Assembly: GCF_002803075.1 (NCBI RefSeq)
Contig: NZ_NNBK01000004.1
Coordinates: 62,001 to 126,000 of the forward strand
Origin: Streptomyces sp. CB01373
GTDB lineage: Bacteria; Actinomycetota; Actinomycetes; Streptomycetales; Streptomycetaceae
DNA length: 64,000 nucleotides
Direction: 5' to 3'
Shown: one piece after another, positions 1-64,000 of the stretch
Layout: each line of letters begins with the position of its first letter
How positions within the stretch are numbered: the first letter of the stretch is position 1
The notes under the pieces: generated by a model
Told to the model about the DNA's origin: nothing
The model's database searches: none
What the model saw: the letters and a program-made list of their open reading frames with translations, nothing else
Program-made: the position numbers and the translations under genes

Positions 1-182
1 TCCCGCCGGGCACCGGGTACAGGACGGTGTCCGTCGCCCCCGACGACGTGCCCAACGTGCGCGTCCTGGCCGACGACCGGACGGTCCTGGTGGTCAACAC
101 CCTGAACCGCACGATCAGCGCGCAGGTCGACGGCAGGCGCTTCGACCTGAAGGCGTACGAGGTGAAGTGGCTGCAGCGGTAG
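1..182 (+). CDS. C-terminal end of an unidentified protein (5' truncated by window edge)
   Basis: An open frame enters from the left edge and stops at TAG 180-182, giving about 59 residues ending FDLKAYEVKWLQR. The piece alternates hydrophobic and polar residues (RTVLVVNTLNRTISAQVDGRRF), as in a terminal beta-sandwich of some secreted glycoside hydrolases. That is only a resemblance; the catalytic part is outside the window and no motif identifies the family. It converges on the large polysaccharide membrane protein, 30 bp away. Confidence 0.6.
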   Translation, partial: PPGTGYRTVSVAPDDVPNVRVLADDRTVLVVNTLNRTISAQVDGRRFDLKAYEVKWLQR

Positions 183-212
183 GTCGCCGCAGCCGCTCCA
201 CCCGACGCGTGC

Positions 213-3200
213 TCAGCCGCCTCCCAGTGTCAGGAACCGCTGCACCAGCGATGCGAACAGCACCGCAAGCAGCGGCAGCGAGAACCAGAAGCTGCTCCGG
301 AGCCACCGCAGCCGGCGCACACTGGGCCGCATCGCGACCCGGACGAGCTCCCGGGCCGTCAGCATCACCGTCAGCGCCAGCGCCGCGAGTCCGCCGGCCA
401 CCGACCACGGCGTCCACGTCACCTTCGGCCCGATCGGACCCGGATGCGGCTCGGGCACGGGACCGCCGGGCCGCTCGCGCAGCTCGTACAGGGTCACGTC
501 GTCGTTGGCGAGAACCTTCCTCAGCTCGCGCCGGTCGTCGAGGTTGCGCACGAGCCGCGACTCCCAGGCGGCCGAGTAGCCCACGTCCATCCGCAGATAC
601 GTCACCTGGCTGCGGTTGATCATCAGGTACGCGTTGGGACCCGCGTCCTTCAGCGACTCGACCAGCCCGGAGACCAGCACCGGGTCGGCCGGCGCCAGGG
701 TGGGCACGTAGTCGACGCGCTCCATGTCCCGCGCGCCCCACGGCATGGCCGGAGTGACGTTGGTGGCCGGGTCGTTGCTCAGCCACAGCAGCCGCACCGT
801 CGGCCGGTCGTGGGCGTACACGTAGTCCATGGCCGCGACCTCGCCGGGCCGGATCCGCTCGAAGGTCTCGTTGCCCCACCGGGCGACCAGGAAGCCGCCC
901 ATCAGCAGCAGGCCCGCCATCAGCGCGGCCAGCGGCGCGAGGCTCACCCGGTCCTTGTCCCGTTCCTCCGCGGTGGCGCCGGTGCGCGGGAAGAGCGCGA
1001 GCGCGGCGAGCAGCGCGGCCCCGGGCAGCGCGAACATGAAGACCCGCAGCGCCATCTCGCCGCCGTAGGACTGCATGCCGAAGCCGAGGAACGGCACGAA
1101 GCTGAGCACCAGCAGCGACCGCTCCCGGTACTTGTGCTCGCGCCGCCGCCACCAGCCCCAGCAGGCGGCTGCCATCACGGAACCGGCCAGCAGCACGCGT
1201 GCGTACAGCACCAGTTGGTGGGTCGAGTCGCCGCCCTGGATGCGGCCCGAGACGGACGTCGAGACATTGCTGCCGACCCCGCCGACCCCGCCGAACAGCT
1301 CGTCGAAGTGCCCCGACCAGTACGGCTCGGCCATGAAACCCAGCCAGAAGGCCGCCATCACCGCGAACAGCACGGGCAGGCCGCGCAGTTCGGACCTGCG
1401 GACCAGGACCAGCACGGCCAGCACACCCAGCATCACGAACGGGGTGAGCTGGTGCGCCGGGACGCTCGCGGCGAACAGGCCGATCACCACCAGAAGCAGC
1501 ACCGCCCGCTGTCGCCGGTCGGCCGGTTCCACCTCCGCCTCGCCCGGCCGCGCCGTGGTCCACAGCATCCGCGGCGCCCGGAACCAGACGAGGAGGATCG
1601 CCACGAACGCCAGGTACAGCAGATAGGTGAAGCCCTGCGGGGAGAAGTAGTCCTGGCCCACCCAGCCGCTGAGCACGAAGATCCACACACCGGTCCATCT
1701 GGCCCGCCAGCTCGCCCGCAGCGAACGGGTGAGCAGGAACATGGGGGGCAGGTAGAGCAGTTGGACGGTCAGCGGCCACCAGCGGATGACCTCGGTGAAG
1801 TCGCTCAGACCGCAGGCGCGGGCGACGAAGGCGGCCACCGCGAAGAACCCGGGCCAGCTCCACCGCGCGTCCAGGTCCGGCACGGCCGAACCGGTGCGGT
1901 CGATGAAGTCGATGAAACCGAGGTGCTGCCAGGCGGTGGCGAAGCGCGGCGCGCTCTCGATCACCGCGGGCAGCGCGTGCAGGGAGACGACGGTGGCGAC
2001 CAGGGTGACCAGCAGCAGCGTCCGGTGCTCGCGGCGCAGCCACAGCAGCGCGGCGAACACCCCGGTCAGCAGCGCCGCGCCGGCCAGGGTCGGCAGCGGC
2101 AGCACCGAGATCAGGCCCAGGCCGCCCATCCGGTCCAGGTCGGAGTCGCCCAGGCGCAGCGCGGGCACCCAGTACAGCAGCAGCGCGGTGATCAGCAGGC
2201 AGCCGAGCAGGACACCGGCCCGGGTGGGGACGAGCCGCTCCCGCCAGGAGGGGCCGGGGCCGCCGCCCCGGGCGGGAAGGGACTCCTCCGCCGAGGCCTC
2301 TTCCTCCGGGGCCGCCGCCTCTACGACGGACCGGTCCACGGCCGCGGAGGCCGCCTCCGGTACGTCGGCCGAATCGCCGGTGGTGTGTGTCCCGTCCGGT
2401 ACGACGGCACGCTCCTCCGTCCCGAACGGGGCGTCCACCTCCGGTCCGCCGGCCGGTCCCAGCTCCTGGACGGGCAGCCCCAGGGCCTGCGGCCCGTGCG
2501 GTCCGGCCGGCGGCCGGCCGGGGGCGTTGGCGGTGGTGCCGGCGGGCGGGGTGCCCGGTCCGGGCCGTACGTCCGGGCGGCGCTCCACGTGGTCGAAGTC
2601 GGCCTGGATACCCAGGGCGAGGGTGTCGGACTCCAGCGCCCAGGCGGGCGTCCGGTGCGGCGTGGTCCGGGCGGGGGCCTCGCGCGCCCCCAGATCGGCG
2701 AGGTCCCCGTCGGGTGCCGTGTCGTCGGGGACGCCCACGGCGGGCCCGGCCCTGACGGTCCGGTACAGCTTCGGCGCGGCGATCGCGACGATCACGGCGA
2801 GGCTGGAGATCTCCGCGACGCCGGCGCCGGTCAGCCCCATCCGGGGGAGCAGCAGCAGCGTCAGACCGAGCACCAGCGCGCACAACAGGCCCTGGAGCCA
2901 GGCCAGTCCGGCGGTACGGCTCTGGGCGCGCAGCACCGCGAAGTACGTCTCCATCACGACCCGCAGCAGCGCGCCGACGGCGAACCAGCGCAGCAGCGGG
3001 GTGGCGGCGTTGGCGTAGCCCTCGCCGAAGACGTGCAGGATGTACGGGGCCAGCAGGAACAGCAGCCCGCAGATGGGCAGCATGATGCGGGCCATCCGCT
3101 TCAGCGCGGCACGGGTGTTGGCGGCCAGCCGGGCCGGGTCGTGCGACCCCTCGACGGTCAGCGAGGCGCCCATGTTGATGGCGAGCAGGTTGACCGTGCC

Positions 3201-4082
3201 GCCGATCGTGGTGGTGATGTAGAAGTACGCGTTGTCGGCGGAGCTGACCTGCGCGGCGATGATCACCGGCACCAGGTAGACGACCGCGAGGGAGAACAGG
3301 GAGCCGGTGTAGTCGCCCGCCAGGAACCGCCCGAGCTCCTTCGCCGTCGGCGGCCGGGCGTGGTCCTCGGTGGCCCGTACGTGCCGGGGCACCAGGCGCC
3401 GGAACACCAGCCAGCCCAGCGGCACGATGGAGAAGGCGATCGCGGCGACCCAGGAGACGAAGACGCCGGTCGTCGGGATCGCGGCGGCCAGTCCCACCAG
3501 CAGGGCCAGTTTCACCGCCGAGAACGCGGTGTTGCCCACCGGGACCCAGGGCGCGCTGCGCAGTCCGGTCAGCACCCCGTCCTGGAGGGTGAGCAGGTTC
3601 CAGGCCATGACGGCGACGACGAAACCGAGACCGTGGGCGAGTCCGTGCAGGAAGCGGTACGACGGTCCCCACACGTCGAGGGTGAGCAGGAACACCCCGG
3701 CCGCGCACGCCACGATCACCGAACTGCCCATGTACGTGCGGGCGATGAGATGCCGTGTGGCACGGCCGGAGATAGGGATGAAGCGGGCCAGGGCGCCGGT
3801 GAGGGTGACCGCGGTCAGTCCGGCGAGGAGCTTCATGGCGGCGATGGCGGCCGAGCCCTGGCCGACGGCGTCGTCGGAGTAGTAGCGGGCGGCGACCAGC
3901 CAGTAGCCGAGGCCCAGCACCGCGGAGATCCCGGTGTTGAGCATCAGCGCGTAGGCGTTGCGGAACAGCGGGTTGCCGCCGGGGGACCGGCCCCGTCCGG
4001 GCAGTCGCAGACGGCGCCCCGGCTGCTCGGGCGCCTCCGGCCCGGTGGCCGATGCCTCGGTGGTGGTGGTCGTGTCAGACAC
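213..4082 (-). CDS. Polysaccharide flippase fused to a large glycosyltransferase-like membrane module
   Basis: GTG start, 1,289 residues. Residues about 35-445 form a polytopic module like Wzx/MOP-type polysaccharide exporters. Residues about 445-610 are a hydrophilic Pro/Glu/Ala-rich linker. Residues about 615-1075 are a second polytopic block with charged loops resembling GT-C type glycosyltransferases, followed by an extracytoplasmic segment (about 1080-1225) and two last membrane helices. Wzx flippases alone are usually about 450-500 residues, so this is a fusion. It overlaps the deacetylase gene by 8 nt and is last in the minus-strand run. Probable role: moving and elongating a lipid-linked surface glycan. 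The flippase half is well supported; glycosyl transfer by the second half is inferred from topology and I cannot name a sugar. Confidence 0.8.
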   Translation of the reverse strand: MSDTTTTTEASATGPEAPEQPGRRLRLPGRGRSPGGNPLFRNAYALMLNTGISAVLGLGYWLVAARYYSDDAVGQGSAAIAAMKLLAGLTAVTLTGALARFIPISGRATRHLIARTYMGSSVIVACAAGVFLLTLDVWGPSYRFLHGLAHGLGFVVAVMAWNLLTLQDGVLTGLRSAPWVPVGNTAFSAVKLALLVGLAAAIPTTGVFVSWVAAIAFSIVPLGWLVFRRLVPRHVRATEDHARPPTAKELGRFLAGDYTGSLFSLAVVYLVPVIIAAQVSSADNAYFYITTTIGGTVNLLAINMGASLTVEGSHDPARLAANTRAALKRMARIMLPICGLLFLLAPYILHVFGEGYANAATPLLRWFAVGALLRVVMETYFAVLRAQSRTAGLAWLQGLLCALVLGLTLLLLPRMGLTGAGVAEISSLAVIVAIAAPKLYRTVRAGPAVGVPDDTAPDGDLADLGAREAPARTTPHRTPAWALESDTLALGIQADFDHVERRPDVRPGPGTPPAGTTANAPGRPPAGPHGPQALGLPVQELGPAGGPEVDAPFGTEERAVVPDGTHTTGDSADVPEAASAAVDRSVVEAAAPEEEASAEESLPARGGGPGPSWRERLVPTRAGVLLGCLLITALLLYWVPALRLGDSDLDRMGGLGLISVLPLPTLAGAALLTGVFAALLWLRREHRTLLLVTLVATVVSLHALPAVIESAPRFATAWQHLGFIDFIDRTGSAVPDLDARWSWPGFFAVAAFVARACGLSDFTEVIRWWPLTVQLLYLPPMFLLTRSLRASWRARWTGVWIFVLSGWVGQDYFSPQGFTYLLYLAFVAILLVWFRAPRMLWTTARPGEAEVEPADRRQRAVLLLVVIGLFAASVPAHQLTPFVMLGVLAVLVLVRRSELRGLPVLFAVMAAFWLGFMAEPYWSGHFDELFGGVGGVGSNVSTSVSGRIQGGDSTHQLVLYARVLLAGSVMAAACWGWWRRREHKYRERSLLVLSFVPFLGFGMQSYGGEMALRVFMFALPGAALLAALALFPRTGATAEERDKDRVSLAPLAALMAGLLLMGGFLVARWGNETFERIRPGEVAAMDYVYAHDRPTVRLLWLSNDPATNVTPAMPWGARDMERVDYVPTLAPADPVLVSGLVESLKDAGPNAYLMINRSQVTYLRMDVGYSAAWESRLVRNLDDRRELRKVLANDDVTLYELRERPGGPVPEPHPGPIGPKVTWTPWSVAGGLAALALTVMLTARELVRVAMRPSVRRLRWLRSSFWFSLPLLAVLFASLVQRFLTLGGG

Positions 4083-4893
4083 GGGTACGGATGGCCTTCC
4101 GGCGGACCTGTCGGGCTCTGCGGACCATGGCGTAGCCCTTGGTGAGGGCGCGGTCCCTGGCGAAGTTGCGGGTGATCGCGCGGCCCTGGACGATCCGCTC
4201 GAACTCCTCGGTGGTCGTACTGCGGCGCACGGTGAGCCGCCGCAGGGCGTACGGGCCCTGACGCCGGCGGGCGAGGTCGTTGCCGACGGCGAGGGCCTGG
4301 GTGAAGCCGGCGGCCCGCACCAGGGTCCGCACCCGGTGGCTGGAGTAGCCGTAGGGGTAGGCGAACGAGGCCGGCACGGAGCCGAGTTCGGCGGCGACGA
4401 CCTCCTTGCAGCGGATCAGTTCCGACCACAGGGTGTCGTCGTCGAGCTGGTCGAGCTGCGGATGGGTGTGGCTGTGCCCGCCGATCTCGACCCCGCCGGC
4501 GGCGAGTTCGCGCACCTGGTCCCAGTCGAGCATGGTGTCCAGGCCGCCTCCGGTGTCGTGGGCGCCGCGGATCCAGCCGGTGGAGACGAACAGCGTGGCG
4601 GGGAAGCCGTAGTGGTCCAGCGTCGGCAGGGCGTAGCGGTGCACGCCCTCGTAGCCGTCGTCGAAGGTGATCAGGACGGGGTTCGCGGGCAGTGGGGGCA
4701 GGCCGGTGCCACGCCAGTGCCCTGCCAGCCGGGCCGTGGTGACCGGCTGGAAGCCGCGGTCCTTGAGCACGGCCATCTGCTCCCCGAACGCCTCCGGCGT
4801 CACGGACAGTTCCCGGGTGGCCTCGTTGGGCTCCGCCGAGACCGCGTGGTACATGAGCACGGGCACGGGGGGCACGCCGGCACGGCCGTTCAT
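4075..4893 (-). CDS. Polysaccharide deacetylase (NodB homology domain)
   Basis: 272 residues. The ATG at 4893-4891 overlaps the upstream glycosyltransferase stop as ATGA, which fixes the start. NodB-domain motifs are clear: TFDDGY near residue 77 (metal/base aspartates), HSHTHPQL near 139 (zinc histidines) and FAYPYG further on. The family removes N- or O-acetyl groups from sugar polymers. No signal peptide is evident, so it may act on a lipid-linked intermediate in the cytoplasm or leave unconventionally. Context (glycosyltransferases before, flippase after) points to modification of an exported glycan. Confidence 0.9.
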   Translation of the reverse strand: MNGRAGVPPVPVLMYHAVSAEPNEATRELSVTPEAFGEQMAVLKDRGFQPVTTARLAGHWRGTGLPPLPANPVLITFDDGYEGVHRYALPTLDHYGFPATLFVSTGWIRGAHDTGGGLDTMLDWDQVRELAAGGVEIGGHSHTHPQLDQLDDDTLWSELIRCKEVVAAELGSVPASFAYPYGYSSHRVRTLVRAAGFTQALAVGNDLARRRQGPYALRRLTVRRSTTTEEFERIVQGRAITRNFARDRALTKGYAMVRRARQVRRKAIRTRV

Positions 4894-5960
4894 ACGGAAG
4901 ATCCCTCCTCGTTCCGCCCGGCCGTCCCGCCGGGCGGGGCCGGCGCGGTCCTTCCGCCGGGCGGGGTCTGGGCGGCCCCTTCGATCCCGGACACCGAGAA
5001 CGTCGTGCCGGTCCGCCGCGCCCTGGCGGTGCCGACGGCGTAGCCGCTCGCGGCGGTGAGTACGCCGGCGACGATCGCGCCGGCGCGGCCCGCGGCGCCC
5101 GGGCGGGCCAGCAGGGCGTCCCGCAGCCCGCGGGCCAGACCGGCGGGCAGCACCCGGGTGGTGTAGCGGCGCTCGGACTCGAGGCCCTTGGCAGCGCCGA
5201 CGCTCCGCGCGACCAGCGCCTTCGACAGGCCCTCGGCGTAGACGCGGGTGCGGAAGTAGCGGAAGTGCTGGCGTGCCTCGGGCACCCGGTGGTGGATGAC
5301 CGCCCGGTCGTCGATCAGGAGGACCGCGTCGGGCCGGGCCCGGGTGAGCCGGATGCACAGCTCCGTCTCCTCGCAGCCCAGGGGCCGCTTGTCGCCGTCG
5401 CGGCCGATCCCCGTGGCGAAGCCGCCCGCCGCGTCGAACGCCGTGCGCCGGAAGGAGGCGTTGCCGCCGAGCACGTTGCGCACCCGGACCCGGCCCGGCG
5501 GCAGGCCGCGGTAGGTGCAGCCCACCACCCAGTCGAACTCCTCGGGGAACCAGGCCGGCCGGCGGCCCGACGCCCAGACCGGGACCGTCCGGCCGCCGAT
5601 CGCCATCACGCGCGGGTCCGCGTACCCCTCGGCGAAGTGCCGCAGCCAGTCCCGCTCGGCCACGGCGTCGTCGTCGAGGAAGGCGACGACCTCGCCGCGG
5701 GAGGCGGCGATACCCGTGTTGCGGCCGGCGGACAGGCCGCGCGGACCGGCGTTGGCGAGCACCCGCACCTCGCCGCCGCCCAGGTCCTCCGCGTACTCCT
5801 CGGCCAGCCTCGCCAGCAGTGCCGGGTTGTGGTCCACCACCAGGAGGATCTCCAGGGCCGGCCGGGACTGCGCCCGCACCGAGGAGACCGCCGCGAGGAT
5901 GTCCTCCCAGCGGTCCTCGGTGTAGACGCAGATCACGACGGAGATGCCGAGACCGCTCAA
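4890..5960 (-). CDS. Family 2 glycosyltransferase
   Basis: 356 residues, using a TTG start at 5960 that overlaps the preceding glycosyltransferase stop (TTGA). The protein then begins directly with the GT-A fold (ISVVICVYTEDRW), so a longer N terminus is unlikely. AFLDDDAVAE near residue 95 is the metal/nucleotide-sugar DxD site, and the later region LGCEETELCIRLTRA matches the acceptor-side ED motif of GT2 enzymes. The tail is hydrophobic and then Pro/Gly-rich. It probably adds a sugar to the surface glycan of this operon; donor and acceptor cannot be read from sequence. Confidence 0.88.
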   Translation of the reverse strand: MSGLGISVVICVYTEDRWEDILAAVSSVRAQSRPALEILLVVDHNPALLARLAEEYAEDLGGGEVRVLANAGPRGLSAGRNTGIAASRGEVVAFLDDDAVAERDWLRHFAEGYADPRVMAIGGRTVPVWASGRRPAWFPEEFDWVVGCTYRGLPPGRVRVRNVLGGNASFRRTAFDAAGGFATGIGRDGDKRPLGCEETELCIRLTRARPDAVLLIDDRAVIHHRVPEARQHFRYFRTRVYAEGLSKALVARSVGAAKGLESERRYTTRVLPAGLARGLRDALLARPGAAGRAGAIVAGVLTAASGYAVGTARARRTGTTFSVSGIEGAAQTPPGGRTAPAPPGGTAGRNEEGSSV

Positions 5961-6787
5961 GACGCCTCTCCCCGCACCGCGTCGAGCATCGGCGACCGGC
6001 GGATCCGGCGCGCCTCGCGGCGCAGTTCGCGCCGGTTGGAGCGCTCCCCGAGGATCACCTTCAGCACCCGCAGCCCGTCCCGCACGGCACGCAGATTGCT
6101 CATGCCGTGGATGCGCAGGTACTCGTGGCTGGGGATCTCCTGCACCTTCAGCCCGGCCTTGACCACTCTGATGTTCATCAGCGTCTCGACCTCGAAGCCG
6201 GTGCAGTCCAGCTCGATCTTGTCCAGGCAGTGCCGCCAGAACGCGTTGTACCCATAGCACAGATCGGTGTAGCGGGCGCCGAACTTCTGGTTGACCACGG
6301 TGCACAGGGCCCAGTTGCCGAGCTTGCGGATGAAGGTCATGTCGTCGGTGCCGCCGCCGTTGGCGAACCGGGAGCCCTTGGCGAAGTCCGCGCCCGAGAC
6401 CAGGGCGGAAACGTAGGAGACGATCTCGCCGCCGTCGGCCGATCCGTCCGCGTCGACCATCACGATGATGTCGCCGGTGCACTCCTCGAAGCCGGTGATC
6501 AGGGCATCCCCCTTGCCCTTGCCGCGCTGCCCGACGACCTTCACCTCGGGCCACAGTTCCCGTGCCACCTCGACGGTGTCGTCGGTGGAGTTGCCGTCCA
6601 CGAGAACCACTTCGTGGATCCAGTCCGGAAGCGTCTTGAAGACGTAGGGCAGGTTCTCCGCCTCGTTCATGGCGGGGATCACCACGCTCACCGGCGGGGT
6701 GATGGCCAAGTGCGAGGAGATGGGCCGGTATTCCGCGGCGAGCGTCGGATCCTGTTCCGACGAAGGCGAGCGCAGAACGGAACTCAT
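5957..6787 (-). CDS. Family 2 glycosyltransferase (DPM1/GtrB-like)
   Basis: 276 residues. The ATG at 6787 is preceded by GAGAGGGAAG; an earlier in-frame ATG at 6871 lacks a ribosome site. PPVSVVIPAMNEAENLPYVF and the DADGSADG metal site near residue 110 are typical of polyprenyl-phosphate sugar transferases such as DPM1/GtrB, but no C-terminal membrane helices are present. It begins the coupled set 5957-4890-4075-213, so it may prime the lipid-linked sugar. The polyprenyl acceptor is inferred from family resemblance. Confidence 0.88.
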   Translation of the reverse strand: MSSVLRSPSSEQDPTLAAEYRPISSHLAITPPVSVVIPAMNEAENLPYVFKTLPDWIHEVVLVDGNSTDDTVEVARELWPEVKVVGQRGKGKGDALITGFEECTGDIIVMVDADGSADGGEIVSYVSALVSGADFAKGSRFANGGGTDDMTFIRKLGNWALCTVVNQKFGARYTDLCYGYNAFWRHCLDKIELDCTGFEVETLMNIRVVKAGLKVQEIPSHEYLRIHGMSNLRAVRDGLRVLKVILGERSNRRELRREARRIRRSPMLDAVRGEAS

Positions 6788-7180
6788 GACTGGTCTTCCC
6801 TCTCGTCCGGCGGACCGCCCACACCTCGGGCGGCCCGGCTGTGTATCCGGTTCGAAAGGGGGGTTGATCACCCGGGGCGCGCCGGAACGGTTCTGTCGGA
6901 CACGCCGGGTGAGCTGGCAAAGCTGTCCGGCGTGCCGCGGAACGGCAGCCGGTCGCGCGGCACGGCTCGGTCACACCTGCGGTCACCGAGCACGGCACCC
7001 CCCTACCGCGCTCCGCGCCAGAACGTCCCGGCCCCTGAGCCCTCCCCTTGAGCCGCTTGCAGACGGTCCGATGCGGGTGAGATGTACGACGGTATTGACG
7101 ATTGCACCAGTATGGCAAGACCTGGAACCAGGTCTCACGTTTTTGTTGGTTTTGTCGTAACGCGACCCTGTGCGTGCTGT
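6788..7180. other. 393-bp intergenic region before the glycosyltransferase operon
   Basis: No convincing gene in either direction. It lies between the GNAT stop and the first coupled glycosyltransferase. It contains the inverted repeat at 7118-7135 and a candidate minus-strand promoter: TTGCCA at 7118-7113, an 18-nt spacer, and TACCGT at 7094-7089. That would leave a leader of about 300 nt before the glycosyltransferase ATG. The promoter is a pattern match only. Confidence 0.4.
7118..7135. promoter_or_regulatory. Inverted repeat overlapping a candidate promoter
   Basis: AGACCTGG-AA-CCAGGTCT has 8-bp perfect arms with a 2-bp centre. On the minus strand it runs into a TTGCCA hexamer that could be the -35 of the glycosyltransferase operon. 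The 2-nt loop is too tight for a good terminator hairpin, so an operator is likelier; the binding protein is unknown. Confidence 0.4.
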
Positions 7181-8275
7181 TCAGTGCCTGGAGCGGATTT
7201 GTCCGATGCGCTTCAGAGCCCGGTCCGCGGGCTCGAACAGCTCCGGCCGCGACAGCACCGCGTTGCGCAGCGCCCGGACCGGGGCGCGGCGCGCCCGGTG
7301 TCCGACCGCCACCGGGTGACGTCGTGTCACCCACCCCTCGGACACGTTGAGTTCGCGTGTCTTCAGGGAGTCCTTGTACTCCTTCTGGCCCCGGCCGAGA
7401 TCCAGGTACGCGATGCCGTCGGCGGCAGCCGCCTCGGCCATGCGCAGATGCAGGACCAGTCCCGGGGAGAACTTCGCGTACGCCGGGTCGTAGGCCGGGA
7501 ACCAGCAGGCCAGCACTCGTTCGGTGCGCAGTCCGAAGTGGGCGGCGACCGGCCGGCCGTCCGCGTACAGCACCGACAGAATGCCCGCGAAGGGGTCCGA
7601 GCGGGTGTGGAAGAGCCGCGTGACCAGGCGGTTGATCCACTCGGAGGCGAAGCGGTCGCTGCGCCCGGTCCGCCGGTACTGGGCGGACTTCCAGGCCATC
7701 AGCCGGCGCAGTGCGGCGGGGTCGCGCTCGTCGTGGACGTAGCGCACCGGGCCCGCGTCGCGGCCCAGCTTCCGGTCCTTGGCGAGCGTGGTCCGGGTGA
7801 ACTTCGGGGAACGGTCCCGCAGTTCGCGCAGATAGGTGTCGTACCCCTGGTCGATGTCCATGACCGGGGACGGGAAGGTGCCGGAGGCTCCCGCCTCGAA
7901 CGGCTCCTGGCCCGCCACCAGGTGGTCGAACTCCCAGACGGCCAGCGAGCAGGCCCGCAGCAGCTCACGGGCGTCCCAGGTGAAGCCGGGCCGGTGGACC
8001 AGGCCCTGGCAGTCGGAGACGCCGAGCCCGACGGCCCGGCCGACGCCGGTGGCCGATCTCTGGAACGGGAAGAACGCGGCGGGCTCGCCGTCCTCGCGGA
8101 TCACCGCGATCCGCACGCCGCGTCTGCACCGGCCCACCGCGAGCGCGAACTCGGGGGACAGGAAGGGGTTCGCCAGCTCCTCCGCGCCGTGCAGATGAGC
8201 CTTGGACTGCATCGCGGTCCACGCCGCCCGGTCGGCGGCCGTCAGCTCGCCGGGGCGGTACACGCTGATGTCCAC
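7181..8275 (-). CDS. FemAB/CelD-like GNAT acyltransferase
   Basis: 364 residues from a GTG placed 1 nt after the stop of the upstream membrane protein, so the two are coupled. The C-terminal half (AGILSVLYADGRPVAAHFGLRTERVLACWFPAYDPAYAKFSPGL split over two motifs, then YLDLGRGQKEYKDSLK) matches the BioF2/FemAB-type GNAT fold (Acetyltransf_6), found in enzymes that acylate or aminoacylate cell-surface polymers. The substrate is unknown. Its place beside the polysaccharide genes suggests acylation of a glycan or lipid-linked sugar. Confidence 0.82.
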   Translation of the reverse strand: MDISVYRPGELTAADRAAWTAMQSKAHLHGAEELANPFLSPEFALAVGRCRRGVRIAVIREDGEPAAFFPFQRSATGVGRAVGLGVSDCQGLVHRPGFTWDARELLRACSLAVWEFDHLVAGQEPFEAGASGTFPSPVMDIDQGYDTYLRELRDRSPKFTRTTLAKDRKLGRDAGPVRYVHDERDPAALRRLMAWKSAQYRRTGRSDRFASEWINRLVTRLFHTRSDPFAGILSVLYADGRPVAAHFGLRTERVLACWFPAYDPAYAKFSPGLVLHLRMAEAAAADGIAYLDLGRGQKEYKDSLKTRELNVSEGWVTRRHPVAVGHRARRAPVRALRNAVLSRPELFEPADRALKRIGQIRSRH

Positions 8276-8276
8276 G

Positions 8277-8702
8277 TCAGGAGCCCTGTCTTCTCGCCGT
8301 ACGGCCGCGCCCGCGCCGCACCAGAACCAGCAGGAGAACGAGGGAGCAGAACGCGGTGACGGCCAGCAGTCCGCCGCCGACGGACCACCGGTGCACGGCG
8401 AGCATCCCCTGGGCGACCAGCATGTCGAGGGCGACCGCGCCCGCGACCGAGGCGAGGGCGCGGCCGAAAGGATCCAGCCCGCGCAGCGCGGCGGCGATGG
8501 CCGCGGCCGGCGCCGCGAGCAGGAAGAACAGCGTCAGCGGGCCGCGCAGTGGAGAGCCGGAGCCGGTGAGCGCGAGCAGCGCGCCGGTCCCCCCGGCCGT
8601 CGTCGCGGCGCCCGCGAGCAGCGGTGTCAGGTCCCTCCCCGGACCCGGCCGCGCCCGCTGTGTGCCCGGTGTCGCAACTGACTTGATGCGTATGGTCTGC
8701 AT
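8277..8702 (-). CDS. Small polytopic membrane protein
   Basis: 141 residues from ATG 8702 (MQTIRIKSVATPG). About four hydrophobic helices (GAATTAGGTGALLALT; PLTLFFLLAAPAAAIAAAL; a third around ALASVAGAVALDML; a fourth GGLLAVTAFCSLVLLLVLV), ending in an Arg-rich tail. I do not recognise the family. It precedes the FemAB-like gene with a 1-nt gap, so the two probably work together in the surface-polymer locus. Confidence 0.65.
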   Translation of the reverse strand: MQTIRIKSVATPGTQRARPGPGRDLTPLLAGAATTAGGTGALLALTGSGSPLRGPLTLFFLLAAPAAAIAAALRGLDPFGRALASVAGAVALDMLVAQGMLAVHRWSVGGGLLAVTAFCSLVLLLVLVRRGRGRTARRQGS

Positions 8703-8961
8703 TGGCGACTTTGCCCCCCGAAGCGCCGGATGCCGGGCTTCAATGTCGCGCAGCCCCGCTGCCGCGTCAAGACGCGGAGGCGGCCGTACGGGTTCACGCG
8801 CGCCCGCGCGCCCCTCTTGAGCGTCCGGTTCCATACCTCCCAACCCACTTGTGCCACAGCGGATTTCGTTGATCGTTGGAAAGTTTTGGCATGGACACTT
8901 CCTGTCAACACGCGTAGCTGCTACCACGGTTACGGCAGAGATCCTGCTAAAGGGAGGTTCC

Positions 8962-9771
8962 ATGAGACGAAGTTCCCGAATTTCCGCCTATGTCGGCTCT
9001 CTCCTCCTGACCCTCGCCCTCGCCCTGACCGGGGCGACGACGGCGCAGGCGTCCCAACTGGCGGCGACCGGGCCGTATGTGGCCCTCGGCGACTCCTACT
9101 CCTCCGGTGTGGGCGCCGGCAGCTACATCAGCTCCAGCGGCAGTTGCAACCGCAGTACGAACGCGTACCCCTACCTGTGGAACGCCGCCCACTCCCCGTC
9201 CTCGTTCTCGTTCAACGCCTGCTCGGGCGCCAGGACCGACGACGTGCTGGCCAACCAGCTCGGCTCGCTCAACTCCGCCACCGCCCTCGTCTCGATCACC
9301 GTCGGCGGCAACGACGCGGGATTCTCCGACGTCATGACGACCTGTGTGCTGCAGTCCGACAACGACTGCATCTCGCGGATCAACACCGCCAGGGCGTACG
9401 TCGACTCGACGCTGCCCGGCAAGCTGAACAACCTCTACTCGACGATCAGCGCCAAGGCCCCCAACGCGCGCGTGGTCGTCATCGGCTACCCCCGCTTCTA
9501 CCTGCTCGGACAGCTCTGCCTGGGCCTCAGCGAGGCCAAGCGCTCCGCCATCAACGGCGCCGCCGACTACATCGACGCCGCCACCGCCAAGATCGCCGCG
9601 AACCACGGCTTCGTCTTCGGCGACGTCCGCACCACCTTCACCGGCCACGAGATCTGCTCCGGCAGTTCCTGGCTGCACAGCGTCAACTGGCTCAGCATCG
9701 GCGAGTCGTACCACCCGACGGCGGCCGGCCACTCCGGCGGCTACCTCCCGGTGTTCACCAAGGCCGCCTGA
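8962..9771 (+). CDS. Secreted SGNH-hydrolase esterase/lipase
   Basis: 269 residues. ATG 8962 follows AGGGAGG at 8951-8957. Sec signal peptide about 1-31, with cleavage expected after TAQA. The family blocks are present: GDSYSSG with nucleophile Ser45 (block I), VGGNDAG with the oxyanion Asn (block III), and SYHPTAAGH with the catalytic His (block V). Six cysteines in the mature chain suit the three disulfides of the Streptomyces SGNH lipases. The S. coelicolor relative, which I recall as SCO1725, has arylesterase and true lipase activity. Monocistronic, ending at a strong terminator. Confidence 0.93.
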   Translation: MRRSSRISAYVGSLLLTLALALTGATTAQASQLAATGPYVALGDSYSSGVGAGSYISSSGSCNRSTNAYPYLWNAAHSPSSFSFNACSGARTDDVLANQLGSLNSATALVSITVGGNDAGFSDVMTTCVLQSDNDCISRINTARAYVDSTLPGKLNNLYSTISAKAPNARVVVIGYPRFYLLGQLCLGLSEAKRSAINGAADYIDAATAKIAANHGFVFGDVRTTFTGHEICSGSSWLHSVNWLSIGESYHPTAAGHSGGYLPVFTKAA

Positions 9772-9799
9772 CCCACCGTCACCACCAGGCCGTCTTCCC

Positions 9800-9845
9800 G
9801 GCCCGAAGCGGAGACTCCCGCCCGCAGGGGTCTCCGATTCGGGCC
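9800..9845. terminator. Bidirectional terminator between esterase and NicO genes
   Basis: Arms 9800-9818 and 9827-9845 form a 19-bp stem with two mismatches and an 8-nt loop, beginning GGCCCGAA. It lies between convergent genes ending at 9771 and 9878, so it can stop both transcripts. Confidence 0.8.
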
Positions 9846-9877
9846 GATCCGTTCCGGGACCCCCGGACGACGACGGC

Positions 9878-11386
9878 TCAGCCCAGCGCCGCCGCCGCCC
9901 CCTTGAGCATCAGCCCGGCTCCCAGCGCGACGACCACGCAGGCCGACCCGAGCGGCGCGGACCTGCGCACCAGAGCCGCCGCCGGGCCCGCGGTCCAGCG
10001 GGGCCGCCCGTCCAGCAGCCGGTTCATCCCGCTGCCCAGCCTGACCACGGCGAACCCGGCCGCGGTGAGGGTCAGGGCGAGCCCGACGCCGTACGCCACC
10101 ACGAGCAGCAGCCCGAACCAGGCCTGCCCCATCGCCGCCGCGCCCACCAGGACCACCACGGCCGACGGACTGGGCACGAGCCCGCCGGCGAAACCCAGGA
10201 GCAGGGTGCCGCGGAGCGTGGGGACGGCGGGGTGGGTGTGGGTGTGGCCGCCGTGGGTGTGTTCCAGGCCGTGGTCGTGATCGTGGCTGTGGGTGTGCCC
10301 GTGTCCATGACTGTGCCCATGCCCATGCCCATGCCCGTGGCTGTGCCCGTGGTCGCGGTGGCGCCAGGCGCGGCGTACGAGGGCGGCGCCCCCCAGGGTG
10401 ACCAGGACGCCGCTCGCGATGCCCAGCCAGGCGATCACCGACGGCGCGGCCGCGGAACCGGCGGCGACCAGCAGCCCGAGGGCGACCACGCCAAGAGTGT
10501 GCGTGACGGTCACCGAGGCGGCCAGCGGCAGCACGTCCCGCATACGGGCCCGGCCGCCCCGCGCCGCAGCCATCGCCGCCATCACGGTCTTGCCGTGGCC
10601 GGGGGCCAGAGCGTGCAGGGCGCCGAGCCCGACCGCGACGGCCAGGGCGAGGGCGGCGAAGCCGAGGGTGAGGTCGTGCCGGGCGACCAGGTCGTCCAGG
10701 GCCCGCGTCCAGCGGTCGGCGCCGCGGGGCAGCACGGAGGCGGCGGGCGCGTCGCGCCGGTCGTCGGCGAGCGCGGGGCCGCCCGGCCGCACCCGCAGGG
10801 ACGCGGCGGCGGTGTCGGCGGGGGAGGACAACAACTGCGCCGGATAGCCGGTCAGTTCATGCGACACGGAGGTCGTCGGCACGTCGGACGCGGTGAGCGT
10901 CATCCGGTCGCCGCGTGCCGTGATCTCCCGCCAGCCGGGCCCGGACGCCGCCTCCGCGCCCCGGAAGCCGACGGCGACGGTGGCGTCCTCGGGCAGCGGC
11001 GCGCTCAGCCCGCACTCCACCCGGAGGGTGTCGAGCCCCGCCTGGCCGGGGCGCACGCGCGCGTGGCTGCTGTGCGCGGTGAGCGCGACCCCGCGTCCGT
11101 CGACGGTGACGGCGCTGTCCCGCGCGGCCTTCTCGCACCGCTGCCGGGCCCACGCGGCGAGGCCGGTCCGCTCGATGTCCGGCTTGGCCTGGGTCGCCGG
11201 GATCTCGGCGAGGTCCTCGACGTGTTCCACGCGGAGCGCGCCGGGGGAGGCGACCAGTCCGTCGTAGCGGTTGACGGTGAAGTTCCCGAGCGGGTGGGCG
11301 CTCGCGGCGCCGGCCGGGACGAGGACGAGCGCGCAGGCCGCGGTGAGGGCGGCCGCGGCGGCGCGGAGCGTACGGAGGTGCTTCAC
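9878..11386 (-). CDS. NicO/RcnA-family nickel-cobalt exporter with His-rich loop
   Basis: 502 residues from GTG 11386, which overlaps the TPR gene stop (GTGA). A signal peptide (about 1-28) leads an extracytoplasmic domain starting HPLGNFTVNRYDGL. From about residue 220 there are six or more membrane helices. LGALHALAPGHGKTVMAA is the HxxxPxHGK-type signature of NicO/RcnA exporters. Residues about 340-387 form a loop of HGHSHGH repeats, a metal-binding sensor/delivery loop. The family expels Ni2+/Co2+. Coupling to the TPR and DUF4331 genes suggests one operon. Export rather than uptake is inferred from the motif and the His loop. Confidence 0.85.
   Translation of the reverse strand: MKHLRTLRAAAAALTAACALVLVPAGAASAHPLGNFTVNRYDGLVASPGALRVEHVEDLAEIPATQAKPDIERTGLAAWARQRCEKAARDSAVTVDGRGVALTAHSSHARVRPGQAGLDTLRVECGLSAPLPEDATVAVGFRGAEAASGPGWREITARGDRMTLTASDVPTTSVSHELTGYPAQLLSSPADTAAASLRVRPGGPALADDRRDAPAASVLPRGADRWTRALDDLVARHDLTLGFAALALAVAVGLGALHALAPGHGKTVMAAMAAARGGRARMRDVLPLAASVTVTHTLGVVALGLLVAAGSAAAPSVIAWLGIASGVLVTLGGAALVRRAWRHRDHGHSHGHGHGHGHSHGHGHTHSHDHDHGLEHTHGGHTHTHPAVPTLRGTLLLGFAGGLVPSPSAVVVLVGAAAMGQAWFGLLLVVAYGVGLALTLTAAGFAVVRLGSGMNRLLDGRPRWTAGPAAALVRRSAPLGSACVVVALGAGLMLKGAAAALG
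10225..10367 (-). repeat. Histidine/glycine codon repeat inside the NicO gene
   Basis: Alternating His/Gly/Ser/Asp codons encode the metal-binding loop at about residues 340-387 of the exporter. The near-tandem 6-bp units (GGGCAT/GGCCAC types) may vary in number between strains. Confidence 0.7.
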
Positions 11387-13041
11387 CGTGCTGCCTCCAG
11401 GGACTTCAGGGCCGTACGTGCGGCACGGGCTCCCAGCGGCGAGAAGCCCGGGTTCAGCCGCAGGGCGGCGGTCAGGTGGGTGCGGGCGTCGTCGTCGTGG
11501 CCGGTGGCGCGCTCGATCATGCCGCGGTGGTAGAGGAGCGCGGCGTTGCGGTAGCCGGTGGCCGTGGCCTGCCGGGCGTGGGTGAGGGCCTCCTGGGCGC
11601 GGCCGTTCCGGTACAGCGCCCAGGCGAGCGCGTCCGCGGTGTGCACGGTGTGCCGGCGGGCCCACTCGGCACGGGCCGCGCGCAGCGCCGCCCCGGTGTC
11701 GCCGTGGTCGGCCGCCGCGAGCGCGGTGTCGAGGTCCGCGTTGACGCCGCCCGCGCGGGCGAGCGCGATCCAGGCGTCGACGAGGGCGTACTGGTTCTCC
11801 GCCTCCGCCCGGTCCCCGGTGGCGGCGCGGGTCTCGTACAGCTCCCCGAGTTCGACGAGCGGACCGGGCAGCGGGTAGCGGGAGACGACGTCCTCCAGGT
11901 CCCTGACGGCGTCGGCGCGGTCACCGCTCGCCGCCCGGGCGCGGGCGCGGCCCTCCAGAGCGGGCAGGTAGCCGTCGTCGGCGGCCAGGGCCCGCGCGTA
12001 GTGGCCGAGGGCTTCCTTGTACTCACCCTGGTTCCAGGCGAGTTGGCCGAGCTGGGTGGCGACGTAGGCGATGTCGCCGCGGGCGGTGGCGGAGGCGAGC
12101 GCCTGCTCGAGGACGCGGCGGGCGGTGGTGACGTCGCCGCGCAGTTCGCGCACGTAGGCGTAGCGCGTGAAGACCGGTACGCCCGGGCGCCGGGCGTCGG
12201 CGGTGTCGGCGGCCTCGGACGCCTCGTCGTACCGGCCGAGTTCCACGAGGGCGTCGATACGGGAGCACAGGGCGCGTTCGCTGTAGGGGTTCTGCTTCAG
12301 GGCCCGGTCCGCGTGGGCCAGGGCGCCGGCGAAGTCGTGCCGGGCGGCGGCGAGGGCGGCGCGGCCGGCGAGGGCCTGTTCGTTTTTGGGCGCCAGCTCC
12401 AGCGACCGTGCCAGCGCCTTCTCGGCCTGCGGGTACCGCGCGGGGTCGCCCTTGGTCCGCGCCTCCTCGACGTAGGCGAGCCCGAGGGCGGCCCATCCGC
12501 CGTGGTCCTTGGGCTGCGCCCGGAGATGCGCCTGAAGGGATGCGACGTCGGCGCCGCGACTTCCGCCGACGAGCGGTTCCGGCGCACCGGCCGCGTGGCC
12601 GGCCGCCCCACGGCCGTCCCGCGCCGCCCCCACGGCCAGAGCGCTCCCGGTCATGACCACGGCCAGCAGCACCACCATGCCGGCCATCGGCCCCCACCGC
12701 CGCCGACGCCCCTTCCCGCCGCCGCGCCCGTCCAGGGGTGCCGGAGCGGTGACGGTGTTGCCGTGGGGGTCTTCGGCCCCGCGTTCCCGCGCGGCGGTGG
12801 TGCCGTCCTGCGAACCTTCGGCCTCGCGCTCGGCGGGGGTGGCGGGGGCGTCGTCCCGCGGGTCTTCGGCTCCGGGCTCCGCCGGGGCCGTGGGGGTGTC
12901 CTCGTGCGGGTGTTCGCGGTGGTCCTCCCTCGGCGGGGCCGCCGGGACACGGTCGTGCTCCGGGGGTCGGGGTTCCGGGGGCGGCGTCGGGCCCGTGGCG
13001 TGTTCGTCGTTCGAAGGGGTGGGGTCGTCGCGCCGGGCCAT
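11383..13041 (-). CDS. Membrane-anchored TPR-repeat protein
   Basis: 552 residues. ATG 13041 follows AAGGAGAGGG. Residues 1-115 are a charged Pro/Glu-rich cytosolic tail; residues about 117-138 are the single membrane helix (MAGMVVLLAVVMTGSALAVG). The rest is TPR-type helical repeats, e.g. HLRAQPKDHGGWAALGLAYVE and ALARSLELAPKNEQALAGRA, ending LNPGFSPLGARAAR. The topology puts the repeats outside the membrane, where they could bind the DUF4331 protein or the exporter's outer domain. Overlap with the NicO start implies co-translation. Confidence 0.85.
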   Translation of the reverse strand: MARRDDPTPSNDEHATGPTPPPEPRPPEHDRVPAAPPREDHREHPHEDTPTAPAEPGAEDPRDDAPATPAEREAEGSQDGTTAARERGAEDPHGNTVTAPAPLDGRGGGKGRRRRWGPMAGMVVLLAVVMTGSALAVGAARDGRGAAGHAAGAPEPLVGGSRGADVASLQAHLRAQPKDHGGWAALGLAYVEEARTKGDPARYPQAEKALARSLELAPKNEQALAGRAALAAARHDFAGALAHADRALKQNPYSERALCSRIDALVELGRYDEASEAADTADARRPGVPVFTRYAYVRELRGDVTTARRVLEQALASATARGDIAYVATQLGQLAWNQGEYKEALGHYARALAADDGYLPALEGRARARAASGDRADAVRDLEDVVSRYPLPGPLVELGELYETRAATGDRAEAENQYALVDAWIALARAGGVNADLDTALAAADHGDTGAALRAARAEWARRHTVHTADALAWALYRNGRAQEALTHARQATATGYRNAALLYHRGMIERATGHDDDARTHLTAALRLNPGFSPLGARAARTALKSLEAAR

Positions 13042-13165
13042 GCCCTCTCCTTGGTCGCCTCAGTGGTTCGGGCCGTGTCCGAGGTACGGCCGTGGGGTGG
13101 GCGGCGCGGCCCGCGTCGTGGGGGATGGGTGGAACGCGGACCGCGCCGGTCGGTGGGGGTGTGGG

Positions 13166-14725
13166 TCAGTACGCGCGCTGCGAGCGGCGGCGCCACCAGG
13201 ACAGGCCCGTGCCGAGCAGCAGGACTCCGGCCGCTCCCGCGGCCGCCGAACCGGCCATCAGCATCGTGTCGCCGGAGCCGCCCTTGGGCCGCAACGCGTC
13301 GGCCAGCCCGCTGCGCACGTCCGCGCTCGTGCCCGCGGCGGCCCGTGCCTGCGAACCGGACGCCGGCTCGGCCACGTACGGGAAGGAGTTCTCGAACTCC
13401 CTGTCGTTCGCGTCGACCCCGTCGCTCAGGTCGTTCTTGGCGCCGAGCAGCGCGCCCTCCATCACCAGGAGCGCGGCGTCGACCACGTCGTCGCTGAGCC
13501 GGCGGCCGTTCGGGAAGCCCGCGGTGTCGCCGTCGAGGACGCCAAGACGCTTCGGGTGCGGGCTCGGCGCGATCGAGGTGTTCAGCCGCAGCTGCTCCGA
13601 AGGCCTCACGTACGGCGGCTGGTTGAGGTCCTTCACGCCCTTGAGGAACACCTCCACGAGATCGTCGCGCGGCTCGGCGGGCGCCTTGATGTCGTAGATC
13701 TGCTCGATGAGCTTCGGCAGCTCGGGATGGGTGACGTTCCCCAGGAACTGCGCGTCGCCGTCCGGCGAGGACGCGTTGAACGTGTCCTTGTCCTTCTGCG
13801 GGTTGACGACCTCGTTGACGAGCGGGTTGCCCAGGCGCGAGACCTGCGTGAAGGCGCCGCGGGCGTTCTTGCGCTGCGTCGTCGACCAGATGCCCACAAC
13901 CGGCTGCCCGGCCGACTGGCGGATCAGGTCGTTCGGCACCTGGAGGGCGATCGTATTGACGTTGTAGCCGGCGAGCGTGTCGTTGCCGACCTCGGAGAGG
14001 TCACCGCCGTACAGCAGGTCGAAGACGCGCAGGTCCGCGAAGAACGGGTCGTCGGCCTGTCCGGCGAACGTCGCCGCGCCCGCCGCCGTCCGGTGGACGG
14101 CCTGCTTGCGCAGTTCGCCGTAGTCCGGCATCGACGCCTTGCCGACGTTCGACGGTGCCACCGGCACAGCGTCCGCCAGCCGTGTCCTGGACACCTGCCT
14201 GTGGTGGCGGAACTTGATCAGGTCGACGTCGTAGGTCTGGGTCACGTTCAGGTTCGGGTCGTCCAGGCTGTGCACCGGACCCGTGTTGTAGAGGAACGTG
14301 TTCTTGTTCTTGACGTGCGTCCTGAACGTGTACCGGAAGATCAGGTCGCTCTGCGCGTCACCGTCGTTGTCGATGTGCAGGTCGTACTGGGCGTCGTCCG
14401 CGAACGTGTAGAAGTTCGGACCCCCGGCCGGCTCCTCGAACGGTATCCAGTTCGCCACGATGGTCGTCGTGTCGGGCTTGTCCGGACTGACGAACGCGTA
14501 CAGGTCCGTGTTGTCGTACTGCGGTGTGCCCGAGATGAGCGGCGCCTCCCGGTGGCTGGAGGCCGCGGCCCGCCCGGGTTCGAGCACGGCCGTGCCGGCG
14601 GCCGCGAGACTTCCGGCGGCCAGCGCGCCGCAGAGGAGAGAGGCGAGGCCTCTGCGTCCCTCCCCGGGAGCCGAACGCCTGGGGGCGCCCCCGCCGCGCC
14701 TGGGGAGACTGGGGAAACTTGTCAT
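13166..14725 (-). CDS. DUF4331 secreted, C-terminally anchored protein
   Basis: 519 residues. An Arg-rich leader and hydrophobic stretch (about 25-50) end near AAASSHREAPLISGTPQYDNTDLYAF, the usual start of mature DUF4331 proteins. The fold covers most of the chain. Residues about 490-512 form a membrane helix followed by WWRRRSQRAY, so it is probably held at the outer face of the membrane. The biochemical role of DUF4331 is unknown to me. First gene of the run to TPR and NicO (124 bp before TPR). A SigK-like promoter lies 41 bp upstream, so it is probably the main target of the divergent sigma factor. Confidence 0.88.
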   Translation of the reverse strand: MTSFPSLPRRGGGAPRRSAPGEGRRGLASLLCGALAAGSLAAAGTAVLEPGRAAASSHREAPLISGTPQYDNTDLYAFVSPDKPDTTTIVANWIPFEEPAGGPNFYTFADDAQYDLHIDNDGDAQSDLIFRYTFRTHVKNKNTFLYNTGPVHSLDDPNLNVTQTYDVDLIKFRHHRQVSRTRLADAVPVAPSNVGKASMPDYGELRKQAVHRTAAGAATFAGQADDPFFADLRVFDLLYGGDLSEVGNDTLAGYNVNTIALQVPNDLIRQSAGQPVVGIWSTTQRKNARGAFTQVSRLGNPLVNEVVNPQKDKDTFNASSPDGDAQFLGNVTHPELPKLIEQIYDIKAPAEPRDDLVEVFLKGVKDLNQPPYVRPSEQLRLNTSIAPSPHPKRLGVLDGDTAGFPNGRRLSDDVVDAALLVMEGALLGAKNDLSDGVDANDREFENSFPYVAEPASGSQARAAAGTSADVRSGLADALRPKGGSGDTMLMAGSAAAGAAGVLLLGTGLSWWRRRSQRAY

Positions 14726-14765
14726 GCCGATCCGTCCTCAGTGCCGACTTGCCTGTCGCATGGGG

Positions 14766-14792
14766 ATTCGGAGACCGGGCCGGTCCGGATGG
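14766..14792 (-). promoter_or_regulatory. SigK-type promoter of the DUF4331-TPR-NicO genes
   Basis: On the minus strand CCATCC (14792-14787), a 15-nt spacer and CCGAAT (14771-14766) match both hexamers described for M. tuberculosis SigK promoters; I recall a 16-17 nt spacer there, so this one is slightly short. The -10 ends 41 bp before the DUF4331 ATG. The divergent gene encodes a SigK-type factor, which fits. Confidence 0.65.
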
Positions 14793-14933
14793 GTCCGTCA
14801 CCGGATTTCTTTTCTTCCGGTCCGACCCGCGTTTTCGGCCCGCCGATCCGTACCTCTTCAGAGGGGCGCGCACGCAGCACGCCCCGCGTGCGCGAGGACG
14901 GGCCCACTGCGGCCGGCGGAGAGGGGACGGCGG

Positions 14934-15476
14934 GTGGAGGCGGACGAGCTTCTGGTGCTCGTGGCGGGGGGCGACCACAACGCGTTCGAGGAGCTGTACG
15001 GGCTGGTGTCCGGGCCCATCTACGGCCTGGTGCGGCGCGTGGTGCGCGACCCCGCCCAGTCCGAGGAGGTCGCGCAGGAGGTGCTGCTCGAACTGTGGCG
15101 CTCCGCCCCGAGGTTCGACCCCGGACGGGGCAGCGCCCTGTCCTGGGTGCTCACCCTCGCCCACCGCCGCGCCGTCGACCGGGTGCGCAGCGCCCGCGCC
15201 GCGGGCGAGCGGGAGCAGCGCGAGGCCGCGCGCGCCGCGTCGCCCGCCTTCGACCACGTCGCCGAGGAGGTCGAGGCAGGCCTGGAACGCGAGTGGGTAC
15301 GGCGCTGCCTGGACCGCCTCACCGCCCGGCAACGCCAGTCCGTCACCCTCGCCTACTACGACGGCTATACGTACCGTGAAGTGGCCGAGCGGCTGTCCCT
15401 GCCGCTGGGCACGGTCAAGACGCGGATGCGCGACGGGCTCATCCGGCTGCGTGAATGCCTGGGATGTGCCGCATGA
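14934..15476 (+). CDS. sigK: ECF sigma factor, SigK type
   Basis: 180 residues from GTG 14934, with GGAGAGG 9 nt upstream. Region 2 is FEELYGLVSGPIYGLVRRVV to WVLTLAHRRAVDRVRS. Region 4 is LTARQRQSVTLAYYDGYTYREVAERL with the helix-turn-helix LPLGTVKTRMRDGLIRLRE. It aligns well with mycobacterial SigK, including Cys125 and Cys175, whose counterparts (C133/C183) form the redox-sensitive disulfide in that protein; an extra Cys178 is present. The next gene overlaps by ATGA and encodes the anti-sigma factor. Likely targets: the divergent DUF4331-TPR-NicO genes. The symbol is by homology, not a studied name in this organism. Confidence 0.88.
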   Translation: MEADELLVLVAGGDHNAFEELYGLVSGPIYGLVRRVVRDPAQSEEVAQEVLLELWRSAPRFDPGRGSALSWVLTLAHRRAVDRVRSARAAGEREQREAARAASPAFDHVAEEVEAGLEREWVRRCLDRLTARQRQSVTLAYYDGYTYREVAERLSLPLGTVKTRMRDGLIRLRECLGCAA

Positions 15477-16285
15477 GCCTGCTCGACCGCCTGCTGCGAC
15501 GCGAGGACCCGCACTCCCTCGCAGCGCCCTACGCCCTCAACGCGCTGGAACCGGCCGAACGGGTCCGCTTCGAGAAGCACCTGCGGAACTGCCCCGCGTG
15601 CGCCACCCAGGTGCGGGCCCTGGCCGAGGACGCGGTGCGTCTGGCCCGGTCCACCGCTGTACCGGCGCCCGCCGCGCTGCGCGAGCGGGTGCTGGCCGCG
15701 GTGCGCGACATCCCTCAGGACCCCGCGCCGGCGCGGGAGCGCACGCCCCAACTGCCGCCGCACGTCTGGGGCACCCGGCCGCCGCCCACGCGCACCCGTG
15801 CGCCCCGGCCGCGCCCCCTGTTCGTGCCGTTCGCCACGGTGACGGCCGCCGCGGCCCTCGTCGTGGCGGCGCTCTTCGCCGTCCAGGCGAACCGGACCCA
15901 GGATGAACTGGCGGCCCAGCAAAACCGCGCACGTGAGATCGACCACGTCCTCGCCGCACCGGACACACGGGCCGCCACCAGCCTGGACGCGCAGGGCCGC
16001 AGTATAGGAGTGATCGCTTCCGCCTCCCGGGGACGGGCCGTGGTGACCCTGGGCGGGTACGCGGACCCGCCCAGCGGCCGAGTGCGCCAACTGTGGGTCA
16101 TGCGCCCCGGCGCGCCACCGCGCTCCCTCGGCCTGTTCGCGGATGACGCGCCCCTGGTCGTCGTGGGTCTCACCCGGTCGGCTGCATCACTGGCCGTGAC
16201 AGTGGAGCCCGACGGGGGGTCACCTCAGCCCACTACGCAACCAATTGTTCAACTCGCCTTGAAATCTGTCGGATTCGGAGAGTAA
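15473..16285 (+). CDS. rskA: RskA-like membrane anti-sigma factor
   Basis: 270 residues; ATG 15473 overlaps the sigma stop (ATGA). The N-terminal sigma-binding region (HSLAAPYALNALEPAERVRFEKHL) contains a zinc anti-sigma signature H-x3-C-x2-C at His36, Cys40 and Cys43. A Pro/Arg-rich stretch leads to one membrane helix at about 118-138 (FVPFATVTAAAALVVAALFAV), and the remaining C-terminal domain is extracytoplasmic and RskA-like. It should hold SigK at the membrane until a signal, possibly proteolysis or thiol oxidation, frees it. Confidence 0.9.
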   Translation: MSLLDRLLRREDPHSLAAPYALNALEPAERVRFEKHLRNCPACATQVRALAEDAVRLARSTAVPAPAALRERVLAAVRDIPQDPAPARERTPQLPPHVWGTRPPPTRTRAPRPRPLFVPFATVTAAAALVVAALFAVQANRTQDELAAQQNRAREIDHVLAAPDTRAATSLDAQGRSIGVIASASRGRAVVTLGGYADPPSGRVRQLWVMRPGAPPRSLGLFADDAPLVVVGLTRSAASLAVTVEPDGGSPQPTTQPIVQLALKSVGFGE

Positions 16286-16400
16286 TCGTCAACACCCCTC
16301 CAGGGAAGGTGAATCCTGGCACCGCGATACACGAGTGCCCCAACGGGGCGATAGGGTTACCCTGCCCGGGCCGGGTGGACTCGTACGGGTGGGGAGTGAC

Positions 16401-16667
16401 ATGGAGCAGATAACAGTGCGCAGCAGGGCCAGGATCCCTGCGATCACTTGCGGGAGCAGCGCGACCAGCTCGCGTCTCGACCGCCATCTGTCGGTGCTGG
16501 CCGGCCCAGCCGTGCCGCAGCGGGAGACGGCCGAGGCGACGTCGCTGATGCGCGAGCTGACCGCACGTGGTCCGCACGACCGCACGGGCAGGCGCGCCCG
16601 GGTCCACCGCGTGTCGCTGTTCGCACCGCTGCGCCGGCTGCGCCGCTCGCTGTTCGGCGCGCGCTGA
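16401..16667 (+). CDS. Small basic conserved hypothetical protein
   Basis: 88 residues from ATG 16401, with GGGGAG 4 nt upstream and a TAGGGT hexamer at 16352-16357 as possible -10. The chain is Arg-rich and ends SLFAPLRRLRRSLFGAR. No membrane helix, signal peptide or known domain. Coding is supported by the ribosome site and codon bias; it is transcribed in the same direction as the anti-sigma gene, 115 bp downstream, and may be separate. Confidence 0.6.
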   Translation: MEQITVRSRARIPAITCGSSATSSRLDRHLSVLAGPAVPQRETAEATSLMRELTARGPHDRTGRRARVHRVSLFAPLRRLRRSLFGAR

Positions 16668-17034
16668 GTCCCGGTCGGCGGCCGCCAAGCCGGCTCGTCC
16701 GACCCGCGTTCAGACCATCACGCCGTCCCGGCGCGGCGCCGCGATCCCGCCGTCCGTCATTCCCGCGGCACGCGGCGCCCCAGTGTGCTGTCCGAGCGCG
16801 GGTACTTCCCCGTGCCCGGCCCGGTCCCGCCCGGCAGCGTGATCGGCGGCAGCGGCGCCCTGAGCGGCCGACCGGCGTCCCCACCTCCCGCCACCGCTCC
16901 CGGGCCGCCGGTACACGTCCCTCGGACACACGCAGGCGATGCCCGCGCCCTCCAGCCGGGCGCCGTCATGGCCCTGTACAACTACGTCCCCCCCGGCAAG
17001 GGACGGGTTCGCGCCGCGCGGCTGAGGCAGCCCC
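16668..17034. other. 367-bp gap without a convincing gene
   Basis: Lies between the small basic gene and the end of the Type-ISP gene. Open frames here lack ribosome sites and run into the opposing gene. GC-rich, with no strong hairpin or repeat that I can see. Confidence 0.4.
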
Positions 17035-18207
17035 TCAGAGCAGGGCGAACTGACCCTCCGGGCCCTCCTCGCGGTGATCGAGGACCGAGGCCGGGCGGCG
17101 GGCCGCAGCCGGTACCGGCAGGATTCCCGCGGCGCGCAGGCCGGTCGCGGTGATCGGCGCCGTCACCGTCAACGCCTCGCGCAGCGGCCGGAGTTCCGCC
17201 AGCAGGGCGAGGACCGTGATCAGCTCCAGCAGCTCGGACGTCCACGCCTGCGGCCAGGTCGCGGGCCGGACGGCCGCGAGGGTGCCCGGTTCGCCCTGGG
17301 CGGTCCTGGCGGCGAACCACTGCTCCAGGACCCGCTCCGAGCCGGCCTCGAAGTCCCAGGCCTGCGGCGGGACGGGGGAGACGCGGCCCTCGTCGAGGTG
17401 CAGGGTCTCCTCGTCGCGGTCGTAGCTCAGGGTCAGCGGGCGTGCGGGCAGCGGGGCACGGACGTAGGGGCGGCGGCCGCCGGGAAGTTTGGGGCGCTCG
17501 CCGTCGCGGCGCATCAGCCACAGCGTCCTGCGGCCCAGTTCCACTCCGGCCGCCCAGACCCCGGCGTCCCCGGTGAGCGGGACCACCGGGCCGTCAGGGC
17601 CGGGGCGGGCCGCCGCGAGCGTCCAGGCGAGGACGTCCTCCGGGGCGGGGCGGTGCCCGAGACGGGCGGTGAGGTGGTCCAGCAGGCCGGGCGCCAGGTT
17701 CGGTTCCGCGGCCGCCGGACGGCGGTACAGGGGCCGGACGCGGCCCGGGCGCAGGAGGGGGAGCAGGGACGTCGCCAGCAGGGGCGGTCCGGTGCCGGAC
17801 GCGGCGGCGGTCTCCGCCACGAAGACCTGACGCGCGTCCGCCACCCGCCACAACTCGGGCCGGGCCGCGTCGATCAGACGGTGGTCGGGGATCAGCCACT
17901 GCTCGTCGAAGGGCGCCACGAGCACACGGGCCGGCTCCGGACAGGGCCCGGAGGCGCGGATCAGCCTCTCGGTGCCGCCGGACCGGCCCGGCAGCTGCCC
18001 GACGGCCGTGTACGGCGTGCGCGAGCGCGTCGGCTCGAACAGGGCCTCCCGGCCGGGGCCCCGGGCCTTCAGCAGGGCCTCCCAACGGGCTTTGAGCGAG
18101 CCCGCGTCGGGGGCCACCGGCCACCCCCGGCCCAGCCGCGGCGGTGCGACGGACCACGGCATGAGGTCGGCCAGCGGCGGAGCGTCGTGGTGCGTCACGC
18201 CGGGCAT
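17035..18207 (-). CDS. Orphan Type-ISP restriction enzyme C-terminal specificity domain protein
   Basis: 390 residues from ATG 18207; a GTG three codons later is an alternative. The sequence (DLMPWSVAPPRLGRGWPVAP, TRSRTPYTAVGQLPGRSGGT, FDEQWLIPDHRLIDAARPELW, then QAWDFEAGSERVLEQWFAAR) matches the C-terminal target-recognition domain of single-chain Type ISP restriction-modification enzymes. The nuclease, translocase and methyltransferase parts of those roughly 1,500-residue enzymes are absent here and nearby. Streptomyces genomes carry such stand-alone domains as conserved genes, so it is more likely domesticated than a fresh truncation. Function unknown. Confidence 0.75.
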   Translation of the reverse strand: MPGVTHHDAPPLADLMPWSVAPPRLGRGWPVAPDAGSLKARWEALLKARGPGREALFEPTRSRTPYTAVGQLPGRSGGTERLIRASGPCPEPARVLVAPFDEQWLIPDHRLIDAARPELWRVADARQVFVAETAAASGTGPPLLATSLLPLLRPGRVRPLYRRPAAAEPNLAPGLLDHLTARLGHRPAPEDVLAWTLAAARPGPDGPVVPLTGDAGVWAAGVELGRRTLWLMRRDGERPKLPGGRRPYVRAPLPARPLTLSYDRDEETLHLDEGRVSPVPPQAWDFEAGSERVLEQWFAARTAQGEPGTLAAVRPATWPQAWTSELLELITVLALLAELRPLREALTVTAPITATGLRAAGILPVPAAARRPASVLDHREEGPEGQFALL

Positions 18208-18233
18208 CGTACGACCTGTCCCGGGCGGCCGGG

Positions 18234-18983
18234 TCAGGTTGCGTCGAGGGTGACCGAGAAGGAGAAACGGTCCCCCCGGTAGTGGATCACCGCCACGTCC
18301 AGCGGCCGCCCCGCCGTGTCGTAGGTGATCCCGGTGTAGTGCAGGATCGGGCTGAGCAGCGGGACGCGCAGCAGCCGCGCCGTCTCCGGATCGGCCAGCC
18401 GGGCCTCGACGGTGTCCGTGATCCGGCTGATGTCCGCGCCCGCCACGTCCCGCAGCACCTTGGTCATCGGCCACCGCACCAGATCCTCCGGCGCCATCCG
18501 GCGGGCCAGCTCCGGACGGACGTAGTTGCGGGCGTGGTTGGTCGGCTCACCCGTCTTCTCGTCGCCGCGCAGCCGGTGGTACGCCGCCACCTCGTCCAGA
18601 CCGGGGAAGAACTCGGCGAGTTCGGCGGGCACCGGCTCCGTGCCGTGGGCCAGCAACTCGGTGGTCATGCCGGACTGCTGGGCCACGATGGCGTCCACCG
18701 AGCCCAGCAGCCGCACCGGGGCGCCCCGCCGGGCACCGGGCTCGATGAACGTGCCGCGCCGCCGGTGCCGGGTGATCAGCCCCTCGTCCTCCAGCTCCTT
18801 CAGAGCCTGACGCATCGTCAGCACACTCACCCCGTAGTGCCCCGCCAGTTGTTCCTCGGTGGGCAGGCGCAGCGGGTCCTGGGGTGAGCGGCCGAGGATC
18901 GAGGCGCGCAGCGACTGCGACACCTGGTACCACAGCGGCAGCTTGCGGTTCAGCACGATCGAATCCGGAGCGAAGGAGGTCAC
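18234..18983 (-). CDS. GntR/HutC-family regulator with UTRA domain
   Basis: 249 residues from GTG 18983. Winged helix at about 18-82 (LRLPTEEQLAGHYGVSVLTMRQALKELEDEGLI); UTRA ligand-binding domain at about 100-245. The neighbouring minus-strand gene upstream is homogentisate dioxygenase, separated by a short palindromic element copy, so a link to aromatic catabolism is possible but unproven. TACCGGTA at 18994-19001, just before the start, could be part of an autoregulatory site. Confidence 0.88.
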   Translation of the reverse strand: MTSFAPDSIVLNRKLPLWYQVSQSLRASILGRSPQDPLRLPTEEQLAGHYGVSVLTMRQALKELEDEGLITRHRRRGTFIEPGARRGAPVRLLGSVDAIVAQQSGMTTELLAHGTEPVPAELAEFFPGLDEVAAYHRLRGDEKTGEPTNHARNYVRPELARRMAPEDLVRWPMTKVLRDVAGADISRITDTVEARLADPETARLLRVPLLSPILHYTGITYDTAGRPLDVAVIHYRGDRFSFSVTLDAT

Positions 18984-19018
18984 GGGTCATCCGTACCGGT
19001 AGGTAATCGATCAAGGCA

Positions 19019-19088
19019 AGGGTCTCTCGTTTGGATCAGGCCGGATCAGGGCCCGCGAGCCCGGCATGATCCGAACGAAGGGCCCTAG
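19019..19088 (-). repeat. Short copy (A) of a dispersed CTAG-bounded palindromic element
   Basis: About 70 bp. CGTTTGGATCAGGCCGG at the left pairs with CCCGGCATGATCCGAACG at the right. Relative to copies at 39,102 and 45,385 it is inverted and has lost about 130 bp of interior, with the join at a CCCTG direct repeat present twice in the full copies. CTAG at 19085-19088 contains the TAG stop of hmgA. It can fold as an hmgA terminator. Confidence 0.85.
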
Positions 19089-20395
19089 GGGCGGAAGTTC
19101 CGCTCCAGCCCCTTCCATACGTCGTCGTACCGCCGCTGAAGCTGCTCGGCCCCGGCCGCGTGCGGGGTGAGCGTGAGCGGCCAGCGCGTCTCGAACATGA
19201 ACGCCAGCCCGTCGTCCACCTTCTGCGGCTTCAGCTCCGCCGCGCTCGCCCTGTCGAAGGTCTCCCGGTCCGGGCCGTGCGCCGACATCATGTTGTGCAG
19301 CGAGCCGCCGCCCGGCACGAAGCCCTCCGCCTTGGCGTCGTAGGCGCCCTCGATCAGGCCCATGTACTCGCTCATCACGTTCCGGTGGAAGTACGGCGGC
19401 CGGAAGGTGTCCTCGCCGACCAGCCAGCGCGGCGCGAAGACGACGAAGTCCACGCCGGCCAGACCCGGGGTGTCGGAGGGCGAGGTCAGCACCGTGAAGA
19501 TCGACGGGTCCGGGTGGTCGTACGAGATCGTGCCGATCACGTTGAAGCGGCGCAGGTCGTAGACGTACGGCACCAGGTTGCCGTGCCATGCCACCACGTT
19601 GAGCGGGGAGTGGTCGTAGGTGGCGGTCCACAGGTTGCCGCAGAACTTGTTCACCACCTCCACCGGGCCCTCGGTGTCCTCGTAGGCGGCGACCGGCGCG
19701 CGGAAGTCCCGGGCGTTGGCCAGCCCGTTGGCGCCGATGGGGCCGAGGTCGGGGAGGCGGAAGGGGGCGCCGTAGTTCTCGCAGACGTAGCCGCGGGCGG
19801 TGGCGTCGAGCAGCTCCACCCGGAAGCGCACCCCGCGCGGGATGAGCGCCACGTCGCCCGGCTCCGCCTGCAGCAGCCCGAACTCGGTGCGCAGCAGCAG
19901 CCCGCCACGCTCCGGCACGATCAGCAGCTCGCCGTCCGCGTCGCTGAAGACGCGCTCCATCGAGGAGTCGGCGTGGTAGAGGTGCACGGCCACGCCGGTG
20001 CGCTGGGTCGCGTCGCCGTTGCCGCCCAGGGTCCACAGGCCGGCGAGGAAGTCCGTGCCGCGGGCGGGCTCCGGCAGCGGGTTCCAGCGCAGCCGGTTCG
20101 GGTCGGGCACCGTCTCGGTGAACGGCGCCGTACGGATCGTGCCGTTGCCGGTCCGGGTGAACGCCGGGTGGGCGGCCGACGGGCGGATCCGGTACAGCCA
20201 CGAGCGGCGGTTGTGGGCCCTCGGCTCGGTGAACGCAGTACCGCTGAGCTGCTCTGCGTACAGCCCGAGCGGGGCGCGCTGCGGGGAGTTGCGGCCGTCG
20301 GGCAGCGCGCCCGGAACCGCCTCGGAACCGTGCTCGTTGCCGAACCCGGAGAGGTAGGTCAGTTTCTCGGCGGTCCTGCGTGCGTCCCCGCTCAT
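19085..20395 (-). CDS. hmgA: Homogentisate 1,2-dioxygenase
   Basis: 436 residues, normal family length; ATG 20395 after AAGGGAG. This Fe(II) enzyme opens the ring of homogentisate to maleylacetoacetate in tyrosine/phenylalanine breakdown. The iron ligands are in [14 protein letters not shown] (His and Glu) and [11 protein letters not shown] (His). The signature [16 protein letters not shown] at the N terminus is typical. No other tyrosine-pathway gene is nearby; in Streptomyces the pathway genes are scattered. A palindrome at 20417-20437 upstream is a probable regulator site. The stop codon lies in the edge of a repeat element. Confidence 0.97.
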
Positions 20396-20416
20396 GATCG
20401 CTCCCTTGCAACCTGA

Positions 20417-20437
20417 TTCCTATGGAACACCGTAGGA
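20417..20437. promoter_or_regulatory. Candidate operator upstream of hmgA
   Basis: TCCTATGG (20418-20425) and CCGTAGGA (20430-20437) form an imperfect palindrome with one mismatch. TTCC-TAT-GGAA (20417-20427) is a second palindrome within it. It lies 22 bp upstream of the hmgA ATG. IclR-type regulators of tyrosine catabolism are known in Streptomyces, but I cannot match this site to one. Confidence 0.45.
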
Positions 20438-20537
20438 TTGCGTTTTCCGGGGCGCAAGACCCCCTACTCCGGGCGGAGGACGGAACCCGACTTCCGGGGG
20501 ATCCGCCGGGTCGGGCCGCTGCTCTACGCTCCCCGTC

Positions 20538-21080
20538 ATGTCGTCGTGGACGCGGGGATCACTCGCTGCGCTCGCGGCCTCGGCCCTGCTCTTCGCCGGG
20601 CCGGCGGGCTGTGGACGGAAGGCTGGGCACGGGCAGGGGGACGAGAGGCCGCCCGAGCCCGTGGGCAAGCTGCTCGACCACACCGACGAGGAGGGCCGGC
20701 GCTACCGCGAGGTGGACCGGAAGACCGCTCCCGAGGTCCGTGTCGAGGTGCGCCCGGGCTCCGGCGGCGACTGGAACGTACGGCTGGCCGTGCGCCGCTT
20801 CCACTTCTCCCCGGCCGGCACGCCGGCCCGCGCGACCTCCGGGCGCGGCCTCGCCCAACTGCTGGTGGACGGCCGGCTCGTCGTCCGCCTGCGCGCCCCG
20901 GAGTACCGCCTCTCCGGCGGGCTCGTGCCCCACGGCACCCATCACGTCACCGTCCGCCTCCTCGCCGACGACGGCACGGTCTGGGCGGTGGCCGGCGACC
21001 CGGTCCAGTCCACGGCCGACATCACGGCCGCGCCGCAGGACCAGGGCGGGTCGTCCCCGGCCGTGTCCGCGAGGCCGTAG
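20538..21080 (+). CDS. Putative lipoprotein
   Basis: 180 residues from ATG 20538. N terminus MSSWTRGSLAALAASALLF ends in a lipobox AGPAGC, so Cys26 or so should be lipidated and the protein held on the outer membrane face. The mature part is acidic then beta-rich (DWNVRLAVRRFHFSPAG; GLVPHGTHHVTVRLLADDG), like a small immunoglobulin-type or copper-binding fold, but no metal motif is complete. Function not recognised. Confidence 0.75.
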   Translation: MSSWTRGSLAALAASALLFAGPAGCGRKAGHGQGDERPPEPVGKLLDHTDEEGRRYREVDRKTAPEVRVEVRPGSGGDWNVRLAVRRFHFSPAGTPARATSGRGLAQLLVDGRLVVRLRAPEYRLSGGLVPHGTHHVTVRLLADDGTVWAVAGDPVQSTADITAAPQDQGGSSPAVSARP

Positions 21081-21136
21081 CGGGGCTGCCGGGAGGCGCG
21101 CTTCACCCGCCCGCCGGGGGAAGGCATGATGAAGCC

Positions 21137-21763
21137 GTGTCCCACCCCGCCCCGCTTCGCCGCACGCCCGTCCAGCGGCGCAGTGCCGAACGGCTGACCA
21201 GGATCCTCGACGCCTGCGCCGACCTCCTCGACGAGGTCGGCTACGACGCGCTGACCACGCGGGCCGTCGCGGCGCGCGCCGGTGTGCCCATCGGCTCGGT
21301 CTACCGCTTCTTCGGCAACAAGCGGGCGATGGCGGACGCGCTGGCCCAGCGCAACCTCGACCGGTACACCGAGCGCGTCGCCGGGCGGCTGAAGAAGGCA
21401 CGGAAGGCGGGGAAGGCGGGGAACGGCGGATGGAGTGCCGCCATGGACACCGTCCTCGACGAGTACCTGGCCATGAAGCGGACCGCCCCCGGGTTCTCCC
21501 TCGTCGACTTCGGCAACCAGATCCCCGTCGGCGTCCGCCGCGCCGAACCCAACCACCGCGTCGCCGACCGGCTCACCGAGCTTCTGGCCGGCCACCTGGG
21601 CCGCGTGCCGGACGACGACCTCCGCCGCACCTTCCTGATCGCCGTCGAGACCGCCGACACCCTGGTCCAACTCGCCTTCCGCGTCGACGCGCAGGGCGAC
21701 GAGCGGATCATCGAGGAGATGCGGCGGATGCTGCGCGCCCACCTGGCGCGGGCGCTGGACTGA
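21137..21763 (+). CDS. TetR-family transcriptional regulator
   Basis: 208 residues from GTG 21137. DNA-binding domain about 16-62 (ILDACADLLDEVGYDALTTRAVAARAGVPIGSVYRFFGNKRAM). The ligand domain has a basic KKARKAGKAGKAGNGG insertion. Downstream genes encode a secreted protein and sortase, 177 bp away; whether it controls them or the upstream lipoprotein cannot be told. Confidence 0.88.
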   Translation: MSHPAPLRRTPVQRRSAERLTRILDACADLLDEVGYDALTTRAVAARAGVPIGSVYRFFGNKRAMADALAQRNLDRYTERVAGRLKKARKAGKAGNGGWSAAMDTVLDEYLAMKRTAPGFSLVDFGNQIPVGVRRAEPNHRVADRLTELLAGHLGRVPDDDLRRTFLIAVETADTLVQLAFRVDAQGDERIIEEMRRMLRAHLARALD

Positions 21764-21887
21764 GGCCGTTTCCCCCATGCCGTGAGGTGTCCGGCGGGGA
21801 GGGGCGGAACACGGTTGCTCCGGCCGGGCGAAAGCTGACGGCGCGTCGGGTGCGGGTCGCCTCGTGACGCGAGCGCATATGAAAGAC

Positions 21888-21927
21888 AGTCAGTCGAAAG
21901 AGCGATTTGTATGAAAATCGTCTGACT
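21888..21927 (+). promoter_or_regulatory. Leader hairpin before the sortase-substrate gene
   Basis: Nested inverted repeats: outer AGTCAG (21888-21893)/CTGACT (21922-21927) and inner CGATTT (21903-21908)/AAATCG (21915-21920). They end just before the GGAGGA ribosome site (21929-21934). Could be a regulator site or an mRNA structure near the start. Confidence 0.4.
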
Positions 21928-21940
21928 CGGAGGAACGCAC

Positions 21941-22651
21941 ATGCCCACCCTGACAATCCCACGCACCTTCGGCTCCCGTGCCGTCGCCGTCGGTCTGACG
22001 GCCCTGACCGCGGCCGGTGCCACGTGGCTGGTGGCGCCGTCCGCCATGGCCCAGGGGGAAGCCGGCGACATCAAGATCCACAGGGTGGGCGTGCCCTTCG
22101 GCGTCTCGAAGGACGACCCCGTCGCCTGCCGGTTCTACCTGGACGCCGTCAACTTCGACGTCCTGCCCAACGTGACCTACACCATCCACGCGCAGCCACC
22201 GCTGCCCAACAGTGCCACCGTCACCGGCGCCGTCGCCCTGGGCGCCGGCGCCGGCCACACCGAGCCGCTGGGGCTCGCCGACGGGCAGTACAAGCTCTCC
22301 TGGACCATCGACGGTACCTCCAAGGAGAAGATCTTCCGCGTCAACTGCCGCGGTGACAACGGCCGGCGCGAAGGGGCGCAGGGTCCCGGCCGCCAGATCG
22401 AGGACCAGGGCCGCGGCCGCGACGACCGGGGCCGCGGTCACGAGGATCACGGGCGCGGCAACGAGGTGTCGGGCCCGGTCCGCGACGACCGCGGCGGCCC
22501 ACGGGGCGGTGTCCAGGCGGGCGGCGGCGGCCTCGCCTCCTCGGTCGCGGCGTTCTCGCCGGTGACCGGGGCCGCGGCCGTGGGGCTGGTCGTGGTCAGT
22601 GGGGTCGTGTACACGCGGCTGGTCCGCCGGCGCCCGCATGGCGCCGCGTAG
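21941..22651 (+). CDS. Secreted C-terminally anchored protein, probable class F sortase substrate
   Basis: 236 residues; ATG 21941 after GGAGGA. Signal peptide about 1-37, cleaved near SAMAQG. Mature domain about 40-140 is beta-rich with two cysteines. A repeated Arg/Asp/Gly stretch (GRGRDDRGRGHEDHGRGN) follows. The C terminus has SPVTG at 206-210, a hydrophobic helix (AAAVGLVVVSGVVYTRL) and RRRPHG, the layout of a sortase signal with an atypical pentapeptide. The next gene, overlapping by 14 nt, is a class F sortase. The domain is not one I recognise. Confidence 0.8.
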   Translation: MPTLTIPRTFGSRAVAVGLTALTAAGATWLVAPSAMAQGEAGDIKIHRVGVPFGVSKDDPVACRFYLDAVNFDVLPNVTYTIHAQPPLPNSATVTGAVALGAGAGHTEPLGLADGQYKLSWTIDGTSKEKIFRVNCRGDNGRREGAQGPGRQIEDQGRGRDDRGRGHEDHGRGNEVSGPVRDDRGGPRGGVQAGGGGLASSVAAFSPVTGAAAVGLVVVSGVVYTRLVRRRPHGAA

Positions 22652-23453
22652 GCGCAGACGCAGGCCCTGGTACCGGACCCGCGCCTACCGCCTGGCCAGG
22701 ACGACTGTGCTCGCGGTCGTCCTGGTCACGGCCGGGAACCGGTGCGGTGGACAGCACGACGGCACCGCGCCGGAGCGAGCCGCAGGGCCGGGCGCGGTGG
22801 CCCCGGCCCACCCGGGCCCTTCCGGCGCGGACGGCGACGGCGCGGCCGGCGACGGGGCGAACGGCGGCAGGGCCGGCGGCAGCGGCACACACCGCGGCGG
22901 TGGCGGCACGGACGGAGCGAACGGCGACGGCCCGGCCCGCGGCAAGTCCCCCTCGCCACGGCCCGGTTCTCCCTCCCCGCGCCGGCCCTCGCCGCTGCCC
23001 CGCTCTCCCGCGACCACCCTGCGCATCCCCTCCCTCGGCGTCGACGCGCCGATCATCCGGGTCGGCCTCGACGGCGACCGGGAGCTGAAGACGCCACCGG
23101 TCGACAAGCCCAAGCTCGTCGGCTGGTACGACGGCGGCCCCACACCCGGGGAGCCCGGCACGGCGGTCGCGGTCGGGCACCGCGACACCAGGACCGGCGC
23201 AGCCGTTTTCGCCGGACTCGGCCAGCTCGGTCCGGGCCACCGCATCGAGGTCCGGCGCCAGGACGGCCGCACCGCCGTCTACACCGTCGACAAGGTACGG
23301 GTCTTCGACAAGGCCCGCTTCCCGGACAAGGAGGTGTACGCCACGTCCCGCCGCCCCGAACTCCGCGTGATCACCTGCGGCGGCCTCTACACCCACAGAG
23401 CCGGCTACTCCAGCAACGTCGTCGTCTTCGCCCACCTGACGTCGACGACCTGA
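22638..23453 (+). CDS. Class F sortase
   Basis: 271 residues; ATG 22638 lies inside the end of the preceding gene (14-nt overlap). N-terminal basic stretch and membrane helix (LARTTVLAVVLVTAG, about 17-33), Gly/Pro-rich linker to about 125, then the sortase barrel: TLRIPSLGVDAPII, catalytic His in VAVGHRDTRTG, catalytic Cys in LRVITCGG, and the closing strand YSSNVVVFAHL. Class F sortases are common in actinobacteria, and their substrates are poorly known. A hairpin follows its stop. Confidence 0.9.
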   Translation: MAPRRRRRRPWYRTRAYRLARTTVLAVVLVTAGNRCGGQHDGTAPERAAGPGAVAPAHPGPSGADGDGAAGDGANGGRAGGSGTHRGGGGTDGANGDGPARGKSPSPRPGSPSPRRPSPLPRSPATTLRIPSLGVDAPIIRVGLDGDRELKTPPVDKPKLVGWYDGGPTPGEPGTAVAVGHRDTRTGAAVFAGLGQLGPGHRIEVRRQDGRTAVYTVDKVRVFDKARFPDKEVYATSRRPELRVITCGGLYTHRAGYSSNVVVFAHLTSTT

Positions 23454-23466
23454 CACCGCGCGGCGC

Positions 23467-23499
23467 GGCGGGCGGGTGGCCCACGACCGGCCGCCCGCC
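23467..23499 (+). terminator. Hairpin after the sortase gene
   Basis: GGCGGGCGG (23467-23475) and CCGCCCGCC (23491-23499) form a perfect 9-bp stem with a 15-nt loop, 14 nt beyond the sortase stop. Confidence 0.6.
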
Positions 23500-23677
23500 C
23501 TTGAACATGATCGTCCGCCGTCTCGTCTGGCGGACGCCGGCTTCCGATCCTGCCCGGTCTCTTCCCCCCGGCGCGCACCGTCCGTTAACTTCCGTGACTC
23601 ATACGCCCCGTACGACCCGCACGAGGCGTTCGACCCGCGGAGCCTCAGTGCTCTGGTGAGTCCCGGGGGAATGCCTC

Positions 23678-25054
23678 ATGACACGCGCCATCTCTCTGCA
23701 CGACGTGAGCAAGACCTACGCCAAGGGCGTCCGCGTGGTGGACCGCCTCTCCCTCGACATCGCGCCCGGCGAGTTCCTGGTGCTGCTCGGGCCGTCCGGC
23801 TGCGGGAAGTCCACCGTGCTCAGGATGATCGCCGGACTGGAGGAGATCACCGAGGGGCAGTTGCTGCTCGACGGCGAGTACGGCAACGAACTGCCGCCCT
23901 CCGGACGGGACATGGCGATGGTCTTCCAGAACTTCGCGCTCTATCCGAACATGACCAGCCGGGACAACATCGGCTTCCCGCTGCGCATCGAGTCGCCCGG
24001 CACGGACCCCGCCCGCCGTGTCGACGCCACCGCCCGGATGCTGGGCATCGAGGACCTCATGGACCGCTTCCCCAGCCAGCTCTCCGGCGGCGAACGCCAG
24101 CGCGTCGCCATGGGCCGCGCGATCTCCCGGCACCCCTCCGCCTTCCTGATGGACGAGCCGCTGTCCAACCTCGACGCCAAGCTCCGCAACCACCTGCGCG
24201 CCGAGATATCCAAGCTGACCCGGGAGTTGGGCGTCACCACGGTCTACGTCACCCACGACCAGTCCGAGGCGATGTCCCTGGGCGACCGGGTCGCCGTCCT
24301 GCGCGGCGGCGTCCTCCAGCAGGTGGACACCCCGCGCGCGGTCTACGCCCTGCCCCGCAACGTCTTCGTGGCCGCCTTCATCGGCACCCCGCGCATCAAC
24401 CTGCTGCGCGGCCTGATCCGCGCCCCGCTCGACGGCGCCATGACCATCAGCCTGGGCAAGCAGTTCCTGCGCCTGCCCGAACCCCTGTCCCTGGACCACC
24501 AGTTGCTGCGCGTGCAGCAGGGCCGGGAGGTGATCGTGGGGCTGCGTTCGGAGGCCGTCCGGATCGCCCCCAAGTTCTCGGCCTCCTCCCGGCGACCGGG
24601 AGTCCCCGCGCCCGCCGCCCGACCCGGGGAGGTGGCGATCACCGGGCTGGTGGAGCACATGGAGTTCCAGGGCCACGAGGTCCTCGTCCACTTCAACACC
24701 GGCTCCCGCCCCGCCGTCGTACCGGACCTGGAGGCCCCGCGTCCCACCCGGCGCCCGACCCGGCGGCGCCGGCGCGAGGGCACGGTCCTGAACCGGCTGC
24801 GGGGCCGGGCGGGCGGCCTGCGCGCGGGCCCCGTGGTGGTGCTGGACCACCCCTCAGGCCCCGAGCCGGATCCGGTCGCCGCGCCCGACCCGCGCCTGCC
24901 CGGCGACCTCGTCGTGCGGACCACGCCGGACATCGAACTGCGGCACGGCATGCAGGTGCCGCTCCTGGTCGACCTCGCCCGCCTGTTCGTCTTCGACCAG
25001 CGCGGCGAGCGCATCTGCCCGGCCCCGGACCGCCTGCCCGACCTGGAGGAGTGA
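23678..25054 (+). CDS. Orphan ABC transporter ATPase of the MalK/UgpC/MsiK type
   Basis: 458 residues; ATG 23678 after GGGGGA. Walker A GPSGCGKST (about 41-49), Q-loop VFQNFALYPNMT, signature LSGGERQRVAMGRAI, Walker B AFLMDEPLSNLD, H-loop YVTHDQSEAM. A TOBE/OB regulatory domain follows, but it is interrupted by an Arg-rich insertion near 350-385 (PTRRPTRRRRREG). Typical members are about 360-380 residues, so this one is long. No permease or binding-protein gene is adjacent, so it may energise several importers, as MsiK does. Confidence 0.9.
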   Translation: MTRAISLHDVSKTYAKGVRVVDRLSLDIAPGEFLVLLGPSGCGKSTVLRMIAGLEEITEGQLLLDGEYGNELPPSGRDMAMVFQNFALYPNMTSRDNIGFPLRIESPGTDPARRVDATARMLGIEDLMDRFPSQLSGGERQRVAMGRAISRHPSAFLMDEPLSNLDAKLRNHLRAEISKLTRELGVTTVYVTHDQSEAMSLGDRVAVLRGGVLQQVDTPRAVYALPRNVFVAAFIGTPRINLLRGLIRAPLDGAMTISLGKQFLRLPEPLSLDHQLLRVQQGREVIVGLRSEAVRIAPKFSASSRRPGVPAPAARPGEVAITGLVEHMEFQGHEVLVHFNTGSRPAVVPDLEAPRPTRRPTRRRRREGTVLNRLRGRAGGLRAGPVVVLDHPSGPEPDPVAAPDPRLPGDLVVRTTPDIELRHGMQVPLLVDLARLFVFDQRGERICPAPDRLPDLEE

Positions 25055-25174
25055 GGCGCCCCGGCGGGGCGAACGTTGCCTGTCGGGACGCTAGTTTATG
25101 GACCGTCACCAGCTTGCCCGCGACAGTGATCACGCGGACGAGACCGACGACGGCCCCCGCCCCGGAGGAGCACG

Positions 25175-26563
<1,389 letters not shown>

Positions 26564-26577
26564 GGGAGTCACGCCCC

Positions 26578-27660
26578 ATGGCCGTACGTGCCGCCGTTCT
26601 GCCCGCCGTCGGGTCTCCGCTGGAGGTCACCGGGATCGAGCTGCCGGAGCCCGGGCCGGGCCGGGTCCGGGTGCGGCTCGCCGCCGCCGGGGTCTGCCAC
26701 TCCGATCTGTCGCTGACCAACGGCACCCTGCGGGTTCCGGTGCCCGCCGTCCTCGGGCACGAGGGCGCGGGAACCGTCGTCGCGGTCGGCGAGGGCGTCA
26801 CCCGGGTTGCGCCCGGCGACGCGGTGGTGCTCAACTGGGCCCCCTCCTGCGGGACATGCCACGCCTGCTCGCTCGGCGAGGTCTGGCTGTGCGCCAACGC
26901 GATGAACGGCGCCGCCGACGTCCACGCCCGCACCGCCGACGGCACCGAACTGCACCCCGGCCTGAACGTCGCCGCCTTCGCCGAGGAGACGGTGGTCGCC
27001 GCCTCCTGCGTGCTGCCCCTCCCGGACGGCGTTCCGCTCACCGACGCCGCGCTCCTCGGCTGCGCCGTCCTCACCGGCTACGGCGCCGTCCACCACGCGG
27101 CGAAGGTGCGCCCCGGCGAGACGGTCGCGGTGTTCGGCGCCGGCGGGGTGGGGCTCGCCACCCTCCAGGCCGCCCGGATCGCGGGCGCCGAGAGGATCGT
27201 CGCCGTGGACGTCTCCCGGGAGAAGGAGGAACTCGCCCGCCGGGCGGGCGCCACGGACTTCCTCCCGGCCACGGCGGACACACCCCGCGAGATCCGCGCC
27301 CTCACCGGGAAACAGGGCGTCGACGCCGCCGTGGAGTGCGTGGGGCGCGCGGTCACCATCCGGGCCGCCTGGGAGTCCACCCGCCGCGGCGGCCGCACCA
27401 CGGTCGTGGGCATCGGCGGCAAGGACGAGCAGGTCACCTTCAACGCGCTGGAACTGTTCCACTGGGGCCGCACCCTGACCGGCTGCGTCTACGGCAACGC
27501 GGACCCGGCCAGGGACCTGCCCGTGCTCGCCGAGCACGTCCGCACCGGCCGGCTGGACCTGACCGCTCTGGTCACCGACCGGATCTCCCTGGACGACATC
27601 CCCGCCGCCTTCGAGAACATGCTGGCCGGCAAGGGCGGCCGGGCGCTGGTGGTGTTCTGA
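26578..27660 (+). CDS. Zinc-dependent alcohol dehydrogenase (MDR family)
   Basis: 360 residues; ATG 26578 after AAGGGAG. Catalytic zinc residues: Cys in AAAGVCHSDLS and the His/Glu of LGHEGAGTVV. The structural-zinc loop (CGTCHACSLGEVWLC) has four cysteines. Rossmann motif GAGGVGLATLQAARIAGAERIVAVD binds NAD(P). The overall layout is like class III/long-loop ADHs, which include mycothiol- or NDMA-linked enzymes; which one cannot be settled by eye. Probable operon with the preceding aldehyde dehydrogenase. Confidence 0.93.
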   Translation: MAVRAAVLPAVGSPLEVTGIELPEPGPGRVRVRLAAAGVCHSDLSLTNGTLRVPVPAVLGHEGAGTVVAVGEGVTRVAPGDAVVLNWAPSCGTCHACSLGEVWLCANAMNGAADVHARTADGTELHPGLNVAAFAEETVVAASCVLPLPDGVPLTDAALLGCAVLTGYGAVHHAAKVRPGETVAVFGAGGVGLATLQAARIAGAERIVAVDVSREKEELARRAGATDFLPATADTPREIRALTGKQGVDAAVECVGRAVTIRAAWESTRRGGRTTVVGIGGKDEQVTFNALELFHWGRTLTGCVYGNADPARDLPVLAEHVRTGRLDLTALVTDRISLDDIPAAFENMLAGKGGRALVVF

Positions 27661-27681
27661 GACCCACGGCTCACGCCCGGA

Positions 27682-28608
27682 TCAGGGCACGCGTTCCGGA
27701 CGGGGCTCCTCGCGCGCCGTACGGGAGGTCCGGCGGGGCGGGCGGGAGCGGGAGACCGCCACTCCGGCCAGGCACAGGGCCCCGCCCACCAGGGTCACCG
27801 TCCCCGGCACCTCACCCAGCGCCAGCCACGACATCAGCACGACCAGGGCGGGTACGGCGTACGTCGTCGCGCCCATCCGGCTCGCGGTCGTGCGGGACAG
27901 CGCGTAGGCCCAGGTCGTGAAGGCGAGCGCGGTCGGGAACACACCCAGGTAGACCATGTTGAGCGTGGCAGGCAGCGGGGCACGGGCGGCCTCGTGGAGC
28001 AGTTGGCCGGTGAAGGGGAGGCAGACGACCGCGCCGACCAGGCACCCGAACGTCGTCACCTGCAACGCGCTCGCCCGGCCCAGCGCCGGCTTCTGGGCGA
28101 CGACCCCGGAGGCGTACGCGACCGCCGCCAACAGGCACAGCACCACGCCGAACACCGAGGAGCCGCCCCCGCCCGACATCGACAGGCCCACGGTCACCGC
28201 GCCCGCGAACGACACCGCCATGCCCGCCAGCAGGCGCGGCGGCATCGGATCACCCAGCAGCCGCGCCCCGAGCAGCGCGATCAGCAGCGGGCCGACATTG
28301 ACCACCAGGGCCGCGGTACCGGCGTCGACCTGCTGCTCGCCCCAGTTCAGGGCCACCATGTAGAAGCCGAACCACAGCAGCCCGGATATCGCGATCCCGC
28401 GCCAGGCCGCCCGCGGCGGCCACCCCTCCCGCCGCACCAGGCAGATCGCGCCCAGCGTCAGGGCCCCGGCCAGCAGCCGGCCGAGGGCGAGCGCGCCCGG
28501 CGAGTACGCGGCTCCCGCGCTGCGGATGGAGACGAAGGCGGAGGCCCAGAGCACCACGGTGACCGTGGCGGCCGCGGCGGCCGCGCGGGACGGGGAGACG
28601 TTCATCAT
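27682..28608 (-). CDS. EamA/DMT-family exporter
   Basis: 308 residues; ATG 28608 (or the adjacent ATG 28605) after CAGGAAAC. Ten predicted membrane helices in two EamA repeats (first from VTVVLWASAFVSIRSAGAAYSPGALALGRLLAG; second from VFGVVLCLLAAVAYASGVVAQ). An Arg-rich C-terminal tail is cytosolic. Such proteins export amino acids or other metabolites. Convergent with the alcohol dehydrogenase gene (21 bp). Confidence 0.9.
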   Translation of the reverse strand: MMNVSPSRAAAAAATVTVVLWASAFVSIRSAGAAYSPGALALGRLLAGALTLGAICLVRREGWPPRAAWRGIAISGLLWFGFYMVALNWGEQQVDAGTAALVVNVGPLLIALLGARLLGDPMPPRLLAGMAVSFAGAVTVGLSMSGGGGSSVFGVVLCLLAAVAYASGVVAQKPALGRASALQVTTFGCLVGAVVCLPFTGQLLHEAARAPLPATLNMVYLGVFPTALAFTTWAYALSRTTASRMGATTYAVPALVVLMSWLALGEVPGTVTLVGGALCLAGVAVSRSRPPRRTSRTAREEPRPERVP

Positions 28609-28790
28609 GTTTCCTGAGGCTAGGCGGGCAGGGCAGGGCGAGGCTGGCGGATTTCGGACGGCCAGGGCGGGCTGGCGGCGTGTTCCCAGCGGTGCGCAAT
28701 CAAGAGTCCGGCGCCGCCCGGAGTTCTGAGTATGCGAGCTGAGTATTCCGACGGATGCGGCGGTGGGCCCGTGGGCCGACGCTGGTCGCC

Positions 28791-29078
28791 ATGAGTGACA
28801 CACCGGTCAAGCAGCAGAACACGGCGGCCTTCTACGGCCAGTCGGTCGCCTCGTTCGCCATCGCCATGGCGGCCACCACCATCGGCATCTTCAGACTGAA
28901 CGCCGACGCCTGGGTGCGCGCCTTCCTCGCCATCGCCGTCCTGTACCTTGTCACCTCCGCCTTCACCCTGGCCAAGGTGATCAGGGACCGCCAGGAGGCC
29001 GGGCGGATCGTCAGCCGGGTCGACCAGGCCCGGCTGGAAAAGCTGCTCTCCGAACATGATCCGTTCGAGAAGCTGTGA
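28791..29078 (+). CDS. YiaA/YiaB two-helix membrane protein
   Basis: 95 residues from ATG 28791. FYGQSVASFAIAMAATTIGIFRLNADAWVRAFLAIAVLYLVTSAFTLAKVIRDRQE (quoted in parts: FYGQSVASFAIAMA; LAIAVLYLVTSAFTLAKVIRD) is the YiaAB domain: two hydrophobic helices and a charged end. Soluble tail ends EHDPFEKL. No clear Shine-Dalgarno. Role of the family is unknown. Divergent from the EamA gene by 182 bp. Confidence 0.85.
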   Translation: MSDTPVKQQNTAAFYGQSVASFAIAMAATTIGIFRLNADAWVRAFLAIAVLYLVTSAFTLAKVIRDRQEAGRIVSRVDQARLEKLLSEHDPFEKL

Positions 29079-29113
29079 CGCCCCGGGCCTCCGCACACCA
29101 CTGGCCAGAAGGC

Positions 29114-29127
29114 TAAGCGAGCGCTCA
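29114..29127. promoter_or_regulatory. TetR-type operator upstream of the TetR gene at 29177
   Basis: TAAGCG-AG-CGCTCA, a palindrome of form TNAGCGNNCGCTNA with one mismatch in the arms, 49 bp before the TetR ATG and just upstream of a TATGGT hexamer. Its core resembles the site upstream of the MaoC gene, suggesting autoregulation. Confidence 0.6.
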
Positions 29128-29176
29128 CCCTCGGCGGTATGGTGGACCCCCTGACGCGAAAGAGGGCGAGCGAGCG

Positions 29177-29821
29177 ATGACTACGGCGGAGGAGACGGCC
29201 GGCGGCGACCCGCAGCCGTGGGGCGAGGTCACCCCGGACGCGGCCCGGCGGCTGCTCGTGGCCGCCGTGGAGGCCTTCGCCGAACGCGGCTACCACGCGA
29301 CGACGACCCGTGACATCGCGGGCCGGGCCGGAATGAGCCCGGCCGCCCTCTACATCCACTACCGGACCAAGGAAGAACTGCTCCACCGCATCAGCCGGAT
29401 CGGCCACGAGAAGGCACTGGAGATCCTGCGCACGGCCGCCCGGCGCGAGGGCAACGCGACGGAGCGGCTCGCCGACGCCGTGAGCTCCTTCGTGCGCTGG
29501 CACGCGGGCGGGCGCACCACGGCCCGTGTCGTGCAGTACGAGCTGGACTCGCTCGGCCCGGACGCCCGTGCGGAGATCCTCGCCCTGCGCCGCCAGGTCG
29601 ACGCCGAGGTGCGCGGGATCATCGAGGACGGCGTCGCCTCGGGCGAGTTCGACGTGCTGGACGTGCGCGGCACCACGCTGGCCGTGCTCTCCCTGTGCAT
29701 CGACGTCGCCCGCTGGTTCAACGTCGACGGCCCCCGCACGCCCGAGGAGGTCGGCGCACTGTACGCCGACCTCGTGCTGCGGATGGTCGGGGCCGGACAG
29801 CCCCGTCCCGAGAGGGACTAG
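29177..29821 (+). CDS. TetR-family regulator, probably of acyl-CoA metabolism
   Basis: 214 residues from ATG 29177. Helix-turn-helix at about 26-72 (AAVEAFAERGYHATTTRDIAGRAGMSPAALYIHYRTKEEL). The ligand domain (RIGHEKALEILRTAAR, VRWHAGGRTTARVVQYELDSLGPDARAEI) resembles KstR2/FadR-like TetRs that bind acyl-CoAs. It converges on and overlaps the MaoC hydratase gene at the stop codons. Similar palindromes precede both genes, so it probably controls itself and MaoC. Confidence 0.88.
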   Translation: MTTAEETAGGDPQPWGEVTPDAARRLLVAAVEAFAERGYHATTTRDIAGRAGMSPAALYIHYRTKEELLHRISRIGHEKALEILRTAARREGNATERLADAVSSFVRWHAGGRTTARVVQYELDSLGPDARAEILALRRQVDAEVRGIIEDGVASGEFDVLDVRGTTLAVLSLCIDVARWFNVDGPRTPEEVGALYADLVLRMVGAGQPRPERD

Positions 29822-30279
29822 AGGTAGTACCGCACCACCGACTCGGCCACGCACACCGGCTTGTCGCCGCCCTCGCGTTCCACGGTGAAGGCGACGGTCA
29901 CCTGCGCCCCGCCCGGTACCTCGTCCACGCCGGTGATCACGGCGGTGGCCCGCAGCCGCGAGCCGACCGGGACGGGGGCGGGGAAACGGACCTTGTTGGT
30001 GCCGTAGTTGACGCCCATCCGCACGCCCCGCACCTCGATCAGCTGCGGCCCGAAGACCGGGAGCAGCGACAGGGACAGATAGCCGTGGGCGATGGTGGTG
30101 CCGAAGGGGCCCGCGGCGGCCTTCTCCGGATCCACGTGGATCCACTGGTGGTCGCCGGTCGCGTCGGCGAAGAGGTCGATCCGCTTCTGGTCGATCTCCA
30201 GCCATTCGGTGTACCCGAGCGGCTCGCCCACCGCGGCCCTGAGTTCGTCGGGGGACGTGAAGATCCTCGGCTCCGCCAT
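29818..30279 (-). CDS. MaoC-like (R)-enoyl-CoA hydratase
   Basis: 153 residues, usual length for a single hot-dog domain. The hydratase motif is ADATGDHQWIHVDPEKAAAGPFGTTIAHGYLSLSLLP, with the catalytic Asp/His pair in DATGDHQWIH (quoted as parts). It hydrates enoyl-CoA in fatty-acid or polyester-type metabolism, substrate not readable. Stop codon overlaps that of the convergent TetR gene. A perfect TetR-type palindrome sits 31 bp upstream of its ATG. Confidence 0.92.
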   Translation of the reverse strand: MAEPRIFTSPDELRAAVGEPLGYTEWLEIDQKRIDLFADATGDHQWIHVDPEKAAAGPFGTTIAHGYLSLSLLPVFGPQLIEVRGVRMGVNYGTNKVRFPAPVPVGSRLRATAVITGVDEVPGGAQVTVAFTVEREGGDKPVCVAESVVRYYL

Positions 30280-30309
30280 GTGTCCGGCCTCCCGCCTCGC
30301 GGATGAAGT

Positions 30310-30325
30310 CTAAGCAACTGCTTAG
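30310..30325. promoter_or_regulatory. TetR-type operator upstream of the MaoC gene
   Basis: CTAAGCA-AC-TGCTTAG has perfect 7-bp arms and a 2-bp centre. It resembles the site upstream of the neighbouring TetR gene (TNAGC....GCTNA core). Located in the 111-bp interval shared by the divergent maoC-like and soxR genes. Confidence 0.7.
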
Positions 30326-30390
30326 CATGGTCGGGTGAGGGGCCGCTGTCAACGGACCGGGCGGGTGGCGCGGTGGGTAGGCTCTGAGAG

Positions 30391-30867
30391 GTGCCCCAGA
30401 TTCCCGAGAAGATCCACGAGCTGAGCGTCGGCCAGGTGGCGGCGCGCAGCGGCGCCGCCGTCTCCGCTCTGCACTTCTACGAGTCCAAGGGCCTGATCAG
30501 CAGCCGCCGCACATCGGGCAACCAGCGCCGCTACTCCCGCGACACGCTGCGCCGGGTCGCCTTCGTCCGGGCGGCGCAGCGCGTGGGCATCCCGCTCGCC
30601 ACGATCCGCGAGGCGCTCGCCCGGCTCCCGGAGGAGCGCACGCCCACGCGGGAGGACTGGGCCCGCCTCTCGGAGGCCTGGCGCTCCGAGCTCGACGAGC
30701 GCATCAGGCAGCTCAACCGGCTGCGCGACCACCTCACCGACTGCATCGGCTGCGGCTGCCTGTCCCTGGACACCTGCGTGCTGTCCAACCCGGACGATGT
30801 CTTCGGCGAACGCCTGACGGGCTCGCGCCTCATGGCGGAGCGGGGGAGCAGCCCCGGCCGCGCGTAG
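30391..30867 (+). CDS. soxR: SoxR redox-sensing MerR-family regulator
   Basis: 158 residues from GTG 30391. MerR helix-turn-helix at the N terminus ([26 protein letters not shown]). The [2Fe-2S] cluster cysteines are Cys118, 121, 123 and 129 in [12 protein letters not shown]. In Streptomyces SoxR is oxidised by redox-active natural products such as actinorhodin and turns on exporters and oxidoreductases elsewhere; I recall SCO1697 as the S. coelicolor gene. No Shine-Dalgarno, but TAGGCT (30378-30383) lies 7 nt before GTG, so the mRNA may be leaderless. No target gene is adjacent. Confidence 0.95.
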
Positions 30868-31075
30868 GCCCCTCGCGCCGAAGCGGCCATCGCCGCGCCG
30901 GATTCCTCGCACTGCCCCACGGGATACGCCGGTCCGACGCCCCGCGAGGCGCGCCGATCCGTACGGTGCCGGCGGCCGGCAGTCTCTCCGGCCGCCGGGC
31001 GGGCGGGTTCCGAGGCATCCCCGTCAGCCGCCCGGCGGGACCGGCGCACCTTGCCTCAAGCGCCTGCCGTCGTGG

Positions 31076-31678
31076 TCACGCGGACATCAACAGCCGCCCC
31101 CGCCTGGCGTACGCCAGGGCCTCGGGGCCGAGAACGGGCAGCGGGACCAGTATCCCGCAGTTCGCGCAGACCGGCCCGGACGACGGCTCGTGATCCAGGT
31201 CGTGGGACCAGCCGAGCCGCTCACCGCCGCACACCGGGCACGACGCGCCCGGTTCGCGCTCCAGCGCGGCGATCAGCCGGCGCAGCACCTCGGCCAGCGG
31301 TTCGCGCGGGTGCACCCGCGGGTCGTCGCACCAGGCGACCCCGAATCCGCCCCAGGTCATCCGGTGCCAGTCGTCCACGCTGCCCGGCCTGCGCAGCCCG
31401 TCGTGCTTCTCCTGCTTGCGGCGCCTGGCGAACCCGGCCTCGTAGTCGAGCCACACCGAACGCGCTTCTTCCAGTTCGTCCAGTGCGGCCACGAGCCGCA
31501 CCGGATCGGGGGACCTGTCCTCGGGACCGAACCCGGCCCGCGAGCACAGATGGTCCCAGGTCGCCCTGTGCCCATAGGGAGCGAACCGCTCGAGGCACTT
31601 GCGCAGCGAGTAACGCCGCAGCGCCAGATCGCACCGCGGGTCCCTCACCTGTCTCGCCAGACTCCGGAAACCGGCCAT
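31076..31678 (-). CDS. Conserved hypothetical protein with zinc-ribbon-like cysteines
   Basis: 200 residues; ATG 31678 after GGAGG. N-terminal two-thirds is helical and charged (RSLARQVRDPRCDLALRRYSLRKCLERF). The C-terminal part has ASCPVCGGERLGW and GPVCANCGILVP, two CxxC pairs about 27 residues apart, which can bind one zinc. No DNA-binding or enzyme domain recognised. Transcribed alone, convergent with soxR. Confidence 0.7.
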   Translation of the reverse strand: MAGFRSLARQVRDPRCDLALRRYSLRKCLERFAPYGHRATWDHLCSRAGFGPEDRSPDPVRLVAALDELEEARSVWLDYEAGFARRRKQEKHDGLRRPGSVDDWHRMTWGGFGVAWCDDPRVHPREPLAEVLRRLIAALEREPGASCPVCGGERLGWSHDLDHEPSSGPVCANCGILVPLPVLGPEALAYARRGRLLMSA

Positions 31679-31927
31679 CGCCCTGCACCTCCGTCACACC
31701 TGCATCCGCACTTCGGTCACTGCGGCGTCTTCGTGCGGAGCCGTCACGACGGCTCCGCCGGATAGACGTGCCGACGTCCCATCCGGCTCCATCCGTTTTC
31801 CGATGCCCGCCATAACGCCGCCCTGGTTGACCTTCACGGGGTGGCGCCGAAAAGTGACGCACGTTCATCTTCCCCCTGGGGGGATACCGGCGGTAACGTC
31901 CGGCACCACCCCTCGGGAGGAGTTGCC

Positions 31928-34738
31928 ATGCCACGGCGCACCCCACACAACGCGCTCGACAGACTGAGAACTCCCCGCACATTCCCCGGGTTCCTGAAGA
32001 CCGCCTCGGTATGCGTTCTCATTGCCGGTCTTTTGTCACCCTTTTCTCAAGCGGCGGCGGCCGGAACCCCGGCCGGCGCCGCCGCCGCGACCGCCGCGGC
32101 CGCGAACGACTACTGCGGCGGTCAGTGCTCCGACATCCTGCCGCCCGGCGAGAACGGCAACGCCACCCTCGCCCAGGTCCTCCTCAACCAGGCCCTCGGC
32201 ATCCAGCCCGACCACGCCGAGGACCAGCTCGGCCCGTACGCGAACCTGGCCACGGGCTACCCGGCGCTCACCGACGCGAAGATCAACTCCTTCTTCAACG
32301 ACGCCTCGTTCGGCGTCCCCTCCGGACAGATCGCGTCCACCGAGAAGCCGGCGGGCCGCGCCGACGTGACGATCGTCCGCGACAAGAAGACCGGTGTACC
32401 CCACATCACGGGCACCACCCGTTACGGCACCGAGTTCGGCGCCGGGTACGCCGCCGCCCAGGACCGGCTGTGGCTCATGGATGTGTTCCGGCATGTCGGC
32501 CGCGGGCAGCTGACCTCCTTCGCCGGCGGCGCGGCCGCCAACCAGGGCCTGGAGCAGGAGTTCTGGCGCAACGCCCCGTACACCGAGGCCGACCTCCAGG
32601 CGCAGATCGACCGCGCCGTGGCCGGCAACGGCGCCCGCGGGCAGCAGGCGCTCGCCGACGTGAACGCCTACCTCGACGGCATCAACGCCTACATCGACGC
32701 CTCCGACTCCGGCCGCTACTTCCCGGGCGAGTACGTCCTGACCGGCCACAAGGACTCGATCACCAACGCCGGTACCATCGCCCACTTCAAGGTCACCGAC
32801 ATGGTCGCGCTGGGCTCCGTGGTCGGCGCCCTGTTCGGCTCGGGCGGCGGCGGCGAGGTGAACAACGCGCTGTCCCTGCTGGCCGCCCAGTCCAAGTTCG
32901 GAGTCGCGGAGGGCACCAGGATCTGGGAGTCCTTCCGCGAGCGCAACGACCCCGAGGCCGCCCTGACCGTCCACGACGGCAGGAGCTACCCGTACGCGAC
33001 GAAGCCCGACGACCCCAGGGGCCGGGCGCTGCCCGACGCCGGCTCGGTGGCCCAGGAACCCCTGGTGTACGACCGCACGGGCAGTGCCACGGCCAAGACG
33101 GCGCGGGGTGCCACCTCCTCGGCCGCGAAGAGCGCCCTGTCCTCCGCCCGGCGCGGCATGTCCAACGCCCTCGTGGTCGGCGGCGAGCACACCGCGAGCG
33201 GCCACCCGGTCGCCGTCTTCGGTCCGCAGACCGGCTACTTCGCGCCCCAGTTGCTGATGCTCCAGGAGATCCAGGGTCCGGGCATCAGTGCCCGCGGCGC
33301 CTCCTTCGCCGGGCTGAGCATGTACGTCGAACTCGGCCGCGGCCAGGACTACTCGTGGAGTGCCACGACCTCCGGCCAGGACATCGTCGACACCTACGCC
33401 GTCGAACTGTGCCAGGACGACTTCCACTACCTGTACCGCGGCACCTGCACGGCCATGGACAAGGTCGAGCAGCCCAACTCCTGGAAGCCCACCGTCGCCG
33501 ACGGAACGGCGGCCGGCTCCTACACCATGCGCGTGTGGCGCACGAAGTACGGCCCCGTCGAGTACCGCGCCACCGTCGGCGGCAGGAAGGTCGCCTACAC
33601 CACCCTGCGCTCCTCCTACCTGCACGAGGCCGACTCGATCGTCGGCTTCCAGATGCTCAACGACCCCGACTTCGTGAAGGGCCCGGAGGACTTCCAGAAG
33701 GCCGCGCAGCACATCAACTACACGTTCAACTGGTTCTACGCCGACTCCCGGCACACCGCGTACTACAACAGCGGCGACAACCCGGTGCGGGCGAACGGCG
33801 TCGACGCCGAGTTCCCGGTGTGGGCACAGCCGGCGTACGAGTGGCGCAACTGGGACCCGGCGGCCAACACCGCGGACTACACACCGCCCTCCGCCCACCC
33901 CGCCTCCGCCGACCAGGACTACTACATCTCCTGGAACAACAAGCAGGCCCTCGACTACTCCGCGGCCGCCTGGGGCAACGGCTCCGTGCACCGCGGCGAC
34001 CTGCTGGAGGACCGGGTGAGCAAACTGGTCGCGGCCGGCGGCGTGACGCGCGCCTCGCTGGTGAAGGCGATGGCGGACGCGGCCGTGACCGACCTCAGGG
34101 CCGAGGACGTGCTGCCGAACCTGCTGAAGGTGATCAACAGCTCGCCTGTGACCGACTCCACGGCCGCGGCGGCGGTGGGCAAGCTCCAGGCATGGCTGGC
34201 CGCGGGAGCGAAGCGCACCGTGACCTCGGCCGGCTCCAAGGCGTACGCCAACGCCGAGGCCATCAGGATCCTGGACGCCTGGTGGCCGCTGCTGGTGAAG
34301 GCCGAGTTCGAACCGGGGCTCGGCAGCGACCTCTACGGCGCCTTCACCGCCAATCTGCCGGTCGACGAGTCACCGTCGGCCGGACACGGCCCGACCGGCT
34401 CCCACGCCGGAAGCGCCTTCCAGTACGGCTGGTGGAGCTATGTCGACAAGGACATCCGGGCGGTGCTCGGCGAGTCGGTGCAAGGTCCGCTGGGCCGGAC
34501 GTTCTGTGGCGGCGGCACTCCGAGCGCCTGCCGCGACACCCTGATCAGCACGCTGAAGCAGGCGGCGGGAGCGAAGGCGGCCCAGGTCTACCCCGGCGAC
34601 GACGAGTGCTCCGCGGGCGACCAGTGGTGTGCCGACTCGATCGTCCAGCGTGCCCTGGGCGGCATCAAGCACGGCAGGATCAGCTGGCAGAACCGCCCGA
34701 CTTTCCAGCAGGTCGTGGAGTACACCGGCCACCGGTAG
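31928..34738 (+). CDS. Secreted penicillin-acylase family amidohydrolase (Ntn, S45)
   Basis: 936 residues; ATG 31928 after GGGAGGAG. Signal peptide about 1-45, rich in Arg at the start and hydrophobic to about 40. The precursor should self-cleave before Ser412 in RRGMSNALVVGGEHT, giving an alpha chain and a beta chain with the N-terminal Ser nucleophile; FGPQTGYFAPQ follows as in the family. GAGYAAAQDRLWLMDVFRHVGRGQ is the conserved alpha-chain segment (quoted in part). Relatives in actinomycetes deacylate lipopeptides or N-acyl-homoserine lactones. The substrate here is unknown. Confidence 0.9.
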   Translation: MPRRTPHNALDRLRTPRTFPGFLKTASVCVLIAGLLSPFSQAAAAGTPAGAAAATAAAANDYCGGQCSDILPPGENGNATLAQVLLNQALGIQPDHAEDQLGPYANLATGYPALTDAKINSFFNDASFGVPSGQIASTEKPAGRADVTIVRDKKTGVPHITGTTRYGTEFGAGYAAAQDRLWLMDVFRHVGRGQLTSFAGGAAANQGLEQEFWRNAPYTEADLQAQIDRAVAGNGARGQQALADVNAYLDGINAYIDASDSGRYFPGEYVLTGHKDSITNAGTIAHFKVTDMVALGSVVGALFGSGGGGEVNNALSLLAAQSKFGVAEGTRIWESFRERNDPEAALTVHDGRSYPYATKPDDPRGRALPDAGSVAQEPLVYDRTGSATAKTARGATSSAAKSALSSARRGMSNALVVGGEHTASGHPVAVFGPQTGYFAPQLLMLQEIQGPGISARGASFAGLSMYVELGRGQDYSWSATTSGQDIVDTYAVELCQDDFHYLYRGTCTAMDKVEQPNSWKPTVADGTAAGSYTMRVWRTKYGPVEYRATVGGRKVAYTTLRSSYLHEADSIVGFQMLNDPDFVKGPEDFQKAAQHINYTFNWFYADSRHTAYYNSGDNPVRANGVDAEFPVWAQPAYEWRNWDPAANTADYTPPSAHPASADQDYYISWNNKQALDYSAAAWGNGSVHRGDLLEDRVSKLVAAGGVTRASLVKAMADAAVTDLRAEDVLPNLLKVINSSPVTDSTAAAAVGKLQAWLAAGAKRTVTSAGSKAYANAEAIRILDAWWPLLVKAEFEPGLGSDLYGAFTANLPVDESPSAGHGPTGSHAGSAFQYGWWSYVDKDIRAVLGESVQGPLGRTFCGGGTPSACRDTLISTLKQAAGAKAAQVYPGDDECSAGDQWCADSIVQRALGGIKHGRISWQNRPTFQQVVEYTGHR

Positions 34739-34780
34739 GGCCTCGCGAACGCGGGGTCCGAGCCAGGCGGCGGGCCGGTG

Positions 34781-36097
34781 TCAGTGGACGCGGCCCGCCG
34801 CCAGCACCACCCGCGCCAGTTCCGGGTGCAGGATGTCGCTGTGCGCGCCGGCCGGCGGGCCGCCGCGCCTGACCACCTCGGACACGTCCACGTTGACGCA
34901 TCCCGACACCGGGAACGGCCCGGCCAGCGCTGCGGTGAGGCTGCACGCGCGCGTGCCGGGCACCGCCCGCACTCCGTCGTGCCCCATCGCGCCCCAGGCG
35001 GGCCCGAGCAGGGCGCCCACGTCGACGCCGAGCACCGACCGGTCGTCGTCCGCCATCCGCGAGGCCAGCGGATACAGCGTGCCGAGGGCCGTGTCGAAGC
35101 GGGAGTGGCAGCACACCAGAGGGCCGTCGACACGGCGCTCCCGGCCCCGCAGCACCCCGCCCGCGCGCGGATCGCCGGGCAGCCGGGACGTGAACGCGTA
35201 GTGCGAGAAGGCGCCTTGGAGCAGCGTCACGGACTTCACCGTCCGTGCGCCCTCGGGCAGCCCGCCCAGCGCGAACGACACCAGCCGCCCGCCGAAGCTG
35301 TGCCCCACCAGATGGACCCGCACCCCGGGCGCCGACTGCGCGAGCCGCCCGAGCACCGGGCCGAGCCCCCGCTCACCGACGACGCCCGCGCGCCGCTTCA
35401 TCGTGTAGTACGTCGCCTGCCGCAGCAGTTCCTTGGCGCCGTTCCACGGGTTCGGCAGCGTGAACGACCGCTGCCCGCCCGGGTCCTGGAGTCCGGCGAG
35501 GGCGCCGGCGAACTCGGCGCAGACCTCCGCCGCGGGCCGTGCGAACATCGCCGGCTCGCGCTGCGGCACGCCCTCCGTCACGGTGTCCGCCGCGAACCGG
35601 GCAGCCGGCCCCGGCGACACGTCCTCCGTCAGCCGCCCCAGGAGCCGTCCGAACTCCTCCAGCGCGGCCGGCTCCCGCGCGGGGCCGTCCAGCATCCGCG
35701 CGAGCGCGTCGACCACCTCTGCCCGCCCGGGGAAGGTGTCCCGCAGTGCCTTGCGGGTGTCCTTGTCGAGTGCCGTCGACGGCACCGGTCCGGCGGCGGT
35801 GGAGCGGGGGAAGTCGGGGATGGGCTCGTCGCAGAACCGCATCGAGGGCCACACCACCCCGACGTACCCGATCCCGGCCGCCGGGGCGAGCCGTGGGATC
35901 GGCGCGAAGAAGCGGCCGTAGAGCCGGGTCGCGCCCGAACGGTCGTTGTTCCAGCCGTGCGCGAAGACGATCAGGTCGCGCACCGCCCGCCGTCCGGCTC
36001 CGGCGAGCAGCCGGTCCCGCTCGGCGCCGTCCACGTCCCCGTCGGCGTCGAAGGTCAGCTCCCAGTAGGGCGCCACACCGATGTCCGGATCCGCCAT
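34781..36097 (-). CDS. Cytosolic alpha/beta hydrolase
   Basis: 438 residues from ATG 36097. LIVFAHGWNNDRSGATRLYGRF carries the oxyanion region (shown in part: FAHGWNND), and GVRVHLVGHSFGGRLVSFAL the nucleophile elbow GHSFGG. The size and inserted helical region resemble serine-esterase/lipase-like proteins of Streptomyces. No signal peptide. Lies 85 bp after the NamZ gene on the same strand; substrate unknown. Confidence 0.8.
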   Translation of the reverse strand: MADPDIGVAPYWELTFDADGDVDGAERDRLLAGAGRRAVRDLIVFAHGWNNDRSGATRLYGRFFAPIPRLAPAAGIGYVGVVWPSMRFCDEPIPDFPRSTAAGPVPSTALDKDTRKALRDTFPGRAEVVDALARMLDGPAREPAALEEFGRLLGRLTEDVSPGPAARFAADTVTEGVPQREPAMFARPAAEVCAEFAGALAGLQDPGGQRSFTLPNPWNGAKELLRQATYYTMKRRAGVVGERGLGPVLGRLAQSAPGVRVHLVGHSFGGRLVSFALGGLPEGARTVKSVTLLQGAFSHYAFTSRLPGDPRAGGVLRGRERRVDGPLVCCHSRFDTALGTLYPLASRMADDDRSVLGVDVGALLGPAWGAMGHDGVRAVPGTRACSLTAALAGPFPVSGCVNVDVSEVVRRGGPPAGAHSDILHPELARVVLAAGRVH

Positions 36098-36182
36098 GAC
36101 CGGCCCCCTCGTCCCCAAAGGCTCAGCGATGTGTCGGGCATCGTCCTGCCAACGGGGGAGAGGGGCCAGGGGGCACGGCACC

Positions 36183-37424
36183 TCAGTAGAGGAGGTACTG
36201 CTTCCGGATCCTCCGGAACGCGGCCAGCTCCTGCCGCCAGGCCGCCACCACCTCGTCGGTGTCCGCCCCGGCGTCGATCATCGTGCGCACCCGGGTGGAG
36301 CCGGTGAGCTTGTCGATCCAGTTGTCCGAGCGCCAGGCGAAGCCGCTCCAGACCCGCTTGGCGGTCACGAGCAGACCGATCCCGGTCCGCACCGGATCGA
36401 AGGCGTCCCGGTTGTGCACATGGATCTGCACGCCGCCGACGGTCCTGTCCTGGAACTTGGAGAAGGTGGGCGCGAAGTAGGCCTCCCGGAAGTGCACCCC
36501 CGGCAGGTGCAGCGCGCCGGCCGCGGCCGCCCAGCGCCCGTCGACGCCCTCCGCGCCGAGCAACTCGAAGGGGCGGGTGGTGCCCCGGCCCTCCGACAGG
36601 TTGGTGCCCTCGAACAGACACGTCCCGGAGTAGACCAGGGCGGTGTCGGGGGTCGGCATGTTCGGACTCGGCGGCACCCAGGGCAGCCCGGAGGCGTCGT
36701 AGAAGTCCGAGCGTCGCCAGCCGGTCATCAGGACGGTCTCCAGCGGGACCGGCGTGGTCAGGAACTCGCCGTTGAACAGCCGGGCCAGCTCGGCGACGGT
36801 CATACCGTGCGCCTGCGCGATCGGCTGCCGTCCCACGAAGGTCGCGAACTCGGGGCGCAGCACCGGACCGAGCGCCTCCCGGCCGCTCACCGGGTTGGGC
36901 CGGTCGAGCACCACGAACCGCTTGCCGGCGAGGGCCGCGGCCTCCATGCAGTCGTACAGCGTCCAGATGTAGGTGTAGAAGCGGGCGCCCGCGTCCTGGA
37001 TGTCGAAGACCACCGTGTCCACGCCCGAGGCCGTGAAGACGTCGGCGAGCGGCTGCCCGCTCTTGAGGTACGTGTCGTACACCGGCAGCCCGGTGGCCGG
37101 GTCGTCGTAGCGGCCCTCCGAGCCGCCTGCCTGCGCGGTGCCGCGGAAGCCGTGCTCGGGGCCGAAGACGGCCACCAGGTTCACCCGGCGGTCGGCGTGC
37201 ATCACGTCCACGATGTGCCGCACGTCCCGGGTGACGCCGGTCGGGTTGGTGACCACCCCGACCCGCTGCCCGCGCAGCGAGGCGTAGCCCTCGGCGTCCA
37301 GGCGCTCGAAACCGGTGCGCAGCGGGCGGTTGCCCCCGGGGGCGGCCTGGGCCGGGGCCGCCACGGCTCCGGAGGCCGCGGCGGCGGCGGTGGTGGCGAG
37401 CAGGCTCCGTCTGGACAGCTTCAT
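36183..37424 (-). CDS. NamZ-type exo-beta-N-acetylmuramidase (DUF1343, GH171)
   Basis: 413 residues; ATG 37424 after GGAGGT. Export signal with Tat-like SRRSLLATTAAAAASGAV, cleaved after PAQA. The DUF1343 core follows: RVGVVTNPTGVTRD, VAVFGPEHGFRGTAQAGG, VFDIQDAGARFYTYIWTL and DRPNPVSG. Bacillus NamZ (YbbC) of this family removes non-reducing-end MurNAc from peptidoglycan chains, so cell-wall recycling or lysis is likely. The upstream region contains a 16-bp palindrome. Confidence 0.92.
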   Translation of the reverse strand: MKLSRRSLLATTAAAAASGAVAAPAQAAPGGNRPLRTGFERLDAEGYASLRGQRVGVVTNPTGVTRDVRHIVDVMHADRRVNLVAVFGPEHGFRGTAQAGGSEGRYDDPATGLPVYDTYLKSGQPLADVFTASGVDTVVFDIQDAGARFYTYIWTLYDCMEAAALAGKRFVVLDRPNPVSGREALGPVLRPEFATFVGRQPIAQAHGMTVAELARLFNGEFLTTPVPLETVLMTGWRRSDFYDASGLPWVPPSPNMPTPDTALVYSGTCLFEGTNLSEGRGTTRPFELLGAEGVDGRWAAAAGALHLPGVHFREAYFAPTFSKFQDRTVGGVQIHVHNRDAFDPVRTGIGLLVTAKRVWSGFAWRSDNWIDKLTGSTRVRTMIDAGADTDEVVAAWRQELAAFRRIRKQYLLY

Positions 37425-37461
37425 ACAGTGACCTCCGTGATCGCTGCGGGTGTCATGTTCA

Positions 37462-37477
37462 CGCACGCTAGCGTGCG
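37462..37477. promoter_or_regulatory. 16-bp perfect palindrome upstream of namZ
   Basis: CGCACGCTAGCGTGCG, perfectly self-complementary, centred 45 bp before the NamZ ATG in the divergent interval. Likely an operator; the protein is unknown. Confidence 0.5.
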
Positions 37478-37539
37478 CCCGTCCCCCAGGGAACGAAGCG
37501 GACGGCGCCTCCTGCGGAACATGTCTTCCAGCACCACAT

Positions 37540-37553
37540 ACCGACTGGTTAGT
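37540..37553. promoter_or_regulatory. TetR-type operator upstream of the SDR gene
   Basis: ACCGAC-TG-GTTAGT, an imperfect palindrome (ACYRAC arms), 53 bp before the SDR start. This resembles sites of TetR regulators; the TetR gene after the SDR gene is the obvious candidate. Confidence 0.5.
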
Positions 37554-37606
37554 CTGGAGCGGCGGAGCCGTTCCGTGTCATGCCACAGCCAGGCCGAAGG
37601 AGACCG

Positions 37607-38371
37607 ATGGTGCAAGCCGTGCAGGGTGCGGGAGTGGTGGTCACCGGAGCCGGCGGCGGGATCGGCGCCGCGCTGGCCCGCCGGTTCGCCGCCGAGGGCG
37701 CCCGCGTCGTCGTCAACGACCTCGACGCCGACCGGGCGGCGGCCGTCGCCGCGGAGATCGGCGGCACCGCCCTTTCGGGCGACGCCTCCGAGGTCGTCGC
37801 CGCGGCCCGCGACGCGCTCGGCGGCACGGTCGACGTCTACTGCGCCAACGCGGGCCTCGGCGCGGGCGGTTCCGAGGCGGCGGGCGAGGAGGTGTGGGCG
37901 CACGCCTGGGACGTCAATGTCATGGCCCACGTCCGCGCCGCCGAGACGCTGCTCCCCGGCTGGCTGGAACGCGGCAGCGGCCGGTTCGTCTCCACCGTGT
38001 CCGCGGCCGGGCTGCTCACCATGATCGGCGCCGCCCCCTACAGCGTCACCAAGCACGGCGCGTACGCCTTCGCCGAGTGGCTGTCGCTGACCTACCGCCA
38101 CCGCGGGATCAAGGTGCACGCGATCTGCCCGCAGGGCGTGCGCACCGACATGCTGGCCGCCACCGGCAGCGCCGGCGACCTGGTGCTCCGGCCCACCGCG
38201 ATCGAACCGGAGGACGTGGCCGATGCCCTGCTCCAGGGCATCGCCGAGGACCGCTTCCTGATCCTGCCGCACCCCGAGGTCGCCAAGTTCTACCGGGCCC
38301 GGGCCGCCGACCCGGACCGCTGGCTGACCAGCATGAACCACATGCAGCGGACCTGGGAGGAGACCGGCTGA
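37607..38371 (+). CDS. Short-chain dehydrogenase/reductase
   Basis: 254 residues; ATG 37607 after GAAGGAG. Cofactor motif TGAGGGIG near residue 14, CANAG near 85, catalytic Ser in STVSAAG, and Tyr-x3-Lys in YSVTKHG. Asp at VVNDLDADR suggests NAD preference. The substrate is not predictable. A TetR gene follows 140 bp downstream on the same strand, with a TetR-type palindrome upstream of the SDR. Confidence 0.92.
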   Translation: MVQAVQGAGVVVTGAGGGIGAALARRFAAEGARVVVNDLDADRAAAVAAEIGGTALSGDASEVVAAARDALGGTVDVYCANAGLGAGGSEAAGEEVWAHAWDVNVMAHVRAAETLLPGWLERGSGRFVSTVSAAGLLTMIGAAPYSVTKHGAYAFAEWLSLTYRHRGIKVHAICPQGVRTDMLAATGSAGDLVLRPTAIEPEDVADALLQGIAEDRFLILPHPEVAKFYRARAADPDRWLTSMNHMQRTWEETG

Positions 38372-38511
38372 CACCCGGGGAACGGGGGCGACCGGGGCCG
38401 ACCGGGATCCTGCCGGACGCGCCAGGGGCGGCAAATGGGAAGATCCTCCGTCGGGAACCGCGTTCCCCCAGGCAGTAAGCGAGCAGGAACACGGAAGGCA
38501 GGTGGCGGCAG

Positions 38512-39105
38512 GTGCCCAGGACGACGGACTCAGGAGGCACGCCGGTGCCGCAGCGGCTCCTGGCCGCCGCCACCCGGCTCTTCGCCGAACAGGGCTACGA
38601 CCGCACCTCGGTGCAGGAGATCGTCGAGGCGGCCGGCGTCACCAAAGGGGCGCTGTACCACTACTTCGGCTCCAAGGACGACCTCCTGCACGAGGTGTAC
38701 GCGCGCGTGCTGCGCGTCCAGCAGGAGCGCCTCGACGCCTTCGCGGACGCCGACGAACCGGTCGAGAAGAGGCTGCGGGACGCGGCGGCGGACGTGGTGG
38801 TCACCACCATCGAGAACCTCGACGACGCCATGATCTTCTTCCGCTCGATGCACCATCTCGGCCCGGAGAAGAACAAGCAGGTGCGCGCCGAGCGCCGGCG
38901 CTACCACGAACGCTTCCGCGCGCTCATCGAGGAGGGCCAGCGGGCCGGCGTCTTCTCCACGGCGACACCGGCCGACCTGGTGGTCGACTACCACTTCGGC
39001 TCCGTCCACCACCTGTCGACCTGGTACCGCCCCGACGGCCCGCTCGGCCCCCAGCAGCTCGCCGACCATCTGGCCGACCTGCTGCTGCGGGCACTGCGGC
39101 CCTAG
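38512..39105 (+). CDS. TetR-family regulator
   Basis: 197 residues from GTG 38512, with GGCAGG upstream. DNA-binding domain about 13-60 (AAATRLFAEQGYDRTSVQEIVEAAGVTKGALYHYFGSKDDL). The C-terminal domain (DAMIFFRSMHHLGPEKNKQVRAERRRYHERFRALIEEGQ in part) resembles KstR-type TetRs. The stop TAG at 39103-39105 is within the CTAG edge of repeat copy B. Probable regulator of the SDR gene. Confidence 0.9.
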   Translation: MPRTTDSGGTPVPQRLLAAATRLFAEQGYDRTSVQEIVEAAGVTKGALYHYFGSKDDLLHEVYARVLRVQQERLDAFADADEPVEKRLRDAAADVVVTTIENLDDAMIFFRSMHHLGPEKNKQVRAERRRYHERFRALIEEGQRAGVFSTATPADLVVDYHFGSVHHLSTWYRPDGPLGPQQLADHLADLLLRALRP

Positions 39106-39300
39106 GACCTTTCGTTTGGATCAGGCCGGGCTCGCGGGCCCTGGCACCACGCCTCGCGGCGTTGTCGTCGGTTGGCAGGGCTCCGCCCTGCCGCCCTCCT
39201 CCGCCTTGCGACGCTCCCCCACTGCCTGAACGGCGTGGGAGGTGCCCCCAGCACCAGACCCCGCTCCCTGATCCGGCCTGATCCAAACGAAAGGCCCTAG
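39102..39300. repeat. Full copy (B) of the dispersed CTAG-bounded palindromic element
   Basis: 199 bp from CTAG (39102-39105) to CTAG (39297-39300). Terminal inverted repeats: CTTTCGTTTGGATCAGGCCG at the left and CCGGCCTGATCCAAACGAAA at the right. The interior is noncoding, with hairpins such as GGCAGGGCTCCGCCCTGCC. It sits between convergent genes (TetR stop and NUDIX end), and supplies the TetR stop. Over 85% identical by eye to copy C outside one insertion. Confidence 0.92.
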
Positions 39301-39323
39301 CCGATCCGCGCGGCGCCACCGGT

Positions 39324-39839
39324 TCACCCCGGTGACCGGTGCCCCTTCAGGCGCTCGTAGGCGGCCAGCCCGTCCGGTACCCACTGCCACTCGTCCAGGC
39401 GGCGTTCCACCTCGTCCTCGGGGAGGAAGTCGTACCAGGCGACCTCCTCGGCCTGCGGGCTCACCGGCAGCTCGCAGCGCACCTGGTAGACCGCCGACCA
39501 CCAGGTACGGCCCGCGCCGTCGTCGTACAGGAACTTGAAGAGGTACTCGGGGCGGGGCAGCCCCGTCACGCCGAGTTCCTCCTCGGCCTCGCGCAGGGCC
39601 GCGTCGTCGTAGGACTCGCCCGCGCCGACCACCCCGCCGACGAACATGTCGTGGAGCGAGGGGAAGACCAGCTTGGTGGAGGTGCGCCGGTGGACGAAGA
39701 GGCGGCCCTCCGCGTCCCGGGCCTGCACGAAGACACAGCGGTGGCGCAGCCCATCGGCGTACACCCGGCCGCGCGGGGACTGCCCGACGACGCGGTCGTG
39801 CTCGTCGACGACGTCGAGGATCTCGTCAGCAGCGCTCAT
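39324..39839 (-). CDS. NUDIX hydrolase
   Basis: 171 residues from ATG 39839; a TTG four codons earlier is possible. Nudix box GGVVGAGESYDDAALREAEEELGV in parts: GAGESYDD and REAEEELG match G-x5-E-x7-REUxEExGU. The N-terminal DVVDEHDRVVGQSPRGRVYADGLRHRCVFV resembles IDI-like/YfcD NUDIX proteins. It probably cleaves a nucleoside diphosphate-linked compound. The gene lies 46 bp downstream of the DMT transporter gene on the same strand, possibly in one transcript. Confidence 0.9.
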   Translation of the reverse strand: MSAADEILDVVDEHDRVVGQSPRGRVYADGLRHRCVFVQARDAEGRLFVHRRTSTKLVFPSLHDMFVGGVVGAGESYDDAALREAEEELGVTGLPRPEYLFKFLYDDGAGRTWWSAVYQVRCELPVSPQAEEVAWYDFLPEDEVERRLDEWQWVPDGLAAYERLKGHRSPG

Positions 39840-39885
39840 ACGGCCATCCAAGCAGGCCGCCGTCGCCGGCGGCGCGGCGCGGGAC

Positions 39886-40794
39886 TCAGCGTGGCTGCAG
39901 GTCGCGTTTCTGTTCCGGTACCGCGCCGCACGGCATCGCCGGGTGCATGCCGAGCAGGACGATGCCCGTCACGATCGCCGCGAGCCCCGAGGCCTCCCAG
40001 GCCAGCGCCCCGGTGTCGGTGCGCAGCCGGTCGCCGAGGAAGCCCACCCCGCAGGCGATCCCGGCCAGCGGCTCGGCCGCGGTCAGCGCCGGCAGGGACA
40101 TGCGCAGCGGCGCCGTCTCGAACGCGCTCTGCACCAGGATCAGCCCGGCGACGCCGATCACCAGCAGGCCGTACGGCTGCCAGCCGGTGAACAGCTCCGT
40201 CCAGCCGCCCGCCGAGAACCGCTGCCCGCTCACCCGGGTCAGCGCGTCCTGCACGCCGTACAGCAGCCCGGCGGCCACCGCCAGCAGGACCGGTCCCCAG
40301 CTCAGCCGGGAGCGCTTGGCGTAGGCCGTCAGCAGCAGGGCCAGGCCCACCATCACGCCGATGATCAGCCAGTGCCGCAGCGGGTCGGTGACGGCGCTGC
40401 CCGCGTGCGGCCGGCCCGCCACGATGAACGCGGTCACGCCACCGGCCAGCAGCGCGAGCCCCGCCCAGCCCTGGCCGCCCAGGGGCTGTCTGGTCTGCCG
40501 TCGGGACAGCGCGAGGGCGAACAGCAGGTTCGTGGCCAGCAGCGGTTCCACCAGCGAGATCTCGCCCCGGCCAAGGGCGAGGGCGCCCAGCACCATGCCG
40601 CCGATCATCAGCCCCAGACCGCCCAGCCAGCGCGGTACCCGCATCAGGTCCAGCAGCAGCCGGGGCGAGAGGAAGTCGCGGAGCGGTGCCCGCTGGGCCG
40701 CGTTCTGCTGGAGCACGAAACCGAAGCCCAGACAGCAGGCCGCGCTCACGGCGAGAATCACAACCAGAACCGACACGCTGCGTACCTCGATCAT
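39886..40794 (-). CDS. DMT-superfamily membrane transporter
   Basis: 302 residues from ATG 40794 (MIEVRSVSVLVVILAV). Nine or ten helices; small-residue motifs such as LIIGVMVGLALLLTAYA and IACGVGFLGDRLRTDTGALA, in the later EamA-like repeat. A hydrophilic tail ends EQKRDLQPR. Transport substrate unknown. Likely transcribed with the downstream NUDIX gene. Confidence 0.85.
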   Translation of the reverse strand: MIEVRSVSVLVVILAVSAACCLGFGFVLQQNAAQRAPLRDFLSPRLLLDLMRVPRWLGGLGLMIGGMVLGALALGRGEISLVEPLLATNLLFALALSRRQTRQPLGGQGWAGLALLAGGVTAFIVAGRPHAGSAVTDPLRHWLIIGVMVGLALLLTAYAKRSRLSWGPVLLAVAAGLLYGVQDALTRVSGQRFSAGGWTELFTGWQPYGLLVIGVAGLILVQSAFETAPLRMSLPALTAAEPLAGIACGVGFLGDRLRTDTGALAWEASGLAAIVTGIVLLGMHPAMPCGAVPEQKRDLQPR

Positions 40795-41236
40795 CCGGCC
40801 GGGCCACGGGGTGCGTAGTGGCCGACTGTAGCGTTCCGGGACCCGGTCCGCCGCCGGGATGGCCCGGATTCGGGCGGATCGCGCGGTCACGACGCCCCGC
40901 GGCCGGGGGCGCCGGCGTGGCCACTGGCCGTGCCGGGACCGGCGGCGACCGCCGCGCCGTCGCGTAGGCCACAGGAGTGACCCTCCCGCCGGAGGGACCG
41001 CCGCCACGACCCGGTGACCCGCCCTCTTCGCAAGTGGCGCCTGGGCAGCGGCAGTTGACGCGTGTAACGCACGGCTGACCCTTGACGGGGTGCGTTGGCT
41101 GGGGGTTTGCTGTCCGTGATCAGCCGATGGCAAGCCGATGACCGACGAGCAAGCCGAGGCCGGTGAGCCGAACGGGGGCCGCTCCCGGGGCGTGCGCCGG
41201 GCCACGAAAACAAAGAGCGCGTGAGGAAGTTCCGCG
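40795..41236. other. 442-bp divergent intergenic region
   Basis: Promoter region between the DMT (-) and TPR-like (+) genes. Holds two TTGACG hexamers (41055-41060 and 41082-41087) and an inverted repeat AACGCA (41066-41071)/TGCGTT (41091-41096) flanking the second. Near 41122-41155 GCCGATG/AAGCCGA words recur. No convincing -10 or gene is seen. Confidence 0.4.
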
Positions 41237-42187
41237 GTGTCCCCACCCCCGCCTCCCCTCGGACGCGGCCGCAAGCGCGCCGCCCAGGCCTTCGACACCG
41301 CGCTCGACGACACGGAACTCCGCGAGGCGCGCGCGGCGTTGGCGCAGGGAAGGTGGCAGGCGGTGCGCTCGCTGCTGGTGCGCACCAAGGACGACTGGGA
41401 CCGCCGCGGCCACCGTGTCACCGTCCTCGCGGAGGAGTCCCACACCGCGGCCTGGACCCGTGACTGGCTGCTCGCCGAGCCCGAGTCCGCCGACGCCTCC
41501 GTCCTCCTCGGTATGTCCCTGGTGCAGGGCGCCCTCTCCGGCAGGGAGAAGCCCGACCGGGCCCGCGAGGCATGCCGGACGGCGGCCGGGCTGGCGCCCG
41601 CCGACCCCACGCCCTGGCTCGGCCTGCTCCTGCTGGAGCGGGGCCTCGGCGACGAGGAGGAGGTCGTCCGCCTCTTCGACAGGATCCGCCAACGCCATCC
41701 CGACCACCACCACGCCCACCACCTGATGGTGGCCCAGCTGGCCGAGCGGCACGCCGACGCCGGCCCCGACCCGCTGCACGAGGTCTACGACTTCGCCAAC
41801 TGGGCCGCCGAGCAGGCGCCCGCCGACTCGCCCCTCGCCATGCTCCCGGTGGTCGCGCACGCCGAGCGCTACCGCGTCCTGGCCGGCGCGGGACACGCGC
41901 AGGCCGACCCGGCCGCCTCCGGGCACTGGACGGGCCGCAGGGCCCGGCAGGTGATGAAGGCCGCCTTCGACTGGTGGCTGGAGTGGGAGCAGGAGGACCA
42001 TCCGCGTCGCCTGGTCGATCTGAACTTCCTCGCCCACGCCAAGCACTGCGAGGGCCGGGGTGCCGAGGCCGCCGCCCTGTTCCACCGCATCGGCGACCAT
42101 CCCGCCCAGGCGCCGTGGGCGTACCCCGACCGAGATCCGTACACCGCCTTCCGCATCGCGCGCGCCGCCGCGCTCGGTGCGGTGTAG
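41237..42187 (+). CDS. Hypothetical TPR-like helical protein
   Basis: 316 residues from GTG 41237, with AGGAAG upstream. Helical hairpins like TPR or Sel1 (ASVLLGMSLVQGALSGREKPDRAREACRTAAGLAPADPTPWLGLLLLERGLGDEEEVVRLFDR in parts, with the canonical W-LG-Y/A-P spacing). The later part contains HPDHHHAHHLMVAQLAERH. No signal peptide or membrane helix. Lies 55 bp before the APC transporter gene. Function unknown. Confidence 0.78.
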   Translation: MSPPPPPLGRGRKRAAQAFDTALDDTELREARAALAQGRWQAVRSLLVRTKDDWDRRGHRVTVLAEESHTAAWTRDWLLAEPESADASVLLGMSLVQGALSGREKPDRAREACRTAAGLAPADPTPWLGLLLLERGLGDEEEVVRLFDRIRQRHPDHHHAHHLMVAQLAERHADAGPDPLHEVYDFANWAAEQAPADSPLAMLPVVAHAERYRVLAGAGHAQADPAASGHWTGRRARQVMKAAFDWWLEWEQEDHPRRLVDLNFLAHAKHCEGRGAEAAALFHRIGDHPAQAPWAYPDRDPYTAFRIARAAALGAV

Positions 42188-42242
42188 TGCCCAGCAACCC
42201 CGTACGCACCACGACCCCGACGCCCGAAAGGACGAACCCCCG

Positions 42243-43826
42243 ATGACGACGGGCAGTTCGAGCACGAACAGATCCACCGCCGACGGTGGCGGCATCAGCA
42301 CCTTCAAGGGGCAGGAGCGCGCCCTGCGCGCCGACCGCCTCGGCACGGGGGGTCTGCTGCTCTCCGTGCTCGCCGCGACCGCCCCGCTCATGGTGGTCGC
42401 GGGTGTCATGCCCACTACATTCGCGGTGATGGGGATCGTCGGGCAGCCGCTGCTCTTCGTGCTGCTCGGCACCGTACTGATCCTCTTCAGCTTCGGTTAC
42501 GCGGAGATGAGTCGCCACGTCCACAACGCGGGCGCCTTCTACGCGTACATCTCCCGGGGCCTCGGCGGCACGGCGGGCGCCGGCGCGGCGCTCGTCGCCC
42601 TCGTCGCCTACAACGCGCTCCAGGCCGGCATCTACGGGATCTTCGGCTTCGAGGTCTCCAACCTGTTCGCCACCTACGCCGACCTCACCGTCGCCTGGTG
42701 GATCCCCGCGCTCGTGGCCGCCGGCGTCGTCGGCGCGCTCGGCTGGCTGAAGATCGACGTCAACGCGCGCGTGCTCGGCGTCCTGCTGGTCATCGAGGTC
42801 GTACTCGTCGTGATCTTCGACGTGGCCGCGATCGCCGACCCGGCCAAGGAGGGCCTGTCCCTGCACGCCTTCAACCCGGACACGCTCGCCGGCGCCGGCA
42901 TCGGCACCGCGCTGTGCTTCTGCATCGCCGCCTTCCTCGGCTTCGAGCAGGCCCCGGTGTACGCCGAGGAGACCAGCCGCCCGCACGTCCTGGTCCCGCG
43001 CGTGATGTTCCTCGCCGTCGCCGGCGTCGCCGTCTTCTTCGCGATCAGCAGTTGGGCACTCACCATCGCCACCGGCCCCGCGGCGATCATCGGCACGTCC
43101 CAGAAGGAGAGCGCCGGACTGCTGTTCACCCTGACCGAATCGCGGCTCGGCGGCACCTTCACCGACGTCCTGCACGTCCTGTTCGTCACCGGGATGTTCG
43201 CGGCCATGCTGAGCTTCCACAACGTCGTCGCCCGGTACGCCTTCGCCATGGGCCGCGAGGGCCTGCTCCCGGCCGCCTTCGGACGCACCTCCAGCTCCAG
43301 CGGCGCGCCCGCGACCGGATCCCTCTCGCAGACCGTCGTCTCGCTGGTCATCGTGATCGCCTTCGCCGTCACCGACGACAAGCCGACCGGCGACCCGACC
43401 GCGCCCGTGCTGCACCTGTTCACCTGGTTCGGCAACCTCGGCGCGCTCGGCGTCATCGTGCTGATGGCGGCGGCCAGCGTGTCGGTGATCGTCTTCTTCG
43501 TACGGCGCGGCGCCGCGGCCGCGCAGGCCTGGCGGCTGGTCACCTCCGCCGTGGCCGGCCTGGCCCTGCTGGTGATCGCCACCTACACGGTCAAGGACTT
43601 CGACGTCCTGGTCGACGCCGGCCCCGGCTCGCTGCTGAGCCGGGTGCTGCCCGGCATCATCGGCCTCGCCCTCGTCGTCGGCCTGGTCCAGGGAGCCGTA
43701 CTGCGCTCCCGCCGGCCGGAGGCGCACGCCCGCATCGGCCTGGGCAACGAGGCCTTCCAGCTGGAGAAGGCGGCCGAGGCGGCGGAGACCGCTGAGGCGG
43801 CGGAGGCGGCTGAGACGGCGTCCTAG
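42243..43826 (+). CDS. APC-family amino acid permease
   Basis: 527 residues; ATG 42243 after GAAAGGA. About 12 membrane helices; the first has the substrate loop GGLLLSVLAATAPLMVVAGV, and helix 6 the conserved GFEQAPVYAEET. No partner gene to suggest a substrate. The C-terminal tail is a short imperfect repeat of EAAETAEAAEAAE encoded by GAGGCGGCG-like units, which may vary in number. Confidence 0.9.
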   Translation: MTTGSSSTNRSTADGGGISTFKGQERALRADRLGTGGLLLSVLAATAPLMVVAGVMPTTFAVMGIVGQPLLFVLLGTVLILFSFGYAEMSRHVHNAGAFYAYISRGLGGTAGAGAALVALVAYNALQAGIYGIFGFEVSNLFATYADLTVAWWIPALVAAGVVGALGWLKIDVNARVLGVLLVIEVVLVVIFDVAAIADPAKEGLSLHAFNPDTLAGAGIGTALCFCIAAFLGFEQAPVYAEETSRPHVLVPRVMFLAVAGVAVFFAISSWALTIATGPAAIIGTSQKESAGLLFTLTESRLGGTFTDVLHVLFVTGMFAAMLSFHNVVARYAFAMGREGLLPAAFGRTSSSSGAPATGSLSQTVVSLVIVIAFAVTDDKPTGDPTAPVLHLFTWFGNLGALGVIVLMAAASVSVIVFFVRRGAAAAQAWRLVTSAVAGLALLVIATYTVKDFDVLVDAGPGSLLSRVLPGIIGLALVVGLVQGAVLRSRRPEAHARIGLGNEAFQLEKAAEAAETAEAAEAAETAS

Positions 43827-43928
43827 GCCCGGGTACGGAAACCCCGGGTACGGAAAAAACAATGACGGAAGTCTGACGAGCACTCGCGATCCCTGGCCCG
43901 CCCGGGGCGCGGGTGTTCGAATGAAGAC

Positions 43929-44672
43929 GTGAACCCCGAACTCCCCCAGGACGAGGGGCGGCCAGAGGAGGAGGGCCGCCCCGTCGGCCGCCGCGTCTTC
44001 CTCGCCACCCTCGGCCTCGGCGCCCTCGGCGTGGCCACCGCGCCCACACTCCAACGCGGCATGGAGGGCCTGCTCGGCGCGGTGTCCGGCAAGGACCCCA
44101 CCGGTCTGACCGGCCTGCTGCCGAACGGCGGCGGCTTCCGCTACTACTCGGTCGCCGCCTCCGTCCCGCACAAGGACGCCACGGACTACCGCCTCACCGT
44201 CGACGGCCTCGTCGACCACCCCGCCACCTACACGCTGGACGACCTCAGGGCCCTGCCCCGGACCCGGCTGGTCCGCGACGTCCAGTGCGTCACCGGCTGG
44301 CGGGTGCCCGGCACCCCCTTCGAGGGCGTACGGCTCTCCCGGCTGCTCGACGCGGCCGGAGTGCGGGCGGGCGCCCGGGCCGTCCGCTTCACCTGCTTCG
44401 ACGGCACCTACACCGAGAGCCTCACCCTCGCCCAGGCCCGCCGCCCCGACGTGCTCGTCGCGCTGCGCATGCAGGGCAAGGACCTGGCCCACGCGCACGG
44501 CGGGCCGGTCCGCCTGTACGTGGCCCCCATGTACTTCTACAAGTCGGCCAAGTGGCTCTCCGGCATCACCGTCACCGACCGCGTCGAGCCCGGCTACTGG
44601 GAGAACCTCGGCTACGACGTCGACGCCTGGGTCGGCCGTTCGAACGGACGCAGCGATGTCCCTACGAGCTGA
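43929..44672 (+). CDS. Molybdopterin-dependent oxidoreductase (sulfite oxidase/MsrP-like)
   Basis: 247 residues from GTG 43929. Twin-arginine-like GRRVFLATLGLGALGVATAP indicates export after folding. Mo-ligand Cys in VRDVQCVTGWRVPG; further family motifs FEGVRLSRLLDAAGV, GTYTESLTLAQA and HGGPVRLYVAPMYFYKSAKWL. Proteins of this type reduce methionine sulfoxide (MsrP) or oxidise sulfite. The downstream cytochrome b gene overlaps by 17 nt and should pass electrons through the membrane. The specific substrate cannot be told. Confidence 0.9.
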   Translation: MNPELPQDEGRPEEEGRPVGRRVFLATLGLGALGVATAPTLQRGMEGLLGAVSGKDPTGLTGLLPNGGGFRYYSVAASVPHKDATDYRLTVDGLVDHPATYTLDDLRALPRTRLVRDVQCVTGWRVPGTPFEGVRLSRLLDAAGVRAGARAVRFTCFDGTYTESLTLAQARRPDVLVALRMQGKDLAHAHGGPVRLYVAPMYFYKSAKWLSGITVTDRVEPGYWENLGYDVDAWVGRSNGRSDVPTS

Positions 44673-45282
44673 CGCCCCGGCCCCGCCCGGCACCCGTGTC
44701 CGCCGCTTCACCCGGGCCGAGCGGTGGGTGCACCGGACCACGGCCGCGCTCATGGGCGTGTGCGTGGTCACGGCGGCCTGCCTGTACATCCCCCAGCTCG
44801 CCGAGCTGGTCGGCCGGCGCGAACTGGTCGTCCGCGTCCACGAGTGCGCGGGCCTCGCCCTGCCCGTACCGGTCCTGCTGGGCCTGGCCTCCCGCGCCTT
44901 CCGCGCCGACCTGCGCTTCCTCAACCGCTTCGGCCGGCACGACCGGGTCTGGTTGCGCGCCGCCCTGCGCCGCGACCGCCGGCCCGCCTCCCGCCCGGCC
45001 GGAAAGTTCAACGCCGGCCAGAAGATCTACGCCGCCTGGATCGCCGGGGCCGGCCTGGTCATGCTCGGCACGGGACTGATGATGTGGTTCACCCACCTCA
45101 CCCCGGTGGCCTGGCGCACCAGCGCCACCTTCGTGCACGACTGGCTCGCCCTGACCGTCGGCGTCGTCCTGGCCGGCCACATCGGCATGGCCCTCGGCGA
45201 CCCGGAGGCACGCCGAGGCCTGCGCACCGGCCTGGTGACCCGCGCGTGGGCGGACGAGCAGCACCCGCTGTGGCGGCCGTAG
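44656..45282 (+). CDS. Membrane cytochrome b561-like partner of the molybdoenzyme
   Basis: 208 residues from ATG 44656, overlapping the oxidoreductase by 17 nt. Four helices with heme-ligand histidines: ERWVHRTTAALMGV, VHECAGLALPVPVL, and HDWLALTVGVVLAGHIG. This matches the formate-dehydrogenase gamma/cytochrome b561 type. It replaces the MsrQ or heme partner of the related enzymes. Electron route inferred from adjacency. Confidence 0.85.
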   Translation: MSLRADAPAPPGTRVRRFTRAERWVHRTTAALMGVCVVTAACLYIPQLAELVGRRELVVRVHECAGLALPVPVLLGLASRAFRADLRFLNRFGRHDRVWLRAALRRDRRPASRPAGKFNAGQKIYAAWIAGAGLVMLGTGLMMWFTHLTPVAWRTSATFVHDWLALTVGVVLAGHIGMALGDPEARRGLRTGLVTRAWADEQHPLWRP

Positions 45283-45328
45283 AGCCACCGCGCGGGCCCG
45301 AGAGCCGGCGGCGCGGGCACGAACGGAA

Positions 45329-45370
45329 GCGGCGGCCGTGACCGGGTGGTGCCCCGGTCACGGCCGCCGC
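45329..45370. terminator. Perfect 18-bp-stem terminator after the cytochrome b gene
   Basis: Arms 45329-45346 and 45353-45370, perfectly complementary (inner GTGACCGGG/CCCGGTCAC), with a 6-nt loop. Lies 46 nt beyond the cytochrome b stop, immediately before repeat copy C. Confidence 0.85.
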
Positions 45371-45384
45371 CCGACCGCGTATCC

Positions 45385-45611
45385 CTAGGGCCTCTCGTTT
45401 GGATCATGCCGGGCTCGCGGGGCCTGGCACCGCTCCCCCAAGCTCTTCGAGCAGGGGGCACCCCCAGCGGCGTTGTCGTCGGTTGGCAGGGCTCCGCCCT
45501 GCCGCCCTCCTCCGCCTTGCGATGCTCCCCCACTGCCTGAACGGCGTGGGAGGTGCCCCCAGCACCAGACCCCGCTCCCTGATCCGGCCTGATCCAAACG
45601 AAAGAACCTAG
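45385..45611. repeat. Full copy (C) of the dispersed palindromic element
   Basis: 227 bp between CTAG (45385-45388) and CTAG (45608-45611). Same termini as copy B (CTCTCGTTTGGATCATGCCG left, CCGGCCTGATCCAAACGAAA right) and same interior, plus about 30 bp containing its own hairpin (CTCCCCCAAGCTCTTCGAGC then AGGGGGCA). The right CTAG provides the GntP stop. Sits between convergent genes. Confidence 0.92.
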
Positions 45612-47005
45612 ATCACCAGGGACAGCAGCAGCACCAGGGCGCCCGCCACCACCGAGATGATCGTCTCCATGACCGACCAGCTCTTGATCGTCTGGCCGAC
45701 GCTCAGCCCGAAGTACTCCTTCACCAGCCAGAACCCGGCGTCGTTGACATGGCTGAAGAACAGCGAGCCGGCACCGATGGCCAGCACCAGCAGAGCGGCG
45801 TGGGTGCTCGACATGTCGGCCGCGAGCGGGGCGGCCAGACCGGCCGCCGAGATGGTCGCCACGGTCGCCGAACCGGTCGCGAGCCGGATCGCCACCGCGA
45901 TCAGCCAGCCGAGGAGCAGCGCCGGGATCGACCAGTCCTTGGAGATGTCCAGGACCATCTGGCCCACACCGGCGTCGATCAGCGTCTGCTTGAAGCCGCC
46001 GCCCGCGCCCACGATCAGCAGGATGCCGGCGATGGGCATGAGGCCCTTCTCGACGGTCGAGGAGATCCGCTCCTTGCTGAACCCGGCCGGCATCCCCAGC
46101 GTGAAGACGCCGAGGAGCACGGCGGCGAGCAGCGCGATCATCGGGGAGCCGATGACGTCGAAGACACGCTGGGTCATGTTCGCCGGGTCGTCCACGACGA
46201 TGTCGACCAGGGCCTTGGCCAGCATCAGCACCACCGGGAGCAGCACCGTGGCCAGCGTGGCGCCGAAGCCCGGACGCCGCTGGAGCTCCTCCGACGGGCG
46301 CTGGGGCAGCATCCGCTCAGGGACGGGAACGTCCACCCAGCGGGCCGCGACCTTGGCGAACAGCGGACCGGCTATGACCACCGTGGGTATGGCGACGAGG
46401 ATGCCCAGCGCCAGCGTCACGCCCAGGTTGGCCTTGACGGCGTCGATGGCGACCAGCGGGCCGGGGTGCGGCGGGATCAGGCCGTGCATCACGGACAGAC
46501 CGGCCAGCGCCGGCACACCGATGCGCATCAGGGAGTAGTTGCCGCGCTTGGCCACCATCAGCACGACCGGGATCAGCAGCACGATGCCGACCTCGAAGAA
46601 CAGCGGCAGACCGATCACGGACGCGATCAGCACCATCGCCCACGGCATCGCCCAGCCCCTGGCCTTCGCCAGGATCGTGTCGACGACCTGGTCGGCGCCG
46701 CCGGAGTCGGCGAGCAGCTTGCCGAGGATCGCGCCGAGGGCGATCAGCACGCCCACGCCGGCGACGGTGGAGCCCAGGCCGGCGGTGAAGCTGGCGATCG
46801 CCTTGTCGAGCGGTGCCCCGGCGACCGCGCCGAGCACCAGTGTTCCGATGGTCAGGGACAGGAAGGCGTGCAGCTTGAACCGGGTGATGAGCAGGACGAT
46901 GACGGCGATGCCCACGAGTGCGGCGATGCCGAGCTGGGCATGGCCGGCCGAGGTGATCGGCGGGGGCGCGTCCGCTGCCAGCATCTCGACGCTGAGTCTG
47001 GTCAC
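45608..47005 (-). CDS. gntP: Gluconate:H+ symporter
   Basis: 465 residues; GTG 47005 after AAGGGAAC. GntP-family permease with about 12-14 helices (GIAVIVLLITRFKLHAFLSL; LMHGLIPPHPGPLVAIDA; SVMETIISVVAGALVLLL). PPHPGP is the family hallmark. The gluconokinase gene is directly upstream on the same strand and a FadR-type GntR is divergent, so it imports gluconate. Its stop TAG lies in the border of repeat C. Confidence 0.94.
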   Translation of the reverse strand: MTRLSVEMLAADAPPPITSAGHAQLGIAALVGIAVIVLLITRFKLHAFLSLTIGTLVLGAVAGAPLDKAIASFTAGLGSTVAGVGVLIALGAILGKLLADSGGADQVVDTILAKARGWAMPWAMVLIASVIGLPLFFEVGIVLLIPVVLMVAKRGNYSLMRIGVPALAGLSVMHGLIPPHPGPLVAIDAVKANLGVTLALGILVAIPTVVIAGPLFAKVAARWVDVPVPERMLPQRPSEELQRRPGFGATLATVLLPVVLMLAKALVDIVVDDPANMTQRVFDVIGSPMIALLAAVLLGVFTLGMPAGFSKERISSTVEKGLMPIAGILLIVGAGGGFKQTLIDAGVGQMVLDISKDWSIPALLLGWLIAVAIRLATGSATVATISAAGLAAPLAADMSSTHAALLVLAIGAGSLFFSHVNDAGFWLVKEYFGLSVGQTIKSWSVMETIISVVAGALVLLLSLVI

Positions 47006-47084
47006 GGTGTTCCCTTGCTGGTGAAGAGGGACGGTGGGGAGAGGTGTGCCGCAGTCGGCGAGCGTGGGGGTGAGGCTCCGCGGC

Positions 47085-47624
47085 TCAGGGCCGCTGCTCC
47101 TCGGCGGACTGCGAAGAGCTGTCGAGGCCGTCCAGCGCGGACAAGGCGCGTGCGGTGATCTCCTCGGGCGACCCGGAGACGTCGACGTCGACGCCCCGCT
47201 CGTCCCGCTGGAGCGGCTCCAGCGTGGCGAACTGGGAGTCCAGCAGCGCCGTCGGCATGAAGTGCCCCTGACGCTGCGCCATCCGGTCCTCGATCAGCTT
47301 CCGGTCGCCCGTCAGGTGCACGAAGACGACGCCGGGAGCCGCGGCCCGCAGCCGGTCGCGGTACGACCGCTTCAGCGCCGAGCTGCTCACCACCCCGCCG
47401 AGCCCCGCCCGCCCGTGCGCCCAGGCACCGATGGCATCCAGCCACGGCCACCGGTCCTCGTCGCGGAGCGGGATCCCGGCCGTCATCCTGTCGATGTTGG
47501 CCCGCGGGTGGAAGTCGTCGCCCTCGGCGTACGGAACGCCGAGCCGGGCGGCGAGCAGGGGACCGATCGTGGTCTTGCCCGTGCCGGCGACGCCCATCAC
47601 CACGACGACGTGGGGGGTACGCAT
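47085..47624 (-). CDS. gntK: Gluconokinase
   Basis: 179 residues from ATG 47624 (MRTPHVVVVMGVAGTGKTTI); an upstream ATG 47663 would add 13 residues with no family match. Walker A GVAGTGKT, DDFHPRANIDRMTAGIPLRDEDRWPWL as in all gluconokinases (given in part), and the lid SSALKRSYRDRLR. Phosphorylates gluconate to 6-phosphogluconate for the pentose phosphate pathway. 79 bp before gntP in one operon. Confidence 0.94.
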   Translation of the reverse strand: MRTPHVVVVMGVAGTGKTTIGPLLAARLGVPYAEGDDFHPRANIDRMTAGIPLRDEDRWPWLDAIGAWAHGRAGLGGVVSSSALKRSYRDRLRAAAPGVVFVHLTGDRKLIEDRMAQRQGHFMPTALLDSQFATLEPLQRDERGVDVDVSGSPEEITARALSALDGLDSSSQSAEEQRP

Positions 47625-47683
47625 CACTGCCTCGCTGTCTTCCTCGACATGGGACGCCGACATCCGGCGTCCGCCACACTGAA

Positions 47684-47748
47684 ACCTATAGGTACGACTA
47701 ATTCAAGGGTGTGTGACATATAAGTCTGACTTTTTGGGATCGTGATCC
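47684..47748. promoter_or_regulatory. Control region between gntK and gntR with three palindromes
   Basis: ACCTATAGGT (47684-47693), AAGTC-T-GACTT (47722-47732) and GGATC-GT-GATCC (47737-47748), the last two just upstream of the likely gntR -10 TACGCT (47755-47760). This -10 ends 6 nt before the gntR ATG, so gntR is probably leaderless. The palindromes are candidate sites for the GntR repressor. Confidence 0.55.
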
Positions 47749-47766
47749 GCCCCGTACGCTGAGTGC

Positions 47767-48471
47767 ATGAGCACACCGGGCCGAGGGCTGCACGGCCGCG
47801 TACTGGACACCCTCGGCCCCGCCATCACCGCGGGCGAGTACCCGCCGGGCAGCGTGCTGCGTACCGACGAACTCGCACAGCGCTTCGACGTATCACGCTC
47901 CGTGATGCGCGAGGCGGTGCGCGTCCTGGAGTCCATGCACCTGGTCGCCTCACGCCGCCGCGTCGGCGTGACCGTCCTCCCCCGGACCGAGTGGAACGTC
48001 TACGACCCGCAGGTCATCCGCTGGCGCCTGGCCGGCGCCGACCGGCCCCGGCAACTGCGCTCGCTGACCGTGCTGCGCTCCGCCGTCGAACCGGTCGCCG
48101 CGGGCCTGGCCGCCCGGCTCGCCACCCCCGAGCAGTGCGCCGAACTCACCGAGTGCGCCCTCGGCATGGTGGCCAACTCACGCGGCCACAACCGGCTTCA
48201 GGCGTACCTGGTCCACGACATCGCCTTCCACCGGGTGATCCTCGGCGCCTCCGGGAACGAGATGTTCGCCCGTCTCGGCGACGTGGTCGCCGAGGTCCTG
48301 GCGGGCCGCACCCACCACGAGGTCATGTTCGAGGAGCCCGACCCCGCGGCCGTCACCCTCCACGTCCAGCTCGCCGAGGCGGTCCGGGCCCGCGACGAGG
48401 ACCTCGCCGAGCGGCTGACCCGCGAGATCACCACGGGAGCCCTCCAGGAACTGGACGTCCTGGCGCCGTAG
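47767..48471 (+). CDS. gntR: FadR-subfamily GntR regulator of gluconate genes
   Basis: 234 residues from ATG 47767, 7 nt after TACGCT, no Shine-Dalgarno (leaderless). Winged helix about 8-75 (GSVLRTDELAQRFDVSRSVMREAVRVLESMHLV in part). The all-helical FCD domain (VHDIAFHRVILGASGNEMFARL) has metal-ligand histidines. Divergent from gntK-gntP, whose expression it should repress until gluconate or its phosphate binds. Confidence 0.93.
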   Translation: MSTPGRGLHGRVLDTLGPAITAGEYPPGSVLRTDELAQRFDVSRSVMREAVRVLESMHLVASRRRVGVTVLPRTEWNVYDPQVIRWRLAGADRPRQLRSLTVLRSAVEPVAAGLAARLATPEQCAELTECALGMVANSRGHNRLQAYLVHDIAFHRVILGASGNEMFARLGDVVAEVLAGRTHHEVMFEEPDPAAVTLHVQLAEAVRARDEDLAERLTREITTGALQELDVLAP

Positions 48472-48484
48472 CCCGGCGCTCGCC

Positions 48485-48862
48485 TCACTGCTCGGGGAAG
48501 TCCCCGTCCACGTACACCCACGCCCCGTCGACCCGCTCGAACCGGCTGCGTTCGAGCAGCGAGCCGCCGCGGTAGGACGCCCGGAACGTCACCGTCCCGG
48601 TGCCGTGGAAGGCCGATCCGTCCGTCGTGCCGAGGATCTCCAGCCCCGTCCAGCGCATCCCGGGATCGAGGTCGAGCCGCGCCGGCCGGGTCCGCGGGTG
48701 CCAGGTCCGCAGCAGATATCCCGCGTCCCGCCGCACGAAGGCGCAGTACCGCGACCGCATCAGCGCCTCGGCGGTCGGCGCGGCGGCCGCACCGCCGTGA
48801 TAGCGGCCGCAGCAGCTCTCGTACGGCTCGGGCAGCCCGCACGGGCAGGAACGCGTGGTCAT
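48485..48862 (-). CDS. YchJ/UPF0225 family SEC-C protein
   Basis: 125 residues from ATG 48862. N-terminal SEC-C zinc motif CPCGLPEPYESCCGRYHGG, then the NTF2-like core EALMRSRYCAFVRRDAGYLLRTWHPRTRP (in part), ending VDGAWVYVDGDFPEQ. This is the full YchJ length. Molecular role is unknown. Convergent with gntR (13 bp). Confidence 0.9.
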   Translation of the reverse strand: MTTRSCPCGLPEPYESCCGRYHGGAAAAPTAEALMRSRYCAFVRRDAGYLLRTWHPRTRPARLDLDPGMRWTGLEILGTTDGSAFHGTGTVTFRASYRGGSLLERSRFERVDGAWVYVDGDFPEQ

Positions 48863-49071
48863 GCCCCCCATTCTGCCCGCGGCGGCGCACCCGCCCGCCG
48901 CCGGTACGGCCGCTGCCCCGGTTCGTCCCCTGCCCGTACGCCCTCCGCTCCCTCGCGCCCGTGCGGCACGGGCGCGAGGGAGGCACAGTGGAAGCACGGA
49001 GGCTACGCCGGGTCGCTCGTCGCCTCGACGCCGTGGCCTTGCCTCCCACCGGAGTTGAGGAGACACGGACG

Positions 49072-49383
49072 ATGACTCGACCCGTCGGCAGCCGGCCTCC
49101 GTCCGTCAAGGAGTGGCGGCTCAGTCTGTACCTTTCGGAACACGACCCGGACACCACCGCCCGGATCGTCCTGGACACCGGCGACAACGTCATGGAGACC
49201 CGCGCGGAGGCCCGCCGCAATCCGTACGACAGGGCCGTGCCCGAGATCGGCGACGAACTCGCGGCCGGCCGCGCGCTGATCGCACTCGGCCGCGAGCTGC
49301 TGCGCGCCGCCGCGGGCGACATCGACGCGGTGGGAGCGCCCGAGGCCACGCCTCCCGCTCCCCTGTGGACCTCCAGGGAGTGA
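49072..49383 (+). CDS. DUF1876 small protein
   Basis: 103 residues; ATG 49072 after GAGGAG. KEWRLSLYLSEHDPDTTARIVL, then ETRAEARRNPYDRAVPEIGDELAAGRALIALGREL (in part), is the DUF1876 dsRBD-like fold common in actinobacteria. The last 20 residues are extra. The next gene starts 12 nt downstream, so the two probably form an operon. Function unknown; DUF1876 members often lie in dormancy or stress loci in mycobacteria. Confidence 0.85.
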   Translation: MTRPVGSRPPSVKEWRLSLYLSEHDPDTTARIVLDTGDNVMETRAEARRNPYDRAVPEIGDELAAGRALIALGRELLRAAAGDIDAVGAPEATPPAPLWTSRE

Positions 49384-49395
49384 AGGAGCCGCACG

Positions 49396-50688
49396 GTGCT
49401 CTTCACGGACCGTATCGACGCGGGACGGCGGCTGGCCGCCCGCCTGGACCACCTCACCGGCCAGGACGTCGTGGTGCTCGGCCTGCCCAGGGGCGGCGTC
49501 CCCGTGGCCGAGGCCGTCGCGGACGCCCTCGGCGCACCGCTGGACGTGTGCCTGGTGCGGAAGCTGGGCGTCCCCTCCCATCCGGAGCTGGGCATGGGGG
49601 CGATCGGCGAGGACGGCGTACGCGTCCTCGGCGAGGACGTGCTGCGCGAGGCGCGCGTCACACCCGGGGAGCTCGCGCGCGTCGAGGAACGCGAACGCCG
49701 CGAACTCGACCGGCGTGCCGCGCGCTACCGGGGCGAACGGCCGCCCGCCGCCGTCGCGGGCCGGACCGTCGTGGTCGTCGACGACGGGGTGGCCACCGGC
49801 TCGACCGCACGCGCGGCCTGCCGGACGGTACGCGCCCGCGGGGCCGCGCGGACCGTGCTGGCGGTCCCCGTCGCACCGCCGGACTGGACGTACCGGCTCG
49901 GCGGCGAGGCGGACGAGCTGGTCTGCCTGGACACCCCGCCGGACTTCTTCGCGGTCGGCCAGTTCTACGCCGACTTCGCCCAGCTCGACGACGAGGACGT
50001 CGTCGCCTGCCTCCACCGGGCGGCGGCCCGCTCCCGCGGGGTCCCCGTCGACCGCGAGGTGGAGGTGGCGGCCGGCTCCGTGCGGCTCGGCGGCCACCTG
50101 ACCGTGCCCCCCGGTGCCGTCGGCGTCGTGGTCTTCGCCCACGGCAGCGGCAGCGGACGGCACAGCCCGCGGAACCGGTTCGTCGCCGAGGGCCTGAACC
50201 GCGCCGGACTCGGCACCCTCCTGTTCGACCTGCTCACCGAGGAGGAGGCGGAGGAGCGGGCCAACGTGTTCGACACCGCGCTGCTGGCCGCCCGGCTCAC
50301 CGCCGCCACCGACTGGCTGCGCGGCCGGCCCGGCACCGAGCGGCAGGCGGTCGGCTACTTCGGCGCCAGCACCGGCGCGGCCGCCGCCCTCCGGGCCGCG
50401 GCGGAACCCGGCGCGGACATCGCCGCCGTGGTCTCCCGCGGCGGCCGTCCCGACCTCGCCGGGCCGCGCCTGCCGGACGTGACCGCTCCCACGCTGCTGA
50501 TCGTGGGCGGTGCCGACGACCTGGTCCTCGGCCTCAACCGCGAGGCGCAGGCCCGTCTGCGCTGCGAGAGCCGCCTCAGCGTCGTTCCCGGCGCCACCCA
50601 CCTCTTCGAGGAGCCCGGCGCCCTGGAGACGGTGACCGAACTGGCCCGGGACTGGTTCACGGACCACCTGGCGGCCGCGCACGTGTAG
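49396..50688 (+). CDS. Phosphoribosyltransferase-alpha/beta hydrolase fusion
   Basis: 430 residues from GTG 49396; ribosome site AAGGAG overlaps the preceding stop. Residues 1-215: PRTase fold with the PRPP loop VVVVDDGVATGSTA (about 125-138). Residues about 220-430: dienelactone-hydrolase-like domain with VVVFAHGSGSGRHSPRN, nucleophile Ser near 324 in GYFGASTGAAAA, and His in GATHLFEEPGAL. The fusion recurs in actinobacteria. Substrate unknown. Confidence 0.88.
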   Translation: MLFTDRIDAGRRLAARLDHLTGQDVVVLGLPRGGVPVAEAVADALGAPLDVCLVRKLGVPSHPELGMGAIGEDGVRVLGEDVLREARVTPGELARVEERERRELDRRAARYRGERPPAAVAGRTVVVVDDGVATGSTARAACRTVRARGAARTVLAVPVAPPDWTYRLGGEADELVCLDTPPDFFAVGQFYADFAQLDDEDVVACLHRAAARSRGVPVDREVEVAAGSVRLGGHLTVPPGAVGVVVFAHGSGSGRHSPRNRFVAEGLNRAGLGTLLFDLLTEEEAEERANVFDTALLAARLTAATDWLRGRPGTERQAVGYFGASTGAAAALRAAAEPGADIAAVVSRGGRPDLAGPRLPDVTAPTLLIVGGADDLVLGLNREAQARLRCESRLSVVPGATHLFEEPGALETVTELARDWFTDHLAAAHV

Positions 50689-50748
50689 CCCGGGGCCGGT
50701 ACGCGGTGTGTGCCGGCGCGGTGCGCGGGCGCGGTGGGAACGCCAAAA

Positions 50749-50779
50749 ACGGTGTCGACCGACAAGCGGTCGACACCGT
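50749..50779 (-). terminator. Intrinsic terminator of tRNA-Leu
   Basis: Perfect 13-bp stem (arms 50749-50761 and 50767-50779), loop ACAAG, followed on the minus strand by TTTTT (complement of 50749-50745). Lies 7 nt beyond the tRNA CCA. Confidence 0.93.
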
Positions 50780-50786
50780 CTTCTGG

Positions 50787-50874
50787 TGGTGTCCGAGGGG
50801 GGACTTGAACCCCCACGCCCGATAAAGGGCACTAGCACCTCAAGCTAGCGCGTCTGCCATTCCGCCACCCGGAC
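50787..50874 (-). tRNA. tRNA-Leu, anticodon GAG
   Basis: Class II tRNA with a long variable arm. Acceptor stem GTCCGGG pairs with CTCGGAC; discriminator A and CCA are encoded (minus strand to 50787). The anticodon loop is TTGAGGT, giving anticodon GAG, which reads CUC and CUU, the major leucine codons here. TPsiC arm GTGGGGGTTCAAGTCCCCC. Confidence 0.95.
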
Positions 50875-51079
50875 GAGGTGTCTGTCGTGCGGGTCTTCCC
50901 GCGGCGACGAAGGAAACATTACCAGGCTTTCGGGCAGGTCCGATCACCTGCCCTGCCCCCAGGCCGCGCGGGCGCGGGCCGGGGCGGGAGGCTCTCTTGG
51001 GGTTGGCGCGGGGGAGGGGGAGGATGAGTGGACCACCGGCACACGGGGTGGCCACCAGCACACAGCGGGAGGAAGCAGC

Positions 51080-52405
51080 GTGAGCGAGACGGGCACGGCC
51101 AGGGGCGTCACCGGCGAGGACGAGGTCGTGGACCTCTGCCGCGAGCTGATCCAGATCGACACCAGCAACTACGGCGACCACTCGGGGCCGGGTGAGCGCG
51201 CGGCGGCCGAGTACGTCGCCGAGAAGCTCGCCGAGGTGGGCCTGGAGCCGAAGATCTTCGAGTCGCACCCGGGCAGGGCCTCCACGGTGGCCCGTATCGA
51301 GGGCGAGGACCCCTCCCGGCCCGCGCTGCTGATCCACGGCCACACCGACGTCGTACCGGCCAACGCCGACGACTGGACCCACCACCCCTTCTCCGGCGAG
51401 GTCGCGGACGGGTGCGTGTGGGGCCGCGGCGCGGTCGACATGAAGGACATGGACGCGATGACGCTGGCGGTCGTGCGCGACCGGCTGCGCAGCGGGCGCA
51501 GGCCTCCGCGGGACATCGTGCTCGCCTTCCTCGCCGACGAGGAGGCGGGCGGCACGTACGGCGCCCGGTACCTGGTGGACCGGCACCGGGACCTGTTCGA
51601 GGGGGTCACCGAGGCGATCAGCGAGGTCGGCGGGTTCTCCTTCACCGTCAGCGAGCAGCGGCGGCTGTACCTGATCCAGACGGCCGAGAAGGGCATGCAC
51701 TGGATGAAGCTGACCGTGGCCGGCACCGCGGGGCACGGCTCGATGATCCACCGGGACAACGCGATCACCGAGCTGTCGGAGGCCGTGGCACGGCTCGGGC
51801 GGCACAGGTTCCCGGTGCGGGTGACCAAGACCACCCGCGCCTTCCTGGACGAACTGGGCGACGCGCTCGGCACCGAGCTCGACCCGGAGGACATGGACGG
51901 CACCATCGCCAAGCTCGGCGGCATCGCCAAGCTCATCGGCGCGACCCTGAGCAACACCGCCAACCCCACGCAGCTGGGCGCCGGTTACAAGGTCAACGTC
52001 ATCCCGGGCGAGGCGACCGCGCACGTCGACGGACGGTTCCTGCCCGGCTTCGAGGAGGAGTTCCTCGCGGACCTGGACCGGATCCTGGGACCGAAGGTCA
52101 AGCGCGAGGACCTGCACGCCGACAAGGCCGTGGAGACCACCTTCGACGGGGCCCTGGTGGAGGCGATGCAGTCCGCGCTGCTGGCCGAGGACCCGGCCGC
52201 GAAGGCCATCCCGTACATGCTCTCCGGCGGTACCGACGCCAAGTCCTTCGACGACCTGGGCATCCGGGGCTTCGGCTTCGCGCCGCTGAAGCTGCCGCCG
52301 GAGCTGGACTTCGCGGGCATGTTCCACGGCGTGGACGAGCGGGTGCCGGTGGACGGCCTGAAGTTCGGGGTGCGCGTGCTCGACCGGTTCATCGACGCGT
52401 CCTGA
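51080..52405 (+). CDS. M20-family metallopeptidase/deacylase
   Basis: 441 residues; GTG 51080 after GGGAGGAAG. Zinc-ligand motifs in order: LIHGHTDVVP, GRGAVDMKD, LADEEAGGTYGA, and the C-terminal FHGVDERV. The dimerisation domain is inserted in the middle (IQTAEKGMHWMKLTVAGTAGHGS). M20 enzymes hydrolyse dipeptides or N-acyl amino acids; which cannot be said. Cytosolic. Its terminator is not obvious before the chpH region. Confidence 0.92.
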   Translation: MSETGTARGVTGEDEVVDLCRELIQIDTSNYGDHSGPGERAAAEYVAEKLAEVGLEPKIFESHPGRASTVARIEGEDPSRPALLIHGHTDVVPANADDWTHHPFSGEVADGCVWGRGAVDMKDMDAMTLAVVRDRLRSGRRPPRDIVLAFLADEEAGGTYGARYLVDRHRDLFEGVTEAISEVGGFSFTVSEQRRLYLIQTAEKGMHWMKLTVAGTAGHGSMIHRDNAITELSEAVARLGRHRFPVRVTKTTRAFLDELGDALGTELDPEDMDGTIAKLGGIAKLIGATLSNTANPTQLGAGYKVNVIPGEATAHVDGRFLPGFEEEFLADLDRILGPKVKREDLHADKAVETTFDGALVEAMQSALLAEDPAAKAIPYMLSGGTDAKSFDDLGIRGFGFAPLKLPPELDFAGMFHGVDERVPVDGLKFGVRVLDRFIDAS

Positions 52406-52532
52406 GACGCGTCCTGAGGCGTGTCCTGCGATCCACCCGGTCTGTCATCACCGGCTTGACCCCGGTATTCGACCACGCGTGCGGGAATGACCGGGACGGG
52501 TGAATGCGACCATAAGCTCGTATCCCGATTAG

Positions 52533-52594
52533 TTCCTCCTCGTTACAGGTGATGCGATCAGCAACATGAGATCGCTTTTGCCAACGAGGAGGAA
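52533..52594 (+). promoter_or_regulatory. chpH leader with an inverted repeat masking the ribosome site
   Basis: TTCCTCCTCGTT (52533-52544) is perfectly complementary to AACGAGGAGGAA (52583-52594), which contains the chpH Shine-Dalgarno, 2 nt before ATG. Inside, GCGATC (52554-52559)/GATCGC (52570-52575) form a second stem. If transcription starts upstream of 52533 the folded RNA should hide the ribosome site. Confidence 0.7.
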
Positions 52595-52596
52595 TA

Positions 52597-52830
52597 ATGA
52601 TCAAGAAGGTCGTCGCTGCCGCGGTCGCCACCGGTGGACTGGTTCTCGCGGGTGCCGGGATGGCCGCCGCCGACTCGGGCGCCCAGGGTGCTGCCGTGCA
52701 GTCCCCGGGTGTCCTTTCCGGCAACGTCATCCAGGTGCCCGTTCACGTGCCGGTGAACGTGTGCGGCAACACGATCTCGGTGATCGGGCTGCTGAACCCC
52801 GCCTTCGGCAACACCTGCGTCAACCACTGA
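52597..52830 (+). CDS. chpH: Short chaplin ChpH
   Basis: 77 residues, the usual length. Signal peptide 1-26 (cleaved after GMAAA), then one chaplin domain about 37-76 with paired cysteines Cys56 and Cys74 and the pattern VIQVPVHVPVNVCGNTISVIGLLNPAFGNTC (in part). ChpH is a small secreted amyloid-forming surfactant; with other chaplins it coats aerial hyphae and spores and lowers surface tension at the colony. Its leader has a possible translational switch. A terminator follows before chpC. Confidence 0.97.
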   Translation: MIKKVVAAAVATGGLVLAGAGMAAADSGAQGAAVQSPGVLSGNVIQVPVHVPVNVCGNTISVIGLLNPAFGNTCVNH

Positions 52831-52888
52831 CGTTGTGCCCCGCCCCGTGAGGGTCTGACTCCATCGACTCCGTGGGGGGTCTGAACCC

Positions 52889-52927
52889 GTCGGCCCCGGA
52901 GCGCCCGCCATGCGCTCCGGGGCCGAC
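52889..52927 (+). terminator. Terminator between chpH and chpC
   Basis: Perfect 15-bp stem: GTCGGCCCCGGAGCG (52889-52903) and its complement at 52913-52927, with a 9-nt loop. It should make chpH and chpC separate transcripts. Confidence 0.85.
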
Positions 52928-53021
52928 CGGTTTGCAGGCGCGGTCCCGACGTCGGAACTCCGACGGGTGCGGCCGCGCGTTCCGGAAGGTTCGAGAAGGT
53001 CGAAGGCAGGGATTCAGCAAC

Positions 53022-53906
53022 ATGCGACAGGTCACCCGCAAGGGCCTGATGACGGTGGCCGCGGCCACCGGTGTGATCGCCGCGGCGAGCGGTTACGCCC
53101 ATGCCGACGCGGGCGCGTCCGGCGCCGCGTCCGGCTCACCGGGCGTGCTGTCCGGCAACACGGTGCAGGTGCCGGTGCACGTGCCGGTGAACGTCTGCGG
53201 CAACACGATCAACGTCGTCGGGCTGCTCAACCCGGCGGCGGGCAACACCTGCGTCCAGCAGGGCGGCAGCCACGCGGGCGGGAACAACGGCGGCTCCCAC
53301 GCTGAGGGGCGCACCAGCGGCTCGCCGGGCGTCGGCTCCGGCAACACGGTGCAGGTGCCGGTCGACGTGCCCGTCAACGTCTGCGGCAACAGTGTCGACG
53401 TGATCGGCGTGGCCAACCCGGCCCTGGGCAACCACTGCGCCAACGGCGGCGGGAGCCACACCACGCCTCCCGGCGGCGACCGGGAGGTCCCGCCCGGCAC
53501 GCCGAGGCACCCGGGCCACCCCGGTCACCCGAGCCACCCGGGACACCCGAGCCACCCGGGACACCCCGGTCACCCGAGCCACCCCGGGAACCCGGGGACG
53601 CCCGGGAACCCCGGCACTCCGGGAACGCCGGACACTCCGGGAACTCCTGGAAACCCCGGCACTCCGGGCACTCCCGAGACGCCTGGTACGCCCTCCACGC
53701 CTCCCTCCGCGGGTGGCGGCAGCGGCACCCCCGGTGGCTCGACGCGGGTGAACCACCCGGCCGCGCATTCAGTCACCGTGGCCGACAGGGCGCAACTCGC
53801 CCAGACCGGCAGCGAACTGCCGATGGGCACCGTCCTGCCGGTGGGCGCGGGCGCGCTGCTCGCGGGTGCCGTGCTGTACCGCAGGGCACGGGCCTCGGCC
53901 AGGTAG
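53022..53906 (+). CDS. chpC: Long chaplin ChpC (cell-wall anchored)
   Basis: 294 residues from ATG 53022. Signal peptide about 1-29; chaplin domain 1 at about 39-77 and domain 2 at about 100-140, each with two cysteines. A Pro/Gly/His/Thr repeat linker follows (about 160-227), then LAQTG at 259-263, a hydrophobic helix and RRARASAR: a sortase signal. Known long chaplins are attached by class E sortases encoded elsewhere. The linker (HPGHPS units) is longer than I recall for S. coelicolor ChpC, which has about 259 residues. Confidence 0.96.
   Translation: MRQVTRKGLMTVAAATGVIAAASGYAHADAGASGAASGSPGVLSGNTVQVPVHVPVNVCGNTINVVGLLNPAAGNTCVQQGGSHAGGNNGGSHAEGRTSGSPGVGSGNTVQVPVDVPVNVCGNSVDVIGVANPALGNHCANGGGSHTTPPGGDREVPPGTPRHPGHPGHPSHPGHPSHPGHPGHPSHPGNPGTPGNPGTPGTPDTPGTPGNPGTPGTPETPGTPSTPPSAGGGSGTPGGSTRVNHPAAHSVTVADRAQLAQTGSELPMGTVLPVGAGALLAGAVLYRRARASAR
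53503..53700 (+). repeat. In-frame Pro/Gly repeats in the chpC linker
   Basis: Tandem CACCCGGGC/CACCCGAGC-type units encode HPGHPSHPG, then GTPGNPGTPG. Repeat number probably varies by slippage and would change the length of the wall spacer. Confidence 0.8.
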
Positions 53907-53955
53907 TCCGGCGACGGCCGAGTGTCAGGCGGCCTGACGGCTGTGCGCATGACAA

Positions 53956-53984
53956 GGCGGGCCTCGCGTCGAGCGGGGCCCGCC
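53956..53984. terminator. Hairpin after chpC
   Basis: GGCGGGCC (53956-53963) and GGCCCGCC (53977-53984) form an 8-bp stem with additional pairing in the loop, between convergent chpC and the DUF5703 gene. Confidence 0.65.
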
Positions 53985-54004
53985 GTGGCTCGGGCCGCCT
54001 CAGC

Positions 54005-54193
54005 TCACCACGTGGCGCGCACCTGGCGGATGATCCGCCGGCGCAACCGCACCCTGCGGCTGCCGTCGCGCAGCAGGCTCAGACGGTGCAACTCCCAGTG
54101 TCCGTACTCGGCGTGGTCCGTCAGCAGACGTGCCGTCTCCTTGCGGGACACCCCGCGCGGGACATGCACGTCGACAAATTCGTATTCCGGCAT
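54005..54193 (-). CDS. DUF5703 small basic protein
   Basis: 62 residues from ATG 54193. MPEYEFVDVHVPRGVSRKET then LLTDHAEYGHWELHRLSLLRDGSRRVRLRRRIIRQVRATW (in part) matches the short DUF5703 family, conserved in Streptomyces. No signal or membrane helix. Divergent from the next gene by 47 bp. Function unknown. Confidence 0.85.
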   Translation of the reverse strand: MPEYEFVDVHVPRGVSRKETARLLTDHAEYGHWELHRLSLLRDGSRRVRLRRRIIRQVRATW

Positions 54194-54240
54194 CGCATCT
54201 ATTGTGCGGGCTGGGGCCCGGTACGGATAGCGTCTGCACT

Positions 54241-54975
54241 ATGTCTGATGCTGCGCAGCCCACCGCTGCCGAGGTACGCGCCGCCGCCGAGGCGGTCAAG
54301 ACCGCGCTCGACCGCCACCTGGCCGCGGTCGAACGCCGGTCGGGGGACGAGGACCCGGCCGTCTACGAGGCGTTCAACCAGCTGGCCGCGGCCGCGGAGG
54401 CGTACGACGAGCTGCTCTACGACCGCTACGACGAGGTCACGCCCTTCGAGATCCCCGGTGACGACTCGCTGCCGCCGTACACGGGCCCCGAGGAACCGAA
54501 CGCGATCAGCGTGCTGATCCGCCGCGACTACGCCGTGGCCGAGCCGCAGCGGCTGCTGGCGCAGGCCCAGCGGGTGGAGGCCGCGGACTCCGACGCCGTC
54601 CTGGGCACCGCCGAGGGCGCCTCCGGCACGGTGCACGGGGCCATCGGCATCCTGTTCGGCGAGTTCGAACCGGACGAGATCGCCTCCCGGCACAAGGAGT
54701 TCGGCCTGGAGGAGGGCGACTCCACACTGTGGGTCACCGCCGCGGACGAGCCCGCCGACCCGGGCGACTGGCTGGACGCCCCCTTCGAGCACGTCGATCC
54801 GGAACGGGTCGTGTGCCGCTTCGACGTCAGCGCGGTCTTCGACGAAGAGGACGACTTCAACGCGCCCCTCGACGACGACCTCGAAGAGGATGAGGACGAG
54901 GACCTCGACGAGGACGACTTCAACGCGCCCCTCGACGACGAGGACCTGGAACCGCTGGACGCGAACGACCGCTGA
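54241..54975 (+). CDS. Conserved acidic hypothetical protein
   Basis: 244 residues from ATG 54241. No Shine-Dalgarno; TAGCGT (54228-54233) lies 7 nt before ATG, so the mRNA is probably leaderless. The helical N-terminal part (EAVKTALDRHLAAVERRSGDEDPAVYEAFNQLAAAAEAYDELLYDRYDEVTPFEIPG, in parts) and a folded middle precede an acidic tail in which DDFNAPLDD occurs twice. Cytosolic. Family common in actinomycetes; function unknown to me. Confidence 0.8.
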   Translation: MSDAAQPTAAEVRAAAEAVKTALDRHLAAVERRSGDEDPAVYEAFNQLAAAAEAYDELLYDRYDEVTPFEIPGDDSLPPYTGPEEPNAISVLIRRDYAVAEPQRLLAQAQRVEAADSDAVLGTAEGASGTVHGAIGILFGEFEPDEIASRHKEFGLEEGDSTLWVTAADEPADPGDWLDAPFEHVDPERVVCRFDVSAVFDEEDDFNAPLDDDLEEDEDEDLDEDDFNAPLDDEDLEPLDANDR

Positions 54976-55080
54976 GGCCGTCGGCGGACCGGCGGCCGGC
55001 CGTTCCGCCCGGCCGCGCGCCGGTGGGCCGGGCCGCGCGCCGGGTGGTTCCGCGGCGGCCGAGTCGTGTGTTCCGGGCGG

Positions 55081-57495
55081 TCAGCCGGCCGTCCCCTCCT
55101 GGGCCCCGGGGTCCTGCGCCGGAGGCTGGAGCAGGGCGGGCAGACGGGTCGTACGGGGCTTGGCCGGGACCTCGGCAACGGCCCGCGGGAGCGCCTGCTC
55201 CACGCCGTGCACCACGGACAGATGCCGGGCGGCCCTGCTGAACGCCGTGCAGACCCACGGGCGGCTGAGCGCCTGTGCCGCGTCGCCGGGCAGCACCACG
55301 ACCACCGCCGGCCACCGGCCGCCCACCGCCTGATGCGCGGTCAGCGCCCACCCGTGCCGCAGACGAGTCTCCACCCGCTCCTTCGGGACCACCACGAGGG
55401 CACCCGAACAGGACAGGTGCAGCCCCTCGGCGTCGGCCTTCACCACATGACCGGGCAGCGTACGGCCCGGGGCGGGGGAGTAGGCGACCCGGTCGCCGGG
55501 GTCGAAACCGCCGAAGCGGCCGGGCCCCGGGTTGAGCCGCTCCTTCAGCGCCGCGTTCAGCGCGCGCGTGCCGGCCGCGCCGCCGTGACCGGGGGTGATC
55601 ACCACGGTCTGCTCGGCCGGGATGCCGATCGCCCGCGGCACCGAGTCCGCGACGAGCTGCACGGTCCGGTGCACGGCCTCGCCCGCGTCCCGCACCGGGA
55701 CGATCACGACCTCCTTGCCGGGCGCCGCCACCTGGTTCAGCTCGCCCACGCCGATGCCGGAGACCAGCTCGCCCAGCGGGCCCGGGTCCGGCACGCGCGA
55801 GGCGATCTGCGGGCACACCCGCGCCGCCAGCAGATCCGCGAACACCCGTCCCGGTCCCACGGACCACAGCACAGTCGGATCCCCGGCCAGCACCAGCCGC
55901 GCCCCGTCCGGCAGCGATTCGACCAGCAGGGCCGCCGTCTCGACGTCCAGCTGGGGCGCGTCGAGCACGACGAGGAGGTCGAGGGCGAGGGAGCCGTCCT
56001 CGTCCCGGCCGGGGCCCTCGGCGCCGGACAGCAGTCCGGCCACCGTGGCGACGGGGGGCGCGGACGCCTCAGCGGGTGCCTGCGACTCCTGTGCTTGCGG
56101 GAGCCGCCGGAGGAGCTGCCCGAAGCCGTCCCGGCCGAGTGGGCTGTGGGCGGCGGCCCAGGTGCGCAGTCCGAGGCGCCGTGCCTCGCCCAGCAGCCGC
56201 GCGGGCTCCACGCGGGACGCCTCCCCGCCGGTGTGCAGCACCAGGCAGTGCCCGGCAGCGGCGCGGAGCAACTCGGCGGCCGAGCCCTGGGCGGAGGCGG
56301 CGGCCCGCTCCCAGTCCGGGGCCGAACCGCCTTCCTTCGGCGTGGAGTTGATCAGGTGGGCGAGTCCGTCGGCCAGGCTCTCCTCGGCGAGCGCGTACCG
56401 CTCCAGGCCGACGAGCACGCGCACCGGGCGCTCGCCGTCCTCGTCCGCCTCCTCGGCGGCCGGGGCGTCCTCCAGGGCGTCCTGGAACGCCAGGGCCTCG
56501 CCCTCCGCCAGCGTGGCGTTCAGGGCCGCCTCGGGATCGGGCACCGCCCGCTGGGCCAGGGCGGCGGTCAGCGCCGGGGCCTCCAGGGCCGTGTGCCCGG
56601 CGAGGGCGGCCTGCTCCAGCAGCCACACGGTGAAGGCCCGGCCGCGGCGCTCGTCGTCCGGGCCGCACTCCGCGCCGAGCAGGGCGCGCGCGAATCCGTC
56701 GGCCTGCTCCGGTCGCACGCCGGTGACGTGCAGCAACTGCCAGGGGTCCTCGTGCAGCCGCTCCTCCGCGCCCTCGCCGAGAGCCGCGGCGACCTGCGGC
56801 GCGAGCGTCTCCGGGGCGCCGCCCCGGGCCAGCACCCGGCCCACCGCCTCGACGGTCCGAGGCTCCGGAGCGGCGGGTTCGCCGGTGGGCTCGGGGGCTT
56901 CGGTCATCGGCCGCCGTGCCGGTTCGGGGGCCGGGCGGCGCGGTGCGGGCTCGGGCTCGGCGAAGACGGTGGCCGCGGGCTTCTCGCCGCTCTCCACGGC
57001 GCGCACGGCGGCCAGCAGGTCGGCCGCGGTGCCGCTGAGCCTGCCGCCGCTCTCGATCGGACCCTTCCGCTCGGCCTTCCGCTGCTCGATCCGTTGCCGC
57101 TCGACCCGCGCGTGTGAGCCGTCCGTGCCGTCCGCCGACGTGTCGGCCCGCCCGTCCTCCGCGCCTGCCCGCCCGTTCGCCTCCGTGCCGGGCCGTCCGT
57201 CCTCCGCGCCTGCCCGCTCGGCCTCCTCCGCGCCGGACCGCTCGTCCGTCTCGGCATCCGACTGCCCGTCGTCCGCCAAGCCGCCGTCGCCCGCGTTGCC
57301 CTCCGGGCCGCTGTCCGAGTCCGGAGCGGCGTCCGTCCCCCCGGCTTCCGGCGTGCCGCCGCCCGCGTCGGCCTCCGCACCGCCCCCCGGCGTACCGCCC
57401 TCCACGACCGGGCCGTCGTGGCGCTGGCCGTTGTCCGCCCCGGGGTCCGGGGTGCCAGGCCCGGTCTGTTCCGTGGTCTCCGGCTCCGTGCTCAC
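55081..57495 (-). CDS. RecD2-like helicase homologue lacking the ATPase motifs
   Basis: 804 residues; GTG 57495 overlaps the AKR stop (GTGA). Residues 1-150 are a low-complexity acidic Gly/Asp/Glu/Ala region. Helix-hairpin-helix region about 205-330 (PWQLLHVTGVRPEQADGFAR). The helicase core then follows RecD2 order, but Walker A is replaced by LHTGGEASRVE near residue 422 and Walker B DE by LDAPQLD near 511. AGDPTVLWSVGPG (near 540), ALNAALKERLNPG, and RHGWALTAHQAVGGRWPAVVVVLP keep the later motifs. Probably not an ATP-driven helicase; a DNA-binding or structural role is possible. Confidence 0.85.
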   Translation of the reverse strand: MSTEPETTEQTGPGTPDPGADNGQRHDGPVVEGGTPGGGAEADAGGGTPEAGGTDAAPDSDSGPEGNAGDGGLADDGQSDAETDERSGAEEAERAGAEDGRPGTEANGRAGAEDGRADTSADGTDGSHARVERQRIEQRKAERKGPIESGGRLSGTAADLLAAVRAVESGEKPAATVFAEPEPAPRRPAPEPARRPMTEAPEPTGEPAAPEPRTVEAVGRVLARGGAPETLAPQVAAALGEGAEERLHEDPWQLLHVTGVRPEQADGFARALLGAECGPDDERRGRAFTVWLLEQAALAGHTALEAPALTAALAQRAVPDPEAALNATLAEGEALAFQDALEDAPAAEEADEDGERPVRVLVGLERYALAEESLADGLAHLINSTPKEGGSAPDWERAAASAQGSAAELLRAAAGHCLVLHTGGEASRVEPARLLGEARRLGLRTWAAAHSPLGRDGFGQLLRRLPQAQESQAPAEASAPPVATVAGLLSGAEGPGRDEDGSLALDLLVVLDAPQLDVETAALLVESLPDGARLVLAGDPTVLWSVGPGRVFADLLAARVCPQIASRVPDPGPLGELVSGIGVGELNQVAAPGKEVVIVPVRDAGEAVHRTVQLVADSVPRAIGIPAEQTVVITPGHGGAAGTRALNAALKERLNPGPGRFGGFDPGDRVAYSPAPGRTLPGHVVKADAEGLHLSCSGALVVVPKERVETRLRHGWALTAHQAVGGRWPAVVVVLPGDAAQALSRPWVCTAFSRAARHLSVVHGVEQALPRAVAEVPAKPRTTRLPALLQPPAQDPGAQEGTAG

Positions 57496-58475
57496 AGCGT
57501 GCTCCAGTCGTGATCGGGATAACGGTGCACGGGCTCCGACACGTCGTCGAGGGCCCGGCAGATCTCGTCAGGAAGACTAAGCGCCTCCACTGACAGCACG
57601 GCCGTGAGCTGCTGCGCGTTGCGGGTGCCGACGATCGGCGCGGCCACGCCGGGCCGGTCCCTGATCCAGGCGAGGGCCACCTCGAGCGGGGTCACCGCCA
57701 GCCCGTCCGCCGCCGTGGACACCGCGTCCACGATGCGGCCCGCGGTGTCGTCCAGGTACGGCTCGACGAACGGCGCCAGGTGCTCCGAGGCGCCCCGCGA
57801 GTCCGGCGGTGTCGCGTTGCGGTACTTGCCGGTCAGCACGCCTCGGCCCAGCGGTGAGGACGGCAGCAGACCGACGCCCAGGTCCAGCGCGGCGGGCAGC
57901 ACCTCGCGCTCCACGCCGCGTTGCAGCAGCGAGTACTCCATCTGCGTGCTCGCCAGCCGCGTCCGGGCGCCGGGCGCCGCGAGCTGCCAGGTCGCCGCCT
58001 TGGCCAGTTGCCAGCCGCAGAAGTTGGAGACGCCCGCGTAGCGCACCCGGCCGCTGCCGACGGCGAGGTCGACCGCGTGCAGGGTCTCCTCCAGCGGCGT
58101 GTGCGGGTCGAAGGCGTGGACGTGCCAAACGTCGACGTAGTCCGTGCCGAGGCGGGCGAGGGAGGCGTCCAGCGCCGCCAGCAGATGGCCGCGGGAGCCG
58201 TCGAAGCGCCGGTCCGGGTCCGGCACGCTGCCGGCCTTGGTCGAGAGGACCAGGTCACGGCGGGGAACGAGACCTTCCATGAGCCGCCCGAGCAGATACT
58301 CGGCCTGTCCGTCGCCGTAGACGTCCGCCGTGTCGACGAGGGTGCCGCCCGCCTCCCAGAACACCTTCAGCATGTCCGCGGCGTCGTGCTCGTCGGTGTC
58401 CCGGCCCCAGGTGAGGGTGCCGAGGCCGATGCGGGACACGCGAAGGCCCGTACGGCCGAGATGCCTCTGCTCCAT
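57492..58475 (-). CDS. Aldo/keto reductase
   Basis: 327 residues from ATG 58475 (MEQRHLGRTGLRVSRIGLG). AKR barrel with catalytic Asp/Tyr in DTADVYGDGQAE, Lys in LVLSTKAG, His in VDVWHVHAFD, and cofactor loop GVSNFCGWQLAKA. NADPH-dependent reduction of carbonyls, substrate unknown. Overlaps the RecD2-like gene at its end (GTGA). Confidence 0.93.
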   Translation of the reverse strand: MEQRHLGRTGLRVSRIGLGTLTWGRDTDEHDAADMLKVFWEAGGTLVDTADVYGDGQAEYLLGRLMEGLVPRRDLVLSTKAGSVPDPDRRFDGSRGHLLAALDASLARLGTDYVDVWHVHAFDPHTPLEETLHAVDLAVGSGRVRYAGVSNFCGWQLAKAATWQLAAPGARTRLASTQMEYSLLQRGVEREVLPAALDLGVGLLPSSPLGRGVLTGKYRNATPPDSRGASEHLAPFVEPYLDDTAGRIVDAVSTAADGLAVTPLEVALAWIRDRPGVAAPIVGTRNAQQLTAVLSVEALSLPDEICRALDDVSEPVHRYPDHDWSTL

Positions 58476-58651
58476 GGTCGCGAGATTACTGGCCACGGCC
58501 GACACGTGGGTGACCTGTGGACAACCCGGTTTCCGCCCTCCTGGCAGGCGCCGCGAACCCGCCGTACCGCAGGTCGTGCACTGCCGTGGGCCGCGGCGCC
58601 GCGCTAGTGTTCCCCGCACAACGGACGTTACTGATGGGTAAGGGGAACGGC

Positions 58652-59707
58652 ATGCAGCTCGGGATCAACCTCGGCTACTGGGGTGCCGGCATGGACGCGG
58701 ACAACCTGGCCGTGGCGCAGGAGGCGGACCGGCTCGGATACGCCGTGTGCTGGGCCGCCGAGGCCTACGGCTCGGACGCGGCCACCGTGCTCACCTGGGT
58801 CGCCGCACAGACCGAGCGCATCGACGTGGGCTCGGCCATCTTCCAGATCCCCGCCCGGCAGCCCGCGATGACGGCGATGACGGCCGCCACGCTGGACTCG
58901 CTGTCCGGCGGCCGCTTCCGGCTCGGCCTCGGCGTGTCGGGACCGCAGGTGTCCGAGGGCTGGTACGGCGTGAAGTTCGACAAGCCGCTGGCCCGCACCC
59001 GCGAGTACGTCGAGATCGTCCGCAGGGCGATGACGCGGGAGCGGCTGACGTACGACGGCGAGCACTGGACGCTGCCGCTGCCGGGCGGCCCCGGCAAGCC
59101 GATCAAGCTGACCGTGCACCCGCAGCGTGAGCACATCCCGCTCTACATCGCCGCCATCGGCCCAAAGAACCTGGAGCAGACCGGCGAGATCGCCGACGGC
59201 GCGCTGCTCATCTTCCCCTCCGCCGACCATCTGGAGGAGACCGCCGTCAAGCACCTGCGCGCGGGCCGGGAGAAGGCCGGCCTGACCCTGGACGGCTTCG
59301 ACGTCTGCCCGACCCTGCCGCTGGCCGTCGGCGACGACAAGGACGTGTCCCGCCTCGCCGACACCTTCCGCCCCTACACCGCGCTGTATGTGGGCGGGAT
59401 GGGCAGCCGCAAGCAGAACTTCTACAACCAGCTCGCCCGCCGCATGGGCTACGAGAAGGAGGCCGCCGAGATCCAGGACAAGTACCTGTCCGGCGACAAG
59501 CAGGGCGCCGCGGCCGCCGTACCGCAGCAGCTCATCGACCAGACCACGCTGCTCGGCTCCGTCGACAGGATCGCGGACCGCATGAAGGCCTACGCGGCGG
59601 CCGGGGTGACCACGCTGACCCTCGCCCCCGCGGGGTTCACGCTGGAGGAGCGGCTCGCCTCGCTCCGGGCCGGCACCGAGGCCCTGGAGCGCTCCGGGCT
59701 GGCGTGA
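58652..59707 (+). CDS. LLM-class F420-dependent oxidoreductase
   Basis: 351 residues; ATG 58652 after GGTAAGGGGAAC. Luciferase-like TIM barrel: GINLGYWGAGMDADNLAVAQEADRLGYAVCW (in parts), VGSAIFQIPARQPAMTAMTAATLDSLSGGRFRLGLGVSGPQV (in parts), IPLYIAAIGPKN. The ASGP/GLGVSGPQV loop is typical of F420 rather than FMN members in actinobacteria. Convergent with corA. Confidence 0.9.
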   Translation: MQLGINLGYWGAGMDADNLAVAQEADRLGYAVCWAAEAYGSDAATVLTWVAAQTERIDVGSAIFQIPARQPAMTAMTAATLDSLSGGRFRLGLGVSGPQVSEGWYGVKFDKPLARTREYVEIVRRAMTRERLTYDGEHWTLPLPGGPGKPIKLTVHPQREHIPLYIAAIGPKNLEQTGEIADGALLIFPSADHLEETAVKHLRAGREKAGLTLDGFDVCPTLPLAVGDDKDVSRLADTFRPYTALYVGGMGSRKQNFYNQLARRMGYEKEAAEIQDKYLSGDKQGAAAAVPQQLIDQTTLLGSVDRIADRMKAYAAAGVTTLTLAPAGFTLEERLASLRAGTEALERSGLA

Positions 59708-59733
59708 CCGCCCGCCGCGACAAGAGCGGGCGG
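59708..59733 (+). terminator. Hairpin directly after the LLM gene
   Basis: CCGCCCGC (59708-59715) and GCGGGCGG (59726-59733), 8-bp perfect stem starting at the base after the TGA. Confidence 0.7.
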
Positions 59734-59753
59734 CACGTCCGGGAGCTTTTCGC

Positions 59754-59792
59754 GGCCGTGGTGGGGGCTCGGGGGTCTTCCCCGCCACGGCC
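59754..59792. terminator. Second hairpin between the LLM and corA genes
   Basis: Arms 59754-59766 and 59780-59792, 13 bp with one mismatch, loop of 13 nt. Can terminate corA transcripts from the other direction. Confidence 0.6.
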
Positions 59793-59915
59793 GTCACGGA
59801 GAACAACGCGCCGGCCGCCGCCCGGTTACGCCCGCGCCCGGCCTTGTTCCGCCCGGCCAGATGCTCCGCGTGTCCGGCGTCCACGCCGTGTGCGTCTCCG
59901 AGCGGCCGGTGGGCC

Positions 59916-60914
59916 CTACAGCCAGCCCCGTCGCTTGAACAGCCGGTACAGCAGCATCTCCAGAAGGGCCATCAGCAGGATCACGGCCGGGTAGGACCAG
60001 AGCCGGCGCAGCTCGGGCATGTGCGTGAAGTTCATGCCGTAGATGCCGGCGATCATCGTGGGCACCGCGGCCATGGCCGCCCACGCGGAGATCTTCCGCA
60101 TGTCGTCGTTCTGCTGGACGCCGGTCTGCGCGAGGTGCGCCGACAGGACGTCCGAGACCAGCCGGTCCAGGCTCTCCACCGAGTCGTTGACCCGGCTCAG
60201 ATGGTCACTGACGTCCCGGAAGAAGGGCCGCGCCCGGTCGTCCACGAACGGCACCGCAGGGTTGAACAGACCCGTGCCGGTGCCGCCCAGGCGGGACATC
60301 GGCAGCGCCAACGGGCCCGTCGCCCGCCGGAACTCCGTGACCCGGCGCTTGAAGGCGTAGATCCGTGAGGCGGAGTTCCGCGAGCCCCCGTCCGGCGAGA
60401 AGACCTCCGCCTCCAGCTCCTCCAGGCCCGCCTGGAGCTCGGCGGCCACGTCCAGGTAGTGGTCGACGGTGGTGTCGGCGATCGCGTACAGCACGGCGGT
60501 CGGGCCGTGGCCGAGCATCTCCGGCTCCTGTTCGAGACGGTGCCGCACGGCGGCCGGCCCGTCGCCCTCGCCATGGCGGACCGTCACCACGAACGAGTCG
60601 CCCAGGAAGATCATGATCTCGCCGGTGGAGACGGCGTCGCCACGCGGCTCGTACTCCACGGGCTTGAGCACCACGAACAGCGAGTCCTCGTAGACCTCCA
60701 GCTTGGGCCGCTGATGTGCCTTCAGCGCGTCCTCGACCGCCAGGGGATGCAGCGAGAACTCCTCGCTGACCAGGCCGAACTCCTCCTCGCTCGGCTCGTG
60801 CAGCCCCACCCACACGAAACCCCCGGCGGCCCGTGCCGCGGCCAGGGCACCAAAGAGGCCGCCGGACCCCGATGTGCGGTGGCCGTCGCGATAGACGGCG
60901 CAGTCGACGATCAC
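59916..60914 (-). CDS. corA: CorA-family magnesium/cobalt transporter
   Basis: 332 residues from GTG 60914. Long cytosolic alpha/beta domain, then two C-terminal helices. The selectivity motif YGMNFTHMPEL follows the first helix (MAAVPTMIAGI). A basic end KRRGWL follows helix 2. Transports Mg2+ or similar divalent ions. Divergent from the phosphatase gene by 61 bp. Confidence 0.94.
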   Translation of the reverse strand: MIVDCAVYRDGHRTSGSGGLFGALAAARAAGGFVWVGLHEPSEEEFGLVSEEFSLHPLAVEDALKAHQRPKLEVYEDSLFVVLKPVEYEPRGDAVSTGEIMIFLGDSFVVTVRHGEGDGPAAVRHRLEQEPEMLGHGPTAVLYAIADTTVDHYLDVAAELQAGLEELEAEVFSPDGGSRNSASRIYAFKRRVTEFRRATGPLALPMSRLGGTGTGLFNPAVPFVDDRARPFFRDVSDHLSRVNDSVESLDRLVSDVLSAHLAQTGVQQNDDMRKISAWAAMAAVPTMIAGIYGMNFTHMPELRRLWSYPAVILLMALLEMLLYRLFKRRGWL

Positions 60915-60975
60915 AGAGTGTGTTCTCCCTTCGTCCGGTCACCACCCGAAGCGTCCGTACGCCTACCCTGGCCGC

Positions 60976-61662
60976 ATGCCCACGCTGATCCTCGTCAGGC
61001 ACGGACGCTCCACCGCCAACACCGCCGGGCTGCTCGCCGGCTGGACCCCCGGGGTCGCCCTGGACGAACGCGGCACCGCACAGGCCGCGGCGCTGCCGGG
61101 GCGGCTCGACGGACTGCCGATCGCCGAAGTCGTCACCAGCCCGCTCCAGCGCTGCCGGGAGACCGTGGGACCGCTGCTGGACTCCCGGCCGGAACTGACC
61201 GAGCACACGGACGAGCGGATCGGCGAGTGCGACTACGGCGACTGGTCCGGCCGCAAGCTCGCCGAACTCAAGGACGAGCCGCTGATGGAGGTGGTGCAGG
61301 CGCACCCCTCGGCCGCCGCGTTCCCCGGCGGCGAGTCCATGCGCGCGATGCAGACCCGCGCCGCCGAGGCGGTGCGCGAGTGGAACGCGCGCGTGGAGCG
61401 CGACCACGGCGCCGACGCCGTCTACCTCATGTGCTCCCACGGTGACATCATCAAGTCCCTCGTCGCGGAGGCGCTCGGACTTCATCTGGACCTCTTCCAG
61501 AGGATCTCCGTCGAACCCTGTTCCGTCACCGCGATCCGCTACACCCGGTTGCGGCCCTTCCTGGTGCGGCTCGGCGACACCGGGGACTTCGCGTCCCTGG
61601 CGCCGCGCGAGGAGCAGGAAGGCGGCGACGCACCGGTCGGGGGCGGCGCGGGCGCACCGTGA
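60976..61662 (+). CDS. Histidine phosphatase (MSMEG_4193-type)
   Basis: 228 residues from ATG 60976. TACCCT (60964-60969) 6 nt upstream and no Shine-Dalgarno suggest a leaderless mRNA. Catalytic His in LVRHGRSTANTAGLLAG, acid in GECDYGDWSG, second His in CSHGDIIKSLVAEALGLHLDLFQRI (in part). The same gene is found with DUF3090 and the SCO1664-type gene across actinobacteria. Natural substrate not known to me. Confidence 0.92.
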   Translation: MPTLILVRHGRSTANTAGLLAGWTPGVALDERGTAQAAALPGRLDGLPIAEVVTSPLQRCRETVGPLLDSRPELTEHTDERIGECDYGDWSGRKLAELKDEPLMEVVQAHPSAAAFPGGESMRAMQTRAAEAVREWNARVERDHGADAVYLMCSHGDIIKSLVAEALGLHLDLFQRISVEPCSVTAIRYTRLRPFLVRLGDTGDFASLAPREEQEGGDAPVGGGAGAP

Positions 61663-61741
61663 TCGTCGGCCGCAGTAGGGTGAAGCGGTCGCCCTCGACT
61701 TCCCCATTCAGACGTACTCACGATTCCCATGGAGACAGGAC

Positions 61742-62332
61742 GTGTCCCGTCAGGTGTTCCTCTACGACCCCCCGGACCGCTTCGTGGCCGGCACGGTCGG
61801 GCTGCCCGGGCGCCGTACGTTCTTCCTCCAGGCCGCCGCGGGCCCCCGGGTGACCAGCGTGGCCCTGGAGAAGACCCAGGTCGCCGCGCTCGCCGAGCGC
61901 ATGGACGAACTGCTGGACGAGGTGCTGCGCCGCAGCGGCGGCAGCGCCTCCGTGCCCGCCGTGGCGCCCACCGAGATCGCCGACAGCGACCCGCTGGACA
62001 CTCCCGTCGAGGAGGAGTTCCGGGTGGGCACCATGGCGCTCGCCTGGGACGGCGAGGAACAGCGCATGATTGTCGAGGCGCAGGCCCTCGTCGAGCTCGA
62101 CGCGGAGTCCGAGGAGGACCTCGCCGAGGCCGAGGAGCGGCTGCTCCAGGACGAGGAGAACGGCCCCCCGATGCTGCGGGTCCGGCTCACCGGCGCGCAG
62201 GCGAGGGCCTTCGCCAAGCGTGCCCTCGACGTCGTCAACGCCGGGCGGCCGCCGTGCCCGCTGTGCAGTCTCCCGCTCGACCCGGAAGGACACGTATGTC
62301 CGCGCCAGAACGGATACCGCCGCGGCGCGTGA
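61742..62332 (+). CDS. DUF3090 conserved protein
   Basis: 196 residues from GTG 61742, after GGAGACAGGAC. SRQVFLYDPPDRFVAGTVGLPGRRTFFLQAA and later FRVGTMALAWDGEEQRMIVEAQAL (in parts) define DUF3090. C-terminal [23 protein letters not shown] has four cysteines in zinc-ribbon spacing. The next gene starts inside its 3' end (37-nt overlap), so translation is coupled. Function unknown; conserved neighbour of mshC. Confidence 0.94.
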   Translation: MSRQVFLYDPPDRFVAGTVGLPGRRTFFLQAAAGPRVTSVALEKTQVAALAERMDELLDEVLRRSGGSASVPAVAPTEIADSDPLDTPVEEEFRVGTMALAWDGEEQRMIVEAQALVELDAESEEDLAEAEERLLQDEENGPPMLRVRLTGAQARAFAKRALDVVNAGRPPCPLCSLPLDPEGHVCPRQNGYRRGA

Positions 62333-63126
62333 CGCCCGGCGCCGAGGCCGCCGAACTGCTCGCCCACGGTGAGCTGACCGTGCGCGGCCGCATCCGCGAG
62401 GCCTCCAACGCGGCACTGTTCTGCACGGTCGCCCTGGACGGCCGTGAGGCGTCCTGCGTGTACAAGCCGGTCGCCGGTGAGCGGCCGCTGTGGGACTTCC
62501 CCGACGGCACCCTCGCCGCGCGCGAGGTGGCGGCGTACGAGGTCTCCGAGGCGACCGGCTGGTCCCTGGTGCCGCCCACCGTGCTGCGCGACGGCCCGTA
62601 CGGCGAGGGCATGGTCCAGCTGTGGATCGAGGCGACCCCCGAGGCCGAGCTGCTCGCGCTGCTGGACGCCGAGGAACCCGGCCCGGGGTGGAAGGCGATC
62701 GGCTTCGCCGAGGTCGGCGAGGGGCGTACGGCCCTGCTGGTGCACGCCGACGACGAGCGGCTGCGCCGTCTTGCCGTCCTTGACGCGGTGATCAACAACG
62801 CCGACCGCAAGGGCGGCCATCTGCTGCCGACCACCGACGGGCACCTCTACGGCATCGACCACGGCGTCACCTTCAACATCGAGAACAAGCTGCGCACCCT
62901 GCTGTGGGGCTGGGCGGGCGACCCCCTGCCGCCGGAGGTCCTGGCCGTCCTCGAGATGCTGCGGGACGCCCTGCGCGACGGCGCCGCGCTCGCGGCCCGG
63001 CTGGCTGCCCTGATCACCCCGGCCGAACTCGACGCGACCCGGGCACGGGTGACCGCACTGCTCACCTCAGGCGCCCACCCGGAGCCGGCCGGGGACTGGC
63101 CGGCGATCCCGTGGCCGCCTGTCTGA
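62296..63126 (+). CDS. SCO1664-family protein with kinase-like fold
   Basis: 276 residues from ATG 62296, overlapping DUF3090 by 37 nt. [26 protein letters not shown] contains a Lys in a beta strand, and [32 protein letters not shown] has the DxxxxNxDR...D pattern of PI3/4-kinase or HipA-like catalytic loops (both quoted in parts). The family is widespread in actinobacteria next to mshC; no function is proven to my knowledge. A hairpin terminator follows. Confidence 0.92.
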
Positions 63127-63160
63127 AAGCAGAGGGGGACTGGCCGAGAGCGGATGGGCC

Positions 63161-63180
63161 GACCACCTTTCGGGGTGGTC
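63161..63180 (+). terminator. Hairpin after the SCO1664-type gene
   Basis: GACCACC (63161-63167) and GGTGGTC (63174-63180), 7-bp stem with a 6-nt loop, 35 nt after the stop and 41 nt before the mshC ATG. Confidence 0.6.
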
Positions 63181-63220
63181 CGGTTCGAAGACGGGACCGC
63201 GGTCCGGTTACGCTCATGAC

Positions 63221-64000
63221 ATGCATGCCTGGCCCGCTTCCGAAGTCCCCGCCCTGCCTGGTGAGGGCCGCGACCTCAGGATCCACGACACCGCGACCGG
63301 TGGTCTGGTCACTCTCGACCCCGGCCCCGTCGCCCGTATCTATGTCTGCGGCATCACGCCGTACGACGCCACCCACATGGGGCACGCGGCGACCTACAAC
63401 GCGTTCGACCTCGTGCAGCGCGTGTGGCTCGACACCAAGCGGCAGGTGCACTACGTCCAGAACGTGACCGACGTCGACGATCCCCTGCTGGAGCGGGCGC
63501 AGCGCGACGACGTCGACTGGGTGGAGCTGGCCGAGCAGGAGACCGCGCTGTTCCGCGAGGACATGACGGCCCTGCGGATGCTGCCGCCCCGGCACTACAT
63601 CGGCGCCGTGGAGGCCATACCCGGCATCGTCCCGCTGGTCGAGAGACTGCGCGACCTGGGTGCGGCCTACGAACTCGAGGGCGACGTCTACTTCTCCGTC
63701 GAGTCCGACCCCCACTTCGGCGAGGTCTCCCGCCTGGACGCGGCGGCCATGCGGCTGCTGTCCGCCGAGCGCGGCGGCGACCCGGACCGCCCCGGCAAGA
63801 AGAACCCGCTCGACCCGATGCTGTGGATGGCCGCCCGCGACGGCGAGCCGAGCTGGGACGGCGGCTCCCTCGGCCACGGCCGGCCCGGCTGGCACATCGA
63901 GTGCGTCGCCATCGCCCTTGACCACCTCGGCATGAGCTTCGATGTGCAGGGCGGCGGCTCCGACCTCGCCTTCCCGCACCATGAGATGGGCGCCTCGCAC
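63221..64000 (+). CDS. mshC: Mycothiol ligase MshC (3' end outside window)
   Basis: 260 codons present from ATG 63221, open to the window edge; full-length MshC is about 410. It ligates cysteine to glucosaminyl-inositol in mycothiol synthesis and is related to cysteinyl-tRNA synthetase. Zinc Cys in [17 protein letters not shown], with the HIGH-like THMGH. The second half includes [16 protein letters not shown] and [15 protein letters not shown] (zinc Cys), and FPHHEMGAS. Mycothiol replaces glutathione in actinobacteria. Confidence 0.96.

What the first reader, a model, noticed from the sequence alone, without database searches (positions are those of the whole stretch)
21941..23453. Class F sortase with a neighbouring non-canonical SPVTG substrate
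The sortase overlaps a secreted gene whose C terminus is SPVTG-(hydrophobic)-RRR, laid out like a sorting signal but with S instead of L in LPxTG. Substrates of class F sortases are poorly known, so this pair offers a specific hypothesis.
Basis: partly seen in the sequence, partly recalled or inferred. Interest (0 to 1): 0.6.

Follow-up and report, generated by a model that had tools for sequence, protein, structure and literature searches.

The report
Class F sortase with its GVxAG substrate

Summary
The pair is real. A class F sortase (22638-23453) overlaps by 14 nt a secreted protein (21941-22651) with signal peptide, Ig-like beta-domain, disordered stalk, C-terminal membrane helix and RRR tail. 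In 30 sequences (window plus 29 orthologues, all next to a class F sortase), SPVTG decays (Thr in 8, Gly in 10), while P-x-GGV-x-AGGGG, 16 residues upstream, is invariant except at its x positions. Window: PRGGVQAGGGGLA, predicted cut GVQA|G. This is a variant of NCBIfam's GVDTG_CTERM tail, scoring below its cut-off. Among 148 actinomycete genomes, 80 of 95 full-length GVDTG tails lie within 2.5 kb of a class F sortase, against 1 of 55 tails matching only helix and basic end. All five class F sortases of this genome have such a neighbour. In about 100 loci the consensus is P-x-G-[GA]-[VPA]-x-[TA]-G-x-G; LPxTG/LAxTG was seen in none. In Actinoplanes missouriensis, two published class F neighbours reported to lack a sortase motif carry GPATGGGG and GGVDAGGG. 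Best reading: a dedicated sortase-substrate pair. Cleavage and anchoring are untested. NCBIfam already names the tail; no held paper found describes its link to class F sortases.

The parts
21941..22651 (+). Substrate gene: 236-aa secreted, C-terminally tail-anchored precursor
   Evidence: ORF and translation; 29 orthologues at 53-75% identity to the window
21941..22051 (+). Signal peptide, residues 1-37 (MPTLTIPRTFGSRAVAVGLTALTAAGATWLVAPSAMA); cleavage after AMA is inferred
   Evidence: Sequence; no signal-peptide predictor was run
22067..22348 (+). Ig/FN3-like beta-sandwich domain, residues 43-136, with two invariant Cys (63, 136)
   Evidence: AlphaFold2 pLDDT about 90; best solved match S-layer protein 7ptp, Z 9.5 over 94 residues; invariant columns
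22358..22498 (+). Disordered charged stalk, residues 140-186
   Evidence: AlphaFold2 pLDDT about 50 or less, variable in length
22499..22537 (+). Proposed class F sorting motif P-R-G-G-V-Q-A-G-G-G-G-L-A, residues 187-199; GVQAG at 22508-22522, predicted cleavage A193|G194
   Evidence: PxGGVxAGGGG invariant in 30/30 sequences except x positions; fits the consensus of 87 class F neighbours including P at -3 and G at -1; aligns to NF058571 GVDTG_CTERM
22556..22570 (+).
   Evidence: Thr in 8/30 and Gly in 10/30 sequences; abuts the predicted helix
22574..22627 (+). Membrane helix, residues 212-229
   Evidence: AlphaFold2 helix 212-229, hydrophobicity
22625..22633 (+). Basic stop-transfer RRR, residues 229-231
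   Evidence: R229 and R230 30/30, R231 28/30
22638..22651 (+). 14-nt overlap of sortase start and substrate stop; translational coupling inferred
   Evidence: ATG 22638 and TAG 22649-22651; conserved in orthologous loci
22638..23453 (+). Class F sortase, 271 aa, with N-terminal membrane anchor and Pro/Gly/Ser-rich linker
   Evidence: NF033748 206.2 bits, cut-off 166; PF04203 87.3 bits
23010..23447 (+). Sortase catalytic domain; H181, C247 (numbered from ATG 22638); N260 at the usual Arg position, R243 just before the Cys
   Evidence: AlphaFold2 pLDDT over 90, fold matches solved sortases, Z up to 17.0; column conservation in 101 class F sortases

Best explanation
The two genes are a dedicated surface-display cassette. 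The upstream gene makes a precursor exported by its signal peptide and held in the membrane by its C-terminal helix and RRR tail (inferred from sequence and structure prediction). The class F sortase, made from the overlapping downstream gene, recognises P-x-G-G-V-x-A-G-G-G-G just outside the membrane, cleaves A193|G194 through its active-site Cys, and transfers the small Ig-like domain on its disordered stalk to an amino group of the cell-wall precursor (inferred by analogy with characterised sortases). SPVTG plays no part. The GVxAG motif is a lineage variant of a broader class F signal, P-x-G-[G/A]-[V/P/A]-x-[T/A]-G-x-G, whose subtypes follow the sortase clades, so several class F sortases in one cell may each handle their own partner. 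Shown: conservation, adjacency, anatomy, fold. Not shown: cleavage, anchoring, specificity, function of the displayed domain.
For: Thirty sequences (window and 29 orthologues) all keep P, G, G, V, A, G, G, G, G while SPVTG decays. All lie before a class F sortase with a conserved start/stop overlap. GVDTG_CTERM is NCBIfam's own sorting-domain model and the window motif aligns to it, below cut-off. Full-length GVDTG tails are near class F sortases in 80 of 95 cases against 1 of 55 tails matching only the helix and basic end (Fisher p about 1e-25). All 37 genomes with an above-cut-off tail have a class F sortase, against 84 of 148 overall (p about 1e-11). All five class F sortases of this genome have such a neighbour. 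In 101 class F loci, 81 of 89 qualifying neighbours carry the motif (shuffle mean 19.6, maximum 29) and none carries L[PA]xT[GA]. Pro at -3 (71/87) and Gly at -1 (66/87) lie outside the pattern used to find the motif. Motif subtype follows the sortase tree: P3 residue 17 changes against 32 shuffled, minimum 27. The A. missouriensis neighbours of SrtF1, SrtF4 and SrtF3 carry GPATGGGG, GGVDAGGG and GGVPSGDGG. The sortase domain has the sortase fold with His and Cys each in 100/101.
Against: No biochemical evidence. The first-studied class F enzyme (Cutibacterium acnes) is reported to recognise LPXTG (as cited in PMC13257024), so class F specificity is not uniform. P1 here is Ala rather than the usual Thr. 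The window tail scores 17.5 bits against a 29-bit cut-off. About a tenth of the sampled class F loci showed no qualifying neighbour with these filters. In A. missouriensis a quadruple class F deletion had no phenotype (PMC13251363). The class F catalytic residues depart from His-Cys-Arg: Asn at the Arg position in 97/101.
Confidence: 0.83

Rival explanations
1. One reading: the sortase cleaves SPVTG (T209|G210), an LPxTG-like signal with Ser for Leu.
For: The string has the xPxTG form and is followed by a helix and RRR; Pro207 is invariant; a few close orthologues keep SPLTG.
Against: Thr is kept in 8/30 and Gly in 10/30 sequences although all keep the sortase. It abuts the membrane helix (212-229), leaving little room for a membrane-bound enzyme. 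xPxT[GAS] strings are at chance level among class F neighbours.
Confidence: 0.04
2. The protein is a substrate, but of a housekeeping class E sortase in the same cell; the class F neighbour acts on something else.
For: The genome has further sortase genes besides the five class F. In A. missouriensis only SrtE gave a phenotype (PMC13251363).
Against: Class E enzymes use LAXTG (PMC5148588), absent here. GVDTG-type tails follow class F sortases in both location and genome occurrence.
Confidence: 0.06
3. The glycine-rich motif is not cut; the protein is simply a membrane-anchored partner or regulator of the sortase.
For: No cleavage data exist. The neighbours are mostly encoded next to the sortase and often overlap its gene.
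Against: A motif of fixed form at a fixed distance (27-37 residues in most) from the basic tail, outside the membrane and after a disordered stalk, is the layout of a sorting signal. The displayed parts differ in length and sequence while the motif is shared.
Confidence: 0.07

Closest known systems
NCBIfam NF058571 GVDTG_CTERM (GVDTG sorting domain)
   Same: Same position before helix and basic tail; the motif columns align over residues 187-226; its members sit beside class F sortases
   Different: Window protein scores 17.5 bits, below the 29-bit cut-off; P1 is Ala and P2 Gln/His instead of Thr and Asp
Class F sortases (NF033748), including SrtF1-4 of Actinoplanes missouriensis and the SrtF of Cutibacterium acnes
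   Same: Curated class F model passed. SrtF1, SrtF3 and SrtF4 of A. missouriensis have the same kind of neighbour
   Different: The C. acnes enzyme is reported to recognise LPXTG (PMC13257024); no such motif was seen here
Class E sortase / LAXTG system of Streptomyces (SrtE1, SrtE2, long chaplins)
   Same: Same logic: signal peptide, motif, helix, basic tail; similar fold (5cuw, Z 15.8 over 130 residues, rmsd 2.1)
   Different: Different sortase class and a motif without Leu at P4; partner encoded next to the enzyme

Membership tests
Class F sortase (NF033748) | Score above curated class F cut-off | tested here: met
   206.2 bits, cut-off 166; the class D, E and GN models listed do not reach theirs
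Class F sortase (NF033748) | Sortase beta-barrel fold with catalytic His and Cys | tested here: met
   Model matches solved sortases, Z up to 17.0; H181 and C247 each conserved in 100/101
Class F sortase (NF033748) | Transpeptidase activity | not testable with these tools
   Needs an in vitro assay
GVDTG_CTERM sorting domain (NF058571) | Score above curated cut-off of 29 bits | tested here: not met
   17.5 bits; described here as a GVDTG-like variant, not filed as a member
GVDTG_CTERM sorting domain (NF058571) | Motif, helix and basic tail aligned over the full model | tested here: met
   Model positions 2-42 of 44; conserved in orthologues
LPXTG-type (xPxTG) sorting signal | Conserved [LSN]PxTG pentapeptide before the helix | tested here: not met
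   SPVTG not conserved: Thr 8/30, Gly 10/30
Class E LAXTG substrate | LAXTG motif | tested here: not met
   Absent from the window tail; no L[PA]xT[GA] in 89 class F neighbours

The most novel reading that the evidence does not exclude
Class F sortases are a set of parallel, dedicated display systems. Each has its own neighbour substrate and its own variant of a glycine-rich PxG[GA][VPA]x[TA]GxG signal that lacks Leu at P4 and often Pro at P3. Several such enzyme-substrate codes run side by side in one cell, using an active site with Asn where other sortases have Arg.
Probability: 0.4. Interest if true: 0.75.

Novelty: new variant of a known kind. Interest (0 to 1): 0.6.

Why it matters
Class F is the least understood sortase class: only 12 papers in the held library name it, and a 2026 study deleted all four class F sortases of A. 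missouriensis without a phenotype and set aside two neighbours because no known pentapeptide was found (PMC13251363). The motif described here predicts the substrate for most class F sortases from sequence alone, includes those two set-aside proteins, and gives an exact peptide to test. If cleavage is confirmed, it would extend sortase recognition to signals without the Leu and, in the commonest form, without the Pro that most earlier sortase signals share, and it may offer mutually orthogonal ligation enzymes.

Tried and rejected
SPVTG as the motif: rejected by conservation. An LPxTG/LAxTG signal elsewhere in class F neighbours: none found. A 16-row class F alignment was too diverse for the genome-contig scan; a 5-row one worked. 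Direct phmmer of the sortase against PDB found nothing; the profile and fold searches found sortases. Foldseek gave no significant relative for the substrate domain (best E 5e-3); the second look shows only the common Ig/FN3-like arrangement, so no function is inferred from it. Promoter and terminator scan of 21700-23700: nothing, uninformative for a high-GC actinomycete. The P1 Thr/Ala split follows the sortase tree only weakly (15 changes against 21.3 shuffled, minimum 15). GVDTG as a search term found only unrelated papers.

Full report
What is there. In the window, a 236-aa secreted protein (21941-22651) is followed by a 271-aa sortase whose ATG (22638) lies inside the end of the first gene, a 14-nt overlap. 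The sortase passes NCBIfam's class F model (206.2 bits, cut-off 166), while the other sortase models listed fall far short of their cut-offs. An AlphaFold2 model of its domain matches solved sortases (Z up to 17.0). The secreted protein has a signal-peptide-like start, a confident Ig/FN3-like beta-sandwich (residues 43-136), a disordered stalk, a membrane helix (212-229) and an RRR tail.

I fetched 29 orthologues from genomes of the same genus. Each lies directly before a class F sortase. With the window this gives 30 sequences. At SPVTG, Pro is invariant, but Thr is kept in 8 of 30 and Gly in 10 of 30. Sixteen residues upstream, P-x-G-G-V-x-A-G-G-G-G is invariant apart from the x positions.

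Identifying the real motif. Residues 187-226 of the window protein align to NCBIfam NF058571, the GVDTG sorting domain, at 17.5 bits against a curated 29. In this genome, strong full-length matches to that model lie beside class F sortases; with the window pair, all five class F sortases have such a neighbour. Among 148 genomes of the class, 80 of 95 full-length matches lie within 2.5 kb of a class F sortase, against 1 of 55 matches covering only the helix and basic tail. This is an internal control, because the second group shares the anchor but not the motif. The sortase and tail lists were both cut by the tool, so 80 is a lower bound; three tails counted as not near do have a sortase beside them in their fetched loci (L072, L075, L077). 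All 37 genomes with an above-cut-off tail have a class F sortase, against 84 of 148 overall.

Census starting from the sortases. I took 101 class F loci from many genera and, without selecting on motif, picked the nearest protein with signal peptide, helix and basic tail: 89 loci had one, 73 of them upstream on the same strand. Of these, 81 carry a GVxTG-like motif (shuffle mean 19.6, maximum 29). None carries L[PA]xT[GA]. Motif-to-basic spacing is 27-37 residues in most. Some of the eight without a match were wrong picks or slightly off-pattern (for example APDTG, GADTG, HPPTG). The aligned motif shows Pro at -3 (71/87) and Gly at -1 (66/87), positions not used in the pattern. The window's PRGGVQAGGGGLA fits throughout. 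Named loci from Amycolatopsis, Micromonospora, Demequina, Janibacter, Kibdelosporangium and others show the same signal, often as APxTG or GVxTG. Motif subtype follows the sortase tree, clearly for P3 and weakly for P1.

An independent published case. PMC13251363 reports four class F sortases in Actinoplanes missouriensis and two neighbours, AMIS_11010 and AMIS_36440, with signal peptide, helix and basic tail but no recognised pentapeptide. A genome in our pool has a contig of 8,773,466 bases and four class F sortase reading frames whose start codons allow exactly the published lengths of 273, 184, 240 and 247 aa, with a sortase near 55 kb as expected for AMIS_500. I identify it as A. missouriensis on that basis; the handle itself has no name. 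The proteins upstream of SrtF1 and SrtF4 end in ARGPATGGGGTAPGP... and PKGGVDAGGGSGAED..., and the one before SrtF3 in APGGVPSGDGGLAG.... No such neighbour was found for SrtF2.

How it probably works. By analogy with characterised sortases, the precursor is exported, held by its C-terminal helix, cut at A193|G194 and joined to the wall precursor, leaving an Ig-like domain on a flexible stalk. Cleavage, anchoring, specificity and the role of the displayed domain are inferred. The conserved start/stop overlap suggests translational coupling.

Known or new. NCBIfam has the tail as a named domain; I could not read its description, so a curator may already link it to class F sortases. The term GVDTG found no relevant paper in the held library, and only 12 held papers name class F sortases. 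The window family is a below-cut-off GVxAG variant. I call it a new variant of a known kind.

Noticed in passing
window 23178-23417 (sortase residues H181, R243, C247, N260): In 101 class F sortases the position that aligns with the catalytic Arg of other classes is Asn in 97, while an Arg four residues before the Cys is kept in 92. Based on sequence alignment, not inspected in coordinates.
   Followed up: partly
L133 (own genome, C4:435096-441542): One class F sortase has a divergently transcribed partner with a GVRGG variant of the motif; related loci L137 and L144 carry both a GVHAG and a GVRGG protein.
   Followed up: no
L172, L174, L179, L183, L196, L200, L201: A sortase clade whose partner lies on the opposite strand and carries GVAAGGGG-type motifs instead of overlapping the sortase gene.
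   Followed up: no
L156 and L162: Larger predicted proteins (about 470-530 aa) with GGVAAGFGG followed by a helix and KRIIPKR, on the opposite strand from a class F sortase; may be substrates or unrelated membrane proteins.
   Followed up: no
window 20538-21080 and about 21131-21763: A small secreted lipoprotein-like gene followed by a TetR-type regulator lie just upstream of the pair.
   Followed up: no
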